Shown in pieces: positions 1-64,000 of a stretch of 64,000 nucleotides of DNA. The stretch comes from Prochlorococcus sp. AG-388-A01 (GTDB taxonomy: Bacteria > Cyanobacteriota > Cyanobacteriia > PCC-6307 > Cyanobiaceae), in NCBI GenBank assembly GCA_003279945.1, contig QCGK01000007.1, positions 1-64,000 on the forward strand, given 5' to 3'. How positions within the stretch are numbered: position 1 is the stretch's first letter; each line of letters starts with the position of its first letter. Under the pieces are notes generated by a model, which worked only from the letters and a program-made list of their open reading frames with translations, did no database searches and was not told where the DNA came from. The translations under genes were made by a program, and so were the position numbers.

Positions 1-107
1 TTAGAAGTTGATTCTGATAATTAGTAAGATTTTAAATTAAGTTAAATATTATTAGACAGGATGGAGTACGACAATAGGATATTTCAGAATGATTTGGTTA
101 TTTTTTA

Positions 108-136
108 ATTAAATATAAAGGGTCTTTATATTTAAT
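108..136. repeat. perfect 12-bp inverted repeat ATTAAATATAAA-GGGTC-TTTATATTTAAT, 3' of gpx
   Basis: read directly; no clean U-tract on either strand. Confidence 0.75.
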
Positions 137-163
137 ATTTTAATTTGAATTATAAGAAGGTTG

Positions 164-643
164 TTATGAATCTAAGGCTACTTCGATAGCTGCTATTAAG
201 TTTTCGTCGAATGGTTTAACACCTGGCTTGAATCTTGCAATTACTTTACTATCTTTCCCAATCAGAAACTTCTCGAAATTCCATTCAACATCTCCTTCAG
301 GTTCAACTTTGTTAAGGGTTGTGTATGGTTCTGTGGTGTTGCCTTTGGCATGAACTTTTTCATAGATTTCAAACTTAACTCCATATTTTGTTGTGCAAAA
401 ATCTTTTATTTCTGAAAGAGAGTCGGGTTCTTGCTTTCCGAAATCATTACAAGGGAATGCAAGTATTCTTAAGCCTTTGCTTGAATATAAATCATGTAGC
501 CTTTGAAGATCCTCATACTGAGCAGTATTTCCGCAATAACTAGCTACATTAACAACTAAAATTACTTCCCCCGAATATTGACCTAGTTTTATGGATGATC
601 CGTCTGCGGAAAGAACAGTAGTATTTTGTACGTCAACTTGCAT
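164..643 (-). CDS. gpx: glutathione peroxidase family protein
   Basis: NVASYCGNTAQY, FPCNDFGKQEP and WNFEKFLI motifs. Confidence 0.93.
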   Translation of the reverse strand: MQVDVQNTTVLSADGSSIKLGQYSGEVILVVNVASYCGNTAQYEDLQRLHDLYSSKGLRILAFPCNDFGKQEPDSLSEIKDFCTTKYGVKFEIYEKVHAKGNTTEPYTTLNKVEPEGDVEWNFEKFLIGKDSKVIARFKPGVKPFDENLIAAIEVALDS

Positions 644-788
644 GTCTAAAAAAAATTACTCTTTGAAGATAGCATTGTATAGACTTTATTGTGTTTAATT
701 TATATGGTGGGTTTGGTTATTTCTTTTATAAGTTTTAATTTTTCATTTATTTAACCCTTTATAATTAATATTATTAATCAGTTTAAAT

Positions 789-1031
789 TTGGACCCATTA
801 GACCCACTTACTGAAATTATTAATTCCGGTCAAGGTTTTTCACCTGCAATTGCTTTAGAAAGAATAATTTGGGCAATGATTGGAATCTTTTTTTTAGGAT
901 CAATTTCAAAATCAATAACTAATAGCATGCGAAGTTCCAATTGGTTTGGTAGAAATTTTTTATTTAGTTATTCTAAAGATAAAAAAATTACAGATGATAC
1001 ATCTTCACAACCTTCTGGTGATGATGAATAA
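789..1031 (+). CDS. conserved hypothetical small membrane protein
   Basis: ORF of 80 aa with one hydrophobic segment, 12 nt upstream of purT. Confidence 0.7.
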   Translation: MDPLDPLTEIINSGQGFSPAIALERIIWAMIGIFFLGSISKSITNSMRSSNWFGRNFLFSYSKDKKITDDTSSQPSGDDE

Positions 1032-1042
1032 GTTTTATATAT

Positions 1043-2218
1043 ATGAAAGAATCAATTTTTTCTAAAAAGAGAATTTTATTGCTTGGTAGTGGCGAGCTTG
1101 GAAAAGAGTTAGTAATAGAATCCAAAAGATTAGGATTAGAAGTTATTGCAATTGATCGATATGAAAATGCACCTGCAATGCAAGTTGCTGATTATTCAAA
1201 AGTAATTGATATGGGAGATAAAAATATTTTAAAAAATGTTATAAAAGAATTTAAGCCTGACTATGTTGTCCCAGAAATAGAGGCACTTTCAATTGAGGCC
1301 CTAAAAGAACTCGAGGATGAAGGATTCAATATTGTTCCCAACGCAAGAACTGTAGAAATTACAATGAATAGAGATAAAATTAGAGACTTAGCTTCTAAAG
1401 ATTTAAAAATTAAAACTGCAAAGTTTGATTATATTTTTGAATTTGATGATTTAGAAAAAAAAGCAGATGAAATTGGATTTCCACTTTTACTTAAGCCTTT
1501 AATGAGCTCTTCAGGAAAAGGTCAGAGTTTGGTTGAAACAAAAAATGATTTACAAAATGCTTGGAAACAGGCACAAGCAAATTCAAGAGGAAAGGTTAAA
1601 GGTGTAATTATTGAAGAATTTATTAATTTTGATTTTGAGTTTACTCTTTTAACTGTAAGAAAAGAAAATGGTGAAAATATTTTTTGCTTACCAATTGGAC
1701 ATCTTCAATCTAATGGAGACTATCAATGTAGTTGGCAACCTGTAGATATCAACGAGTCCTTAATTATTGAAGCTAAGAAAATGACAAGTAGAATATTAAA
1801 TAACCTAAATGGAGCTGGATTATACGGAGTAGAGTTTTTTATAAAAGGAAGTGAGGTTATATTTTCAGAATTATCTCCAAGACCACACGACACTGGCATG
1901 GTTACTTTAGTTAGTCAAAATATTAATGAATTTGAATTACATTTAAGGGCTTTTTTAAATTTACCAATACCGCATATAGATCTAATAGAACCCTCTGCAA
2001 CCAGAGTAATACTTTCTAACCAAGAGTATCTAAATCCTATTTATGAGGGTCTTAATGAAGCGTTAGAATTCGAAAAGACTAAAGTGCTCATATTTGGCAA
2101 ACCAGTTTCCAGAAAAGGCAGAAGAATGGGTGTTGTTCTCTCATCAAATTCTGACATTGATTTGGCTAGAAAAAATGCAGATGAAGCTGCACGTAAAATA
2201 AAAGTCAGTACTACATAA
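1043..2218 (+). CDS. purT: formate-dependent phosphoribosylglycinamide formyltransferase (PurT)
   Basis: ATP-grasp protein with ILLLGSGELGKE, SSSGKGQS and ELSPRPHDTGMVT. Confidence 0.95.
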   Translation: MKESIFSKKRILLLGSGELGKELVIESKRLGLEVIAIDRYENAPAMQVADYSKVIDMGDKNILKNVIKEFKPDYVVPEIEALSIEALKELEDEGFNIVPNARTVEITMNRDKIRDLASKDLKIKTAKFDYIFEFDDLEKKADEIGFPLLLKPLMSSSGKGQSLVETKNDLQNAWKQAQANSRGKVKGVIIEEFINFDFEFTLLTVRKENGENIFCLPIGHLQSNGDYQCSWQPVDINESLIIEAKKMTSRILNNLNGAGLYGVEFFIKGSEVIFSELSPRPHDTGMVTLVSQNINEFELHLRAFLNLPIPHIDLIEPSATRVILSNQEYLNPIYEGLNEALEFEKTKVLIFGKPVSRKGRRMGVVLSSNSDIDLARKNADEAARKIKVSTT

Positions 2219-2311
2219 ATATTAAATAAAAATAACGAAAAAAATACTTATTTCCTTTGTTTTTGTTCTATCTCTCTCTGGGTATTATTTGAGTATGTTC
2301 TTTATTTCATA

Positions 2312-2512
2312 ATGATAGAAAATTATAAAGGTTGGGATATAACTTTAAATTGGGATAATAAAGATCATCTCAAGAGGGATAATACTAAAAGTAATTTTTT
2401 TAATCAAAAGGAAAAATGGATTGGTGTTCACTTAAATGGTGAAAAAATCTATGGTTCTTCTCTAAAAGAAATTAGGCATATTATTGATTATCCTAGTTTG
2501 CATGCAAATTAG
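2312..2512 (+). CDS. hypothetical protein
   Basis: ORF of 66 aa. Confidence 0.55.
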   Translation: MIENYKGWDITLNWDNKDHLKRDNTKSNFFNQKEKWIGVHLNGEKIYGSSLKEIRHIIDYPSLHAN

Positions 2513-2526
2513 GTTAAAAGATTTTT

Positions 2527-2688
2527 TTAATTATCCTGATTATTTTCATTATCTTCAATTAGTTCATTAGCAAGTTTTCTTAAATCTCCCTTAATCGAGA
2601 CCCATGTAAAGGCGATTATAAAAATTGAAGCAGATATTGCAACAGTGATTTTTTCGACAGGGGACATTCCAAGTGCAATGGCAAACAT
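2527..2688 (-). CDS. small single-TM protein (53 aa): MFAIALGMSPVEKITVAISASIFIIAFTWVSIKGDLRKLANELIEDNENNQDN
   Basis: manual translation, not in ORF track; hydrophobic segment plus charged tail. Confidence 0.65.
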   Translation of the reverse strand: MFAIALGMSPVEKITVAISASIFIIAFTWVSIKGDLRKLANELIEDNENNQDN

Positions 2689-2858
2689 TTCAAACCAAAT
2701 ACTAATTTTTCATTATATTGAATTTTTATAAATAGTTAGAATCAAATTTTTTTTTGCAATGATATTTAATTATTTAAAATATTAAAATAAAATTTAAATT
2801 TAAATTCCTTATCTTATTTATTGTTTCTGATTACAATTTTATTCAGTAAGATTAAATT

Positions 2859-3080
2859 ATGGAAAAAAAAAAGTGTCCCCAATGTAAAAATTTAATTTCA
2901 AAAACTTCTCCAACATGTTTATTTTGTGGCAGACCTAATAAATTTATAACTAAGGAATACGTCAATAAAAAGTGGAATGAAGATAATAATAAAAATGTAT
3001 TTGATTATATTTTAATTAATAAGTATCTTATATTTATTTCATTATTAATATTTACAATTGTTATTATTAAATTAGTTTAA
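2859..3080 (+). CDS. zinc-ribbon protein with C-terminal TM segment
   Basis: CPQCKNLISKTSPTCLFCGRPN (two CxxC pairs) then hydrophobic C-terminus. Confidence 0.7.
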   Translation: MEKKKCPQCKNLISKTSPTCLFCGRPNKFITKEYVNKKWNEDNNKNVFDYILINKYLIFISLLIFTIVIIKLV

Positions 3081-3093
3081 TATTATCAATAAA

Positions 3094-5700
3094 TCACTCT
3101 ATTATTGCATCTAATACTTCTTTAGTATTTGTTGATAATTTATTTTTTTTAATCTGCTTTATTGTTTCTATCATATTACTTTTGTAAGGTTCAGAATAAT
3201 AATTGTATCTACTAAATATTTTCACAAAACGTGAAATTACTATTGGATTTAATTTATCAAAGTCAATTATCTTTTTTGCAATATATTTATAACCAGAACC
3301 ATCTATTGCATGAAAAGTACTATTTCTTGTTACGAAAGTATTTAATATGGCTCTTAAAGTGTTTGGTGATTTTGAATCATAAAACTTATTTTCAAATAAT
3401 TTTTCTATACCGCCAGTCTTATCATCAGTTTCTATAGATGCATTGAATGAAAACCAACTATCTAATACGACACTATTATTTTTCCATTTATTGAAGAAAA
3501 TATTTGAAATAGTCTGTCTCTCAGGACAATTAATCCTGCTGAAGGAATTCAATGCAGCTTTTGCTAGGGTCATCGAATTACTGTCGACATAATTTATTAT
3601 TTTGCTTTTAATTTCATTATCATCACTGTGTAAAATTAGTTTCCAAATAGTTTCGATTAGTTTCCTTTCGTTTTTACCTTCTGGCCAAACTTTATTTACA
3701 CTTTTTTCTATTTCTTGGAGCTTAAAAAATAATTCTTTTTTTAATTTGGTACCGAATAAATAATTTAATTCGTCAATAGTTTTATATATTTTTAAAGGGT
3801 CAATATTTTCAATCTCTGATTCAATTTCAGCAAAAGTTGGAATACTTAGTAATTCTGATAAAAGAGAAAAATTAATATCTTTATTTTTTATAAATGAAAT
3901 TAAGGTACTTATTAATTTCTTTTCAACTTTATGATCAGGTTTTTCATCTAATCTGGATAAGATGATTTTTTTATAAAATACTTTTACAGTATTTGATAGT
4001 GTGAAAAAATCTTTTTCATATTTTAAGATTAAAAATTTTTCATCCAAGGTAGTGTCTGATTCCCACTCAACTGGTGAAGAGAATTCGCGAAAATAAGTTA
4101 CTAAAGGGATTTGGAGATGAGATCTTACATTCCTAAAAATAAATTCTTGTTTTTTTGTTTTTAAAACAACTGTTTTTTGTATTATTTTATTTTCACCGCA
4201 AAATATAGCCAGATTTATAGGAATTATTAGAGGTAAATCATTATATGGGTTCCTCTTTATTGGATTACTTTGAGAGGCTTGAATTGTAAGTTTTTCGTCT
4301 GATTGATCCCAGATTCTCTTGAATTTAACTTTTGGTGTGCCATTTTGCTTGTACCAGACTGTAAAGTCTTTAGGATCGATTTCCTTATTTTGCTCTAAAA
4401 TTTTATCGACAAATTGGTCTATTGTTGCTGCCTTGCCATCATATGTTGAGATGTAATTACTAAATCCTTTATAGAAATTTTCATCTTTTACAAGCTTGTT
4501 AAGCATTCTAATTATTTCTGATCCTTTCTCATATATTGTGGTCGTATAGAAATTGTCTATTTCTTGATATTTTTCTGGCATTACAGGATGTGATGTTGGA
4601 CCAGAATCTTCTCTAAATTGATTTCTTCTGAGAAATTTTGCATCCTCAAGTCTTTTGATTTCATGATTATGAAGGTCTGCAGTGAATTGTTGATCTCTAA
4701 ATACTGTTAAACCCTCTTTTAGAGATAATTGAAACCAATCCCTACAAGTTACTCTATTACCGGTCCAATTATGGAAGTATTCATGAGCGATCACCCCCTC
4801 TATTCTTTCTAATTCCTCATCAGTTGTGGTTTCAGAATTAGCTAGTATTAGTTTTGAGTTGAAAATATTGAGACTTTTATTTTCCATTGCTCCCATATTA
4901 AAGTGCCTGACTGCAACTATATTGAACAATGACAAATCGTATTCAAGGTTATATTTATTCTCATCCCATCTCATTGATCTCTTTAAGGAACTTATTGCAT
5001 GATGAACATATTTTTCATCGCCATACTCAACATAAATATTTATTTTTACTTTTTTATTTGATTTTGTTGTGAAATTGTCTTTTACACAATTAAGTTTCCC
5101 TGCTACCAATGCAAATAGATATGAGGGTTTCGGATATGGGTCTTCCCAAATTATTTCATGTCGATTATTTGTAAGATTATTTTCTTTTACAACGTTACCA
5201 TTTGAAAGTAAGACAGGATAATCATTCTTGTCTGCCTCAATTCTCACAGTGTATTTACTTAAAATATCAGGCCTATCAGAGTGAAAACTTATCCTTCTAA
5301 ATCCCTCTGCCTCGCATTGTGTTGTTATAATTCCATTGCTTTCATACATTCCTAAAAGGGATGTATTTTCCTTCGGTTTAATTATCCCTTCTATTTTTAG
5401 TAAAAAATTATCTTTATTTATATTTTTAATTTTTAATTTATTTTTTTGTTGTTTGTAGTATTCCTCTTTTATTAGTGTGTCATCTATTAATATTTTTTTT
5501 ATGAATATATCTGTACCATCAAGAATAAGATTTCTGGTATTCTTATTTTTTTTTACTAATTTTAGTCTCGTCGTTACATTAACTGTATTTTTCTTAATTA
5601 CGAAGTCCAAAAAAATTTCTGGAATTTCATAATCAAAAACTTTGTAATCTTCAAGTTTTACATATCTTGAAATACTCTTTTGGTTTTTTGGATTTTTCAT
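3094..5700 (-). CDS. pepN: aminopeptidase N
   Basis: GAMENKSLN and HEYFHNWTGNRVTCRDWFQLSLKEGLT. Confidence 0.97.
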   Translation of the reverse strand: MKNPKNQKSISRYVKLEDYKVFDYEIPEIFLDFVIKKNTVNVTTRLKLVKKNKNTRNLILDGTDIFIKKILIDDTLIKEEYYKQQKNKLKIKNINKDNFLLKIEGIIKPKENTSLLGMYESNGIITTQCEAEGFRRISFHSDRPDILSKYTVRIEADKNDYPVLLSNGNVVKENNLTNNRHEIIWEDPYPKPSYLFALVAGKLNCVKDNFTTKSNKKVKINIYVEYGDEKYVHHAISSLKRSMRWDENKYNLEYDLSLFNIVAVRHFNMGAMENKSLNIFNSKLILANSETTTDEELERIEGVIAHEYFHNWTGNRVTCRDWFQLSLKEGLTVFRDQQFTADLHNHEIKRLEDAKFLRRNQFREDSGPTSHPVMPEKYQEIDNFYTTTIYEKGSEIIRMLNKLVKDENFYKGFSNYISTYDGKAATIDQFVDKILEQNKEIDPKDFTVWYKQNGTPKVKFKRIWDQSDEKLTIQASQSNPIKRNPYNDLPLIIPINLAIFCGENKIIQKTVVLKTKKQEFIFRNVRSHLQIPLVTYFREFSSPVEWESDTTLDEKFLILKYEKDFFTLSNTVKVFYKKIILSRLDEKPDHKVEKKLISTLISFIKNKDINFSLLSELLSIPTFAEIESEIENIDPLKIYKTIDELNYLFGTKLKKELFFKLQEIEKSVNKVWPEGKNERKLIETIWKLILHSDDNEIKSKIINYVDSNSMTLAKAALNSFSRINCPERQTISNIFFNKWKNNSVVLDSWFSFNASIETDDKTGGIEKLFENKFYDSKSPNTLRAILNTFVTRNSTFHAIDGSGYKYIAKKIIDFDKLNPIVISRFVKIFSRYNYYSEPYKSNMIETIKQIKKNKLSTNTKEVLDAIIE

Positions 5701-5750
5701 CTTTAAAAAGAAGTTCAGAAGTTAAATAATCTAGGATACTTATTTTGAAA

Positions 5751-6116
5751 TTATAAGTTTGGGCTATTATCTTCTGTTTCACAAAAATGTGATTTAATCT
5801 CCCCAGAAGGTAGTAGTTCGTATAAAGAAGGATTATTAATATCAGGTGATCCGTCCTTATTAAATTCGTACCTCCAGTCCCATTTTTTATCTGTAAAGGA
5901 AATATAGTCTTTTCTTAGAGAGTATGGAAGCATTAGCTTTGTTTTATTCCAATCAATATTTATAAATGCTCCTGGCTTTAATTCAGATATCTTTTCTACT
6001 ATTGAAAAGTCTCCATTAATATTATTTCTCATCACAAGATTAAGCTTTGAATTTTCACAAACATAGCTAGTATTTAAAGCTAATAAAAGTATTGAGGTAA
6101 TAAAAAATGAATAAAT
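5751..6116 (-). CDS. putative exported protein; extended start proposed (ORF track start 6035)
   Basis: frame open upstream of 6035 encodes a signal-peptide-like MYSFFITSILLLALNTSYVCENS; AGGAG lies 8 nt before an ATT codon at 6116-6114. Confidence 0.65.
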   Translation of the reverse strand: MYSFFITSILLLALNTSYVCENSKLNLVMRNNINGDFSIVEKISELKPGAFINIDWNKTKLMLPYSLRKDYISFTDKKWDWRYEFNKDGSPDINNPSLYELLPSGEIKSHFCETEDNSPNL

Positions 6117-6185
6117 TTTTTGAACTCCTTTTAAAGTAGATTTACTTTCAAGCTAAATGACTTAATAAAAGATCTTTTGGATAAT

Positions 6186-6908
6186 TTAAATCATTATAGA
6201 TTGCATACTCTTTAGATCTACAAGATTACAATTTAATTTCTCTTCATAATCCTGGACTGAAATAAAATTATTTAAAAATCCTGAATATTTTGCATCTCCG
6301 CCCACGGTACTTGAAAGTATATATTTTGGATTGAATTTGTTAATCAATTTAGGTATTACATCAGCACCTTTAACAAAAGAACCTACTAAGGGTAATTCTA
6401 AATTTTTTGTAGGAGTAATGACTGCATCAAGATTTTGTTTATTTAAATTTTCATCAAGATATCCATGGGGCTCTATATAAAAACTATTATCTTGATCGTC
6501 CTTAACAATATATCCGTTCTCTATTTGTGGTACCGGAGCCCCAGCAGTGGCTTCAAAAGTTAAATTGAATTGATTAATCTTTTCAGCTGGTTTAAGCATT
6601 TTTATTGAACTAAAACCAATTTTTTCTAATGTTTCAATAGCACTTTTAGGGCAAATTATAGGAATATCCTTTCTGAACATTTCTAATGTTGGAACGTGAC
6701 AATGATCAGGTAATCCTTGAGTTAATAAAATAATATCTATTTTTTTATCTATTAGTATTTCTTCTTCTAATGATCCTTTAAAAAACCACTCACCTGGTGG
6801 AAATATTAAATCTCCTTTGAGCCAAGGATCAATAATTAAATTGGTTTTTTGAAATTTTATAAGCCAACCATTTGAACCAAGGTAGGTCGCTTCAAAAGTC
6901 ATTTTCAA
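6186..6908 (-). CDS. MBL-fold (beta-lactamase superfamily) protein with atypical metal motif
   Basis: LGSNGWLIKFQKTNLIIDPW N-terminus; QGLPDHCH in place of HxHxDH. Confidence 0.75.
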   Translation of the reverse strand: MKMTFEATYLGSNGWLIKFQKTNLIIDPWLKGDLIFPPGEWFFKGSLEEEILIDKKIDIILLTQGLPDHCHVPTLEMFRKDIPIICPKSAIETLEKIGFSSIKMLKPAEKINQFNLTFEATAGAPVPQIENGYIVKDDQDNSFYIEPHGYLDENLNKQNLDAVITPTKNLELPLVGSFVKGADVIPKLINKFNPKYILSSTVGGDAKYSGFLNNFISVQDYEEKLNCNLVDLKSMQSIMI

Positions 6909-6968
6909 TTCATTGTTTTACTAGACTATAAAGTAATTTTGGCTTTATCGAGAAATTACTAATTTAGA

Positions 6969-7271
6969 TTAGTTTGCTTCATTTAAGATTTGAAATGACT
7001 TTCTTTTTAGATTAAATATTAAAACTTGATTATCTTTATAATTATTCTCAAAGTTTTCTTTTTCTAGCATTTGTATTGGTATTAGAGCTAATCCTCCTGT
7101 TCCTGAAAATATGATTGGCATGGTGCTATTTTTAGTCCCATTCATTTTTTGTAAGTCAATAGCTTGAGAAACTATCTTTCTGGCTTTATCAAATCCGTAT
7201 TCTTCTATTAATTCAGGCCATAAAAAGTTAACTGATTCATATTTCGAAAACTCAATTTGTACTGTTTTCAT
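6969..7271 (-). CDS. hypothetical protein
   Basis: ORF of 100 aa. Confidence 0.7.
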   Translation of the reverse strand: MKTVQIEFSKYESVNFLWPELIEEYGFDKARKIVSQAIDLQKMNGTKNSTMPIIFSGTGGLALIPIQMLEKENFENNYKDNQVLIFNLKRKSFQILNEAN

Positions 7272-7316
7272 TAAAAAATAATAGATATACAGTGATTAAC
7301 TAATTAAGATATTTAC

Positions 7317-7502
7317 TTAATTACTATTTTTAAACCTATCCATGACTAGTTGCAACATATCTACTACATCACCATCAGTTAAATTTAAATCCTTCTTTAA
7401 ATCATTGCAAGTTAAATTCATTTCAAGTGCCGCTTCAGCCATATGATTAACTTTTTGGTTATCACCGCCCAATGAAATAAAGGGATTGAAGTTTTCTATC
7501 AT
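7317..7502 (-). CDS. hypothetical protein
   Basis: ORF of 61 aa. Confidence 0.65.
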   Translation of the reverse strand: MIENFNPFISLGGDNQKVNHMAEAALEMNLTCNDLKKDLNLTDGDVVDMLQLVMDRFKNSN

Positions 7503-7609
7503 TTAATACTTGTTGTTACCACTTAGTTCTAGCTAAGAAATAATCAATTATCATTTATTGATACAGAAGCTTATAAATATGTTATTTAATATTTAGAAAG
7601 TTTTTATTT

Positions 7610-7990
7610 TTAAACTAGGGATATTGATATACCTTTTGATATCAATGCGAATCTTCTGGCTCTCACAAGTAAAGGAAATATCAAATTTGTTCGTTTAGTT
7701 GATTTAAACACTCTAGAAAGTAACAAAAGTAAACTACTTGAAGGATTATTTATCTGTTTGCAAATAGTATTAATTGCATCTGCCCCATGAAAGATATCTT
7801 CATCTTTAAGGAGAATAGCTCCTTTATCCAGGTCATAACCTTTCTCTAGGAGGGATTTAATTAGAGTTAAATTTTTACGACCATCAAGAATTTTAATATT
7901 ATTTATCTTGCTTTTGATCTCAAGGAGCTCAGCAAAATGATTGCAGAATGGGCATTCTCCATCATAAATAAAGGTATGGTTGGAAGTCAT
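7610..7990 (-). CDS. DCC-type thiol-disulfide oxidoreductase (DUF393)
   Basis: FIYDGECPFCN and NIKILDGRK. Confidence 0.85.
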   Translation of the reverse strand: MTSNHTFIYDGECPFCNHFAELLEIKSKINNIKILDGRKNLTLIKSLLEKGYDLDKGAILLKDEDIFHGADAINTICKQINNPSSSLLLLLSRVFKSTKRTNLIFPLLVRARRFALISKGISISLV

Positions 7991-8193
7991 TAGAAAAAAA
8001 CAGTTTTGATGGTCTTAAAGTTCGCCAACAAAATAATAATGCCCCGATAATAGAACAAATAATAAAAGTTTTGTGGATTTCTAACATAAGGGGATAGCTA
8101 TAAGATTCTAATAATTACGAAGAAATGTCTCAATATAGGTATATTTTTCATAAAAATCTGTATGCTTACTCGGAGATATTATGTTTTAAAATC

Positions 8194-8331
8194 ATGAATT
8201 TATTAGCTTCTTTTGCTTTAGGTGGTTTCAATCCTTGGGCAGCAGGGTTTGGAATTGGTTCTTTAGTCCTTTTTGGTCTTGTTGGTCTTGTCGCTGGTCC
8301 AAATCTAAAGAATTTTGACCCTGATGCATAA
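8194..8331 (+). CDS. small hydrophobic protein MNLLASFALGGFNPWAAGFGIGSLVLFGLVGLVAGPNLKNFDPDA
   Basis: internal ATG of the 8125-8331 ORF fits a compact TM protein; followed by a terminator. Confidence 0.65.
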   Translation: MNLLASFALGGFNPWAAGFGIGSLVLFGLVGLVAGPNLKNFDPDA

Positions 8332-8355
8332 ATCATCATACTTAATATAGATTTT

Positions 8356-8380
8356 AAAAGACTCATTTGAGTCTTTTTTT
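8356..8380 (+). terminator. intrinsic terminator AAAAGACTCA-TT-TGAGTCTTTT + T-run
   Basis: perfect stem followed by Ts, after 8194-8331. Confidence 0.85.
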
Positions 8381-8439
8381 TATGCGGTTTTTAAAATTTA
8401 TTTTTAGAATCAGATTAAAATCTTTATTTAGCCAAAGAA

Positions 8440-8709
8440 ATGTTGTTGAATCCTTTTTATCCATTTACTTTTTTGAAAATCTCTTCTCTAAAGGCCACTA
8501 TTGTTTTTTTATCAATTCTTCTAATAAAATCAAACCTGCTTAGATTGAAAGGGGGACTAATAGGTGGACTTTTTGCTTTGATGCTCATATCAGGAATATT
8601 AGCTTCTAGTACTTTAGCTTTAGGGTCTTTAGTTTATGCTTATAGATTAAAGAAAAAATCTAATCCTGATGATAATCAAATTCAGGATTTAGAAACTGTT
8701 AATGTTTAA
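8440..8709 (+). CDS. hypothetical membrane protein
   Basis: ORF with hydrophobic segments; start codon uncertain. Confidence 0.6.
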   Translation: MLLNPFYPFTFLKISSLKATIVFLSILLIKSNLLRLKGGLIGGLFALMLISGILASSTLALGSLVYAYRLKKKSNPDDNQIQDLETVNV

Positions 8710-8741
8710 GATATTTTGTGAATTTAATCCAACTGGATTAT

Positions 8742-8858
8742 TTAAAAAGGGGTTCCTGGGACAAAATGCAATACTAAAAATCCAAAACCGGCTGCAAAAA
8801 CAATTGAAACTGCAATGATAAGAAGGCCTGAAGCCATCCCCCCTTCGTTAAATGCCAT
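8742..8858 (-). CDS. small single-TM protein (38 aa): MAFNEGGMASGLLIIAVSIVFAAGFGFLVLHFVPGTPF
   Basis: manual translation; not in ORF track. Confidence 0.65.
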   Translation of the reverse strand: MAFNEGGMASGLLIIAVSIVFAAGFGFLVLHFVPGTPF

Positions 8859-8927
8859 ATAGTTAGTTATTTTAAATTTATAATAGAACATATTTGTTAC
8901 CAAGTAATAGTTCTAATTACTCAAAAA

Positions 8928-9107
8928 TTATCCAAATTTATTATTAATGGTGAATAAAAGTAAAAAGATTGAAGTTAATGAGATGATAAAACCAAAAATT
9001 ATTAATGGTTTAGATTTGACGTTTTCTTCTTGCTTAACATTACTTTTAGAAGAAGATAAATTTCTATCTTTTTTTTTATAAATAAGATTGGGAAAAGGTT
9101 TAATCAC
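8928..9107 (-). CDS. small membrane protein (59 aa, GTG start): VIKPFPNLIYKKKDRNLSSSKSNVKQEENVKSKPLIIFGFIISLTSIFLLLFTINNKFG
   Basis: manual translation; C-terminal TM. Confidence 0.6.
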   Translation of the reverse strand: MIKPFPNLIYKKKDRNLSSSKSNVKQEENVKSKPLIIFGFIISLTSIFLLLFTINNKFG

Positions 9108-9131
9108 GATAAAATTTAAGATCTTAGCTAA

Positions 9132-9449
9132 TTACCCTAAGGTTTTGAACAAATCTTTATGGTAATCAACAATATTTTGACAACTTATAACTGGTGTAAA
9201 TTCCATAAGTATGCCGAATTTTGCTCTCCATGGGGCAAAATGCTCAAAAATTTCTTTGTCACTTTGAGCCTTACATAAACAGACTACTCTCCCTTCTCCT
9301 GGGGCATGTACTCTAAATAACATCTCAAATTTATCTGTTTTATCTGATTTTGCCATTTCACCGTTTTCCCAGGCTTCAACAAATAGTTGATAAGCTTTTA
9401 TTTGATTTTCAATGTCTGGGAATTGGCAGTCAGCAAGAAATAATTGCAT
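9132..9449 (-). CDS. DUF3303-like protein
   Basis: MQLFLADCQFPDIENQ and RVVCLCKAQSDKEIFEHFAPWRAKFG. Confidence 0.7.
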   Translation of the reverse strand: MQLFLADCQFPDIENQIKAYQLFVEAWENGEMAKSDKTDKFEMLFRVHAPGEGRVVCLCKAQSDKEIFEHFAPWRAKFGILMEFTPVISCQNIVDYHKDLFKTLG

Positions 9450-9539
9450 AGGAGTATTTTATAGTTTATTTATTATCCTTCAAAAACTTATTTATTTTAT
9501 GGACTGTTTGAATTTGAAGATCAGAAAAACAATATATTT

Positions 9540-9692
9540 CTAAATAAAATGAGAAGATATAGTCTCTAAAAATTTTCCAATATCTTTTTTATATAAACTA
9601 TCTGTGATTTTTAAAGAGAATAATTCATAATCGTTTCTTTCTTTTTCTTTATTATCAAAATTAATATTTCTCTGAAATGAAATATTCTTCAT
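9540..9692 (-). CDS. hypothetical small protein (50 aa)
   Basis: manual translation MKNISFQRNINFDNKEKERNDYELFSLKITDSLYKKDIGKFLETISSHFI. Confidence 0.45.
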   Translation of the reverse strand: MKNISFQRNINFDNKEKERNDYELFSLKITDSLYKKDIGKFLETISSHFI

Positions 9693-9811
9693 TGTTAATA
9701 TTGATCACTATTTAAAATTTAAACAAATTTAGGTAAAAGGCAAATTTCTTTACATTATGTTTTTAAAAGAGAAATGAGTAATTCAATCAGAGAATATTTA
9801 CTTTATTCAAC

Positions 9812-10135
9812 TTAAAAGTTAATAATTATTCCTAGAAGGTACAAAAATGCATTTGTTAAAGAAAAAATTACTGTTAAAAGAGATGCAAAAACTGGTAATA
9901 AATAAAACCACAACTGCGAAGTTGTCATTTTTGAATCGATGGGTAGTAAATTGGTACTTTTTTTAATTCTTATTTGAAGCCAGAAAATAGATAATGGATA
10001 AACAATTCGTGAAAAAGTAATTAAAAAAGAAGATAAAATACCTTTGTTTGAATAAAGAACAAATCCTGAAAAAAAGTATAAAGACCAAACTATCATTCTT
10101 TGAATCAGTATTATCCCCTTACTTTTGCTGTACAT
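9812..10135 (-). CDS. hypothetical membrane protein
   Basis: ORF of 107 aa with several hydrophobic segments. Confidence 0.65.
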   Translation of the reverse strand: MYSKSKGIILIQRMIVWSLYFFSGFVLYSNKGILSSFLITFSRIVYPLSIFWLQIRIKKSTNLLPIDSKMTTSQLWFYLLPVFASLLTVIFSLTNAFLYLLGIIINF

Positions 10136-10154
10136 TAGTAATTAACTAATCAAT

Positions 10155-10622
10155 TTATATTATTTTAATCATTTTATATCTTTCAAAAAAAATATTATTT
10201 ATAATTACTTTTTCTTTACGAATAAGCTCCCACTCATTTTTAAGAAATAATTTATAGCTTATCAAGCTCGCTTCAGTCGAAAGAGAATTTAAACCTTCTT
10301 TTTTAGCTTCATCTTCTAATTTACGAAGTAACTTAGAACCGTAACCTTTTCTCTGATATCTAGCTTTACAATAAAATAAGGCAATTCTATTGTTTGGATA
10401 TCTTGTGGCAAAAGCAACAATTATTCCTTTTTCACTTAAGTGCCATCCTTTTCCTTTATTTATTGACTTGTCAAAATTTGGATTTACCCAAGCTTGGCTA
10501 GACCAAGCTCTTTTTTGCTCTTGACTATATATCTTTTCATCTAATGATTGAATTGAATCAAAATAAACCTTCTTTAATTCAAGTTGATCTTTAATAGTAA
10601 TTTGTCTTAAATTCATATACAA
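10155..10622 (-). CDS. GNAT family N-acetyltransferase
   Basis: ALFYCKARYQRKGYGSKLLRKLEDEAKKEGL. Confidence 0.85.
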   Translation of the reverse strand: MYMNLRQITIKDQLELKKVYFDSIQSLDEKIYSQEQKRAWSSQAWVNPNFDKSINKGKGWHLSEKGIIVAFATRYPNNRIALFYCKARYQRKGYGSKLLRKLEDEAKKEGLNSLSTEASLISYKLFLKNEWELIRKEKVIINNIFFERYKMIKII

Positions 10623-10636
10623 ATCATTTACTTAAT

Positions 10637-11317
10637 ATGCTTATTAAAAATATAGTCGCAATTGGGGGAGGGGGGTTTGGACGTTCTTTAGGATCTCTTG
10701 AAATTGAAAAATATATAATTTCTTTAATTAGTAAAAAAAGACCAAAAATTTGCTTTATTCCAACAGCATCTGGAGATAGTAGTTTGTATAAACTTAATTT
10801 TTATAGAGCATTTTCCAACCTAGATTGCATAACAAGCCATATAGATTTTTTCTCTAGAACAGAAAACTTAGAAGAGAAAGTTTTAACTCAAGATATCATT
10901 TATGTTGGCGGGGGAAATACAAAAAGTATGTTAGCAGTGTGGAAAGAATGGAATTTACATAATGTCTTAAAGAATGCTTATGAAAAAGGGATTGTAATGA
11001 GTGGTGTAAGTGCTGGAGCTATTTGTTGGTTTGAAAAAGGAATAACTGATTCCTTTGCAAATGAATTGAAAATAATCGATTGTTTAGGAATAGTTGACGG
11101 TATTGCTTGTCCTCATTTCGATGAAGAAAAAGAGAGGGAACCTTATGTTAATGATCTTATAAAAAGAGAAATTATTAGATCTTGTATTTGTATTGAAGGC
11201 AATTGTGCCTTGCATATTAAAAATGATTTTGAATATACTTCAATAGATTTTGGTAATGGTAAAAAATGTTTTAGAGTATTTAAGGAAAATAATAATTTAA
11301 AAAAAGAAATTCTTTAA
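10637..11317 (+). CDS. peptidase E (S51 family)
   Basis: IYVGGGNTKSML and MSGVSAGAICWF. Confidence 0.88.
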   Translation: MLIKNIVAIGGGGFGRSLGSLEIEKYIISLISKKRPKICFIPTASGDSSLYKLNFYRAFSNLDCITSHIDFFSRTENLEEKVLTQDIIYVGGGNTKSMLAVWKEWNLHNVLKNAYEKGIVMSGVSAGAICWFEKGITDSFANELKIIDCLGIVDGIACPHFDEEKEREPYVNDLIKREIIRSCICIEGNCALHIKNDFEYTSIDFGNGKKCFRVFKENNNLKKEIL

Positions 11318-11338
11318 AAATATTTTTATAAACTCATT

Positions 11339-11743
11339 TTAGATCTCTTCATTTTTTGAGATAGTAGTAAATTCAATCCCTTTATACTTTATAAATTCGG
11401 CAGTCCAAACTTGTTTAGACAGATTTCCGAGGTATTTCAAGAATTGTTGAGTATCGCCATCTCTTATCCATTCAGATTTAATAAATGGAAGCTCTTTCTG
11501 CATTCTTTTAGGATGCATATGAACAAGTAGTAATCCTTTATCTTCAGAAGCTCTTTTTAATGCACCTTCATCACTTCTTTGAAAAACCCTAAGTAGAAGA
11601 TTTAAAATAACTTCTTCACCTAGCTTTTTGAAATTTTCTGCATCCTCTAAGTTATCTTTTATTTCCTTTCCTCCGAGAGGCATTGCTCTAACAAGGTTTT
11701 GCTCAATTAAAGCTATTGCAATTAGATAATCTTGGCTAGCCAT
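11339..11743 (-). CDS. conserved hypothetical protein
   Basis: ORF of 134 aa. Confidence 0.7.
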   Translation of the reverse strand: MASQDYLIAIALIEQNLVRAMPLGGKEIKDNLEDAENFKKLGEEVILNLLLRVFQRSDEGALKRASEDKGLLLVHMHPKRMQKELPFIKSEWIRDGDTQQFLKYLGNLSKQVWTAEFIKYKGIEFTTISKNEEI

Positions 11744-12072
11744 ATTCTTTAAAAATACTTTTTTTTATTCTAACCTCTCGAGTTCATGAAAACCTTTTAA
11801 AGATTAATGATTTTCAAAAGGCTAAAACATAAATTAATTATTGCCTTTCAATTCTCAACTTTATTTTTTTTGAATAGGTTTTTGAATAATATAAAAAAGT
11901 TTTTTTAGTAAGATCTTTTATCTCTGGTTTTTAGATATTTCTGTTTTTATTATTTATAATGAAAATGCATAATAATCTAAAAAAAAGAAAAGTTTTTTAA
12001 TGATATTATTCCAAATTCAGAAGATGATTATTTTTATTTAAAATCACTATAAAGTTATCTCCCAGTTATTTA

Positions 12073-12118
12073 ATTAAGATTAAGAAAAACACATACCCTT
12101 AAAAATACGAATCTTAAT
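12073..12118. repeat. 9-bp inverted repeat ATTAAGATT-N28-AATCTTAAT
   Basis: read directly; 5' of the 12158 ORF. Confidence 0.55.
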
Positions 12119-12157
12119 AGAGTCATCTTTTCGTTAAAGTAATTTATAGTAAAAATT

Positions 12158-12967
12158 TTGTACCATTTGATGATCAATAATTTAAGGTTTGAATTATCAT
12201 TTAAAAATATTTCTCAATTAGAAAATAAACTTAATTTTTGCAAACTGCATAAAATAAAAAATATTAACATTCCTTGCAAGGGAGATATTAAGAAGGAATT
12301 ATTCAATTCAACTATTAAATATATATCGAAAAATTTCCAAGAATTTAACGTAACTTATCACTATAGTCTTTATCATCAATACTCTAAAAATAAAGAAAAA
12401 TCATTTCAAGATTTTTTAGATTTTATAAAAAATTCTTATTTAAATAGTAATTTTGAAATTCTTCTTGTTTCAGGTTCTCATAAGAAAAAAAATTTTGATA
12501 CTGTTGATGTCTTGAATAATATAAAAAAAGAAAAAAATTTAAAAGTTAAATTTGGTATAGCCTATAACCCATACTTGAGACAATACTATAATGAGTTTTC
12601 AGAAAGAGAAAGGTTCGATAGGAAAATATCTTCGGGATTAATAAATTCAATTTGGTTTCAATATGGAACCGATATTAAAGAGCTTCACAATGAAGTGAAT
12701 TATATTAAGAAAGCTGCCAATTTTAAAAAAATAAATCTATTTGGGAGTTTATTAATACCTTCAAAACAATTTATAGCAAGGTTTAAATTTCGTCCTTGGA
12801 GAGGTGTTTATATATCAGAGGATTATTTATATTCCTTAGAAGATTTTTATGAATTTACAAGAGATCTAGTTTGTTTTTACAAAAATAATAATATCATTCC
12901 TGTTATTGAAACTGATTTTTCATCATCAAAAAAACTTAGTTCTATTTATAGTTTCTTTAGAAAATGA
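12158..12967 (+). CDS. methylenetetrahydrofolate reductase-like protein (tentative)
   Basis: TIM-barrel-like pattern with RFKFRPWRGVYIS near the C-terminus; ATG at 12170 also possible. Confidence 0.5.
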   Translation: MYHLMINNLRFELSFKNISQLENKLNFCKLHKIKNINIPCKGDIKKELFNSTIKYISKNFQEFNVTYHYSLYHQYSKNKEKSFQDFLDFIKNSYLNSNFEILLVSGSHKKKNFDTVDVLNNIKKEKNLKVKFGIAYNPYLRQYYNEFSERERFDRKISSGLINSIWFQYGTDIKELHNEVNYIKKAANFKKINLFGSLLIPSKQFIARFKFRPWRGVYISEDYLYSLEDFYEFTRDLVCFYKNNNIIPVIETDFSSSKKLSSIYSFFRK

Positions 12968-12994
12968 AAGATTATTTCTATCAATTTTAGAGTT

Positions 12995-14158
12995 ATGAAA
13001 AATGACTATACCTACGACCTTTTAATAATAGGAGGAGGAATATCAGCTTGTGTCTTCGTTTCAAAGTTTCTTCAAAATAACATTACAAAAAAAATTGCAT
13101 TAATTGAGGTTGGTCGCGGTCTTGGAGGGAGATCAAGTACAAGAATAAGCACAAGTCATAAAGGATGGATACTAAACCATGGTGCTCCAAATTTAAATAT
13201 ACGCAACAATAAAAAAAACCTTCTATTAAAAAATTATATTGATGAATTACTTGAAAATGAACTTATTAAAATTGACGATTCAGAATTTGTTTATTTAGGT
13301 GAGGAATCTAATGTAGAAACTACAAAAAATTGTGATTTTTCTTGTGGCGATAATTACCTTTCTTCGTTTTCTAAGAGTCAATTATCTCAAAAGATAATTG
13401 AATTTTATAATCTAAAGGGTAAGATTGATTTTTATTTTGAAACTTTAATAGTTGATTTGAAGTTTCAAAATAATGAATGGAACTTTATATCAAAAAATGG
13501 AGAAGGTTTTAAATCAAAATATTTTATTTGTACAACTAATTTATTAGCTCATAAAAGGTCATTGGAAATATTAAACATAAATCAGATTCCCTTGAGAAAA
13601 GCTATTCCTCAAGATAAAGATAAGAAAATTGATTTTCTTTTAAATTGTTTATATGATCAAACATTTATACCTAGGTTAAGTTTTTTAATTTATACGGATG
13701 AAAATTACAATTATAAAGATTTTTATTTTAAAAAACAACGATATTACTATTTAAATAAAATTCAAGAGAATAAATATAAATTTGAAAGAGTTATATTTCA
13801 GCTACAAGATAATAAAAAGTTGGGAATTGTTGTTCATACAAAAAATATAGATTTTATTAATTCTTTTGTCGATTCAAATGATGAAGATTTATTTAAACAA
13901 AAAATATCTAAAAGTTTCAATGAACTCTTTAAGGGTAATTCTTCGATAAATCTATTAAATGGTAATGAGAAAATCTCTATTATGAAATGGAGAGCTTCGC
14001 AACCTTCTGGATGTGCTGTGCCATTATCTTTACAATTTAATAGAAAATTTAGGATTGGCTTTTGCGGAGATTGGTTTGAGGGAGAGGGATTTGGAAGAAT
14101 TGAAGGCTCAATTCTTAGTGCTCTAAAATTAGTGAATAAATTTAAGAGTTTAAATTAA
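12995..14158 (+). CDS. FAD-dependent oxidoreductase (renalase-like)
   Basis: DLLIIGGGISACVFVSKF (Rossmann) and GFCGDWFEGEGFGRIEGSILSA. Confidence 0.82.
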   Translation: MKNDYTYDLLIIGGGISACVFVSKFLQNNITKKIALIEVGRGLGGRSSTRISTSHKGWILNHGAPNLNIRNNKKNLLLKNYIDELLENELIKIDDSEFVYLGEESNVETTKNCDFSCGDNYLSSFSKSQLSQKIIEFYNLKGKIDFYFETLIVDLKFQNNEWNFISKNGEGFKSKYFICTTNLLAHKRSLEILNINQIPLRKAIPQDKDKKIDFLLNCLYDQTFIPRLSFLIYTDENYNYKDFYFKKQRYYYLNKIQENKYKFERVIFQLQDNKKLGIVVHTKNIDFINSFVDSNDEDLFKQKISKSFNELFKGNSSINLLNGNEKISIMKWRASQPSGCAVPLSLQFNRKFRIGFCGDWFEGEGFGRIEGSILSALKLVNKFKSLN

Positions 14159-14747
14159 AAATTTTTTTTAGTAAATCATCAATATTGGTGTTTTTTCTAA
14201 TGGTATATTCATTTATATTATTTCTTGAATATTTGTATTTATATTTCTCGTAGTAAATATCCCAAGATTTCAAGAAATCTATTTTAGCTTTTTTTTTGAC
14301 CTTTCCTCTTTCTGTTATATCTCTTTTGAGAACTCTTTTCATACATTCATTTTTATTAATTTTTAATTCTAAAAAAAAATAATTCTGATTATACAAAGTG
14401 CTTGAAAATTCTTTAGCAAAAATACCTTCAACAATTAAAAAATCAATATTTTTTCTCTCGCATAAGAAACTTTTTATTGTTTTGGTTTCGAAATTATATG
14501 AACGCTGATACTTTGATATTCCATACTTTAGAATCATATTAAAATCTTTTATAAAAAGTTTGTAATTAAAACTAATGCTTCTATCGAAATAACTTTCTAC
14601 ACATTTTGAGAGCAATAAACTAATTATTCCCGTTTTATAGTAATTGTCAGTACTTAAAACAATGCCATTTTTAATTTTTACAATTATTTGATTTGATAAG
14701 GTTGTTTTACCGCTACCAGAAGGTCCACTTATAAATATAAGATTCAT
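14142..14747 (-). CDS. P-loop kinase, uridine kinase-like
   Basis: FISGPSGSGKTTLSNQI and LIVEGIFAKEF. Confidence 0.78.
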   Translation of the reverse strand: MNLIFISGPSGSGKTTLSNQIIVKIKNGIVLSTDNYYKTGIISLLLSKCVESYFDRSISFNYKLFIKDFNMILKYGISKYQRSYNFETKTIKSFLCERKNIDFLIVEGIFAKEFSSTLYNQNYFFLELKINKNECMKRVLKRDITERGKVKKKAKIDFLKSWDIYYEKYKYKYSRNNINEYTIRKNTNIDDLLKKIFNLNS

Positions 14748-14803
14748 TTTTTATACTCTTCTCTAAATTAAGAATTTAATTCTACTATTAGTAAATAGTA
14801 ATG

Positions 14804-14843
14804 ATTTTGAAAGTAAATTTATTCTTTATTTTCAAAATTTTTT
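14804..14843 (+). terminator. terminator-like hairpin, 14-bp A/T-rich stem with one G-T pair, then T-run
   Basis: ATTTTGAAAGTAAA-tttattc-TTTATTTTCAAAAT-TTTTT. Confidence 0.6.
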
Positions 14844-14976
14844 GCGTAATATTAAAAGCTGCAATACTTTTAAGCTTGCATATATATTAAATATGTGTCT
14901 TTATATAAATGTAAATAAATTATTTTCATTCAATTATCTATAACTTTGTTATTAATTCCCACTGGAATTAGCTACA

Positions 14977-15351
14977 ATGTTTAAAATGAATAATAATTTT
15001 ATTACTTATAATATTGCAATGATTTCTAAATTTTTAAGTAAACTAAAATCGATTCTATTTAAAAGTGAAGTATCCTCTGAAACTCCTTTAAAGAAAGAAA
15101 AAAAAACTACTAAGTCTGTAAAATCTTCAAAATTAAAAACAAAAACAAAAACAAAAACAAAAACAGTTAATTCAAAGAAAAGTATTGAAAACTTAACTAC
15201 ACTTCCGGGTGTTGGGGCTAAAAGTGCTAAGGCTTTATATGAGGCGGGATATAAAACAACGAAAGCAGTTATTGCAGCAGAAGAAAAAGACCTTCTTGAG
15301 GTATCAGGAGTAGGGATAAATCTTGTTAAAAAACTTAAAAAGCTTAAATAA
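14977..15351 (+). CDS. helix-hairpin-helix protein with Lys/Thr-rich N-terminal region
   Basis: LTTLPGVGAKSAKALYEAGY and LLEVSGVGINLVKKLKKL; MISKFLSK at 15019 is a likely alternative start. Confidence 0.75.
   Translation: MFKMNNNFITYNIAMISKFLSKLKSILFKSEVSSETPLKKEKKTTKSVKSSKLKTKTKTKTKTVNSKKSIENLTTLPGVGAKSAKALYEAGYKTTKAVIAAEEKDLLEVSGVGINLVKKLKKLK
15135..15164 (+). repeat. hexanucleotide tandem repeat (aaaaac)x5 encoding (KT)n
   Basis: read directly. Confidence 0.9.
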
Positions 15352-15430
15352 TTAAATTTTCATATTTTAAATTTTATTAATAATCTTAATGCTATATTTT
15401 ATAAATTGATTTTTTAATATTTAAGAGATC

Positions 15431-15607
15431 TTATCTCCTTCTTGCTTTTCTTCTTTGTTGCAACTTTCTTTTGTATTTTTCAATAGGTGTTTCATGATGC
15501 CTAAGTCTTTTTAAATCTGCAAAAATTCCTGATTTAGACACCTGTCTTTTAAATCTTCTTAGGGCTGACTCAATTCCCTCATTCTCTCCAACTGTTACTT
15601 GTGTCAA
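15431..15607 (-). CDS. rpsU: 30S ribosomal protein S21
   Basis: [36 protein letters not shown] start at 15607 fits the family better than 15637. Confidence 0.93.
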
Positions 15608-15664
15608 AATTTTTCTAAATAATGTATATTCTAGCATCTTACAAGATTTATTTTTGTAGGAACG

Positions 15665-16150
15665 TTAATTAAAGGGTTTTTGATTTATTTTTGTTGTTTT
15701 TGCCCATTCCATAAATCCTTTTTTATCACTCTTTATATCTTCTAAGGATTCAAAATAGTACTTTTTCCAATTATCTCTAGGTAGTCCAAGAAATAACATT
15801 AAATTTAATGGATATTGATCACTATCGGAACATTTTCTGAAATCATCCCTAAATAAAAAAATATCTTTTTTAAGAGCAATTGCAATACCAAGTTCAATCA
15901 TTACTCCTTCATCTGGTGGCGTACCATTAACAATCGCAAAAATGCAATCACATTTCTTTAAATCATGAAAATTACTTTTTGCTAGTTCATATGCCCATTC
16001 ACCTTCATTCTCAATAATGTCTTTTGTCCTCTCAAAAGGTTCATAAACTTTAATATTTAAACCATTGAAGATATTAATGAATTCATATAGAAGGTTTTTA
16101 GTCTGTTTTGAAAATCCATATGGATTAGCTAAATATAATTTTTTCTTCAA
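15665..16150 (-). CDS. nucleoside 2-deoxyribosyltransferase family protein
   Basis: LYLANPYGFS and PDEGVMIELGIAIAL. Confidence 0.82.
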   Translation of the reverse strand: MKKKLYLANPYGFSKQTKNLLYEFINIFNGLNIKVYEPFERTKDIIENEGEWAYELAKSNFHDLKKCDCIFAIVNGTPPDEGVMIELGIAIALKKDIFLFRDDFRKCSDSDQYPLNLMLFLGLPRDNWKKYYFESLEDIKSDKKGFMEWAKTTKINQKPFN

Positions 16151-16542
16151 TTCAAACCTCTTTTTTTTATGAAGTCGTCACGGTCACTCTGAGAATTTAA
16201 AGTGTTTTCCCAAGGGAAAACAATCCATTCTTTTTTTTCAGAGATGTATAAAGTATTCCACCATGTAGGCTTAATTTTGCTAAATATCACAAAAAACATT
16301 GCTCCTTCAATATCTTTAAAGGTGTTTAATGTAATACCAGTTTCATAAACATCATCTACTATTAGTGAATTTTTTATTGGTTCTGAAATTAAATTTATTT
16401 TTAATTTATGGCTTAGAGCTACAGCAAGGCATAAACCTCCTCGAGGAACCCCATATATTCCAGAAAGCTTTAAAAACTTACATTTGTTAGCTATGAGCTC
16501 TACGCTCTTATCAAATTCGACCCAGGTGAAATAACTTATCAT
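16147..16542 (-). CDS. phosphoribosyltransferase family protein
   Basis: GIYGVPRGGLCLA and SLIVDDVYETG (PRPP loop). Confidence 0.8.
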   Translation of the reverse strand: MISYFTWVEFDKSVELIANKCKFLKLSGIYGVPRGGLCLAVALSHKLKINLISEPIKNSLIVDDVYETGITLNTFKDIEGAMFFVIFSKIKPTWWNTLYISEKKEWIVFPWENTLNSQSDRDDFIKKRGLN

Positions 16543-16543
16543 C

Positions 16544-16729
16544 TTAATTTTGGCTTTTTTCAGTTTTAGTAGCGAAATTTGATGCGATTACACTTAAAAG
16601 TGCTACTACCTGCTCATTTGGGCAATTAGTATTTTTTTTTAAATTTTCACATTCACTTATTATATTGGCGTAAGTATCATCAACAATCCCATTCATTTGA
16701 TCATTACTAAAGGAATATGAATTGTTCAT
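16544..16729 (-). CDS. hypothetical protein
   Basis: ORF of 61 aa directly upstream of the PRTase gene. Confidence 0.6.
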   Translation of the reverse strand: MNNSYSFSNDQMNGIVDDTYANIISECENLKKNTNCPNEQVVALLSVIASNFATKTEKSQN

Positions 16730-16803
16730 TTTTAGATACTAAATAATTATATTTTTACTTAAATAATCTAAGAAGTAAACATAATTATTAATTAAAGACA
16801 GAA

Positions 16804-17307
16804 TTATTCCCACATAGGTTCATTTATTTTTTCAATCCTAAGGGAATTTGGTATATAAGTATGTAAAGTTTCAACTTTTATAGCCCATTTTCTAGAATTA
16901 CCTTTAAGGCTTTTGCTGTTAATTAGGTTGGTTAATGAAATTCTTTTTCTAACTTTAAGAAGACCAAGACAGGTTTCCCAAGCCTCTTGATTTTTATAAA
17001 TATCTAACCAAAAATCAAAAATATTTTCCAAGAGATTGAGTGGGATATCAAAAGAAATTCCCATTGATGGTCTTCCAATTAAATAATTCTTATTTCTTAG
17101 TTCATTGATTAAATTAGTTATATTTAAATTAATAGCGAATAGAATATCTTTTGCTGAATCATTTCCAATTAATTCCTTTCTATGGCAATCTAAAAGGTTT
17201 TTATCTTCAAGAATATTTGAATCACAATTTTTGAACCCCACAATCCAAAAGCCTTCTCCATTTTTTACTCCACTAGCAAGAAATAGATATTGAGGTGAAT
17301 TCTCCAA
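16804..17307 (-). CDS. hypothetical protein
   Basis: ORF of 167 aa. Confidence 0.75.
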   Translation of the reverse strand: MENSPQYLFLASGVKNGEGFWIVGFKNCDSNILEDKNLLDCHRKELIGNDSAKDILFAINLNITNLINELRNKNYLIGRPSMGISFDIPLNLLENIFDFWLDIYKNQEAWETCLGLLKVRKRISLTNLINSKSLKGNSRKWAIKVETLHTYIPNSLRIEKINEPMWE

Positions 17308-17432
17308 AATTACAAGTCATTTATCCAGTTTTAACATTTTTTGCTGGTTATGAAAATATTTTTTTTCATACAAATTACAAAATTAATTTCTCGTAAAAAT
17401 TATTTAATTGTTAGTATTAAATTTTAAATAAA

Positions 17433-17546
17433 ATGTTTGACGCAAGAGAGCTTAAACTATTGTTTTTCGATCCTACTGATTTGATAATTAACAATATAAA
17501 TAAATACCTTAATAGCATTAAAACAATTAAATTTATTTTTTCTTAG
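17433..17546 (+). CDS. putative small protein MFDARELKLLFFDPTDLIINNINKYLNSIKTIKFIFS
   Basis: manual translation; 14-nt tail overlap with 17533-17760. Confidence 0.4.
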   Translation: MFDARELKLLFFDPTDLIINNINKYLNSIKTIKFIFS

Positions 17547-17760
17547 GGAATAACTTTCCTATTTTCTCTTTTTGCAAAGTCTCTTTTTTTGTTCTTATTT
17601 TTTTATCTTCTAATGATTCTTTATTTGTGCTTACAGCATAAATAATGTAGAAAATCATACCAGAAAATATTAATCCTAAAGAAAGTATCAATATCCCTAT
17701 AGGCTCCCTAGGACTGAAAATTTTTAGATCTAAAGTAGTAATTAGAACAATTATCATCAA
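17533..17760 (-). CDS. hypothetical membrane protein
   Basis: ORF of 75 aa, TM segments plus Lys-rich tail. Confidence 0.65.
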   Translation of the reverse strand: MMIIVLITTLDLKIFSPREPIGILILSLGLIFSGMIFYIIYAVSTNKESLEDKKIRTKKETLQKEKIGKLFPKKK

Positions 17761-17793
17761 TTAATTAAATTCTTAAAGAGCTATTATTGGAAT

Positions 17794-18015
17794 CTAATTG
17801 ATTTCTTCGTAACCAAAGAACGTAGTGGGGTCAGAATTTTTATAACCACTAGCTGCTTCCTGTTGATTCTGACTGTCAATTTTTCTTGCTTTAGCATGAA
17901 TCATGTTGAAAGGGAAAATGACAGCTCCAACAAAAAAGTGAAGTATTAAAAAATCTGAAGGGAGCCCGTTTGTCCAATCGGGAAAAAATAACAATGTCAT
18001 CAATGATTCGTACAT
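17794..18015 (-). CDS. hypothetical protein
   Basis: ORF of 73 aa. Confidence 0.65.
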   Translation of the reverse strand: MYESLMTLLFFPDWTNGLPSDFLILHFFVGAVIFPFNMIHAKARKIDSQNQQEAASGYKNSDPTTFFGYEEIN

Positions 18016-18174
18016 ATAAGTAGTCGAATAAACCTCTGACTATTATTACTGAACTTATTGCAATACTATTAATTTTTAATAAATTGAAATTTATTTTGCT
18101 TATAAGAATTAGTAAGATTCGATTGAAAAGGCAAAAAAAAACTATAATATCAATTAAGTATTGATTTATAGCCT

Positions 18175-18576
18175 TTGTTGAAATTCTTTTTGAGTTTATT
18201 TTTCTTTATAATTTACTTACTATATCCGTCTGGAGCGTTTGCTTTTGATACTTCGGATCCTAGTGTCAGTCTACTACAAAATAGAATTTCTAATAATTTC
18301 TCGAAAAAGTATTGTAATGCCATTCAAAATGGCTTTTCTAAAGATGAAGCAATGAAATCAGCTATTGTAAAAACAGAAAATATTATATCTTTTTCTTACA
18401 ATCCACAAAAAAAATGGATTGAGAAAGATGACTTGGCAAATCAAATTTCATTGCAAGTAGTAAATGATTGCGGATGGTCATTTGGATTGATTGGAAAAGA
18501 GGGCGTTAACTACTTCAAAACTTATTTTCTAGAAATTTACGAAAAAACAACTCCTGACAAAAATTTATCTGGATAG
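18175..18576 (+). CDS. hypothetical exported protein
   Basis: N-terminal signal peptide LKFFLSLFFFIIYLLYPSGAFA. Confidence 0.75.
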   Translation: MLKFFLSLFFFIIYLLYPSGAFAFDTSDPSVSLLQNRISNNFSKKYCNAIQNGFSKDEAMKSAIVKTENIISFSYNPQKKWIEKDDLANQISLQVVNDCGWSFGLIGKEGVNYFKTYFLEIYEKTTPDKNLSG

Positions 18577-18585
18577 ATTAAAATA

Positions 18586-18780
18586 ATGAATAATATTTCA
18601 GATAAATTAGTAATTACTATAATTTTTATTACTATACTTTTTGTCTTTGCTTTAATTTTTTCAGTGAAATCTCCCGAGAGAAAGGTTATAGATTCACCAA
18701 TAATGTGGAAAGATGACTACTCCAATATTGAAATTTTTAGAGGATATAAAAATGAAGTCGAAGGAAAGAGGAATTTATAA
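18586..18780 (+). CDS. hypothetical single-TM protein
   Basis: ORF of 64 aa, N-terminal TM. Confidence 0.6.
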   Translation: MNNISDKLVITIIFITILFVFALIFSVKSPERKVIDSPIMWKDDYSNIEIFRGYKNEVEGKRNL

Positions 18781-18872
18781 ATAAATACAATTTTATTTGC
18801 AATTTTAGATTGTTAAATTTAGCTTGGTAAAAAAAATTTATTAGAAATATTAATCAATTAAAGATTCATTTT

Positions 18873-19214
18873 TTAATTTAAGTGATTCAAAAGAACTGAA
18901 GCTAGTTTTAAATCATCATTAAACCATGCTCGTATTGCCATTGCCCTTCTAGGATCATAGAAAATTTGTTTTCTGTACCAACTAAGAACTTCCGAATCTG
19001 ATTTCTTACCATTACATGACAAACAACAAGGTACGCAATTACTTGTAGTGCTTATGCCTCCTTTAGACATTGGATGAAGGTGATCAAGTGATTCTGATGG
19101 TTTACCACAATAAATGCATTTATATTGAGTAAATTGATGAAGTGAATCTCTCCAACTTTTATTGCTTATCTTTGGACATAGCTGATCAAGGTAAATTGCA
19201 TCTTCTTTATGCAT
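18873..19214 (-). CDS. HNH endonuclease family protein
   Basis: CIYCGKPSESLDHLHPMSKGGISTTSNCVPCCLSCNGKKSD. Confidence 0.88.
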   Translation of the reverse strand: MHKEDAIYLDQLCPKISNKSWRDSLHQFTQYKCIYCGKPSESLDHLHPMSKGGISTTSNCVPCCLSCNGKKSDSEVLSWYRKQIFYDPRRAMAIRAWFNDDLKLASVLLNHLN

Positions 19215-19350
19215 GATATGCTTGATAATATTTTTTGATAATAACAGTTTTTATTAAACTATGATTTAAAAAGAGTAGATAAAACTCTGTAAGTAATACG
19301 TTCCATTTTAAAATAATATTTCATTATTTAAAAATCAAAATTAAGATTTA

Positions 19351-20163
19351 ATGCTTTATTTATTAATCACATCAGTAGATAGCTTTGATTATTCGATTTA
19401 TAAAAGTATTTCTATATTTTTGATATCATTTTTTTCTAATACTTTTTCAGCAATTTCTGGAGGTGGAGCAGGATTACTCCAATTGCCTGCTTTGATTTTA
19501 ACTGGTATTCCTTATTATCAGGCTCTGGCTAGTCATAAATTAGCAACAGTTGCATTAGGAATAGGAGGGTCATTAAGAAATTACAAATCTTTAAAAAATG
19601 ATATTTATGTTGCTTGGCAAATTTTAATTTTTGGATTACCTGGAGTAATTTTTGGAACTTCTATCGTTGAATTTATCTCAGAAAAGTATTTATATTTATT
19701 TTTAGGGATTATTTCAATAATATTAGCTTTTTACTCCTTATTCAAATCAGACTTGGGATTGTCATCTGAAAATTATGAACATAATTTAATTCATAAAAAT
19801 AAATTTATAATTTTTATATTCTTGATAGGTATTTTGAATGGCTCTATTTCTTCAGGAACAGGATTGCTTGTAACAATACTTTTAATAAAAACCTTTGGAA
19901 TGGATTTTCTTCGTGCAATAAGTTTGACATTCTTAAGTGTTGGAATATTTTGGAATTTTACTGGAGCATTTTTTTTGAGTAAGATAGGAACAGTACCGTC
20001 AAATATATTAATTATATTAATAATTGGTTCTTTTACAGGAGGATATTTCGGAGCTCACTTATCAAAATTAAAGGGAAATACACTAATTAAAAAGACTTTT
20101 ACATTAGTTTGCTTCTGTGTTGGTATTAGTTTATTTATTAAATCCATAATGAGCTTTTTATAG
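19351..20163 (+). CDS. TauE/SafE family anion permease
   Basis: AISGGGAGLLQLPAL and NGSISSGTGLLVTILL; multi-TM. Confidence 0.87.
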   Translation: MLYLLITSVDSFDYSIYKSISIFLISFFSNTFSAISGGGAGLLQLPALILTGIPYYQALASHKLATVALGIGGSLRNYKSLKNDIYVAWQILIFGLPGVIFGTSIVEFISEKYLYLFLGIISIILAFYSLFKSDLGLSSENYEHNLIHKNKFIIFIFLIGILNGSISSGTGLLVTILLIKTFGMDFLRAISLTFLSVGIFWNFTGAFFLSKIGTVPSNILIILIIGSFTGGYFGAHLSKLKGNTLIKKTFTLVCFCVGISLFIKSIMSFL

Positions 20164-20164
20164 A

Positions 20165-20245
20165 TTAATTTATTGAGAATACCAAGAATGTTGTAGTCAA
20201 AAAAAGCCCAAATACAGCGGTGACAGATAATAAAAATAAGTTCAT
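20165..20245 (-). CDS. single-TM microprotein (26 aa): MNLFLLSVTAVFGLFLTTTFLVFSIN
   Basis: manual translation; not in ORF track. Confidence 0.55.
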   Translation of the reverse strand: MNLFLLSVTAVFGLFLTTTFLVFSIN

Positions 20246-20321
20246 AATATTAATTTTTCAATGAATCTAAGTTTTAGAGAATTACTCGATGTATTAAATA
20301 ATACTTTTACTATTAAACTGA

Positions 20322-20353
20322 TAATAAAAAAAGGCCTCACAATTGTGGGGCCG
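20322..20353 (-). terminator. intrinsic terminator GGCCCCAC-AATT-GTGAGGCC-TTTTTTTATT (minus)
   Basis: 8-bp GC-rich stem, tetraloop, U-tract. Confidence 0.88.
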
Positions 20354-20455
20354 GGTGATGGGGAACCTTATTTTTAAACCAATTTCTTAAAAATTGCAAC
20401 CCCCTATCTGTAGTGTATTGATGTTATTCTAAAAACACTACTGGTAGTGCTTTCT
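20322..20455 (-). ncRNA. candidate small RNA ending at the terminator; 5' end approximate
   Basis: orphan terminator, upstream CACTAC/GTAGTG hairpin, no convincing ORF. Confidence 0.5.
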
Positions 20456-20618
20456 TGGTTTTAATCTATTTAAGTCTTGCAATTGTTAAACAAATATACA
20501 AATTCCTAATTCTTGAGTAATTTTTAATCTCATATTTTCAAGAGATTTAAGTTATTAAACTTGTTAAAAATATCATGCATTGTATTATTCATAAGAAGTT
20601 TCTTATCTAAAAGCTTTA

Positions 20619-20846
20619 ATGGTTGAATTAACATTATTAACTCTTTTGAACTATGTTGGAGATAATTTTTGTGAATATAGGGATTTAGGTCATGATAATT
20701 ATAAATCTTTACTTCTTTCGTATAGTGATGCAAGTCATAAATATGGACCTTTAGAAGTTAAAAAAGTTATTGAGACTTCAGAAAATTTTAAAATTACTGC
20801 AGTGGCTATCGCTGCAATCAAATGTCCTCAACATATAGTTAAATAA
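20619..20846 (+). CDS. hypothetical protein
   Basis: ORF of 75 aa; overlaps the next start by 1 nt (TAATG). Confidence 0.65.
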   Translation: MVELTLLTLLNYVGDNFCEYRDLGHDNYKSLLLSYSDASHKYGPLEVKKVIETSENFKITAVAIAAIKCPQHIVK

Positions 20847-21112
20847 TGAAGTTTGAATTAAAAACTGAAAATGAAAATTATTCAAAGTCATTTTCAATGT
20901 TTTTTAAAACTATTTTTGTTTTTGCGCTCTTAATTATTTTTTGTGATGTTGCAATTAAACTAGGAATTATCACAAAACATTATCAAATTGACAATAACTG
21001 TAGGCTTTTATCTGTAGAAAAATCAAAATCTTATTTCAATAAATTATCTCGTATTACTAAACTCAAAAGTAAACAAAGAATTTGGGAATTTTGTAAGGAG
21101 TTTGTTCAGTAG
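20846..21112 (+). CDS. hypothetical membrane protein
   Basis: ORF of 88 aa, one TM. Confidence 0.65.
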   Translation: MKFELKTENENYSKSFSMFFKTIFVFALLIIFCDVAIKLGIITKHYQIDNNCRLLSVEKSKSYFNKLSRITKLKSKQRIWEFCKEFVQ

Positions 21113-21115
21113 TAT

Positions 21116-21949
21116 TTAGCTTGAAGCTGATGAATAGAACTTTAATGCGTATAACCAGAATTTTCTAGAAGTAAAAAGAAACACTGTTGAAACAATTACT
21201 TCAAGTAATATTTTCCATAATTGAGAAATACCCAGGAAAACTTCAGAGGGAATTGTAGTAATAAATGCAATAGGTATGAAAATACTAAAAAATATTCTTA
21301 GTGAAAATGAAAATGAATTCAAAGGAAATCTCCCAATGTAAAGGAAGGATCTCAAAACTTCTGTGGCATTCCATGTCTTAACAAACCAAATAGTTGTAGT
21401 AGATATAAAAAACCAAAGGCTATATAAAATACAAATTGAGCAAATTATCGTAATCAAACTTAAAGTTAAAAAACTTAAATTAATGTTTATTTGATTGATT
21501 CTAATGCAATATAACAACAAGCAAAATCCAAGCATTATTTCTAAAAAGCCTGATGGGGTAATTTTTTTAAAAGAGATAAAAAATTGACTATCAATAGGTT
21601 TTAAAAGTACGAAATCTAAAGTTCCTTCTCTAATATGTTTAACTATTTCTGTAAGATTTGGATTAAACCATGTATTAGTTATTCCATTCAAAATAGTATA
21701 AATACCTTGAATTATTAGTGCTTGTTCAAATTCCCATCCACCAATACTGTCATTGTTTTGAAAGAAAATGGATAATAAAAAAATACTCCCGATTAAACTA
21801 AAAATTGCAGTAATCAAATCTATTAATATATTTGTTTTATATTCCAGTTCTGATGCTAAAGAAGTATGTAAAAATTTTTTATAAACTTTTAAATATTTTT
21901 TAATATTCATGAACCCATAGCAGTATATTTTTTCGTTCCTGCAGACCAT
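21116..21949 (-). CDS. ABC-2 family transporter permease
   Basis: six-TM-like; LKPIDSQFFISF; adjacent to permease and ATPase. Confidence 0.85.
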   Translation of the reverse strand: MVCRNEKIYCYGFMNIKKYLKVYKKFLHTSLASELEYKTNILIDLITAIFSLIGSIFLLSIFFQNNDSIGGWEFEQALIIQGIYTILNGITNTWFNPNLTEIVKHIREGTLDFVLLKPIDSQFFISFKKITPSGFLEIMLGFCLLLYCIRINQININLSFLTLSLITIICSICILYSLWFFISTTTIWFVKTWNATEVLRSFLYIGRFPLNSFSFSLRIFFSIFIPIAFITTIPSEVFLGISQLWKILLEVIVSTVFLFTSRKFWLYALKFYSSASS

Positions 21950-22701
21950 ATTTTTTTAAATAATGGGAAAAGTAAAAGAATCCATAGAATTTGCATAATA
22001 AAGCCTCCTCTTATATTTGTTGCATTTCCTGATAGTAAGTTTGCAGGGAAATCAATTAGATATGGAAAAGGAGTTAAATATACCCAAGATTTAACATATT
22101 GAGGGAAGGAAACCACAGGAGCTAATAGTCCTGAAAGAAATAAAGTTGGGATAAATAACAATCTTTCAACTGCTGATGCTTTTTCAGTCCAAAAACATAG
22201 ACATGCAACTATTGACTGAATTAAAAATTGAATTAAGAAAGATAAGAAAATAGATATTATTGATAAGAATAAAATACCCAAATTTGGTATCCATATACTT
22301 TCTGGATTAAAAATAAAGAAGAAAAATGCGATTATCACTGCGAAAGGAAATCTTGTTATTTGTTCAGCAAGATGTTGTGCAAAATATCTGAAAAATGGAT
22401 TTAATGGTTGAATTAGATACGGAGATACTTTTCCCATTAGAGAATCTTCTTCAAAACTAAATACAACCCAAACTACTGAAAACTGCCTTACAAAAAAAGC
22501 ACATAAGAAATACCTCGAAAGCATAATTTCACTAATGCTTATAGATTCGTTAAGGTTATTGTTTGTCCATATATTTAACATGAAAAAAGGTATAATCCCA
22601 GAAATCGCCCATAATGCAATCTCTACCCTATATTCCAACATATTTGAATATTGGACTTTTAATAAGGTGAGTATTTTACTGTTAATAAGATTAGACATCA
22701 T
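21907..22701 (-). CDS. ABC-2 family transporter permease
   Basis: multi-TM; SPYLIQPLNPFFRYFAQHLAEQ; overlaps neighbours. Confidence 0.85.
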   Translation of the reverse strand: MMSNLINSKILTLLKVQYSNMLEYRVEIALWAISGIIPFFMLNIWTNNNLNESISISEIMLSRYFLCAFFVRQFSVVWVVFSFEEDSLMGKVSPYLIQPLNPFFRYFAQHLAEQITRFPFAVIIAFFFFIFNPESIWIPNLGILFLSIISIFLSFLIQFLIQSIVACLCFWTEKASAVERLLFIPTLFLSGLLAPVVSFPQYVKSWVYLTPFPYLIDFPANLLSGNATNIRGGFIMQILWILLLFPLFKKIWSAGTKKYTAMGS

Positions 22702-23686
22702 AATCTTTTTTAATTAATATTTTCCCTATAATTTCATCTATAGGTGGTTCATTTATATAAAGGTCTTCAATATCAAAGTTATTTAGAATCGTTTTTAAAG
22801 TAGAAATAATATAGTTATTTTCAACTTTTATTGTAATTTCATTCCTTGTTTTATCTTTAACAGAAAAACCTAATTTTTCTAATTTAATTGCATCTTGATT
22901 TGAACGACAAACTATTAATATTTCCTTAACAGGGGAAAGTTTTTTTAATAATAGATCGAGTTCCCCATCATATGAAATAGACCCATTATGAACACATATA
23001 ACCCTCTTGCAAAGTGAAGTAATATCTTTCATATAATGGCTCGTTAAACATATTGTTGCATTAGTTTCTACATTATATTTTTGAAGGAATTTTCTTAAAT
23101 TTCTCTGTGCATTAATATCTAAACCAAGTGTCGGCTCGTCTAAAAATAAAATATTTGGTTCATGTATCAAAGCTGCTAGTAATTCTGATTTCATGCGCTG
23201 ACCTAGTGATAGTTTTCTTACAGGTATGAATAACTCATCATCAATTTCAAGCATAACTGATAATTTTTTTATTCTTTTTTTTGCTTCGAATTTATCTATG
23301 TCATATATTGATGCATTCAGATAAAATGATTCAATAGGTGGGAGGTCCCAAATAAGTTGTTGTTTTTGACCCATTATTAATGTGATATTCTTTAGGAAAT
23401 TTTCTTTTCTTCTGTAAGGTAAATTGCCTGAAACTAAAATTGAACCTTCACTTGGATAAATTAATCCACAAAGCATTTTTAAAATTGTTGTTTTTCCTGC
23501 CCCATTAGCACCTAGAAAACCTACTATTTCTCCTTCTTTTATTTCAAAACTTATATCTTTTATAACCTTTAAACTTTGTTTTTGCCTTTTGAAAAAATGC
23601 TTTATTGTTCCTTTTATGCCAGGTTTTTTGGAAGAAATATCAAATGATTTAGATAAATTTCTTACATCGATAATATTTTTTACCAT
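22691..23686 (-). CDS. ABC transporter ATP-binding protein
   Basis: GANGAGKTT Walker A, LSLGQRMKSE signature, ILFLDEPTLGLD Walker B. Confidence 0.95.
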   Translation of the reverse strand: MVKNIIDVRNLSKSFDISSKKPGIKGTIKHFFKRQKQSLKVIKDISFEIKEGEIVGFLGANGAGKTTILKMLCGLIYPSEGSILVSGNLPYRRKENFLKNITLIMGQKQQLIWDLPPIESFYLNASIYDIDKFEAKKRIKKLSVMLEIDDELFIPVRKLSLGQRMKSELLAALIHEPNILFLDEPTLGLDINAQRNLRKFLQKYNVETNATICLTSHYMKDITSLCKRVICVHNGSISYDGELDLLLKKLSPVKEILIVCRSNQDAIKLEKLGFSVKDKTRNEITIKVENNYIISTLKTILNNFDIEDLYINEPPIDEIIGKILIKKDYDV

Positions 23687-23758
23687 TTTTTGTTTTCAAA
23701 TTTCTTAAAGACTTTTAAATATCTAATTATCTCTATCTTAGAAAAATTTTTCAATCTT

Positions 23759-24148
23759 TTAAAAAATATCTTTAGAGGACACAACTAACCAGATAAAAAA
23801 GTTAATTGGATTAACTAATTCGCTAACTTTATTTTTGTTTTCATATTTTAATCCTCCTAAAATATCAAATAATAAATTATTGTTCTCTGTTGGAGCATTA
23901 TTTTTTTTTATTACATTACCATTTTCGTCAAGAAGATCAATTTCATTTTCAAAAAACCATTGCTCTTTTCCATTAGATAATTGCAAGATTACTCCTATAC
24001 CTTTCCCATCAGTTATTCTGAAGTCTCTAATCTTACCAACTGAAGAGATATTTAAAGCGCTAATAATTTCTTTATTCAATCTATCCTTTGATAATTCTAA
24101 ATTAACCTTAACTGAATTACCTATTTTAGTCTTATCTAAAATTGACAT
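23759..24148 (-). CDS. PetP/DUF2862-like protein
   Basis: SH3-like KIRDFRITDGKGIGVILQLSNGKEQWFFENEI. Confidence 0.65.
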   Translation of the reverse strand: MSILDKTKIGNSVKVNLELSKDRLNKEIISALNISSVGKIRDFRITDGKGIGVILQLSNGKEQWFFENEIDLLDENGNVIKKNNAPTENNNLLFDILGGLKYENKNKVSELVNPINFFIWLVVSSKDIF

Positions 24149-24218
24149 TTTTAAGTCATTATACTTACTGACGATATGATTATGTGATTAATTCTTAATA
24201 ATTTATTTATTTAAATAA

Positions 24219-24365
24219 TTAGGATTTCTTGAATATCGCTTCAAGTATTCCTTTTATTAATATTGCTAATATCCTTAAGAATACAAAAAACAGCCCTAAC
24301 CAACCCAAAATTACAGCTATCGATAGCAAGCTTGAACCAAGATCTCGCTGTAGCAAATTCTGCAT
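24219..24365 (-). CDS. small single-TM protein (48 aa): MQNLLQRDLGSSLLSIAVILGWLGLFFVFLRILAILIKGILEAIFKKS
   Basis: manual translation; not in ORF track. Confidence 0.6.
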   Translation of the reverse strand: MQNLLQRDLGSSLLSIAVILGWLGLFFVFLRILAILIKGILEAIFKKS

Positions 24366-24518
24366 ATATTTCTAAATTAATAGATGTCACTATACATTAA
24401 TAACTTAATTGTTTAATAAGAAAATGGCCAATATTCTTATGTTTTTTAATTCTCCTTTAAGGGAATATTTAATAGAAATGATTTATGAGCTAAAATTTAA
24501 ATATAAATTTAATTAAAT

Positions 24519-24620
24519 ATGTTGGAGCTATCTTTGAATTCTTACATTGGGATTTTCTTTATCCTTATTGGTCTAATAGTGAGAGTTGATTTAAAATTCA
24601 CCATGCAAAAAGATCTTTAA
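24519..24620 (+). CDS. small single-TM protein (33 aa): MLELSLNSYIGIFFILIGLIVRVDLKFTMQKDL
   Basis: manual translation; not in ORF track. Confidence 0.5.
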   Translation: MLELSLNSYIGIFFILIGLIVRVDLKFTMQKDL

Positions 24621-24689
24621 TAAGCTCTTTGTTCGTATAAATATATACCCTAATTCTTTTTAATATCTTTATATGTTGCTTAAAAATAA

Positions 24690-24719
24690 TTGCGGAAAAA
24701 AACAGCCGCAAATCTGTTT
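24690..24719 (-). terminator. hairpin/terminator region downstream of tRNA-fMet
   Basis: AAACAG-atttgcgg-CTGTTT + Ts, with competing TTGCGG/CCGCAA pairing. Confidence 0.6.
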
Positions 24720-24724
24720 CTAAA

Positions 24725-24801
<77 letters not shown>

Positions 24802-24846
24802 TCATATACCTAGCATACATCTGAAAGGGTTGTTTTTTTTATTTCT

Positions 24847-25812
24847 TTAGGATTCTTGGAACTTTAATTGACCTTTTACTTCAATTCGCACTCCCTCTGA
24901 AAAATTAAACACCTTTTCTTCAATGTCTTGAATTCTTAAATCAGATATCCACTCTAACTGTTTAAGTAGGTGAAGACTAACAGCATGCTTTGCTCTTTTG
25001 GAACCATCTTCTACCTTTAAAGCCAGACCTATCCCTTCATTCACCTTACATAGACACTGTATGCCTTCTGCACCTCCCTTACTTATAACATGTCCATGAG
25101 AAGCTTTAATTATTTCTGTATCAAACTTATTTATGTCGCTTATCATTATTGGGTTGGTTGTCATAGCTCTACTGATTTGCTCTAATTCAGCATTCTCGGA
25201 ACTGCTAAGAAGAGAATATAACTTGGACATTTCTATTAGTTTTAAATAAAGAGTTGGAGCACCACAATCATCACGTTCTGCTTTTATCTCATATATTGGA
25301 ATTTCAAGTAATTCAGAAACAATTCTGAATATTTCTGTTTGCAGTGGATGATCCCCTTTTAAATAACTCTTCATTGGCCAATTTAACTTTTTACATGTAG
25401 CTAGAAAAGCGGCATGTTTACCTGAACAATTATGTTGTAATTGGCTTGTATTTAATTTTGGGCATTTCAAATTATCAATGTCGATGTCGTATTCCCATAA
25501 AATTTTGAATGCTTCTCTTGAATGAATTTTTGAACCACTATGTGAACCACATGCTAAGGCTATTGATTTTGATGCATTATTGATTTTTGATGAAGCCCCA
25601 CTACTAACAAAAGGTATTGCCTGAAATGGTTTTAATGCTGACCTGATGAAACTTTTATATTCTGGATTCCCTGCGCACATTAGAACCCTACCTTTTTTGT
25701 CCGTAATGACAGCATGAATTTTATGGATTGACTCAATGTTTGAACCTCTTATTAAAGTTGCTTGTAAAGGAGGATTGTTAGATGTGTATAAGTTTTTGAA
25801 GTTAGTATTCAT
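24847..25812 (-). CDS. L-asparaginase II family protein
   Basis: RSALKPFQAIPFVSSG, ACGSHSG and NCSGKHAAFLATC. Confidence 0.85.
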   Translation of the reverse strand: MNTNFKNLYTSNNPPLQATLIRGSNIESIHKIHAVITDKKGRVLMCAGNPEYKSFIRSALKPFQAIPFVSSGASSKINNASKSIALACGSHSGSKIHSREAFKILWEYDIDIDNLKCPKLNTSQLQHNCSGKHAAFLATCKKLNWPMKSYLKGDHPLQTEIFRIVSELLEIPIYEIKAERDDCGAPTLYLKLIEMSKLYSLLSSSENAELEQISRAMTTNPIMISDINKFDTEIIKASHGHVISKGGAEGIQCLCKVNEGIGLALKVEDGSKRAKHAVSLHLLKQLEWISDLRIQDIEEKVFNFSEGVRIEVKGQLKFQES

Positions 25813-26307
25813 TTAGAAATTGTTATATTGAAAAAGCAAAATTCCTGTTAAAGCTAAGGCTAAAATAATAGAAAAAATTTGAATTAAATTTTTTAAAATA
25901 GGTTTTACCTCAATTGAGGCAATAAGTGATTCTTTCTCTTTTAAAACTAATGGCTTAACCCATACTTGACCGTCATACCATCCTGATTCTTCATATTCAA
26001 CTCTTTCAGAAGACAATCTTTTAAATACATGATTCCAACCAAGATATAACCTTATAGAAATTAAGAGAGGTATCGATAAGCTACTAAAGAAACACAATAA
26101 AATATATTTTATTATGTACGTTTTGAAATATATACTTCCTGAAGAAATAACTAGAAACAAGGCAAAACCAAGTACCCAGAATTTAATAAGGACGAGAATT
26201 AGTGATTTTTTTGTTTTTGGCCAAGAAAAAATTTTAGATTTTGATAATTCAATAAATTCATTTGTTGGTTGCTGTTCTCGAGGGACAGGACATTTTGGTT
26301 CATTCAT
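25813..26307 (-). CDS. CGLD27/DUF1230-like membrane protein
   Basis: CPVPREQQPTNEF N-terminus, two TMs, YEESGWYDGQVWVKP. Confidence 0.75.
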   Translation of the reverse strand: MNEPKCPVPREQQPTNEFIELSKSKIFSWPKTKKSLILVLIKFWVLGFALFLVISSGSIYFKTYIIKYILLCFFSSLSIPLLISIRLYLGWNHVFKRLSSERVEYEESGWYDGQVWVKPLVLKEKESLIASIEVKPILKNLIQIFSIILALALTGILLFQYNNF

Positions 26308-26315
26308 AAAAACAA

Positions 26316-26666
26316 TTATGGAAATATAAGACTATCTCCGTTACTCCAAAAAGATTCAAGGTCATAATATTTTCTTATTTCGGGTTGAAAAATATTTACA
26401 ATCAAATCACCATAATCAAGTAAAGCCCATTTCGCCTCATTAATACCCTCTTTTCTTATTGGTTCAATATTAGCCTTATCTCTCAATTCTCCCTCTATTG
26501 AATTAGTAATTGATCTAACCTGCACATCAGATAATCCCTCTGCAATTAATATCCATTCACTTATGAAAGAAACTTTGTCAATTTTTATAAGTTTAATATC
26601 TTTAGCCTTTTTTTCATCACAAGCTTTAGCTGCAATTAAAACTAAATTTTTATTGTCCATATACAT
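26316..26666 (-). CDS. rsfS: ribosome silencing factor RsfS/Iojap
   Basis: KAKDIKLIKIDKVSFISEWILIAEGLSDVQVRSI and WALLDYGDLIVNIF; start at MYMDN (26666) or MDNKN (26660) preferred to 26732. Confidence 0.88.
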   Translation of the reverse strand: MYMDNKNLVLIAAKACDEKKAKDIKLIKIDKVSFISEWILIAEGLSDVQVRSITNSIEGELRDKANIEPIRKEGINEAKWALLDYGDLIVNIFQPEIRKYYDLESFWSNGDSLIFP

Positions 26667-27288
26667 TTTCGCTTGAGACTGAACTTTCTGAACCTTCTTG
26701 CTGAGATAATTCAGATCTCGCTTTTTCTGCACTTTTTCTTAAGGCCTCTAATCTGTCCTCAAAGAAACATCTTTTTTTCTTTTTTCTAGTTTTCTCAATT
26801 AATTCCTTTAGTGCTCCACCAAGACTTTTATAGGCATTCGGTATGCTATATCCAAATCTGCAAGCAAGATCTATGGCTCTTTCATCTGCTAAAACTGCAT
26901 CTTGAAGTTTTTTTTCAGAATTGTTCTTTAAATATAATCTATATCCTGCAAAACTTGATAAACCTAGCGCAAGTAATAAAAGTAAGCCATCTTGAACCCA
27001 CAATTCACCTATTGCGCCTCCAAGTCCTATGGCAAGAGCTGCCATTTCCCATCCATCTCTAGGTATTGTGTCATTTTGAATTTTCCCAACTTCGTGCCAA
27101 AAAAGTAAATTTCTGTGGTCAATAGCAAAGTTATCCCATTCCTCCATATCTATTTGGATTTCTACTTCGTCACGACCAATTTCCTCAAGTGTTATTAAAG
27201 GCGGGTCTATAGCAGCAGCAGCTTCAATAAATACCCAACTTTCATTCTCTGGAGGCAACAAACTTTTAAGTCGCTGAAGTTCGCTCAT
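26650..27288 (-). CDS. DUF3318-like membrane protein
   Basis: ORF of 212 aa; ends overlapping the rsfS start. Confidence 0.75.
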   Translation of the reverse strand: MSELQRLKSLLPPENESWVFIEAAAAIDPPLITLEEIGRDEVEIQIDMEEWDNFAIDHRNLLFWHEVGKIQNDTIPRDGWEMAALAIGLGGAIGELWVQDGLLLLLALGLSSFAGYRLYLKNNSEKKLQDAVLADERAIDLACRFGYSIPNAYKSLGGALKELIEKTRKKKKRCFFEDRLEALRKSAEKARSELSQQEGSESSVSSENVYGQ

Positions 27289-27396
27289 AAAAAATTAATT
27301 TCTTTCAATACTATAGAAACAAATGTTGCTTTTCAAGTAACTTGATTAACATCTGATGATTTATAAGTAGCATGAGATAAATGCAAGTTTTAAATT

Positions 27397-30300
27397 ATGC
27401 CTCAAAGAGGTGATCTTAGAAAAATTCTTATTTTAGGTTCAGGACCGATTGTTATAGGGCAAGCTTGCGAATTTGATTATTCTGGTACTCAGGCTTGTAA
27501 AGCTTTAAGAAAAGCTGGTTATGAAATTATCTTGATAAATTCAAATCCTGCATCGATAATGACTGATCCTGAGATAGCAAGCAAAACATATATTGAACCA
27601 TTGACTCCTGAAATCGTTTCCCAGATCATTTTAAGGGAAAAACCTGATGCAATTCTTCCCACAATGGGAGGTCAAACTGCTTTGAATCTTGCGGTTAAAT
27701 TATCAGAGTCAGATTTCTTAATTAAAAATAATGTTGAATTAATAGGTGCTGATTTAAGAGCGATACATAAAGCTGAAGATAGAAAATTGTTTAAAGAATC
27801 TATGGAGAAAATAAATGTAAACGTATGTCCCTCTGGTATAGCATCTAATCTAACTGAAGCTATAGAAGTATCAAAAACAATTAATTCTTATCCTCTCATA
27901 ATTAGGCCAGCATTTACTTTAGGAGGTGTAGGGGGCGGAATTGCGTATAACCTTGAAGAATTTGTTGAATTGTGCAAGACAGGTTTAGAGGAAAGTCCTA
28001 GCAATCAAATATTGATCGAAAAATCTCTTATTGGATGGAAGGAGTTTGAATTAGAAGTTATGAGAGATACTGCAGACAACGTAGTAATTGTTTGCAGTAT
28101 TGAAAATTTAGATCCAATGGGTGTTCATACTGGAGATTCGATTACTGTAGCTCCGGCACAGACCTTAACAGACAAGGAATATCAAAGATTGAGGGATTTA
28201 TCAATAAAAATTATTAGAGAGGTGGGAGTGGAGACTGGAGGGAGTAATATTCAATTTGCGATAAATCCAAACAATGGAGAAGTAATTGTCATAGAAATGA
28301 ATCCTCGTGTAAGTAGATCCTCTGCTTTGGCAAGTAAAGCAACTGGATTTCCAATAGCTAAGATTGCGGCCTTATTATCTGTGGGCTATACACTTGATGA
28401 AATTATTAATGATATTACAAAAAAAACACCTGCTTGTTTTGAACCATCCATTGATTATGTTGTTACCAAAATCCCCAGATTTGCTTTTGAAAAGTTTAAA
28501 GGATCGTCAAACATCTTAAGCACTGCAATGAAATCAGTTGGTGAGTCAATGGCAATTGGTCGTTCTTTTGAAGAATCTTTTCAGAAAGCACTAAGATCCC
28601 TAGAAGTAGGTATTTTGGGGTGGGAATGCGATGTAATAGATGAATTTAAGAACGAGAATGACTTGCTGAATAGTTTGAGAACCCCTACATCTGAAAGAAT
28701 TCTCATAGTTAAAAAAGCTATGCAGCTTGGAAAAACTAATTCTTATATTCAAAAAGTAACTAATATTGATTTATGGTTTATTGAAAAACTGCGTAATATT
28801 TATAATTTTGAACATGATTTCTTGAGTGAAAAAGAACTTCATGATCTAAATAGAGATTTAATATTACATGCTAAACAATTAGGTTTTTCAGATAAACAGA
28901 TAGCAAAGTTAACTAATTCTCAGTTTTTTGAAGTAAGGAATTATAGAAAAAGTTTGAATATTATACCAATATATAAAACGGTTGATACTTGTTCTGCAGA
29001 GTTCTCATCCTCAACTCCTTACCATTATTCAACTTACGAAGAGTCTTTTATTAATTTAAATTCTCAAATTTTAGATAACGAGATTTCAAAAAGTAATAAA
29101 TCAAAAAAAATAATGATTCTGGGAGGAGGTCCAAACAGGATTGGTCAGGGAATAGAGTTTGATTACTGTTGTTGTCATGCTTCATATCAAGCTTCTAAAA
29201 ATGGATACCAAACAATAATGGTAAACAGTAATCCTGAAACTGTATCAACTGACTACGATACAAGCGATATTTTATATTTTGAGCCGGTAACTTTGGAGGA
29301 TGTGCTTAATATCATAGAAGCTGAAAATCCTTATGGTTTGATTGTACAATTTGGTGGTCAAACTCCTCTAAAGTTATCGTTACCTTTATTTGAGTGGCTG
29401 AAATCTAATGATGGATTAAGAACTGGATCAATAATTCTTGGTACTTCGCCACTATCGATTGATTTAGCAGAAGATAGAGAGGAATTTACTAAAATACTTG
29501 AGGAATTAAATATTAGGCAACCTTTAAATGGAATTGCTCGTAATCAAAATGAAGCACAATCGGTAGCTAATCATATTGGATTCCCATTAGTTGTAAGACC
29601 CTCCTATGTTTTAGGCGGAAGAGCCATGGAAATTGTTAAAGATGAGCATGAATTATCTAGATACATCTCTGAGGCAGTTAAGGTATCTCCTGATCATCCT
29701 ATTCTTCTTGATCAATATTTGAATAATGCTATTGAGATAGATGTTGATGCTTTATGTGATTCTCAAGGTTCGGTTGTAATTGCTGGTCTAATGGAACATG
29801 TAGAACCAGCAGGAATTCACTCTGGAGATTCAGCTTGCTGTTTACCATCGATTTCTCTTTCAAAATCTACTCTAGATACTGTAAAAAAATGGACCAAATT
29901 AATAGCAAAAAGATTAGATGTAGTTGGTTTGATCAATCTGCAATTCGCATTGACGAATTTAAATAATGAAGAAAAAAAATTATTTATTCTTGAGGCAAAT
30001 CCTAGAGCTTCAAGGACTGTTCCCTTTGTTTCAAAAGCCATAGGTAAACCAGTTGCAAAATTAGCTACTCAGTTAATGCAGGGCTTTACGTTAGAAGATA
30101 TTAATTTTACAGAAGAATTTTCTCCAAAATATCAGGCAGTTAAAGAAGCTGTTTTGCCTTTCAAAAGATTTCCTGGATCTGATACTCTCCTTGGCCCGGA
30201 AATGAGATCTACTGGAGAAGTAATGGGTTTAGCTAAAGATTTCGGAATTGCTTATGCTAAGTCAGAATTAGCTGCAGGAAATGGTGTTCCTTCTGAGGGA

Positions 30301-30693
30301 GTCGCTTTTTTGTCTACTAATGATTTAGATAAAAAAAACCTTGAAGAAATTGCTAAGGAATTGTTAATTTTAGGATTTAAATTAATTGCAACTAAAGGTA
30401 CCGCTTCTTATTTAGTTGATTTAGGCATAAAAGTTGAAGAAGTACTGAAAGTACATGAAGGTAGACCAAATATTGAGGACCTAATTCGTTCAGGACTAGT
30501 TCAGTTAGTAATTAATACTCCAATAGGATCTCAGGCTCTTCATGATGACGCATATTTAAGACGTGCTGCTTTAGAATACAATATTCCAACTTTTACAACC
30601 ATTCCTGGAGCCAAGGCGGCAATAAAAGCAATCAAATCCCTGCGAAGTAATAAAATTGATACTTATTCTCTACAAGAAATCCATAATTACTAA
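27397..30693 (+). CDS. carB: carbamoyl-phosphate synthase large subunit
   Basis: duplicated ATP-grasp halves; [26 protein letters not shown] and [19 protein letters not shown]. Confidence 0.98.
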
Positions 30694-30696
30694 AAT

Positions 30697-30915
30697 TTAC
30701 TCTAACTTTTTTAGCTTTTCTCTTAGTTGATTTGCTAAAGAGTTTCTACTAATTGAAAGTAATTTCAATGTATCTTCATGCATTTTGAGTTGTGTTTCCG
30801 CTATTTGCAATCCTTTTATAGATTCTTTTATGTCATTAGAAAGTTCATTTATCAAATATTTTTTTCCTTCAAAGGTTAAAACTGGATTGCTAGGATCGTT
30901 AGTCTTCTCACTCAT
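30697..30915 (-). CDS. hypothetical coiled-coil protein
   Basis: FEGKKYLINELSNDIKESIKGLQIAETQLKMHEDTLKLL. Confidence 0.7.
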   Translation of the reverse strand: MSEKTNDPSNPVLTFEGKKYLINELSNDIKESIKGLQIAETQLKMHEDTLKLLSISRNSLANQLREKLKKLE

Positions 30916-30945
30916 GGATTTAACTTTTTAATAAATTAAATATAA

Positions 30946-32652
30946 CTATAATTTCTTAATCAATTGCTTTTCACATAATTCTTTATAAATCCCTTTTTTC
31001 TTAAGCAAATCAATATGTTTACCAGTCTCAATAATTTCACCCTTATCAAAGACGACTATTTTGTCGGCCTCTTGTGTAGTGGCTAATCTATGAGCAATTA
31101 CAAGAACAGTTCTATTTTTCATAGCTCTATTAAGACCTTCTTGCACTTCTGATTCTGATTCGGCATCTAAAGCACTCGTCGCTTCATCTAAAAGAAGAAT
31201 TGATGGGTTCCCTAGTATAGCCCTTGCAATTGCTATTCTCTGGATCTGCCCCCCTGAGAAATTAGAACCTCTTTCAGTTATCATGGTTTCATACTTATCT
31301 GGAAGCTTTTGAATGAAGTGGTGAGCATTCGCTTTTTTTGCTGATTCTACAACTTCTTCTTTGGTAAAATTTCTACCCATTTTTATTACATCAACAATTT
31401 TACCGGAAAATAAAAATGGTTGTTGTTGGACTAGTGCAATTTTTTTTCTAATATCTTTTGTATTTAATAATTTTAGATTTTCATCATCAATAAAAATGTT
31501 TCCACTATTTGGAGTTATAAATTTTAATATCAAAGCCATCATTGTGCTTTTACCAGCCCCAGAAGCTCCAACAAAAGCTGTAACTTCCCCATTTTTAATC
31601 TCTAAATTTATATTTTTAAGAACTTGATTATTTTTTTTATATTCAAAATTAACTTTTTTAAAAATTATTTTACCTTCAATATTGGATATTCTTTTTAAGT
31701 TTTTTTTATTATCTTCTGTAGGTTCTAGATTTATGTTTTTCAACCTTTTTATCGATGCTTCTGCCTGTTTGTAGTCATTAAAATTTGTGCTTACATGACT
31801 TATTGGATCAATAAGCATTAATATCGCAGCAAAAAAACTACTAAATTCTTCACTAGTTAGGAGCCCTAGATTTATTCTTGCTGCTCCTAAACCTAATATT
31901 GCTAAAATTCCAAATGCTTCTATAAATCCTACAATTGGATGCTGAAATGCAAGTAATTTTAATGTTTTATATTTTGCTTTTTTATTTGCGCTTAATCTTC
32001 GTTTAAATCTGTTTTCAATCCAATTTTCAGCAGCAAAAGCTCTAATGGTCGACATTCCATTTATAGATTCACCAATTAAACCTGCTAACTCACTTGTAGA
32101 TTCTTGACTTTTTTCAGATGCTAGTAAAACTCTTCTACCAAAACTATTAACTGATAGGACAATTAATGGAGCCAACACAAATGTTGACAATGTTAGTGAC
32201 CAATCTAAGTAAAACATATATATTATTACCGCTAATAGTTGTAATGTACACGGTATTGTATCCTGCGCTGTTTTATAAATAACCTCGCTTACCCTATCTG
32301 CATCTTCTGTAAGTCTATATGTGATATCTCCGGCTGAAATCTTTTCAACAGAATTCATATTTATTTTTTGAATTTTGCTGAATAAATTTTCTCTCATTAC
32401 TTCACTTATCTCTAAAGAAGGCTTTGCTATAAAAACATCCTGTCCAAATTGTGCAGTTTTTTGAATTAAAAATACCAATAAAGATTTTACTATTATGATA
32501 GATACTTTAGAAAGATCACCAGAGCCGATTGCTGGAATTAAGTTTCCAGCTAAATAAGCTAACAAAGGCCAACAAGCTACGTAAATAAGCATGCATAGAA
32601 ACCCTTTTGAAAATCTACTTGAATACGGTCTGACTGGAGGTATCAATCGCAA
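30946..32652 (-). CDS. ABC exporter, fused permease/ATPase (MsbA-like)
   Basis: GASGAGKSTMM, SGGQIQRIAIARAI and LLLDEATSALD. Confidence 0.95.
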   Translation of the reverse strand: MRLIPPVRPYSSRFSKGFLCMLIYVACWPLLAYLAGNLIPAIGSGDLSKVSIIIVKSLLVFLIQKTAQFGQDVFIAKPSLEISEVMRENLFSKIQKINMNSVEKISAGDITYRLTEDADRVSEVIYKTAQDTIPCTLQLLAVIIYMFYLDWSLTLSTFVLAPLIVLSVNSFGRRVLLASEKSQESTSELAGLIGESINGMSTIRAFAAENWIENRFKRRLSANKKAKYKTLKLLAFQHPIVGFIEAFGILAILGLGAARINLGLLTSEEFSSFFAAILMLIDPISHVSTNFNDYKQAEASIKRLKNINLEPTEDNKKNLKRISNIEGKIIFKKVNFEYKKNNQVLKNINLEIKNGEVTAFVGASGAGKSTMMALILKFITPNSGNIFIDDENLKLLNTKDIRKKIALVQQQPFLFSGKIVDVIKMGRNFTKEEVVESAKKANAHHFIQKLPDKYETMITERGSNFSGGQIQRIAIARAILGNPSILLLDEATSALDAESESEVQEGLNRAMKNRTVLVIAHRLATTQEADKIVVFDKGEIIETGKHIDLLKKKGIYKELCEKQLIKKL

Positions 32653-32694
32653 GATATTATATGTTTATTATTTCTCCTATTTTATCAATTTCTT

Positions 32695-32886
32695 TTGATT
32701 TACAAAACAATGAAATTAGATCAATTTTTAAAATGGAGAAATTTGGTATCTTCTGGGGGAGAGGCTAAAGTTTTTATTAAATCTGGTTCTGTCAAAGTCA
32801 ATGGTTTAATTGAAATTAGAAGAGGAAGAAAATTAAAGAAGGGAGATAAAGTTATGTTTCTAAAAAATGAATTAATTTTTGAATAG
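32695..32886 (+). CDS. S4-domain RNA-binding protein
   Basis: MKLDQFLKWRNLVSSGGEAKVFIKSGSVKVNGLIEIRRGRKLKKGD. Confidence 0.85.
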   Translation: MIYKTMKLDQFLKWRNLVSSGGEAKVFIKSGSVKVNGLIEIRRGRKLKKGDKVMFLKNELIFE

Positions 32887-32938
32887 TTAGCCTATTCTCC
32901 TCGGTTTATATTATTATTATTTTCTTGGAGAAAATATT

Positions 32939-33664
32939 TTGAGAAAATCTGTTATCGCTGGTAATTGGAAAATGCACATGACTTGTGCAGAAGCTAAATC
33001 TTATTTAGAAGAGTTCATACCTTTAATAAAAAATAAAAATGATGATCGTAAAATTGTAATAGCTCCGCCATTTACAGCTATTTCTACTTTTTCTAGTCAT
33101 TCCGATTTTGATTATTTAGAATTATCCAGTCAAAATATCCATTGGGAAAATGAAGGGGCATTTACTGCGGAAATATCTCCCAAAATGCTTCTTGAGCATA
33201 GAGTCTCATATGCAATAGTCGGTCACAGTGAACCTAGGAAATATTTTAGTGAAAGTGATGAACAAATTAATAAAAGAGCAGTTTTTGCTCAATCTAGTGG
33301 CCTTACTCCAATAGTTTGTGTTGGAGAAACGTTAGAACAAAGAGAGAGAGGAGAAGCTACTAGAGTTATTACAAGACAAGTTGAACAAGGATTAGAAAAT
33401 ACAGATCCCTCAAAATTAATAGTAGCTTATGAACCAATATGGGCTATTGGAACCGGTAAAACATGTGAGGCTAAAGACGCTAATAAGATATGTTCATTGA
33501 TTCGAAAATTAATAGGTTTTGATGATGTGATTATTCAATATGGTGGATCTGTTAAACCTAATAATATTGACGAAATTATGTCAATGAGTGATATAGATGG
33601 AGTTTTAGTTGGAGGGGCTTCATTAGATCCTACAAGTTTTGCAAGAATTACAAATTATCAATAA
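32939..33664 (+). CDS. tpiA: triosephosphate isomerase
   Basis: [17 protein letters not shown] and [12 protein letters not shown]. Confidence 0.97.
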
Positions 33665-34493
33665 GGAAAAACCATGGCCAAAAGGCTGGGGACAAAAAAC
33701 TTCAATTATGGGAGTTATTAATTTAACTCCTGATTCATTTAGTGATGGTGGAGATTTAAATTCTTCAAAAAAAGTTTTAGATCAAGTTAAATATTTTTTG
33801 CGTAATGATGTGGATGTTATTGATCTTGGTGCCCAGAGTACGAGGCCTGGGGCTGAAGAAGTTGGATCTAATATTGAAATTAAAAGATTGATCCCATATT
33901 TGAAATTAATAAAATCTGAATATCCAGATGTTTTAATTTCTATTGATACTTTTAATTCTGAGGTAGCTAACGAAGCTCTTTTAAATGGCGCTAATTGGAT
34001 AAATGATGTTACTGGAGGAAGAAGGGATAAGGAAATTTTGGATGTTGTTTCAAAATTCAACTGCCCATATGTCATAACTCATAGTCGTGGCAATAGTCAA
34101 AATATGAATGAACTTTCTAAATATGAGAATGTATTAACTGAAGTTAAATGCTCACTTGAAACTTTGATTAAAAAAGCTTTAGATAAAAACATATCAAGAA
34201 ACAATATAATTGTTGATCCTGGAATTGGGTTTTCTAAAAATATAGATCAAAATCTGGAAATTTTAAGAAACTTGGAAGTATTTAAAAACTTAAATTTTCC
34301 AATTTTAATTGGAGCATCAAGGAAAAGGTTTATAGGGGAAATTTTAAATGAAATGAATCCTAAAGAAAGAGATATTGGGACATTAGCAATAAGTTGTCTC
34401 TGTTCACATTTACATATTGATATTGTGAGAGTTCATAATGTAAAAATGAATTCTCAAATCCTAAAAGTTGCTGATAGGATTTACAGGAAGTAG
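33639..34493 (+). CDS. folP: dihydropteroate synthase
   Basis: [25 protein letters not shown] and [12 protein letters not shown] start inside tpiA. Confidence 0.95.
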
Positions 34494-34501
34494 AGAGATT
34501 A

Positions 34502-37500
34502 TTATTCCTTTACTCCTTCAATTTTATCCTCTACCTCTTGGTAAAGTTCTTTCAACTTTTCTATATTTTCGTCTGAAGTTTCCCAATATCCTCTTCCATT
34601 AACTTCTAGTAATGTCCCTACAATTCTTCTAAAACTATTAGGATTTAGTTCCATTAATCTTTTTCTCATCTCCTCGTCATTTATAAATGTTTCATTAGTT
34701 TCCTCATATACAAAATTATCAACTTGGCCACTTGTTGCACTCCAACCCAGAGTGTAATTAAGCCTGTTAGAAAGCTCTCTTACTCCCTCATAACCAGATT
34801 TGAGCATACCTTCATACCATTTAGGGTTAAGAAGTTTAGTTCTTGAGTCTAACCTAATGGTTTCTCCAAGTGTCCTGACTTGAGCATTAGAAGTAGTGGT
34901 ATCTGCTATGTAGCTACTTGGTTCTTTACCGTCATCTCTTAACGTTTTAATTAATTTGGTTGGATCTGAATCAAAATAATGACTTACATCAGTGAGTGAA
35001 ATTTCAGAAGAATCAAGATTTTGGAATGTAACATCAGCTGTTTTCATTACAGATTCAAATACTTCTCTTTTCTGATTCATTTCGCCAGGATTATCTGCAT
35101 TGAAGGCATATGTCTTGCGAGATAAATACATTTCTTGTAATTCATTTTCCTCCTCCCAAGTAGAATTTTCTACAGCTAAGTTAACATTTGAGCTATAACT
35201 ACCACTTGCATTAGAGAATACTCTTGCAGAAGCTTCTCTGATAGATGTTCCTTCTTTTTCTGCTTGTTCTAACGAATGCTTTCTTACAAAATTTGATTCC
35301 AAAGGCTCATCAGCCTCGGCCGCTAATTTGACTGCCTGATCTATTAATGCCATTTGATTAATAAATAGATCTCTAAATACTCCTGAACAGTTAACAACTA
35401 CATCTATTCTTGGTCTGCCTAATTCTTCTAATGAGATTAACTCTAATTTGTTTATTCTTCCAACAGAGTCTGGTTTTGGTTTTACCCCTACAAACCATAA
35501 GATTTGTGCAAGCGATTCTCCATAAGTTTTGATGTTGTCAGTCCCCCAGAGAACACAAGCAATTGTTTCAGGCCAAGTTCCTTGTTCTTCCTTTTGTCTT
35601 TCAATTAATTTGTCTACGACAGACTTTGCTGCAGCGACTGCTGCTGTAGTTGGAATTGATTGAGGATCAAGTGCATGAATATTTTTACCACTTGGTAAAA
35701 CACCTGGATTTCTTATGGGATCTCCACCTGGTCCAGGTAATACATAATTGCCATCCAATGCTTTAATTAGGCTATCCATTTCTTTGTCTGCACAGACCTG
35801 TTCCAAACAGAAAAGTAAATAATCAAATAATTTATTTAATTCTTTCTGATTTACTTCATTAAATCCATTTAATCTACAAACTCTTAGCCATGGAGTTGGT
35901 AAATTCATACCAAATACTTTAAGAAAGTCGAATAGTTTAGAGAGAAGTGATTTTTCTAAATAAACTCTGCCTTCTACAATTTTCAAAGAGTTAACCATTG
36001 CAAAAATCGATTCTCTTGCTGTCTTTATGATTTTTTCATTTAACTCTACAAATTTGAGTTCACCTTTATTATTACCATCATAAATTTGATCAATAGCCAT
36101 ATCCATTGATTCTGCCAATAGTCCAGGAAGAGATCTTAAGCCTTCTTGCTCTCTTTCTAAAGATGCAATGTTTACAAGTGTTGCTACAGCTTCTTCTGCA
36201 GTTGGTGCTTCTCCAATTGTATGAAGACCACATGGCAATAGTCTACTTTCTATTTCCATCAACTGTTTATAGATGTTCCCAACAAATAAATCTCTTTCAT
36301 CTAGTGAAAGTTCTTCTACGTCTTCTGATGGAAGTTCAACATCTTTATCAAGGTTACATTGTTTAGATGTCTCAACTATTGCATTAACAATCTGAATACC
36401 CCTACTATTTTCTCTTAGTTGTTGATAAGAACCGACAAGTTCACTTAGCTCTTTAAGCCCTTTGTAAAGTCCTGCATTTTCTGCTGGAGGAGTAAGGTAA
36501 CTAATAGTTGAAGCGTACCCTCTTCTCTTTGCGATCGTTGCTTCAGAAGGATTATTTGCTGCATAGTAATATAAATTAGGCAATGATCCAATTAGAGAAT
36601 CCGGATAGCATGTTTCACTCATACCCATCTGTTTACCTGGCATAAATTCAAGCGAACCATGAGTCCCAAAATGCAGAACAGCATCAGCACCCCAGATTTT
36701 TTCTACATAAGTATAGTAAGCAGCAAAACCATGATGAGGACTTGCACTTCTAGAATAAAGTAATCTCATTGGATCACCTTCATAACCAAATGTTGGTTGA
36801 ACACCTATAAAAACATTTCCGAAATGTTTTCCATAGATAAGTAGATTTTGTCCGTCGCTATTTAGATTCCCAGGGGGTTTACCCCAATTCTCTTCAAGTC
36901 TATTTGAATATGGTGTGAACTCTTCATATTCTTTTACTGACATTTTATGAGCAATATTTAATTCTGGTGAACCATTCATTGCTTCTGGGTTGTTAATGAC
37001 TTTTTCCATTAATTCTTTTGAATTACTTGGTAGGTCATCAATTTGGTACCCTTTTGATTTCATTTCTAGGAGTACTCTATAAATTGAACCAAAAACATTC
37101 AAGTATGCAGCTGTGCCCACATTCCCTTTGTCTGGAGGAAAACTAAATACTGTAATAGCTAATTTCTTTTCTTTTCTTTGCTTTACCCTTAAGGTGGACC
37201 ATTTAATAGCTCTTTCAGCGATTACATCAACTCGATCTTGAAGTGTGTGTGCCTTACCTGTCGCATCATCTCTACCTGATAAAATGATAGGTTCTATAGC
37301 ACCATCCAGCTCAGGAATTGCAATTTGAAGTGCTACCTGAACTGGGTGTAGGCCAAGATCACTATCTTCCCATTCTTGAGTGGTTTGAAAGACTAAGGGA
37401 AGTGCGACCATGTAAGGTCTATTTAGTCTTTTTAAAGCTTCAATAGCTTTGGGATGATCCTGTCTTGCTGGGCCTCCAACTAGTGCAAATCCTGTTAGAG

Positions 37501-38512
37501 ATACAACCCCATCTACTATAGGTAGGTCTTTATTAATTGAATCATAATAGAATTCATTTACTGGCTTAGAAAAATCTAGCCCTCCACAAAAGATAGGAAG
37601 CACTCTTGCTCCTCTGTATTCCAATTCTTGAATAACCGCAACGTAATGAGCATCATCTCCAGTTACTATATGGCTCCTTTGTAGCACTAATCCTATTGTT
37701 GGTGTTTTATCATCTTTAGGTTTTATATCCTTCCTGTTATTTTCCCAATTCTGATATTCTTTCAAACTTTCGAACATACAGGGAGCTAAGGGATGCCATA
37801 TACCTAAATCTGGGAAGGTTTCAGGATCTTGTATTTTGAATTCATCTATTTGATCTTTTATGTCTTCTGAAACTGCATATTTTTCAGAGATCATTAACAA
37901 AAAGTTTTTTAAATTTTCAGTGGTACCACCTAACCAGTACTGAAAACTCAGAATGAATGTTCTTGCATCTTGTGCTTTTTCTACTGGTAGATATTTAAGT
38001 ATCGATGGGAGTGTATTCAATAATTTCAACATTGAATCTTGGAAGCTAGCTCCATCAGATTCTTTTTTCTTTTTTATTAAATCTCCAATAATACTTTTAG
38101 ATTGACCAAGTTGAGCCATGCTAAATGAACCTAACTTATTTAATCTCATTACCTCGGGCATAGAGGGAAAGATAATTGATGCTTTAAGCTTGTCTTTGTA
38201 TGGAGAAACTGCATCAACTACTTTTTGTGCAAGATCTTCTATAAAAATCAGGGAAGCAACAAATATATCTGCATTTGCAATGTCAGCTTTAAAATCTGCA
38301 AAATTACTTTCATTTCTAAGCTCTTCGATGAGATAGCCACTAAGATCTATACCTATTGGACCATTCATTTTATTTATAGACTTTGCAGCTTCCGATAAGG
38401 AATTTTGGTATTGTGGCTCAAGGACAACATAAACTGCTTTTATTACAACTTTGTGTTTGTTATCCTCAACAGGAGATACTCTGCGGTTTGCTGAGCGGAC
38501 CTGCGTAAACAT
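34502..38512 (-). CDS. chlH: magnesium chelatase subunit H
   Basis: 1336-aa CobN/BchH-type protein; [19 protein letters not shown]. Confidence 0.98.
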
Positions 38513-38614
38513 TGATTTTCTTTAAGTATTTCTACCAGACTACGAACGAAAAGACGTTATTGTGTGCAATATAAATAGCGTGTAACAACCTTTAAAAAAA
38601 ATTTTTTAACAAAA

Positions 38615-39463
38615 ATGACTGAAAATTCTAAAAAACCTATACCAGTACTAGTATCCGGAGCTTTAGGCAGAATGGGAAGAGAAGTTGTTAATTCTGTATT
38701 AAATTCATCAGATTATGAACTTGTCGCAGCAATCGATATAAATGAAAAAAATAATGGGTCAAATATTTCTGAATTATTGAAGATAAAAAATTGTGATGTT
38801 TTTGTTTCAAATGATTTGGAAGGAACCTTATGTTCTGTTAGTCAAAATTACAGAAATGAAAATATTAAACCAGTTTTGGTTGACTTTACTCATCCTGATT
38901 ATGTTTACGAAAATACTAGATCAGCTATCGCATATGGTGTTTCACCAGTCGTCGGAACCACAGGTCTTACACCTGTTCAAATAAAAGATTTGTCTATTTT
39001 TTCTCAAAAAGCATCTGTTGGTTGTGCAATAATCCCTAATTTCTCAGTAGGAATGGTTCTTCTTCAGCAAGCAGCATCGGTCGCTGCAAGGTTTTATGAC
39101 AATATTGAATTAATAGAGATGCATCATAATCAAAAAGCTGATTCTCCTAGTGGGACTTGTATAAAAACTGCAGAAATGATTGAAGAATATCCAAAAAAAT
39201 TTAACCAGGATTTAGTAAAAGAGTCTGAGGTATTGAAAGGTGTGCGAGGAGGGGTAAGAGATTCAGGAATTAATATACATTCTGTACGATTACCAGGATT
39301 ATTAGCCCATCAGTTAGTAATTATGGGATCTCCAGGCGAAACTTACACAATTAAGCATGACACTATTGATAGAAAGGCATATATGCCGGGTGTCTTACAG
39401 GCCATAACAAAAATAGGAAATTATGAATCTTTAGTTTATGGACTTGAAAAATTGATTTTTTAA
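38615..39463 (+). CDS. dapB: 4-hydroxy-tetrahydrodipicolinate reductase
   Basis: [21 protein letters not shown] and [15 protein letters not shown]. Confidence 0.97.
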
Positions 39464-39464
39464 A

Positions 39465-40109
39465 ATGCTTATTCCAATTAATCCTATACAAATTTCAAAA
39501 CTTATTCCTGCAGTTGGTACAGGAGGTCAATTTAAATACACTTTGGGTAATCCAAGAAAAATTCTTCAAAGAGTGATAGTTTCTTCAATTGGGGGATTTA
39601 TCTCATTAATTATTAGTTCAACTGGAGATCAAACAAATAATTTCTGGTTATTGCTATGTGTAGCTTTCTTTTTGTATATTATCTGGGGCCCAATTCTCGA
39701 ATCAAGTAGAAAAAATCTGCAAATAAGAAAATATAAATTTTATTCCATATTTGATGGTTATGTATCAGATATCTATAAAACAGAAAAGATTGAAAGTTCA
39801 AGAGAACAATCTAATAGGCAAGGTCGATTAGAAGTTATAGAAAATAAAAGGACTTGGTTAGTACTTGAATTAGAAGATGAAGATGGTTATTTAGAAAAGT
39901 TAAGTTTTCCGATGGAAAATAAGCACAGTCAAATTAGAGTTGGTGCGAGTATTAGATGTTTATTAACATCTAATAACCGCAATTTTGATAGAGATTTTTA
40001 TTTGACAGATGCTTGGTTGCCAGAAATTAACTTATGGGTTGGTGAGTACCCCTATTTATTAAGACCAGCATTTGAGGAAATTTGCTATATTTATTTGAAA
40101 GATAGATGA
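39465..40109 (+). CDS. conserved hypothetical membrane protein
   Basis: ORF of 214 aa, two TM segments then soluble domain. Confidence 0.75.
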   Translation: MLIPINPIQISKLIPAVGTGGQFKYTLGNPRKILQRVIVSSIGGFISLIISSTGDQTNNFWLLLCVAFFLYIIWGPILESSRKNLQIRKYKFYSIFDGYVSDIYKTEKIESSREQSNRQGRLEVIENKRTWLVLELEDEDGYLEKLSFPMENKHSQIRVGASIRCLLTSNNRNFDRDFYLTDAWLPEINLWVGEYPYLLRPAFEEICYIYLKDR

Positions 40110-40124
40110 TATTTATATCTTCTG

Positions 40125-41279
40125 ATGAAAAAAAGATTCAATTTTAAAATTGTTGGCTCGGGTCCTACCGGTTTATTACTTTCAATTGCACTTTCAAAAT
40201 TCGATTGCAATATTTTTTTAACTGATTTATTAGCAAGAGATAGATTAATTGATAAGGATAAAACTTACGCAATTACTCACTCAACAAAAAAAATCTTATC
40301 TAAATTCAGAATTTGGAAAAAATTAGAACCGTACTTGTTTGGATTTGATACCCTTTCAATATCAGACAGCATAACTTCTGCTTCTACAAAGTTAACAATC
40401 TCTGATTTAGATGACGATATAAGTCCTGCTAAAAATATCGGCTGGGTAGTTAAACATTCAGATCTTATGAATATATTTTTTCAAGAGATTGATAATTATG
40501 AAAATATTTTTTTTATGACGCCACAAAAATTATTACGTAAAAATATATTATTTGATTATCAATTCTTTTCTACTGGAGCAAACTCACTTGATAGAAAATT
40601 GTTAGATTTTGTAGATATAAAAAAATCTTATAATCAGTCTTGTTTAACCTTTAAGATCTCTCTTAGAGGTAATTGTGAAAAGCGTGCTTACGAGATTTTT
40701 AGAAAAGAAGGCCCACTTGCTTTATTACCTTTAGAAAAAAACTTATATCAAGTAATTTGGACTTCCAGTACATTAAAGTCTATTGAAAGGTTAAATTCTG
40801 ATAAGAATTTTTTGATGGATAATTTATCCACTATATTGCCTGATGAATTTAAGTTAGATCAAATAATTGGCGAATTTAATATATTTCCTGTTTCATTATC
40901 ATTGAATTTATCTATTTTAAATTTTAAAAAATTAGTTTTTGTAGGTGATGCATTTCATACCTTTCATCCTGTTGGTGGTCAGGGTCTAAATAGTTGTTGG
41001 AGAGATGTAAATACTATTTACGATCTTTTTAATGAAAATATTGCAATTACTAAAATGAATTTGATTTTATTTAAATTTAAATATTTTTCAGGAAGAATTT
41101 TAGATATTATTTTTACTATTCTAATAACTGACTCTTTGATATCAATTTTTGCTAATAGAAACCTTTTTTTATTTCCAATAAGAAAATTTTCATTTTTACT
41201 TTTAAATAATTTTCTTTTTATAAGAAAATTAGTTCTTAATCAAATGACTAAATCTCTCGATTACTCAAGAATTAAATAA
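40125..41279 (+). CDS. UbiH-like FAD-dependent monooxygenase
   Basis: KIVGSGPTGLLLSIAL and VFVGDAFHTFHPVGGQGLNSCWRD. Confidence 0.87.
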   Translation: MKKRFNFKIVGSGPTGLLLSIALSKFDCNIFLTDLLARDRLIDKDKTYAITHSTKKILSKFRIWKKLEPYLFGFDTLSISDSITSASTKLTISDLDDDISPAKNIGWVVKHSDLMNIFFQEIDNYENIFFMTPQKLLRKNILFDYQFFSTGANSLDRKLLDFVDIKKSYNQSCLTFKISLRGNCEKRAYEIFRKEGPLALLPLEKNLYQVIWTSSTLKSIERLNSDKNFLMDNLSTILPDEFKLDQIIGEFNIFPVSLSLNLSILNFKKLVFVGDAFHTFHPVGGQGLNSCWRDVNTIYDLFNENIAITKMNLILFKFKYFSGRILDIIFTILITDSLISIFANRNLFLFPIRKFSFLLLNNFLFIRKLVLNQMTKSLDYSRIK

Positions 41280-41284
41280 AACTC

Positions 41285-41485
41285 ATGAATAGTTATGTAT
41301 CCAAAGAGATTATAATTTATTTATTTAATGAATTAGGTTTTGATGAGTCATCTATTGAACTTGCTTTAAAATTATCTAAAAAAAATAACACTCCATTACC
41401 AATCTTATTATGGAGTTATGGAATGCTAACTATTGAAGAACTTGATAAGTTATATTCATTTTTATTTCAAAAAATGGAAAAATAA
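41285..41485 (+). CDS. DUF2949-like protein
   Basis: small acidic ORF; LPILLWSYGMLTIEELDKLYSFL. Confidence 0.65.
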   Translation: MNSYVSKEIIIYLFNELGFDESSIELALKLSKKNNTPLPILLWSYGMLTIEELDKLYSFLFQKMEK

Positions 41486-41563
41486 TTCTGTTATAATTAA
41501 CTCATATCTTAATCAAGAACAATTACAGTTTTAATTAAAGGAAAACAAGTATCAAGGCAATCA

Positions 41564-42046
41564 ATAGAGAAGCTTGATTTATTATTATTAATATTAGAGA
41601 CTATCGATTTAAATGGTATAGAGTCCCTTTATGCTTTATCAAATAAGCTTAAATTAAATAATGTTTTGCCAAATAAAGTTACTATTTGGAAATTAAGGAA
41701 TAATAATCCATTGAGAAAATCTTATGTAAATAACAATATTAATCCAGTTGAATTTGATGCCTTAATTCAAATCACCGTTGAAATGTCTAGATATCTATAT
41801 CCTTATATCAGAGAGATACTTCAATCTAAAGAAGATCATGAAAAGAATTCAGATATTTGGAATAATTTTAATAAGAGATTTATTGAGTTGACTAAAGAGA
41901 GATATAACACGGATAGGATGAGAGTGAAAAAGCTTTTAAATCAAACTGAAAGTGATGAAACTATTATAAAATTATTGATTACTTTATCCCTTTGCATTTC
42001 AAATCAGGGTTATCAAAAATTGAAAAATTTTTTATCCGATTTATAA
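41564..42046 (+). CDS. DUF3038-like protein; non-canonical start proposed (ORF track start 41666)
   Basis: same-frame upstream EKLDLLLLILETIDLNGIESLYALSNKLKLNN reads as the family N-terminus; next to a DUF4335-like gene. Confidence 0.7.
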   Translation: MEKLDLLLLILETIDLNGIESLYALSNKLKLNNVLPNKVTIWKLRNNNPLRKSYVNNNINPVEFDALIQITVEMSRYLYPYIREILQSKEDHEKNSDIWNNFNKRFIELTKERYNTDRMRVKKLLNQTESDETIIKLLITLSLCISNQGYQKLKNFLSDL

Positions 42047-42047
42047 A

Positions 42048-42638
42048 ATGATGCAAAATAAATTATTATTTCATCAATCTTCGGTTAGTCTCGAAATAAT
42101 CGGATTGCCAGACTATTCGAATAATGAAAATAAAGATCAAATATCAATAATTTCACAATGGAAATTAACCATAATTGATAAACCACTTATTGAAGGTAAA
42201 ATTGAACATTTAGGGCCGATTATGGATGCTTTTTATATTTATTCAAATCTTTTAATCAAAAACGAAATCCCAATATATCAGTCTAAATTAATTGATATTA
42301 AAGCTGACAATCTACACATACATAATATTGTTCTCAAGAGTTCTAAACCAAATGTAAAACCATTAATTTTAAAGATTGGTAATTCTTTGTTGTCAGACAC
42401 AATAAATTGTTTTGATCAGTTGAATGAATCACCAAATATCAGAATAAAGAAGACTGGTCTATCTAATAATATTTCTAAAAAAGTGAAATATGGTTTAAAA
42501 AATAAAATTAAATCTTTCAATTTTATTATGCCTCTGTTAATTGCGATTTGCTCTTTAATTCTATGCTCCTCGACTTTAATTTATCTTTATAATCCTATTG
42601 AAGATAAAGAAAATAATGAACTAATAAATCCAAAATAA
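42048..42638 (+). CDS. DUF4335-like protein, C-terminal TM
   Basis: position after the DUF3038-like gene; LLFHQSSVSLEIIGLPDYS. Confidence 0.65.
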   Translation: MMQNKLLFHQSSVSLEIIGLPDYSNNENKDQISIISQWKLTIIDKPLIEGKIEHLGPIMDAFYIYSNLLIKNEIPIYQSKLIDIKADNLHIHNIVLKSSKPNVKPLILKIGNSLLSDTINCFDQLNESPNIRIKKTGLSNNISKKVKYGLKNKIKSFNFIMPLLIAICSLILCSSTLIYLYNPIEDKENNELINPK

Positions 42639-42727
42639 AGATCAATTAGCATACTAAATACAAACACGATAGTATAGGGTAATTTCTTTTCAGAATAATT
42701 ATTAATTTATTCTTTGAGCTTTGATGT

Positions 42728-43096
42728 ATGGCAGATTTAAAAATACCTAATTTAAATATGAATTCTGATAAATATATATTTAAAAAAAAGTTAAGTTTAA
42801 GAAGAAAATCTAAAAGAAGGCTATTTATTGAATCTGCTTTTATGTTTATCTTGAGTCTTTTTTTAGTTTATATAAATTATTTAATACCTAATAAAAATCT
42901 ACTTATCCAGAATTTACTAATTAACTTAAATAAATCTTTTTTAATAATAATTGATCTTATTTCAATCCTTTATGAAGTTTTTTTGGTAATTTTTATCATT
43001 TTCACTTTGTTTTCTTCTTTGATATTATTGATTGGTTCTTTTTATAGGATATATAGAATTGCTAAAAGACAAACTAGACAAATTAGTTATAAATAA
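42728..43096 (+). CDS. hypothetical membrane protein
   Basis: ORF of 122 aa, basic N-terminus and two TMs. Confidence 0.65.
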   Translation: MADLKIPNLNMNSDKYIFKKKLSLRRKSKRRLFIESAFMFILSLFLVYINYLIPNKNLLIQNLLINLNKSFLIIIDLISILYEVFLVIFIIFTLFSSLILLIGSFYRIYRIAKRQTRQISYK

Positions 43097-43098
43097 TT

Positions 43099-43260
43099 TC
43101 AAATTGGTTGCATGAGGCCGCCACTGCCAGAATCGGAATCGTCATCATCATTTTCTGTTTCTATTCCTAATAATGCATATGCACCAAGTATAATTGATGA
43201 CAAAATTATTGATAGGGGAATTATTGAATTTTGGATTCCGATGTCTATATATTCACCCAT
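43099..43260 (-). CDS. small membrane protein with acidic tail (53 aa): MGEYIDIGIQNSIIPLSIILSSIILGAYALLGIETENDDDDSDSGSGGLMQPI
   Basis: manual translation; not in ORF track. Confidence 0.7.
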   Translation of the reverse strand: MGEYIDIGIQNSIIPLSIILSSIILGAYALLGIETENDDDDSDSGSGGLMQPI

Positions 43261-43331
43261 ATATTGAAATTTTCATATTAACCTAACCGAAAAAAAACTC
43301 TTTTGCGGATTTTAAATAATTTTTTAATAAT

Positions 43332-46300
43332 TTATTCTTTTTTGATAAGAAGATCCTTATCAAAATTATTTATTTCTTTTACAAATAACCCAAACCAAAA
43401 CATTAATTGATCAATTTGATTTTGAATTTCAGTAACTCCTAAACCCCTTATAGTTATTGTTGAAAATGGTTCACTTTTATCAAAATTAAATTTATTCTGA
43501 ACAATACTTGGTAAGGAATTTATAAGTATTTTAAAAGTAGATTGTTTTAATTTTGTCTCTATAGTTATATTTGGTTTTTTGAGTTTGATTTTGTCAAAAC
43601 CACATTTTTTCGCAAGTAACTTTAGTCTCATCAACATAACAAGAGACTCAACAGGCTTGGGTAAAGTTCCATACCTATTTACCCAGTCTGTGGCTAATTC
43701 AGTTAATTCATTATTATTTGAACATTCACTAGCAGATTTGTAAGCTTCAAGTTTTTCTTCCCTGTTTAATATCCATGTTGCTGGTATAAAAGCATTTATT
43801 TGGAGATCAATTTGTGTATCACTAACATCTGGTATTTCTTGTCCACTTATTTCTGAAATAGCCTCATGCAGCATTTCAATGTACAAATCATATCCAATAG
43901 CATTAACCTTCCCGCTTTGTTCTTCTCCTAGTAAACTCCCAACTCCTCTTATTTCCATATCCTTCATTGCTAGTTGATATCCACTTCCTAATTCCGAGAA
44001 ATCTTTTATAGCTTTCAATCTTTGTTTTGCAGAATCATTGATTTTGTTTATATCTGGATAAAATAACCAAGCATAAGCCTGTACCCCGCTCCTACCAACT
44101 CTTCCTCTCAGTTGATAAAGTTGTGAAAGTCCAAATTTTTGAGAATCTTCAATAATAATTGTGTTTACTTTCGGTATGTCTAAGCCACTTTCAATTATCG
44201 TAGTGCATATCATAAGATCTACTTCACCGTTGTTGAAGGCAATCATTGCATTTTCAAGTTCTGTTTCGTTCATTTGTCCATGTGCGACTATAAATTTTAA
44301 GTTTGAAAACATATTTTTTAACTTATTTACAGCTTGATCAATATCAGAAATCCTTGGAAGAACATAAAATATTTGCCCCCCCCTTTCAATTTCTTGACTT
44401 ATTGCGGTTCTTATTACGTCCAAATCTATTTCAGATAAATATGTTTTTATTGATCTCCTTGATGGGGGGGGAGTATTTAGTAAGCTCATTTGTCTTAGTC
44501 CTGATAAGCTCATGTAAAGAGTTCTTGGAATTGGTGTTGCCGAGAGAGTTAAAACGTCTATATTTTTTTTAAATTTTTTAATTTTCTCCTTTTGCCTTAC
44601 TCCAAATCTTTGTTCCTCATCAATTACGAGCAGTCCTAAATTTTTTATTTCTATTTCTTTTCCTAAAATTTGGTGAGTTGCCACTACTAAATCAATTTTA
44701 TTATTTTTTAATCCGGCATAAATTTCATTTCTCTCATTAACAGTTTTGAATCTATTGAGTAAGGAAATTTTTATTGGGTAAGGTGAAAATCTATTATTTA
44801 TTGTTCTCCAATGTTGCTGAGCAAGGATTGTTGTTGGAGCTAATAATATTACTTGCTTTCCTGATGTAATAGCCTTAAAAATAGCCCTTACAGCTACCTC
44901 TGTTTTACCAAATCCTACATCCCCACAAACTAATCTATCCATTGGCTTATCACTCTCCATATCAGATTTTATTTCTTTTACAGCAGTAATTTGATCAGGC
45001 GTTGGTTGATAAGGGAATGACTCCTCTAATTCGTTTTGCCATGGACCATCTTCTGGGTATATATGTCCCTTGAGTTTCTCTCTCTTTGCATAAAGTTTTA
45101 AAATATCAATAGCTACTTTTTTGATTAGTTTTTTATTTTTTTCTTTAATTCTTTCCCATTCTATTCCTCCTAATTTATTTATTTTAGGTTTAATTTTTCC
45201 GCTTGATCTATATCTATTAACACTACCGAGTTGATCAGCAGCAACACTTATTTTCCCATCTTGATACTGAATAACTAAATAATCTCTTGAATCTCCAGTT
45301 ATATTTATTTTTTCTATTTTTATAAATTGTCCAATTCCATGATTTTTATGAACTATAAAATCTCCTGGACTAATCTTATTAACATTTATATTTGAATTGA
45401 CACTTCTTTTTTTTCTTCTTATGAATACATTATTAAAAAGAGATTGTTGTGAAAATAGTTCTTTATCTGTTATTAGGATAATTTTCCATATTGGGAGATG
45501 AAAACCTTCGATTTCATAATTGTTCTTATTTTTTATAATCAACGGGTGTGAATTATTAATAGACTTATACGCTTCACTAATATCATTAGGATTACTCAAA
45601 AAATTGGTATTACATTCGTGCTCAAAAAGTAAAGTTTTAGTTCTTAATGGCTGTGCTGATAATATCCATACTTTTTCTTTATTTTTTACATATTTATTTA
45701 TATTGTTGGATATTATTCCTATATTTTTAGAGTAAGAATTTAATCTTTTATCGTTTATTAAAAACCTATTATTAATATTGTCTTTTGATTCAAATTCATA
45801 TAGTTTAATTAAATTAAGATTTCCAATTGAAGTTAATATTTCGTCAAACTTTAAATGTAAATTCGGTTTAGCTTTAAAATTAATATCGTTATATTTTAGG
45901 TTTTCATTTAATTCACTCTCACAATTATCAAAATTACTTTCTGAGTCTAAATACCAATTATTCGCAAATTTTTTACAGTCTTCTAATTCATCAATTACAA
46001 GAATTGTTTCATGACTTATGAAATCTATTATATTTGAGGGCTGTTTTTCTATTATTCCTAAATAACGATCAAGATTATTTTTATTTATATCTTCTGAATT
46101 AAAAATACTATTCTTAGATAAATTATTTAACTTATCTTTTATTAGTAAATCAAATCCAGCCTGTATTATTTCAATATTATCTATACTTTCTAGAGTTTTT
46201 TGTGTATGTGGATCATATTCTCTGATCTTCTCGATTACATTATCAAAAAATTCTAATCTTATAGGAAATTCATTATTAACTGGATAAATATCTACTATTT

Positions 46301-46844
46301 CCCCTCTCCTACTCCAAAACCCCTCTGTAGAGGTTACATTTTCCTTTATGTAGCCAAGAAAGGTAAGTTTATTTGCTAATTCTTTGATCTCAATCTTACT
46401 CCCTTTACGCAAATTTAGTGTGTTTTCAATTAATAAGTTTTTATTTATTAGATGTGGTTGTAATGACCTCTCTGTTGATATAACAATATTAAGTTCCTTT
46501 TTCTCTTTTTTTAATAACTTGGATAAAACAGTAAGCTGAGTAAATTCAATTTCTTTGGATTTATTAATTGATGAGTATGGTAGATGTTCTGTAGGTGGAT
46601 AATATAAAACTTCTTTATTATTTATACTTTCAAAATAACCAATCCATTTGTATGCAATTTCTATATTAGGACAAATTAATAATATACTTTTATCTTCTTT
46701 TTTTGAGATGCTATCAAGGATTATTGATTTTGCATATCTACTTGAACCGACAATATTTAACTCTTTATTTTTTGAAATTCTTTTTATTAATTCTGAAGTA
46801 ATTTGTGAGTTTGAAATATAATTAACTAAAGTATTTAAACTCAT
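43332..46844 (-). CDS. mfd: transcription-repair coupling factor
   Basis: GDFIVHKNHGIGQF, VCGDVGFGKTEVAVRA, VIDEEQRFGV and QLRGRVGRS. Confidence 0.97.
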   Translation of the reverse strand: MSLNTLVNYISNSQITSELIKRISKNKELNIVGSSRYAKSIILDSISKKEDKSILLICPNIEIAYKWIGYFESINNKEVLYYPPTEHLPYSSINKSKEIEFTQLTVLSKLLKKEKKELNIVISTERSLQPHLINKNLLIENTLNLRKGSKIEIKELANKLTFLGYIKENVTSTEGFWSRRGEIVDIYPVNNEFPIRLEFFDNVIEKIREYDPHTQKTLESIDNIEIIQAGFDLLIKDKLNNLSKNSIFNSEDINKNNLDRYLGIIEKQPSNIIDFISHETILVIDELEDCKKFANNWYLDSESNFDNCESELNENLKYNDINFKAKPNLHLKFDEILTSIGNLNLIKLYEFESKDNINNRFLINDKRLNSYSKNIGIISNNINKYVKNKEKVWILSAQPLRTKTLLFEHECNTNFLSNPNDISEAYKSINNSHPLIIKNKNNYEIEGFHLPIWKIILITDKELFSQQSLFNNVFIRRKKRSVNSNINVNKISPGDFIVHKNHGIGQFIKIEKINITGDSRDYLVIQYQDGKISVAADQLGSVNRYRSSGKIKPKINKLGGIEWERIKEKNKKLIKKVAIDILKLYAKREKLKGHIYPEDGPWQNELEESFPYQPTPDQITAVKEIKSDMESDKPMDRLVCGDVGFGKTEVAVRAIFKAITSGKQVILLAPTTILAQQHWRTINNRFSPYPIKISLLNRFKTVNERNEIYAGLKNNKIDLVVATHQILGKEIEIKNLGLLVIDEEQRFGVRQKEKIKKFKKNIDVLTLSATPIPRTLYMSLSGLRQMSLLNTPPPSRRSIKTYLSEIDLDVIRTAISQEIERGGQIFYVLPRISDIDQAVNKLKNMFSNLKFIVAHGQMNETELENAMIAFNNGEVDLMICTTIIESGLDIPKVNTIIIEDSQKFGLSQLYQLRGRVGRSGVQAYAWLFYPDINKINDSAKQRLKAIKDFSELGSGYQLAMKDMEIRGVGSLLGEEQSGKVNAIGYDLYIEMLHEAISEISGQEIPDVSDTQIDLQINAFIPATWILNREEKLEAYKSASECSNNNELTELATDWVNRYGTLPKPVESLVMLMRLKLLAKKCGFDKIKLKKPNITIETKLKQSTFKILINSLPSIVQNKFNFDKSEPFSTITIRGLGVTEIQNQIDQLMFWFGLFVKEINNFDKDLLIKKE

Positions 46845-46915
46845 TTATAGTTATTAATCTTGATTACTCATATTCGACATATTATATTAGATTTTATACG
46901 GTTTGTGAATAATAT

Positions 46916-47629
46916 TTGATGGATTCAGCCGCAATAAATTCTTTTATACCCACACTAGATCAGGTAGACAGTTGGTACGAAATCTTTACACTTTTACCAA
47001 TATTAATTGCACTAGAATTATTATTATCAGCTGATAATGCTGTAGCATTAGCTTCTCTTACTAAATCCCTCGAAAGTCCAGAACTAAGGTCAAGAGCCTT
47101 AAATATTGGGATAACGATATCTTTATTATTTAGGATTATTCTCATCATATTATCTAATGTTCTTCTCAAGTTTATTTTTATTAGAGTTTTTGCTGGTTTT
47201 TATTTAATATATTTATTCTTATCTAATGTTTTTTTTAATTCTGAAATAGAAAACGCTGAAAATGGTACAGAAAACAATAAAAATAATTTTAGGTTCTTAA
47301 GGGTTGTAGCTCTACTTTCAATTACTGATTTAGCATTTTCCATAGATAGTATCACTACTGCTGTTGCAATCAGCGATCAATATATATTAATAATATTTGG
47401 AGCAGTAATTGGTGTCTTAGCCTTAAGATTCACTTCGGGGATTTTTCTAAAACTACTCGATATATTTTCAAGATTAGAAACGGCCGGTTACATAGCAATT
47501 TTAATTGTTGGAATTAAACTTCTTTTAAATACCTTAATTAAAGAGACTATTCTTCCAGACTATTATTTTTATATTTTGATCCTTTTTGCTTTCATTTGGG
47601 GATTCTCTAAAAAAGAATCTAAAACTTAA
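46916..47629 (+). CDS. TerC family membrane protein
   Basis: ELLLSADNAVALASL and SITDLAFSIDSITTAVAIS. Confidence 0.92.
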   Translation: MMDSAAINSFIPTLDQVDSWYEIFTLLPILIALELLLSADNAVALASLTKSLESPELRSRALNIGITISLLFRIILIILSNVLLKFIFIRVFAGFYLIYLFLSNVFFNSEIENAENGTENNKNNFRFLRVVALLSITDLAFSIDSITTAVAISDQYILIIFGAVIGVLALRFTSGIFLKLLDIFSRLETAGYIAILIVGIKLLLNTLIKETILPDYYFYILILFAFIWGFSKKESKT

Positions 47630-48612
47630 TCAGAGAAATATTCACCTACAGATGGCTTTAATTGCTGTATTAATTGGTTTTTGCTAGTTATGTTTTTGCC
47701 TTCAAGTTTTGCTTCTAACAAAATAATTGGATCGGTTTTAGTTGATATTATTATCCCCTCATTTTCTATGAGGGCAAGAATAATGCCCGGTTCTGAATGA
47801 TTGCTACTAATAAAGTATTTTTCATATTTACTCTCATCACTTCTCAAAACATTAATTTTAATTATTTTCAGGTTCTTGCCTCTAAAAGTTGTATTTGCTC
47901 GTGGGTATAGTGCTTTTATTTTTCTAGAAATTTTAATTGCCTCATCACTCCAATCCACTTTATAGTCAGATTTTTCAATCATTCTTGCGTATGTAATTTC
48001 TCTTCTAATCGTATTTTGTTTTGTTAATTGAGAATTAGTATTTTTATTAATATCTTCTTCGAGTAAAGATATAGCATTTATAAATAAGTTCGCAGATAAA
48101 ATACTAAGTTTTTTCGTCAGTGTATTTAAATTATCATTATTATCAATTTTTATTTTTTTTTCCAACAATAAGTCGCCAGTATCTAGTCCCTCATTCATTT
48201 TTATAATTCCTACTCCAGTAAATTCATCACCTTTCATTAGGCACCATTGTATTGGAGCTGCGCCGCGCCATCTTGGAAGCAATGAAGCATGTGCGTTCCA
48301 ACAACCAAATTTTGGAATTTCCAATATCTCTTTTGGCAAAATTTTCCCATAAGCTATAACAATAAATAAATCACAAGATAGCGATTTAAGTTCATTCATA
48401 AAAGGTATATTTCCCCTTATGGTTTCTGGAGTATAAATTTTTATAGATTCTTTCAGGGCAAAGCTTTTAACAGGTGAAGGTATTAATTTATTTCCCCTTG
48501 ATCTTTTCTTATCTAATTGTGTTACTACTGCAATTACCTCGTGCTTAGATTTAATAAAAATATCAAGGCTCGAAAGTGAATATTCAGGTGTTCCCCAGAA
48601 TATAATTCTCAC
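47626..48612 (-). CDS. fmt: methionyl-tRNA formyltransferase
   Basis: FWGTPEYSLSSL, NAHASLLPRWRGAAPIQW and GLDTGDLL. Confidence 0.97.
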   Translation of the reverse strand: MRIIFWGTPEYSLSSLDIFIKSKHEVIAVVTQLDKKRSRGNKLIPSPVKSFALKESIKIYTPETIRGNIPFMNELKSLSCDLFIVIAYGKILPKEILEIPKFGCWNAHASLLPRWRGAAPIQWCLMKGDEFTGVGIIKMNEGLDTGDLLLEKKIKIDNNDNLNTLTKKLSILSANLFINAISLLEEDINKNTNSQLTKQNTIRREITYARMIEKSDYKVDWSDEAIKISRKIKALYPRANTTFRGKNLKIIKINVLRSDESKYEKYFISSNHSEPGIILALIENEGIIISTKTDPIILLEAKLEGKNITSKNQLIQQLKPSVGEYFSD

Positions 48613-49961
48613 GCGTCACCAGTTATTGATAATTGATCTACCCATATATGGGGAGAAACCCCATTTGTTGTTACCTCTTGGATTGGTTCAATGTTTACTA
48701 TATTTTTTAAAAGATATTTGATATCACCTGCAACAGTTGCAGATTCTATTGAGATTTTTGTACCGTTTTCATAAAGCCATCCATCAAATGGAAGAGAGAA
48801 TGAACCCTGACTTGCTCTTACCCCTGCATGGATTGCGTTTAATTCTTCAATATAAACAAATTCTCCCTGATAATTGGAGTGATCTAAAGATGTTTTTAAA
48901 TCGAAGTTTTCCTTTGATTTCTCGACTACTATCCAATCAGGAGATACTGAGACTTTTGATCCAAGTCCAGCGTGGCCAGTGGGAATTGTTTTAAATATTC
49001 TTGCAGTTGATTCAGAATGTATGAAATTTTTAATTTTTCCTTTATTGATTAAACATAGTCTTTTGGTAGGGGTTCCTTCTCCATCAAATGGTGATGAGGA
49101 AATATTCTTTTCGTGAAGACCATCATCATAAATATTAAGTGCTTTTGTAGATAGTTTCTCACCAATAGAATTTTTATTAGATAAACTCACTCCATCTAGA
49201 ATGCTTCTAGCGTTGAAAATTGAGCTAAAGGCATTAAAGATAGTTAAAAAAGCTTCTGGGGAAAAACATATTAAATATTTATCAGTTTTTATATTTGAAT
49301 AAATTAAATGAGAAATTGTTTTATTTGAAGCCTCTTTAACACAGGATTCTATATCTATATCATCAACTCCATATCCTATTTTTACAGAACCTGAGCTGCG
49401 GGGTTTCTTATCTTTTTCTTCTGCTCTTGCATATAAATATAGTACAGCTTGACTTTTTGTATAACTTCGAAAAGCACCATCACTATTTGAATAAACCCTC
49501 TCATAGATACTCTCTGATAAACCATTATATGGAACAGATTTTATGGATTCATGACTATCTATTAGTTTTACTTCCGCTTCTCTTAGAAGCGTGAGCAGTT
49601 TTTTTATACCAAGAGGATTTCTTTTTTTTGCTTCCTTAACGTTAATAGGATCCTTTGCTAGAGGTGAAAATTCAGTGCTCTCATTCTTATTACCGAAATC
49701 AGAAGCAATATTTGCTTGATTTAGAGCCTTTTTAATACCAGATTCACTAATGTCACTTGTTGTAGTAATACCCACTAGGTTAGATTCATTCCAAACTCTT
49801 ATAGTTAAAACTTGCTTTTGTGATGCCTTAAGTTGTTTTGCTTCACCTTTATCCACTTGCACAGAATAATCATTAGAAAAGCTTGCACCAAAATCCCATT
49901 TTTTTAAATTTAGAAAATCTGCAGCACTGGAGATTTGAGTTGTTATTTCTTTTGAATTCAT
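48609..49961 (-). CDS. pmbA: TldE/PmbA family metalloprotease subunit
   Basis: SSPFDGEGTPTKRLCLINKGKIKNFIHS; adjacent to tldD. Confidence 0.93.
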   Translation of the reverse strand: MNSKEITTQISSAADFLNLKKWDFGASFSNDYSVQVDKGEAKQLKASQKQVLTIRVWNESNLVGITTTSDISESGIKKALNQANIASDFGNKNESTEFSPLAKDPINVKEAKKRNPLGIKKLLTLLREAEVKLIDSHESIKSVPYNGLSESIYERVYSNSDGAFRSYTKSQAVLYLYARAEEKDKKPRSSGSVKIGYGVDDIDIESCVKEASNKTISHLIYSNIKTDKYLICFSPEAFLTIFNAFSSIFNARSILDGVSLSNKNSIGEKLSTKALNIYDDGLHEKNISSSPFDGEGTPTKRLCLINKGKIKNFIHSESTARIFKTIPTGHAGLGSKVSVSPDWIVVEKSKENFDLKTSLDHSNYQGEFVYIEELNAIHAGVRASQGSFSLPFDGWLYENGTKISIESATVAGDIKYLLKNIVNIEPIQEVTTNGVSPHIWVDQLSITGDA

Positions 49962-49964
49962 AGC

Positions 49965-51389
49965 TTATCTTCCACCAACAGTGATTGAATCAACCTTAAT
50001 GTGAGGTTGCCCAACAGTTACGTTGACACTTCCACTAATGGATCCACAGAATCCAGGCGCTAATTCTAGGTCATTTCCGCACATAGATATTTTTGGCATA
50101 ACTTCTTTTGCCTCACCAATCAATGTTGCTCCTTTAACTGGGCTAGTTAATTTTCCATTTTTAATTAGATATCCTTCTTCTACAGCAAAATTAAATTGTC
50201 CTGTAGCTCCTACACTTCCTCCACCCATTGATTTGCAGTAAAGACCATCGCTAATACTACTTATTAAATCTTCTTTGGAGTATTCACCTTTCGCTATATA
50301 AGTATTTCTCATTCTTGAAGCTGCTGCAAATGAATAATTTTGTCTCCTTCCACTACCTGTTCTTTTATGTCCAGTTCTTAATTCACCTGCTCTGTCGGAA
50401 ATGAATTTTTTTAAAACCCCATTTTCTATAAGGACTGATTTCTCGGGTTCCATACCCTCGTCATCTACTGATAATGAACCAAAGGATCCTTCTGATATCC
50501 CCTCATCTATTGCTGTTACAGATTCATGTGCAATTTTTTCATTCAACTTATTTTCAAAGGGTGTAGTACCTCTCTCTATTTGTGTAGTTTCGAGTAAATG
50601 TCCACATGCCTCATGAAATATAACACCGCCAAATTTATTAGCTAATACAACAGGCATTTGACCAGCATCAACATAATCCGCGTACAACATGTTCATTGAA
50701 CTTTCAAAAACATCATTTGCAGCTTTTTCATGATCCCAGATCTTGAATTCATTAGGCATTCCTGATGACCCAAACCTTCTGCTTCCATTAGATCTATATT
50801 GAGCATCACTAGCAATTACATTAAGACCAACTGTTTGATGCAACCTAATATCGGAGACATAGGTTCCATCGCTGGAGGCTATAATTACTTCCTGCAGATT
50901 TCTTGAGTAACTTCCTTTTCTCGTTATTATTTTATTATTTTTTTTAAGAGACTTTGTGCTGATTAATAGTTTTTCACTTATCTCATGAATCGAAGGAACT
51001 TCATCAATCCATGTTTTCTTTGATGAACTATAGTCCTTATGTTTATTTAAACCGTTAAATACTTCTCTATTTTTTTTATAAGTTATATCTAACATCTCAA
51101 TAGCTTGAGATACTGATCTCATCAAGCCATGTTTTGTTAAATCATTTGTACTTACAAATCCATCCCTTTTATCTTTGAAGATTCTAATCCCTGCACCCCT
51201 TCCAAATGATGGACTTACACTTGTGATATTATCCTCTTCAGCTAATACACTTGAATTGTCAGTATTTTCTATAAATAATTCTACAAAATCAGCCCCAAGT
51301 CCAATAGCGTAGAAAATAATTTCTTCTAATAATTCCTTATTGCAACTACCAAATTCGATTTCATTTGATTTTATTTTTGACGAAAGCAT
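49965..51389 (-). CDS. tldD: TldD family metalloprotease
   Basis: GGVIFHEACGHLLETT and MRNTYIAKGEYSKEDLI. Confidence 0.95.
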   Translation of the reverse strand: MLSSKIKSNEIEFGSCNKELLEEIIFYAIGLGADFVELFIENTDNSSVLAEEDNITSVSPSFGRGAGIRIFKDKRDGFVSTNDLTKHGLMRSVSQAIEMLDITYKKNREVFNGLNKHKDYSSSKKTWIDEVPSIHEISEKLLISTKSLKKNNKIITRKGSYSRNLQEVIIASSDGTYVSDIRLHQTVGLNVIASDAQYRSNGSRRFGSSGMPNEFKIWDHEKAANDVFESSMNMLYADYVDAGQMPVVLANKFGGVIFHEACGHLLETTQIERGTTPFENKLNEKIAHESVTAIDEGISEGSFGSLSVDDEGMEPEKSVLIENGVLKKFISDRAGELRTGHKRTGSGRRQNYSFAAASRMRNTYIAKGEYSKEDLISSISDGLYCKSMGGGSVGATGQFNFAVEEGYLIKNGKLTSPVKGATLIGEAKEVMPKISMCGNDLELAPGFCGSISGSVNVTVGQPHIKVDSITVGGR

Positions 51390-51420
51390 ATTAATCTATA
51401 GATTTACTGTAAATGAAAGA

Positions 51421-52593
51421 TTATCTAATCGAAGGTTGAAAATCTTTGCTATCAAGTGGTTTTAACAAGTATAATCTTAATAGTTGGTAACCGTTTGATA
51501 AATAGGTAGGTAATTTTTTTAAAGTTTTAGATACTATATTCGCATCTCCGTTCTGAATATCAGAGAGGAGCTTGTTGTTTTCGACTATTTTATCTAATCT
51601 TTCATAAAAAGATTGATTATGGACGTCAAGAACTACAGGGAAAACTCTAGCGGAAGTTTCATTTGTTTTGTTAATAACATACTGGTCGTAATCTCTAGCA
51701 TCTAAACCTAATGAACTGTAAAAATCTTTTTTAATTCCAAGATCTCTAGCATACATAGTTGCAAATACAGCTAGTAAAAAAAACCTTGACCATAATTTGG
51801 ATGTTAATGGAAGATTGTTCAAAAAGTATCTAAATCTATGGAAATAATCAAATAGTGGGTGTGTAAAGGTAGTGCCCCCAATGGTAATTTTTTGACTTAA
51901 TGATTTGACAGTACGCGGTTGAGCTTTCATTAATGCATCAAAGAAATCGCCATGTCTATTTTCATCTTGACACCAATTTTCAAAGTAATTAAATAGTGGA
52001 AAAATCTTGCTATCTGGATTTTTTTCAAGATGCCTATAAATTGCTATGTATCTCCAATAACCTATTTTTTCAGATAAATAAGTTGCATAAAAAATACTTC
52101 TTGGTGGGAAATAGGTATAATCTTTATTGGCTGTTAAAAAACCTAAATCTAACTGTAATCCAAAATCATTCATTGATTTATTCAAGAAACCTGCATGTCT
52201 AGCTTCGTCTCTCGCCATATGAGCAAAACATTCAGCAAGAAGAGGATTTTTGTCTTTTATCCTTTTGCTAAGTTCCTTGTAAAGTAAGAAACCTGAAAAT
52301 TCTGAAGTACAACTTCCCTCAAGAAAATCAACAAAAAGCTCTCTTGTCTCAGGATCTAATTTTTCTGCAGCTCCTTCAAATTCACTATTTCTTACAAAAT
52401 GATGTCTGTTGTAATCTTTCCTAAATTCCTCACAAATAGCTTCCAATTCCTCCTCGTTTATGGATAAATCCATATTTTCCATTGCCTCAAAGTCTGTTGT
52501 ATAGAATCTTGGAGACAAAATTGTTTCCTTTGCTGGTACCTTTCCATTATTGACTTCTTTTTTATTTTTTGATTCAATAGTTGATTGAGTCAT
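51421..52593 (-). CDS. acsF: Mg-protoporphyrin IX monomethyl ester oxidative cyclase
   Basis: [50 protein letters not shown] and NRHGDFF. Confidence 0.97.
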
Positions 52594-52673
52594 ATTTGAT
52601 TTGATTTATTAATACTATTATTTACTATGAATTGCATTTTCGAGGGAAAAGTTAACTTGGTGTTATTGTTTCT

Positions 52674-53252
52674 TTAATTAACTCCTATTAATTTTTGTCC
52701 ATTTAATCTCTGTAGAACTCTTGAAATAATTAATTTAAGGGTGATTCTTTTTTCGTCAATAAGGAATGACTCAATAATGCTAGGTTCTTGATTTGGTTTG
52801 GATAAGGAAATACTTTTTAATGAACTAATATCATCCTTCTCAAAGGATAGCCAGAAGTTACAAGTATCCTTAATTTCACAATTTATTACCCAACATTTAT
52901 CTCCAGCAATAGGTCTATTGGTATTTTTAAGATAAATATTATTTATTGCTAATCCTCTTTGATTAATTTCTTCAACGAATTCAGGAATCAAATGATTATT
53001 AATAAATTCATGGAATGGCTTTTTTTCTATAGGGAGTTCTTTCTTTTGTTTAGGAATAGTATTAACAGGTGATTCATTTCCATTTTTTTTATCAACTTTA
53101 GGGGCAGAATTATTTTGCGAATTAACATTGTTTTCATTTATATTTGAGATTTTTTCAGATGTAATTTTTTTTATCTCTTCAGAGTTAGGGTTATTAGTAC
53201 CATCAGATATTTCTTTATTAACTTCGTTATTTGATTCTAAATTTTCTTCCAT
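52674..53252 (-). CDS. DUF2996-like protein
   Basis: low-complexity N-terminus, then KKPFHEFINNHLIPEFVEEINQRGLAIN. Confidence 0.75.
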   Translation of the reverse strand: MEENLESNNEVNKEISDGTNNPNSEEIKKITSEKISNINENNVNSQNNSAPKVDKKNGNESPVNTIPKQKKELPIEKKPFHEFINNHLIPEFVEEINQRGLAINNIYLKNTNRPIAGDKCWVINCEIKDTCNFWLSFEKDDISSLKSISLSKPNQEPSIIESFLIDEKRITLKLIISRVLQRLNGQKLIGVN

Positions 53253-53319
53253 AAATCTCCATCATATAAAAACCATTATAAATTAAAAAAACATTTTTTA
53301 TAAAAAATTATCTAGATTT

Positions 53320-53763
53320 CTACCAATCATTATCATCATTATCCCAGTCATCTTTATCATCGTGACTATTTGAGTAATTCTTATCCCTTTTCAAATTATT
53401 TTCTTCATTATTTTTTACTACTCTATAATTAACAGATATTGTTGGTTGAGCATCTCTTATGTCCCTTTGTGGAGGCATTTCAATATTAGATTTCGTTTCT
53501 TCATCATTATTTAGAGGTTCATAATTTTCTTCAATATTTTTGAAAGAATTTTTTTTATTACTAGTAACTACAATATTTAATAACGAGCTTATTATTAAAC
53601 CAGAAAAAAATGAAATGCTTATTAACTTTCCTACACTAGCTTGTTGGACAGTCCATTTAAAGTATCTAAATGAAGTCTTTTGATTATTATTTGTAAATAA
53701 TAGAGTTTGAAGAATTATTATTAAAAAAAGAATTAATAATAAAAATTTTTTCTTAAGAGTCAT
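53320..53763 (-). CDS. hypothetical membrane protein, acidic C-terminal tail
   Basis: two TMs; ends SHDDKDDWDNDDNDW. Confidence 0.75.
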   Translation of the reverse strand: MTLKKKFLLLILFLIIILQTLLFTNNNQKTSFRYFKWTVQQASVGKLISISFFSGLIISSLLNIVVTSNKKNSFKNIEENYEPLNNDEETKSNIEMPPQRDIRDAQPTISVNYRVVKNNEENNLKRDKNYSNSHDDKDDWDNDDNDW

Positions 53764-53829
53764 TCTAAAAAGTTTTTTTTATTTTTTACCTGGGTTGATA
53801 TTTCCATAATATATTTTTGATAAATTTAT

Positions 53830-56052
53830 TTATGTTAACTCTAAATCGATTTGATATTTGAGAATATCGACTTTTATAATCTTAATTTTTATTTCATCTC
53901 CAACTTTATATGATTTTTTAGATTTCCTTCCAATCAATAAATTTTGTCTTGATCTATATTCATACCAATCATTATTAAGAGTACTAACGTGAACAAGACC
54001 TTCTACATTTAGTTCTGATACCTCAACAAAAAAACCATAACTTTGCACAGATAATATAAAGCCACTATAAATATTTCCTATTAATTTTTCTGCCTTTCTT
54101 ACTTTTTTAATACTTATCATATTAGATTTATATTGGTTTACTTTAGACTTATATTCATTAAGTTTTTCGATAATAAAACTATTAAAAAAAATATCAATAT
54201 TCTTTGAAATTGATGAATTAAAAATACCCCAATTTACTAATTTCAATGAATTACTCTCCAATATATTTATTTCATTAGTATTACTTTTCTTTGATTTCTT
54301 CCCATTTATTATCATATTAAAAATGCAGTATTGATTCATAAGATTGATGAAGTCATATCCAGGAATTGTCCATGGAGATATAAATAGTTTTTCTGATTCA
54401 TCAATATCTGCATTATTAGAAATCAGGCTTACTTCATTTTCCTTAAACTCATTAATTAAGAGATTATTTAATATTCTTTTTTTGTTATCATCTACGCATA
54501 ATTTAATTACTTGACTAAATGATAAATTACCATTTTCATCTAGTTCTATATCTTTATCGATAAATTCTGAATATTTGATGATTTCATTTGCATTAATATA
54601 ATCTAATCCCTTTGAGAGGTAACCTACACTTTTTAAGCCATATTGATTTGAATGTTTGAACCATATTAAATTCGCTTCATGTAGTATTGGAGAAAGAAAT
54701 GTTTGGCAGTCATCTTTTTTTAATGGTTCAAAATATCCTTTTGAGGATTCAGCTGGATTGTGAATAAAGAATTCATCTAATGATTGAATTTTGTTAATTG
54801 GTGAAGGGATTTCAACTTTACCAGCCAAGAGTTGTTTCTGTCTGAATGAAGTTGAAATTTCAAGTATTTTATCTAAATCCTCTATATGTTCTTTTATAGG
54901 TTTTAGTAAAGGTGAGGTAATTCTAGTTTTACTTTTTCTAGATAGAAGCGCCTCAGTATGATCACTTCCTACGATAAGGGAGCATCTTACTAAAGTAAGA
55001 TGAAAAGACCATGCAGTTATTTCATTATCGCTATTTAAATGTAAGCAGAGGCTTATTGCTTCATTCTTTTCACCTAAGTTAAATTCAGAGGCATTTCTTA
55101 AGGCTTCAGAAAGGTAGTTTTGCCAATTATTCAATAAGGGTAATGATTCAAATCCATTAATGAATATTTCTAACGATTTTTTACTACTTAGTTCTACTCT
55201 TTCTGCAAGATTATTTGTATGCAACCATAATTTAGTATTTATATCTTTTCCCTTCTCTATTTGAATCATTGGGAGGATTGGAGAATTATCAGAATTCCAA
55301 CTTTTGAACAAATAAGATTTTTTATCTGATAAGTCTATTCTTTCCCTTTTTTCTATCTTTTTAGATTTAATAAGAGTTTCATTGCATAGCTTGATGATAT
55401 TGCTTTTAGATAAAACAAAATCTGTATCTAATTTCTCATTATTTTTTAGTTGTAGTTCTTGTATTACATGGCCAAATCCTTCTTCTTGACCTATCGGAAA
55501 TCTATCAATTTCGACTTTAACTATATTTTTATTATCAGGTTTGTATGCGTATTTCTTATCCTCTTTTGGAAGTTTTATTTTAGAAAGAATCCTATCATCG
55601 ATAGGAATCGCATATATATCATTGTTTATTATTTCAACTTTAGAAAGAAGTATTTGGTTTGATCTTTCAAGAATGCAATCAACTATTCCCTCAGGAGATC
55701 TTCTTCTGTAACCCTCTTTTATTATCCTTACTAAAACTTTATCTCCATTCCATGCATAATTAAGTAAATTTTCTTTAATATATATATCTTCTTTGTTTTT
55801 TTCCCTTACAGCAAAGCAATACCCTTTACTACTGCATCTTATTTTGGCGACAATATGATCGCTTTCACTTGAGCAGGTATATTCATCTTCTGCATTTTTA
55901 TTAATTATTTCAAGCTTTTCTAAAGCTGTTAAAGCAATATCTAATTTATCCTTATCAGATTTTTTTGTTATCTTTAATGATCTGCATAATTTTTTATATT
56001 CTAAGCCTTCTGACTGATTTAAATTGTCAATTATTGAAGATGTTGTGAACAT
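53830..56052 (-). CDS. RNase II/R (RNB) family protein, catalytic residues apparently lost
   Basis: 740 aa with cold-shock-like N-terminal part and C-terminal S1 domain (GFILSVQSYGFFVEVSELNVEGLVHVSTL); RNB signatures degenerate. Confidence 0.82.
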   Translation of the reverse strand: MFTTSSIIDNLNQSEGLEYKKLCRSLKITKKSDKDKLDIALTALEKLEIINKNAEDEYTCSSESDHIVAKIRCSSKGYCFAVREKNKEDIYIKENLLNYAWNGDKVLVRIIKEGYRRRSPEGIVDCILERSNQILLSKVEIINNDIYAIPIDDRILSKIKLPKEDKKYAYKPDNKNIVKVEIDRFPIGQEEGFGHVIQELQLKNNEKLDTDFVLSKSNIIKLCNETLIKSKKIEKRERIDLSDKKSYLFKSWNSDNSPILPMIQIEKGKDINTKLWLHTNNLAERVELSSKKSLEIFINGFESLPLLNNWQNYLSEALRNASEFNLGEKNEAISLCLHLNSDNEITAWSFHLTLVRCSLIVGSDHTEALLSRKSKTRITSPLLKPIKEHIEDLDKILEISTSFRQKQLLAGKVEIPSPINKIQSLDEFFIHNPAESSKGYFEPLKKDDCQTFLSPILHEANLIWFKHSNQYGLKSVGYLSKGLDYINANEIIKYSEFIDKDIELDENGNLSFSQVIKLCVDDNKKRILNNLLINEFKENEVSLISNNADIDESEKLFISPWTIPGYDFINLMNQYCIFNMIINGKKSKKSNTNEINILESNSLKLVNWGIFNSSISKNIDIFFNSFIIEKLNEYKSKVNQYKSNMISIKKVRKAEKLIGNIYSGFILSVQSYGFFVEVSELNVEGLVHVSTLNNDWYEYRSRQNLLIGRKSKKSYKVGDEIKIKIIKVDILKYQIDLELT

Positions 56053-56125
56053 GGTACAAATGAAAATTATAAATTAATTTAGTTGTATATACTCCATTAT
56101 GACACTTCATTATCCCAGCTTAAAA

Positions 56126-56437
56126 CTAATTATTTTGTATGTCTCTTTTCTCTTCTTTGTCGATAGCTAAATAGTTTATAAAAAGCTTTATACCAATAAT
56201 AAAAAATGTTATGGAGGCTATTGATTTAAGAACTATCTCGGGTAAAAAACTTGAAATAGAACCACCTGTCAATGCTCCAAGCAAACTAGCAAAGACAAGT
56301 GCAGAAGAAGATCCTAAAAAAACTGCTAATGGTTTATTAGAAGTGCCACTTATAGTTAAAGTAGCTAGTTGGGTTTTGTCACCTAATTCAGCTATAAAAA
56401 CGGTTAAAAATGTTGATAGTAATAAACTTAAAACCAT
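56126..56437 (-). CDS. TMEM165/GDT1 (UPF0016) family half-size transporter
   Basis: FIAELGDKTQLATLTISG. Confidence 0.92.
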   Translation of the reverse strand: MVLSLLLSTFLTVFIAELGDKTQLATLTISGTSNKPLAVFLGSSSALVFASLLGALTGGSISSFLPEIVLKSIASITFFIIGIKLFINYLAIDKEEKRDIQNN

Positions 56438-56764
56438 TTATAAATAATTTTTGAATGTATCATAGGCTAAAAAAATACTTATTATTATCATCAAGGCACT
56501 AGTAAATAAGGCAAATTTACTTGCAGATATTTTATTTGACAACCATTTTCCAATAAGAACTCCTACTACACTAGAGCTTATTAAAGCTAAAGAACTCCCA
56601 AGAAAAACAATTATTGGCTTCCCCGATTCAGCAGAAAGCATTAGAGTAGCTATCTGAGTTTTATCTCCAAGTTCAGCAATAAAAATTGTTGTAAAAGTTG
56701 TAATAAATATAGATAAGAAACTTTTCTCTATATTGTTATCTTTTTTTTCTAATTTACTATTCAT
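56438..56764 (-). CDS. TMEM165/GDT1 (UPF0016) family half-size transporter
   Basis: FIAELGDKTQIATLMLSA; tandem paralogue. Confidence 0.92.
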   Translation of the reverse strand: MNSKLEKKDNNIEKSFLSIFITTFTTIFIAELGDKTQIATLMLSAESGKPIIVFLGSSLALISSSVVGVLIGKWLSNKISASKFALFTSALMIIISIFLAYDTFKNYL

Positions 56765-57108
56765 TTCCCTGAAACGGCCATTTTAAAGTCTTTCATTTCT
56801 TTGCTTTTGTAACCATAATTCGATGAGATATGTTGTTTGCAGCAATCTATAAGGAATTTATCACCAGATTTCATATATCCCTTAAATGAAGTTGAGAATT
56901 CATTTACTCGGCAAAAATGAGGTCTGTTTTCGTATATTAAGCATTTTTTATTTTCTCTGTCTAGATTTTTGCACCATCCATCTTTAGCTGTCATGGAATT
57001 TATTAGAGCAATATCTTCTTCGTTAAGTTTGTCAGCTAAATCGCTTCTTTCGGTCAAGTTGAATTTACAACAAGCTCCGCAATTTTCTATGCATGTCCAT
57101 GATTTCAT
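56761..57108 (-). CDS. YkgJ-type cysteine cluster protein
   Basis: CIENCGACCKF and CLIYENRPHFCR. Confidence 0.85.
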   Translation of the reverse strand: MKSWTCIENCGACCKFNLTERSDLADKLNEEDIALINSMTAKDGWCKNLDRENKKCLIYENRPHFCRVNEFSTSFKGYMKSGDKFLIDCCKQHISSNYGYKSKEMKDFKMAVSGK

Positions 57109-57189
57109 AATTTAATTCAATCTTGTAACGTATCAGTACAGTTTCATCATTTATTTGTAAAAATAGTATCACAAAATATATTAATTATC

Positions 57190-57267
57190 ATGGCAACACT
57201 TATTCCTTTAGCCGTAGTTGCGCTTGCAGGGCCAGCAATAATAGCTTTAGTATTTTATCGTAAATAA
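57190..57267 (+). CDS. psb30: Psb30/Ycf12-like photosystem II microprotein (25 aa): MATLIPLAVVALAGPAIIALVFYRK
   Basis: manual translation; LAGPAIIALVFYR resembles the Psb30 C-terminal half. Confidence 0.7.
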   Translation: MATLIPLAVVALAGPAIIALVFYRK

Positions 57268-57277
57268 CAGAAATTTT

Positions 57278-58042
57278 TTGGTGACGCATCTTGAGGGTGT
57301 TTATTGGGACCTAGATGGTACTATCGCAAATACTGAATTAGAGGCCCATTTACCAGCTTTTAATCTAGCTTTTAATGATTATTGTCTTGGTTGGACTTGG
57401 GATACTAATATTTACATCAAGCTTTTGAAAATTAATGGTGGTAAAAACAGGATAGCCTACTATTCTCAATTAAATAATTATAATTTGCCAGATGATTTAA
57501 TCACTAAAATTCATCAAAAAAAACAGTTTTATTATCTAGAAATTATAAAAAAAAATTGTGTTAAATTTAAAACTGGTGTTTTTAGATTAATAAATGAATT
57601 ACATAGAAAAAAAGTAAGACAATTTATTGTTACTTCAAGTTCTAAAAAGCAAGTTGATTTACTTGTGGAATATCTGTTTAATGGTTTTAATCCATTTGAG
57701 TTCATTATTTCAAGTGAGGACGTTGAATTAAAGAAACCTGATCCATTACCTTATTTAAAAGCAGTTCAAATAAGTGGAATTAGAAAAAAAAATTCAATAG
57801 TTTTCGAAGATTCTAATCCGGGATTGAAATCTTCATTGGCAGCAAACTTACCGACAATTTTTGTTCCTTCTAATATTCCTACAGTTCTTGAAAAAAATAT
57901 TAAATTAGATTGTATTTTAGAGAGTCTAGGTGATGAGAACAATGTGGCAAATGTAATTAAAGGTCCTAAACTAAAAAAATCATATGTTGAGTATAGCTTC
58001 CTAAGTGATTTTTTAATGTCTGTTAGCAATGCAAAAAACTAA
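57278..58042 (+). CDS. HAD-superfamily hydrolase, CbbY/phosphatase-like
   Basis: YWDLDGTIANTE, FIVTSSSKKQ and VFEDSNPGLKS. Confidence 0.9.
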   Translation: MVTHLEGVYWDLDGTIANTELEAHLPAFNLAFNDYCLGWTWDTNIYIKLLKINGGKNRIAYYSQLNNYNLPDDLITKIHQKKQFYYLEIIKKNCVKFKTGVFRLINELHRKKVRQFIVTSSSKKQVDLLVEYLFNGFNPFEFIISSEDVELKKPDPLPYLKAVQISGIRKKNSIVFEDSNPGLKSSLAANLPTIFVPSNIPTVLEKNIKLDCILESLGDENNVANVIKGPKLKKSYVEYSFLSDFLMSVSNAKN

Positions 58043-58355
58043 TTTCTCTAGGCTTACCTATCAATTTAATAATTTATTATTTGGTTTTCTAAGTGAAACA
58101 TGGAAGTCTAAATCTATTGGACTAATTTCTGTTTTGACAGGTTATTTTTTGTTTGCAAATTTTATTACAAAATTTATATCTGAGGGTAAAAATGAGTTAA
58201 TTATGGTTCCCATAATTATATTTTTTATTGAAATTATTATAAGAATTAAGCCTTCATCAAATTCAAGATTTTATTATCTATGGTCCGTAGTTGATAAAAT
58301 AAGAATCGGTGCAATCTATGCCGTTATACTTGAAGCATTTAAATTAGGATCTTAA
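58029..58355 (+). CDS. Ycf20/DUF565-like membrane protein
   Basis: SKSIGLISVLTGYFLFANFI and WSVVDKIRIGAIYAVILEAFKLGS. Confidence 0.75.
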   Translation: MQKTNFSRLTYQFNNLLFGFLSETWKSKSIGLISVLTGYFLFANFITKFISEGKNELIMVPIIIFFIEIIIRIKPSSNSRFYYLWSVVDKIRIGAIYAVILEAFKLGS

Positions 58356-58358
58356 AAT

Positions 58359-58532
58359 CTATTCTTCTTCTTCTTCTTCTTCTATAGGATAAACAAATCC
58401 TTGAGCTTTACCAGTTAAAACTGATTTACCTAAAGATATAGCTTTTTGAGCTGCTAAAGCAGCTTTTCCTTTCCAGACAGCATGTCTATGGTTTCTTTTG
58501 CTTTTTGATTTTTTCTTCTTTGGTACAGCCAT
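58359..58532 (-). CDS. rpmF: 50S ribosomal protein L32, poly-Glu C-terminus
   Basis: manual translation [57 protein letters not shown]. Confidence 0.93.
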
Positions 58533-58663
58533 TCTTTTTCTTTATTTCCATATTATAATATAACCTTTAGGTGGTTATCTCCAAAACTTTTGAGTATATT
58601 TTGTTTATATACGTCAATTTTTTAAATAAGCATATATGCTTTATTAATCACTTATAAAGATTA

Positions 58664-60418
58664 GTGTTTAGATCAAAATTCTCATATTCAAATTCTAAAT
58701 CAAGTTATTCGGATCTTATAGAAGATATAGAGTCGGGAAACATAGAATCAATATATTTCTATCCTAGGCAGAGAGAGATTGATGTTCTTTATAAAAATGG
58801 TAATAAATTTAAAATACCTATCCTTTACAACGATCAATTAATTCTTGAAAAGGCCTCCGAAAATAAAGTAGAACTTACTATTAACAATAGTAGAAAAGAA
58901 GCTTCAGCAGCTAATTCGTTTGCCTCAATTAGTCTTTTCCTTATTTTCATATTAGCTATAGTATTAATCTTAAGAAGTACATCAAAATTGGCTTCTAGAG
59001 CCTTTGGCTTTAGTAAAAATCAATCTAAATTTGTAACTATTGATGATGTAGATACAAGATTCGATGATGTTGCTGGTGTTCCTGAAGCCGCAGATGAATT
59101 AAAAGAGGTAATAACTTTTTTGAAGGAACCAAAAAAGTTTGAAAATCTTGGAGCAAAAGTTCCTAAAGGTGTCATTTTAATTGGTCCTCCTGGAACAGGT
59201 AAAACATTATTGGCTAAAGCAATTGCTGGCGAATCAGGAGTGCCTTTTCTCTCAATAGCGGCATCAGAGTTTGTAGAACTTTTTGTTGGTGTTGGCGCCA
59301 GCCGAGTGCGAGATCTATTTGCTAAGGCTAAGGAAAAATCTCCTTGTATAATTTTTATTGATGAAATTGATTCTATTGGTAGGCAAAGAGGTTCTGGGAT
59401 TGGAGGTGGAAATGATGAAAGAGAGCAAACTCTTAATCAACTTCTAACTGAATTAGATGGGTTTGCTGATAATTCAGGGATTATTGTTTTAGCAGCCACA
59501 AATAGACCAGATATTTTAGATGCAGCTTTGTTAAGACCAGGTAGATTTGATAGGAAAATAGAAGTAATGCTTCCAGATTTAGATGGTAGAAAAAAAATTC
59601 TCTCAGTTCATTCTCTTTCAAAACCACTATCTAGCGACGTTGACTTGGGATATTGGGCTTCAAGAACAGTTGGATTTTCTGGGGCAGATCTTGCAAACTT
59701 AATGAACGAGAGTGCTATTCACTGTGCAAGAGATGTATCCAAATTTATCAGTGATATTCATATAGAAAATGCTCTAGATAAAATTACTATTGGGTTAAGG
59801 ACTTCTTTAATAACTTCTCCTAATACGAAAAAAATTATTGCATATAACGAAGTAGGAAGAGCTATTGTTTCTGCCGTGAGAAATGGGATTGAATCAGTAG
59901 ATAAGATTACAATTTTACCTAGGTCGGGTTCATTAGGAGGATATACAAAAATATGCCCAGATGAAGATGTAATTTCTAGTGGCTTGATTTCAAAAAAATT
60001 ATTATTTTCAAAAATCGAAATTGCTCTCGCAGGAAGAGCCGCAGAAACTATAGTTTTTGGCAAAAGTGAAATTACACAATGTTCCATAAACGATATTTCT
60101 TATGCTACGAATGTAGTAAGAGAAATGGTAACAAAATATGGATTCTCGATTATTGGTCCAATTTCAATGGACTCTGATAATAATGAAATGTTTTTGGGAG
60201 AAGGATTATTTACGAGAAAGCCTCTCATAGCAGAAAATACTAGTTCTAGAATTGATAATGAAATAATAAAGATTTCTAAAATTTCCTTAAATAATTCAAT
60301 AGAAATATTGAAAAAAAATAGAGTTTTACTAGATAAATTAGTTGAAATACTTATAAATCATGAAACTATAGATAAAAAACTGTTTAAATCAACAACTTCT
60401 AAATTGTTGAATGTGTGA
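58664..60418 (+). CDS. FtsH-family AAA+ protein lacking the HEXXH zinc motif (putative pseudoprotease)
   Basis: [32 protein letters not shown] and [17 protein letters not shown] intact; NEVGR in place of HEXGH. Confidence 0.93.
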
Positions 60419-60458
60419 TTTAATTGCTTTAATTTAAATAATAAATAAAATTTCTTTC

Positions 60459-61211
60459 TTGATAATTAAAAACAATCCAACAAGGTTATTAATTACTCTA
60501 TCAATCTTGGTTGTTCTTCCATTTGTGCAAAAACAATGGTTTAATTTATATTTATTTAATATTAATGATATTTCTTTTTATTCAATTCTTTACTATTTGA
60601 GCGGCATTATATGTCCATCTCTAATATGTTTAAACTCCTTAAATAACTATACATATTATAGATTTAATAAGAATAAAATTTATAGTAAAAAGATAATTAA
60701 AGGGAAAGCTTTATTATTTATAGTATCTATTAATTTGATATTACTCTCATACTTAATAGCTGACTATATATTTATAAACTTTGATCTTATATTTAATTTA
60801 TTTCTCGAAGGAATTAATTTACAACAACCTAATATTTTTCAGTTAAGTTTATTAATACTTTTAATTTCTATTTTATTAATATTCAGGAATTCTAGGCTTT
60901 TATTAAAAAAATTAATATTAGCAAATTTTATTTTGATTTCTTTTTACATTTGGTATCTTCAAACTAATAACATTAATATTGATGATCAGTTTTATATTTA
61001 TAGATATTTTGGTTTAAATGACATAAATTTAAGTAATGTTTTTATTTTAGTAGCTATAGAAATATCTTTTTTTACATGGTCTTTTCTATCGTATAAAAAT
61101 AATTTAAGCGATTGGATAGTTAATATTCCACAAAAAGAGGATATTATCCCCTTTTTGAATATTTTTAGTTTTTATTTTTTTATAATAATTTATTACTTAA
61201 TACTTACATAA
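60459..61211 (+). CDS. hypothetical multi-TM protein
   Basis: ORF of 250 aa, at least six hydrophobic segments. Confidence 0.75.
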   Translation: MIIKNNPTRLLITLSILVVLPFVQKQWFNLYLFNINDISFYSILYYLSGIICPSLICLNSLNNYTYYRFNKNKIYSKKIIKGKALLFIVSINLILLSYLIADYIFINFDLIFNLFLEGINLQQPNIFQLSLLILLISILLIFRNSRLLLKKLILANFILISFYIWYLQTNNINIDDQFYIYRYFGLNDINLSNVFILVAIEISFFTWSFLSYKNNLSDWIVNIPQKEDIIPFLNIFSFYFFIIIYYLILT

Positions 61212-61226
61212 AATTTATTGATCATT

Positions 61227-61811
61227 CTATAGCGCTGAAAAATATTCTTTACTACCTTTTGGATCTTCCAACATTGTTTTCTCTCCCGGGGTCCAGTTTG
61301 CTGGACAAACTTCATCTGGATTTGCCGCTACGTATTGATACCCTTGAAGGATTCTAAGTGTTTCATCAACATTTCTGCCCACAGGAGCCTTGTTAACAGT
61401 CGTATGCATGACTATTCCTTCAGGATTAATGAGGAATAAACCTCTATCCGCCTCTCCATCATCATTAAGAACGTTATATGCCTGGCAAATTTCTCTTTTT
61501 AAGTCAGAAACTAATGGGTAGTTAATATCACCTATACCACCTTCATTTCTTGGGGTTTGTATCCAAGCTAAATGACAGTGTTTGCTATCAACTGATACAC
61601 CAAGTATTTCGGTATTAAGTGATGAGAAATCTTCATATCTATCACTAAATGCAGTGATTTCGGTTGGACATACAAATGTAAAGTCTAATGGGTAAAAGAA
61701 TAAAACAACCCATTTACCTCTTAGACCTGAAAGTGTAACCTCCTTAAACTCTTGATCATATACTGCTGTAGCACTAAAATCAGGTGCTTCTTGTCCTACT
61801 ATTAAGCTCAT
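61227..61811 (-). CDS. 2-Cys peroxiredoxin
   Basis: [15 protein letters not shown] and [11 protein letters not shown]. Confidence 0.96.
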
Positions 61812-61837
61812 GAATGAATTTTTCCTTATTTAAATTA

Positions 61838-61860
61838 TGTATGGTCTATAAAAGACCGTA
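61838..61860. promoter_or_regulatory. inverted repeat TATGGTCT-ATAAA-AGACCGTA upstream of the peroxiredoxin gene
   Basis: read directly; one T-G mismatch. Confidence 0.4.
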
Positions 61861-62109
61861 ATAAGCATTATAATTTTATTAATAATAAATTAGCAAGTTT
61901 TTTTCAAATTCAATGAAATGGCATTATTCCTTCTCGAGGAAGTTTACAATTTTAAATCATAATAAACTTTTAAAAAATCTCAAAAAGGAGTTAATCAAAT
62001 ACCCCATTAATAGGATTGATAATAAAAAATCAAATTAAAAGAAATTTTTTTTTATTTAAGATTACTTTAAATTCAAATCATTATAATTTTATTATTAGTA
62101 ATTTTAATC

Positions 62110-62268
62110 ATGGCAAATTATATTGAAAGATTAAGGGACAAAATTAAAATAAAAAAGTTCGATTCTAATCAGCCTGTTAGAGCTTGGATTTTCGTTTTAA
62201 TACTCAATATAGTGGGATTTGCGGGTTATTTTTACTTAAAGATAAATCATATACAACTAGGTAGTTGA
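62110..62268 (+). CDS. small single-TM protein (52 aa): MANYIERLRDKIKIKKFDSNQPVRAWIFVLILNIVGFAGYFYLKINHIQLGS
   Basis: manual translation; not in ORF track. Confidence 0.6.
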   Translation: MANYIERLRDKIKIKKFDSNQPVRAWIFVLILNIVGFAGYFYLKINHIQLGS

Positions 62269-62272
62269 TAAA

Positions 62273-62494
62273 TCATTTTATTTCTTTTTTGATAGATCGA
62301 CAAAAATTTTTTAATCTTTCATTACTTGTTAAGTCAGGTAATGTCCATATTAATTCTTTTTTCGGTATTGGATAATTACTCCATTCTTTGAATTCCTCGA
62401 TTATTGAAGCATTATTCAATTTTGATATAAAATTTTTTCGTTTTTTTATATGTTTTCGAATAACAGTCAAGTTTGTTTCAATATATTCCCTCAT
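62273..62494 (-). CDS. hypothetical protein
   Basis: ORF of 73 aa. Confidence 0.55.
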   Translation of the reverse strand: MREYIETNLTVIRKHIKKRKNFISKLNNASIIEEFKEWSNYPIPKKELIWTLPDLTSNERLKNFCRSIKKEIK

Positions 62495-62558
62495 AAGTAA
62501 ATACTAAATCTTTTATTAATCTACCATCTCGCTTGTATTATCTAATGTAGAATCTTGA

Positions 62559-62729
62559 TTAGACATTTTGCACTGCTTGAAAAAGACCGAATGAATAACC
62601 CCCTATAAGGATCCAGCCAAGTACGCTTGAAATTATGGTTGATCTTCTATTATGTCTCCTAATAGCTGATTCAATCATTTCATTCACTTCATCTCTATTT
62701 AGGTATTCATTTCTAGGTTCTTTTTTCAT
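62559..62729 (-). CDS. small single-TM protein (56 aa), MKKEPRNEYLNRDEVNEMIESAIRRHNRRSTIISSVLGWILIGGYSFGLFQAVQNV
   Basis: manual translation; not in ORF track. Confidence 0.65.
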   Translation of the reverse strand: MKKEPRNEYLNRDEVNEMIESAIRRHNRRSTIISSVLGWILIGGYSFGLFQAVQNV

Positions 62730-62925
62730 TTTTTTCTTTTACAATAAACGAATTTATAAAAAAGTGAGCTTAGGATTTTTACTTAACAGTTAAAGATTCA
62801 TATCTGAAGAATTTATAAATAATTTTGTATGTACGAATAAATATAATATTAAATTTAGGAGTAATTTTAAAAATTTAGAGATATAATTATTTAATTAAAA
62901 GAGCGCAGATTTTTAGATACAAATA

Positions 62926-63090
62926 ATGAATATTAATGATAAATCTGTTTTAGAAATCCTCAATAAACTTATTGCCATTGATAGGCTAAATAAAACTCAA
63001 ATTCTCCAAATGGTAAATTTAGTCTCGCTATCAAATGATATTAATGATTTAAACGATAATTTAAAATGGGAGAATACTAAACCTTTTTAA
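62926..63090 (+). CDS. small soluble protein (54 aa), MNINDKSVLEILNKLIAIDRLNKTQILQMVNLVSLSNDINDLNDNLKWENTKPF
   Basis: manual translation; not in ORF track. Confidence 0.55.
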   Translation: MNINDKSVLEILNKLIAIDRLNKTQILQMVNLVSLSNDINDLNDNLKWENTKPF

Positions 63091-63196
63091 CAAAATAAAT
63101 AAACTAAATATTGGATATTTATTAATACTTAGAATTTAAATAGAGCCAAATAATATATAAATGAATTAATTAAAAGTTTTCAAAATTATCTATATT

Positions 63197-63385
63197 TTAA
63201 ATATAATTTGTTTGAATGAATTTTTGGTAATAAGATTTGTTATAAGATACTTTCTCTTTATTACTATAATTAAGTGTTGTTTTCTTATCCTTGTTAAATG
63301 ATTTTATTACTATTATGGAAGTGAGAATTATTATTAATAAAATTAGTAAATCTCCAACAGTAATCCCTCTCTCATTGAGATTCAT
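63197..63385 (-). CDS. hypothetical single-TM protein
   Basis: ORF of 62 aa, ITVGDLLILLIIILTSIIVIKS. Confidence 0.6.
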   Translation of the reverse strand: MNLNERGITVGDLLILLIIILTSIIVIKSFNKDKKTTLNYSNKEKVSYNKSYYQKFIQTNYI

Positions 63386-63547
63386 AAGTGAATTTATATT
63401 TTCTTTAATATAGCCTTTTTTATTTAATAGAATAATAATTTTTACAAATATCCCTAAAAATATATATTAAGTAAATATAAAAAAAATATAAAAATATTAA
63501 GATTAAAGGCTACTAAATCATATAAAAATAATAAGTTAAATATATTT

Positions 63548-63727
63548 ATGGATATCAAAAAAGAAGTTTTCGGTTCTAATATTCCTGATTTTTTCTCTAA
63601 AGAGATGATTATCACAAAGAAATCTCTTAACGCAAATCAACTTAAATATACTTATCAAAAACATTTAATCTCAGATCTAGATTATAAGCACAAGGAATGG
63701 TCAAAATTTGTTGACATTAAGTTTTAA
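63548..63727 (+). CDS. small soluble protein (59 aa), MDIKKEVFGSNIPDFFSKEMIITKKSLNANQLKYTYQKHLISDLDYKHKEWSKFVDIKF
   Basis: manual translation; not in ORF track. Confidence 0.55.
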   Translation: MDIKKEVFGSNIPDFFSKEMIITKKSLNANQLKYTYQKHLISDLDYKHKEWSKFVDIKF

Positions 63728-63876
63728 AAACTTTCATTAATTATATTTAAAAGTTTATTTCTTTTATCAGTGTTTTTCTCTTCCCAATGGAGTGTTACTT
63801 CATCATTAATAGTAGGTTTTGCTTCATAAGCTAAATACCAGAGAATAAATCCTGCAGGAAATATTAAAATATGCAT
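63724..63876 (-). CDS. small protein (50 aa), MHILIFPAGFILWYLAYEAKPTINDEVTLHWEEKNTDKRNKLLNIINESF
   Basis: manual translation; 4-nt tail overlap with the preceding small ORF. Confidence 0.5.
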   Translation of the reverse strand: MHILIFPAGFILWYLAYEAKPTINDEVTLHWEEKNTDKRNKLLNIINESF

Positions 63877-63905
63877 GACAAAAATTAGTTGACTTAAATC
63901 AAATA

Positions 63906-63940
63906 TAGTGCAACACTTGTAATGTGCAAGTGTGACACTA
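63906..63940. promoter_or_regulatory. 35-bp near-palindrome TAGTGCAACACTTG-taatgtg-CAAGTGTGACACTA
   Basis: 12 of 14 arm positions pair; ends 11 nt before the start codon at 63952. Confidence 0.65.
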
Positions 63941-63951
63941 AAAAAACTATT

Positions 63952-64000
63952 ATGCCCTCTCAGAGGAAAAGAATTGGGTTTTTACCAAGTGAAGAGGTTC
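63952..64000 (+). CDS. start of a putative ribbon-helix-helix (CopG-like) protein, truncated by window edge
   Basis: MPSQRKRIGFLPSEEV... Confidence 0.5.
   Translation, partial: MPSQRKRIGFLPSEEV

Follow-up and report, generated by a model that had tools for sequence, protein, structure and literature searches.

The window analysed here, a stretch of 64,000 nucleotides of Prochlorococcus DNA, carries a gene that raises the question of what an RNB-family protein does once its catalytic residues are gone. The open reading frame at 53830-56052 on the minus strand starts with ATG and is real, matching the preliminary description of this DNA. ORF analysis, domain search, tree and profile identified its 740-aa product as a zam orthologue and a putative RNB-family pseudonuclease. 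Pfam gave the domain order CSD1, CSD2, RNB and S1, with E-values of 2.5e-17 (OB_RNB), 3.1e-10 (CSD2) and 3.3e-12 (S1) and an RNB match of 56.7 bits against a cut-off of 29.3, which bears out the RNB-like architecture with a C-terminal S1 domain noted before. All parts lie on the minus strand: an N-terminal region that is helical in the model at low confidence (residues 1-62, 55867-56052), CSD1 or OB_RNB (Pfam and alignment; residues 70-124, 55681-55845), a CSD2/linker region with approximate boundaries (Pfam and alignment; residues about 134-237, 55342-55653), the RNB domain (Pfam; residues 238-541, 54430-55341) and the S1 domain (Pfam and alignment; residues 658-737, 53842-54081). The named matches at 81-86% identity were Prochlorococcus. 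The host assembly comprises 1.55 Mb, is 88% complete and contains two RNB genes, zam and a canonical rnb beyond the window.

The reference set for aligning the window protein comprised E. coli RNase II, E. coli RNase R, and Zam and Rnb sequences from many cyanobacteria. The reference Asp columns, D201/D207/D209/D210 of RNase II and D272/D278/D280/D281 of RNase R, are occupied by K250, P258, L260 and P261, which replace the four Asp in the erased Mg-binding motif YLFKSWNSDNSPILPMIQI (residues 247-265, 55258-55314, minus strand). By alignment and profile the SPxRRYxDL motif is likewise erased (SPWTIPGYDFINLMNQ, residues 559-574, 54331-54378, minus strand) and reads SPWTIPGYDFINL; its arginines are gone, with Tyr in the column of RNase II R500, and the Tyr253-equivalent position is lost as well. 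A profile of non-picocyanobacterial Zam aligned 'llddAls' to 'PILPMIQ' and placed 'ftaplrrYaDllvqr' opposite 'WTIPGYDFINLMNQY', and the register at the Asp motif was identical by alignment and by this profile. The predicted models form strand, loop and strand at the former Asp motif, as expected. Both strings quoted in the preliminary description were located at these residues. Its statements that the T-I-D-x5-D-x-D-D-A signature lacks the four Asp, the columns reading K-P-L-P, and that the Arg pair of SPIRRYPDLxxHR is gone were correct, and the profile alignment to the RNB family that it proposed found the catalytic columns without acids.

A tree of 62 proteins separated the Zam type (SH-aLRT 97) from Rnb (SH-aLRT 100), each as a group of its own. 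It placed the two E. coli enzymes, RNase II and RNase R, side by side on long branches with a support of 82, unlike the published tree, and nothing was drawn from this placement. The picocyanobacterial Zam proteins branched together with full support, and the stem leading to them was long (1.31 changes per column). The non-picocyanobacterial Zam profile gave the window protein 437.8 bits, the Rnb/E. coli profile 18.8 bits. Because the tree was built without any named Zam sequence, we equate the protein with named Zam on the basis of the diagnostic residues and of a complement of just two RNB genes in most genomes. Cys73 (55834-55836, minus strand), the first Cys of R-C-S-S-K-G-Y-C-F, has the position of the redox-active C73 of PCC 7002 Zam (PMC9145284), and Cys79 (55816-55818, minus strand), the second redox-type cysteine, was placed by alignment with the same protein, so that the numbering of both is identical. 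Both cysteines were present in 35/35 picocyanobacterial Zam proteins, and each was found in 35 of the 38 others. Zam of PCC 7002 requires both in vivo, and the C-to-S changes phenocopy the deletion (PMC9145284). W101 and R116-R118 correspond to the L34 Trp and the L45 Arg run of CSD1, the loops being assigned by order and not by structure. The suggestion that this protein belongs to the Zam group was thus supported by the alignment, the tree and the diagnostic CSD1 cysteines, and the comparison with RNase II homologues put it outside the Rnb clade.

The window protein shares with named Zam (Synechocystis PCC 6803 sll1910 and Synechococcus PCC 7002; PMC9145284) the domain order, cysteines 73 and 79, the CSD1 Trp and Arg run, a degenerate active site, conservation centred on the OB domains and a clade separate from Rnb. 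It differs from named Zam in having none of the acids and no RR, in its lineage-specific fixed residues, in a host with a single phycobiliprotein gene and in the position of its gene behind two GDT1-type transporter genes. Named Zam is further characterised by a redox-dependent function in vivo and by resistance to acetazolamide when the gene is deleted. Cyanobacterial Rnb/RNase II (Synechocystis sll1290, PMC3293843) has the RNB fold in common with it, but Rnb retains all four acids and RR (21/21), forms a separate clade and carries CSD-like, wH and HTH domains at the N-terminus, whereas the window protein has CSD1/CSD2 of the RNase R type. RNase R (E. coli Rnr; B. subtilis 8cdu) has the closest architecture but, unlike the window protein, has catalytic residues and nuclease function; the RNase R equivalog was the strongest equivalog, at 167.1 bits far below its cut-off of 597.85. 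A near-complete class-level relative (4.2 Mb, one contig) had a single RNB gene of the Rnb type and no Zam match, in contrast with the published statement that Zam occurs in every cyanobacterial genome searched; this relative could represent an early-branching lineage.

Acids were counted in the four columns. Rnb had four in 21/21 proteins and Prochlorococcus Zam had none in 25/25; other picocyanobacterial Zam had none in 9/10 and one in 1/10. The 38 non-picocyanobacterial Zam proteins had zero (5), one (10), two (19) or three (4) and never four, and many of them retained SPxRRY plus a D-D or E-N pair. By these counts, the active site erodes by degrees across Zam and is lost entirely only in the Prochlorococcus/Synechococcus family. 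Fixed in picocyanobacterial Zam were W252, P258, L260, P261 (34/35), W276 (34/35), E284, W310, W561 and N573, and since residues are fixed at the old active site, the former pocket appears from the alignment to have come under a new constraint instead of simply drifting. Fixation of three of the four former catalytic columns in picocyanobacteria gave a hypergeometric value of 0.002, which is post hoc and only suggestive. The core finding is therefore not new, as the pseudo-active sites of Zam were reported in 2022 (PMC9145284); the graded course of the loss and the fixation of other residues at the former catalytic positions are new details within the literature searched.

A zam gene without internal stops was found in 58/61 genomes of the genus, while no zam match was found in the other three, which are 95-96% complete. 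Within the genus, dN/dS was 0.13-0.19 overall, 0.03-0.10 in CSD1, 0.06-0.09 in S1 and 0.17-0.27 in RNB. Judged from these ratios, zam is constrained along its entire length, with the strongest selection on CSD1, which holds Cys73 and Cys79, and on S1. Compared with Zam from other cyanobacteria, the median identity was 0.61 in CSD1 (region 63-133) and 0.53 in S1, and 0.17 and 0.14 in the two halves of RNB; in these comparisons conservation is shifted from the RNB domain to CSD1 and S1. We give almost no credence to the idea that zam is a decaying gene heading for loss. The fast divergence of the RNB domain would fit decay, but the full-length copies in those 58 genomes, the overall dN/dS and the residues fixed at the old active site all speak against it. 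Two artefacts were considered separately: chance or sequencing error as the cause of the loss was rejected because all 25 Prochlorococcus orthologues lack all four acids, and a frameshift was rejected because there are no stops and selection is purifying.

The full-length AlphaFold model reached a pLDDT of 52, this low confidence arising because its alignment held Prochlorococcus sequences alone. The RNB-only model was better (pLDDT 64, pTM 0.69). The RNB domain matched the RNase R fold with a TM-score of 0.64; the RNB fold is kept despite the catalytic loss. RNase R was the best match by both structure and sequence, the closest solved relative by sequence being 8cdu, B. subtilis RNase R in complex with a 30S degradation intermediate. 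The Ssd1 structure 7am1 was also among the structural matches. With the four Asp and the SPxRR arginines gone and the fold retained, the alignments support the earlier reading of the protein as a pseudonuclease. We infer that Zam of the window would not hydrolyse RNA, and its conserved CSD1 and S1 suggest that it would bind RNA.

We consider it fairly probable that Prochlorococcus Zam belongs to the RNase R-like RNB branch, is non-catalytic and serves as a redox-responsive degradosome or RNA adaptor. Zam would then probably regulate RNA breakdown and not perform it, as a redox-responsive, non-catalytic adaptor in RNA decay with RNase E as candidate partner, and its RNB domain would be a structural hub in which hydrophobic and proline residues fixed in the lineage occupy the old active site. 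Neither nuclease activity nor binding to the RNAs tested was seen with purified Zam of PCC 7002, an aggregation-prone protein, and the authors of that study propose a redox-controlled activation of RNase E by Zam (PMC9145284). RNase E was found in 12/12 relatives checked and was not found in the host assembly, which is 88% complete. The partnership of Zam with RNase E would extend by analogy from a single Anabaena protein, Alr1240, which was identified as Zam (PMC9145284). A review calls the same Alr1240 an active RNase II-like exonuclease (PMC10989914), which is at odds with taking all of the Zam family to be dead nucleases. Since most other Zam proteins keep one to three acids, residual activity is possible there, and possibly none is left in picocyanobacterial Zam, as far as the residues indicate.

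The report on Alr1240 (PMC10989914) would also fit a Zam that is still a nuclease through a non-canonical site, with acids supplied from elsewhere in the RNB domain. The picocyanobacterial RNB domain has 11 acidic columns conserved at >=90%, four of which (E284, E302, E427 and D448) are new to the lineage. Even so, we regard such a site as very unlikely: the conserved acids, at positions 240, 266, 284, 302, 342, 394, 427, 448, 484, 490 and 506, form no cluster resembling D-x5-D-x-D-D, the arginine is missing and so is the Tyr253 equivalent, and no activity was seen with PCC 7002 Zam (PMC9145284). A replacement acid motif was sought in the linear sequence of the picocyanobacterial RNB domain and none was found; the models, of moderate confidence, might still accommodate acids from other parts of the domain that come together in space. 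Rather unlikely, though better placed, is a translational or mRNA-specific RNA-binding regulator like yeast Ssd1, which would act through a surface patch on the cold-shock domains and have no link to RNase E. In its favour, the RNB pseudonuclease Ssd1 binds RNA at a relocated site (PMC8934651), the model matches 7am1, and no part of Zam is better conserved than CSD1, which holds W101 and the conserved Arg run 116-118. Catalytic acids are lost and cold-shock domains constrained in both proteins, but fungal Ssd1, an RNA-binding regulator, arose from eukaryotic Dis3L2 by a separate loss (PMC8934651, PMC8097288). Furthermore, Zam has no known target RNA, the interaction data on RNase E point elsewhere, and the redox cysteine pair of Zam was not found described for Ssd1.

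The only catalytic enzyme of this type in the host genome is Rnb, encoded at 70685-71536 of the contig (about 70.4-71.5 kb, minus strand), beyond the window. It has 394-398 aa, consists of an RNB domain with a short tail, lacks the N-terminal domains and starts with TTG 45 bases behind rpsR, just before the RNB domain. Rnb had 398-441 aa in all four Prochlorococcus-type genera sampled, compared with 676-706 aa in Synechococcus-type relatives. The shortened forms made up one clade in the tree and lacked the CSD, wH and HTH domains that typical Rnb carries at its N-terminus. The two RNB proteins are thus reduced in complementary fashion, Zam having OB domains and no catalysis and Rnb the catalytic core alone. 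This pattern suggests cooperation and does not show it; Zam may act in trans as an RNA-capturing partner of Rnb, with or without RNase E, which we hold to be improbable and yet a testable novel angle.

To our knowledge, Zam is among the few known bacterial RNB pseudonucleases, and it is tied to photosynthesis. Prochlorococcus genomes contained one phycobiliprotein-type match, compared with 9-13 in Synechococcus-type relatives. Since Prochlorococcus keeps zam under constraint with one phycobiliprotein gene, the core role of Zam is not phycobilisome-specific, and the phycocyanin defects of zam mutants do not reflect its core job. Prochlorococcus offers a minimal genome in which the link of Zam to RNA decay can be tested, and picocyanobacterial Zam, whose active site is entirely gone, is the cleanest protein for deciding whether Zam ever cuts RNA.

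Immediately upstream of zam, at 56126-57108 of the window on the minus strand, lie a gene with a CxxCxxCC domain and a pair of separate genes, each for a half-size GDT1/UPF0016 cation antiporter. The order of GDT1 pair, CxxCxxCC gene and zam was kept in 62/62 Prochlorococcus loci; the GDT1 pair was present in 10/10 other picocyanobacteria and did not adjoin zam in the other cyanobacteria sampled. Downstream, at 51421-53763 on the minus strand, follow genes for a DUF2996 protein, a LapA-like small membrane protein and a 390-aa Rubrerythrin-family protein that we take to be AcsF-like, and all three were conserved in 62/62 Prochlorococcus loci. The window also encodes an FtsH-type AAA/M41 protease with a GTG start at 58664-60418 on the plus strand.
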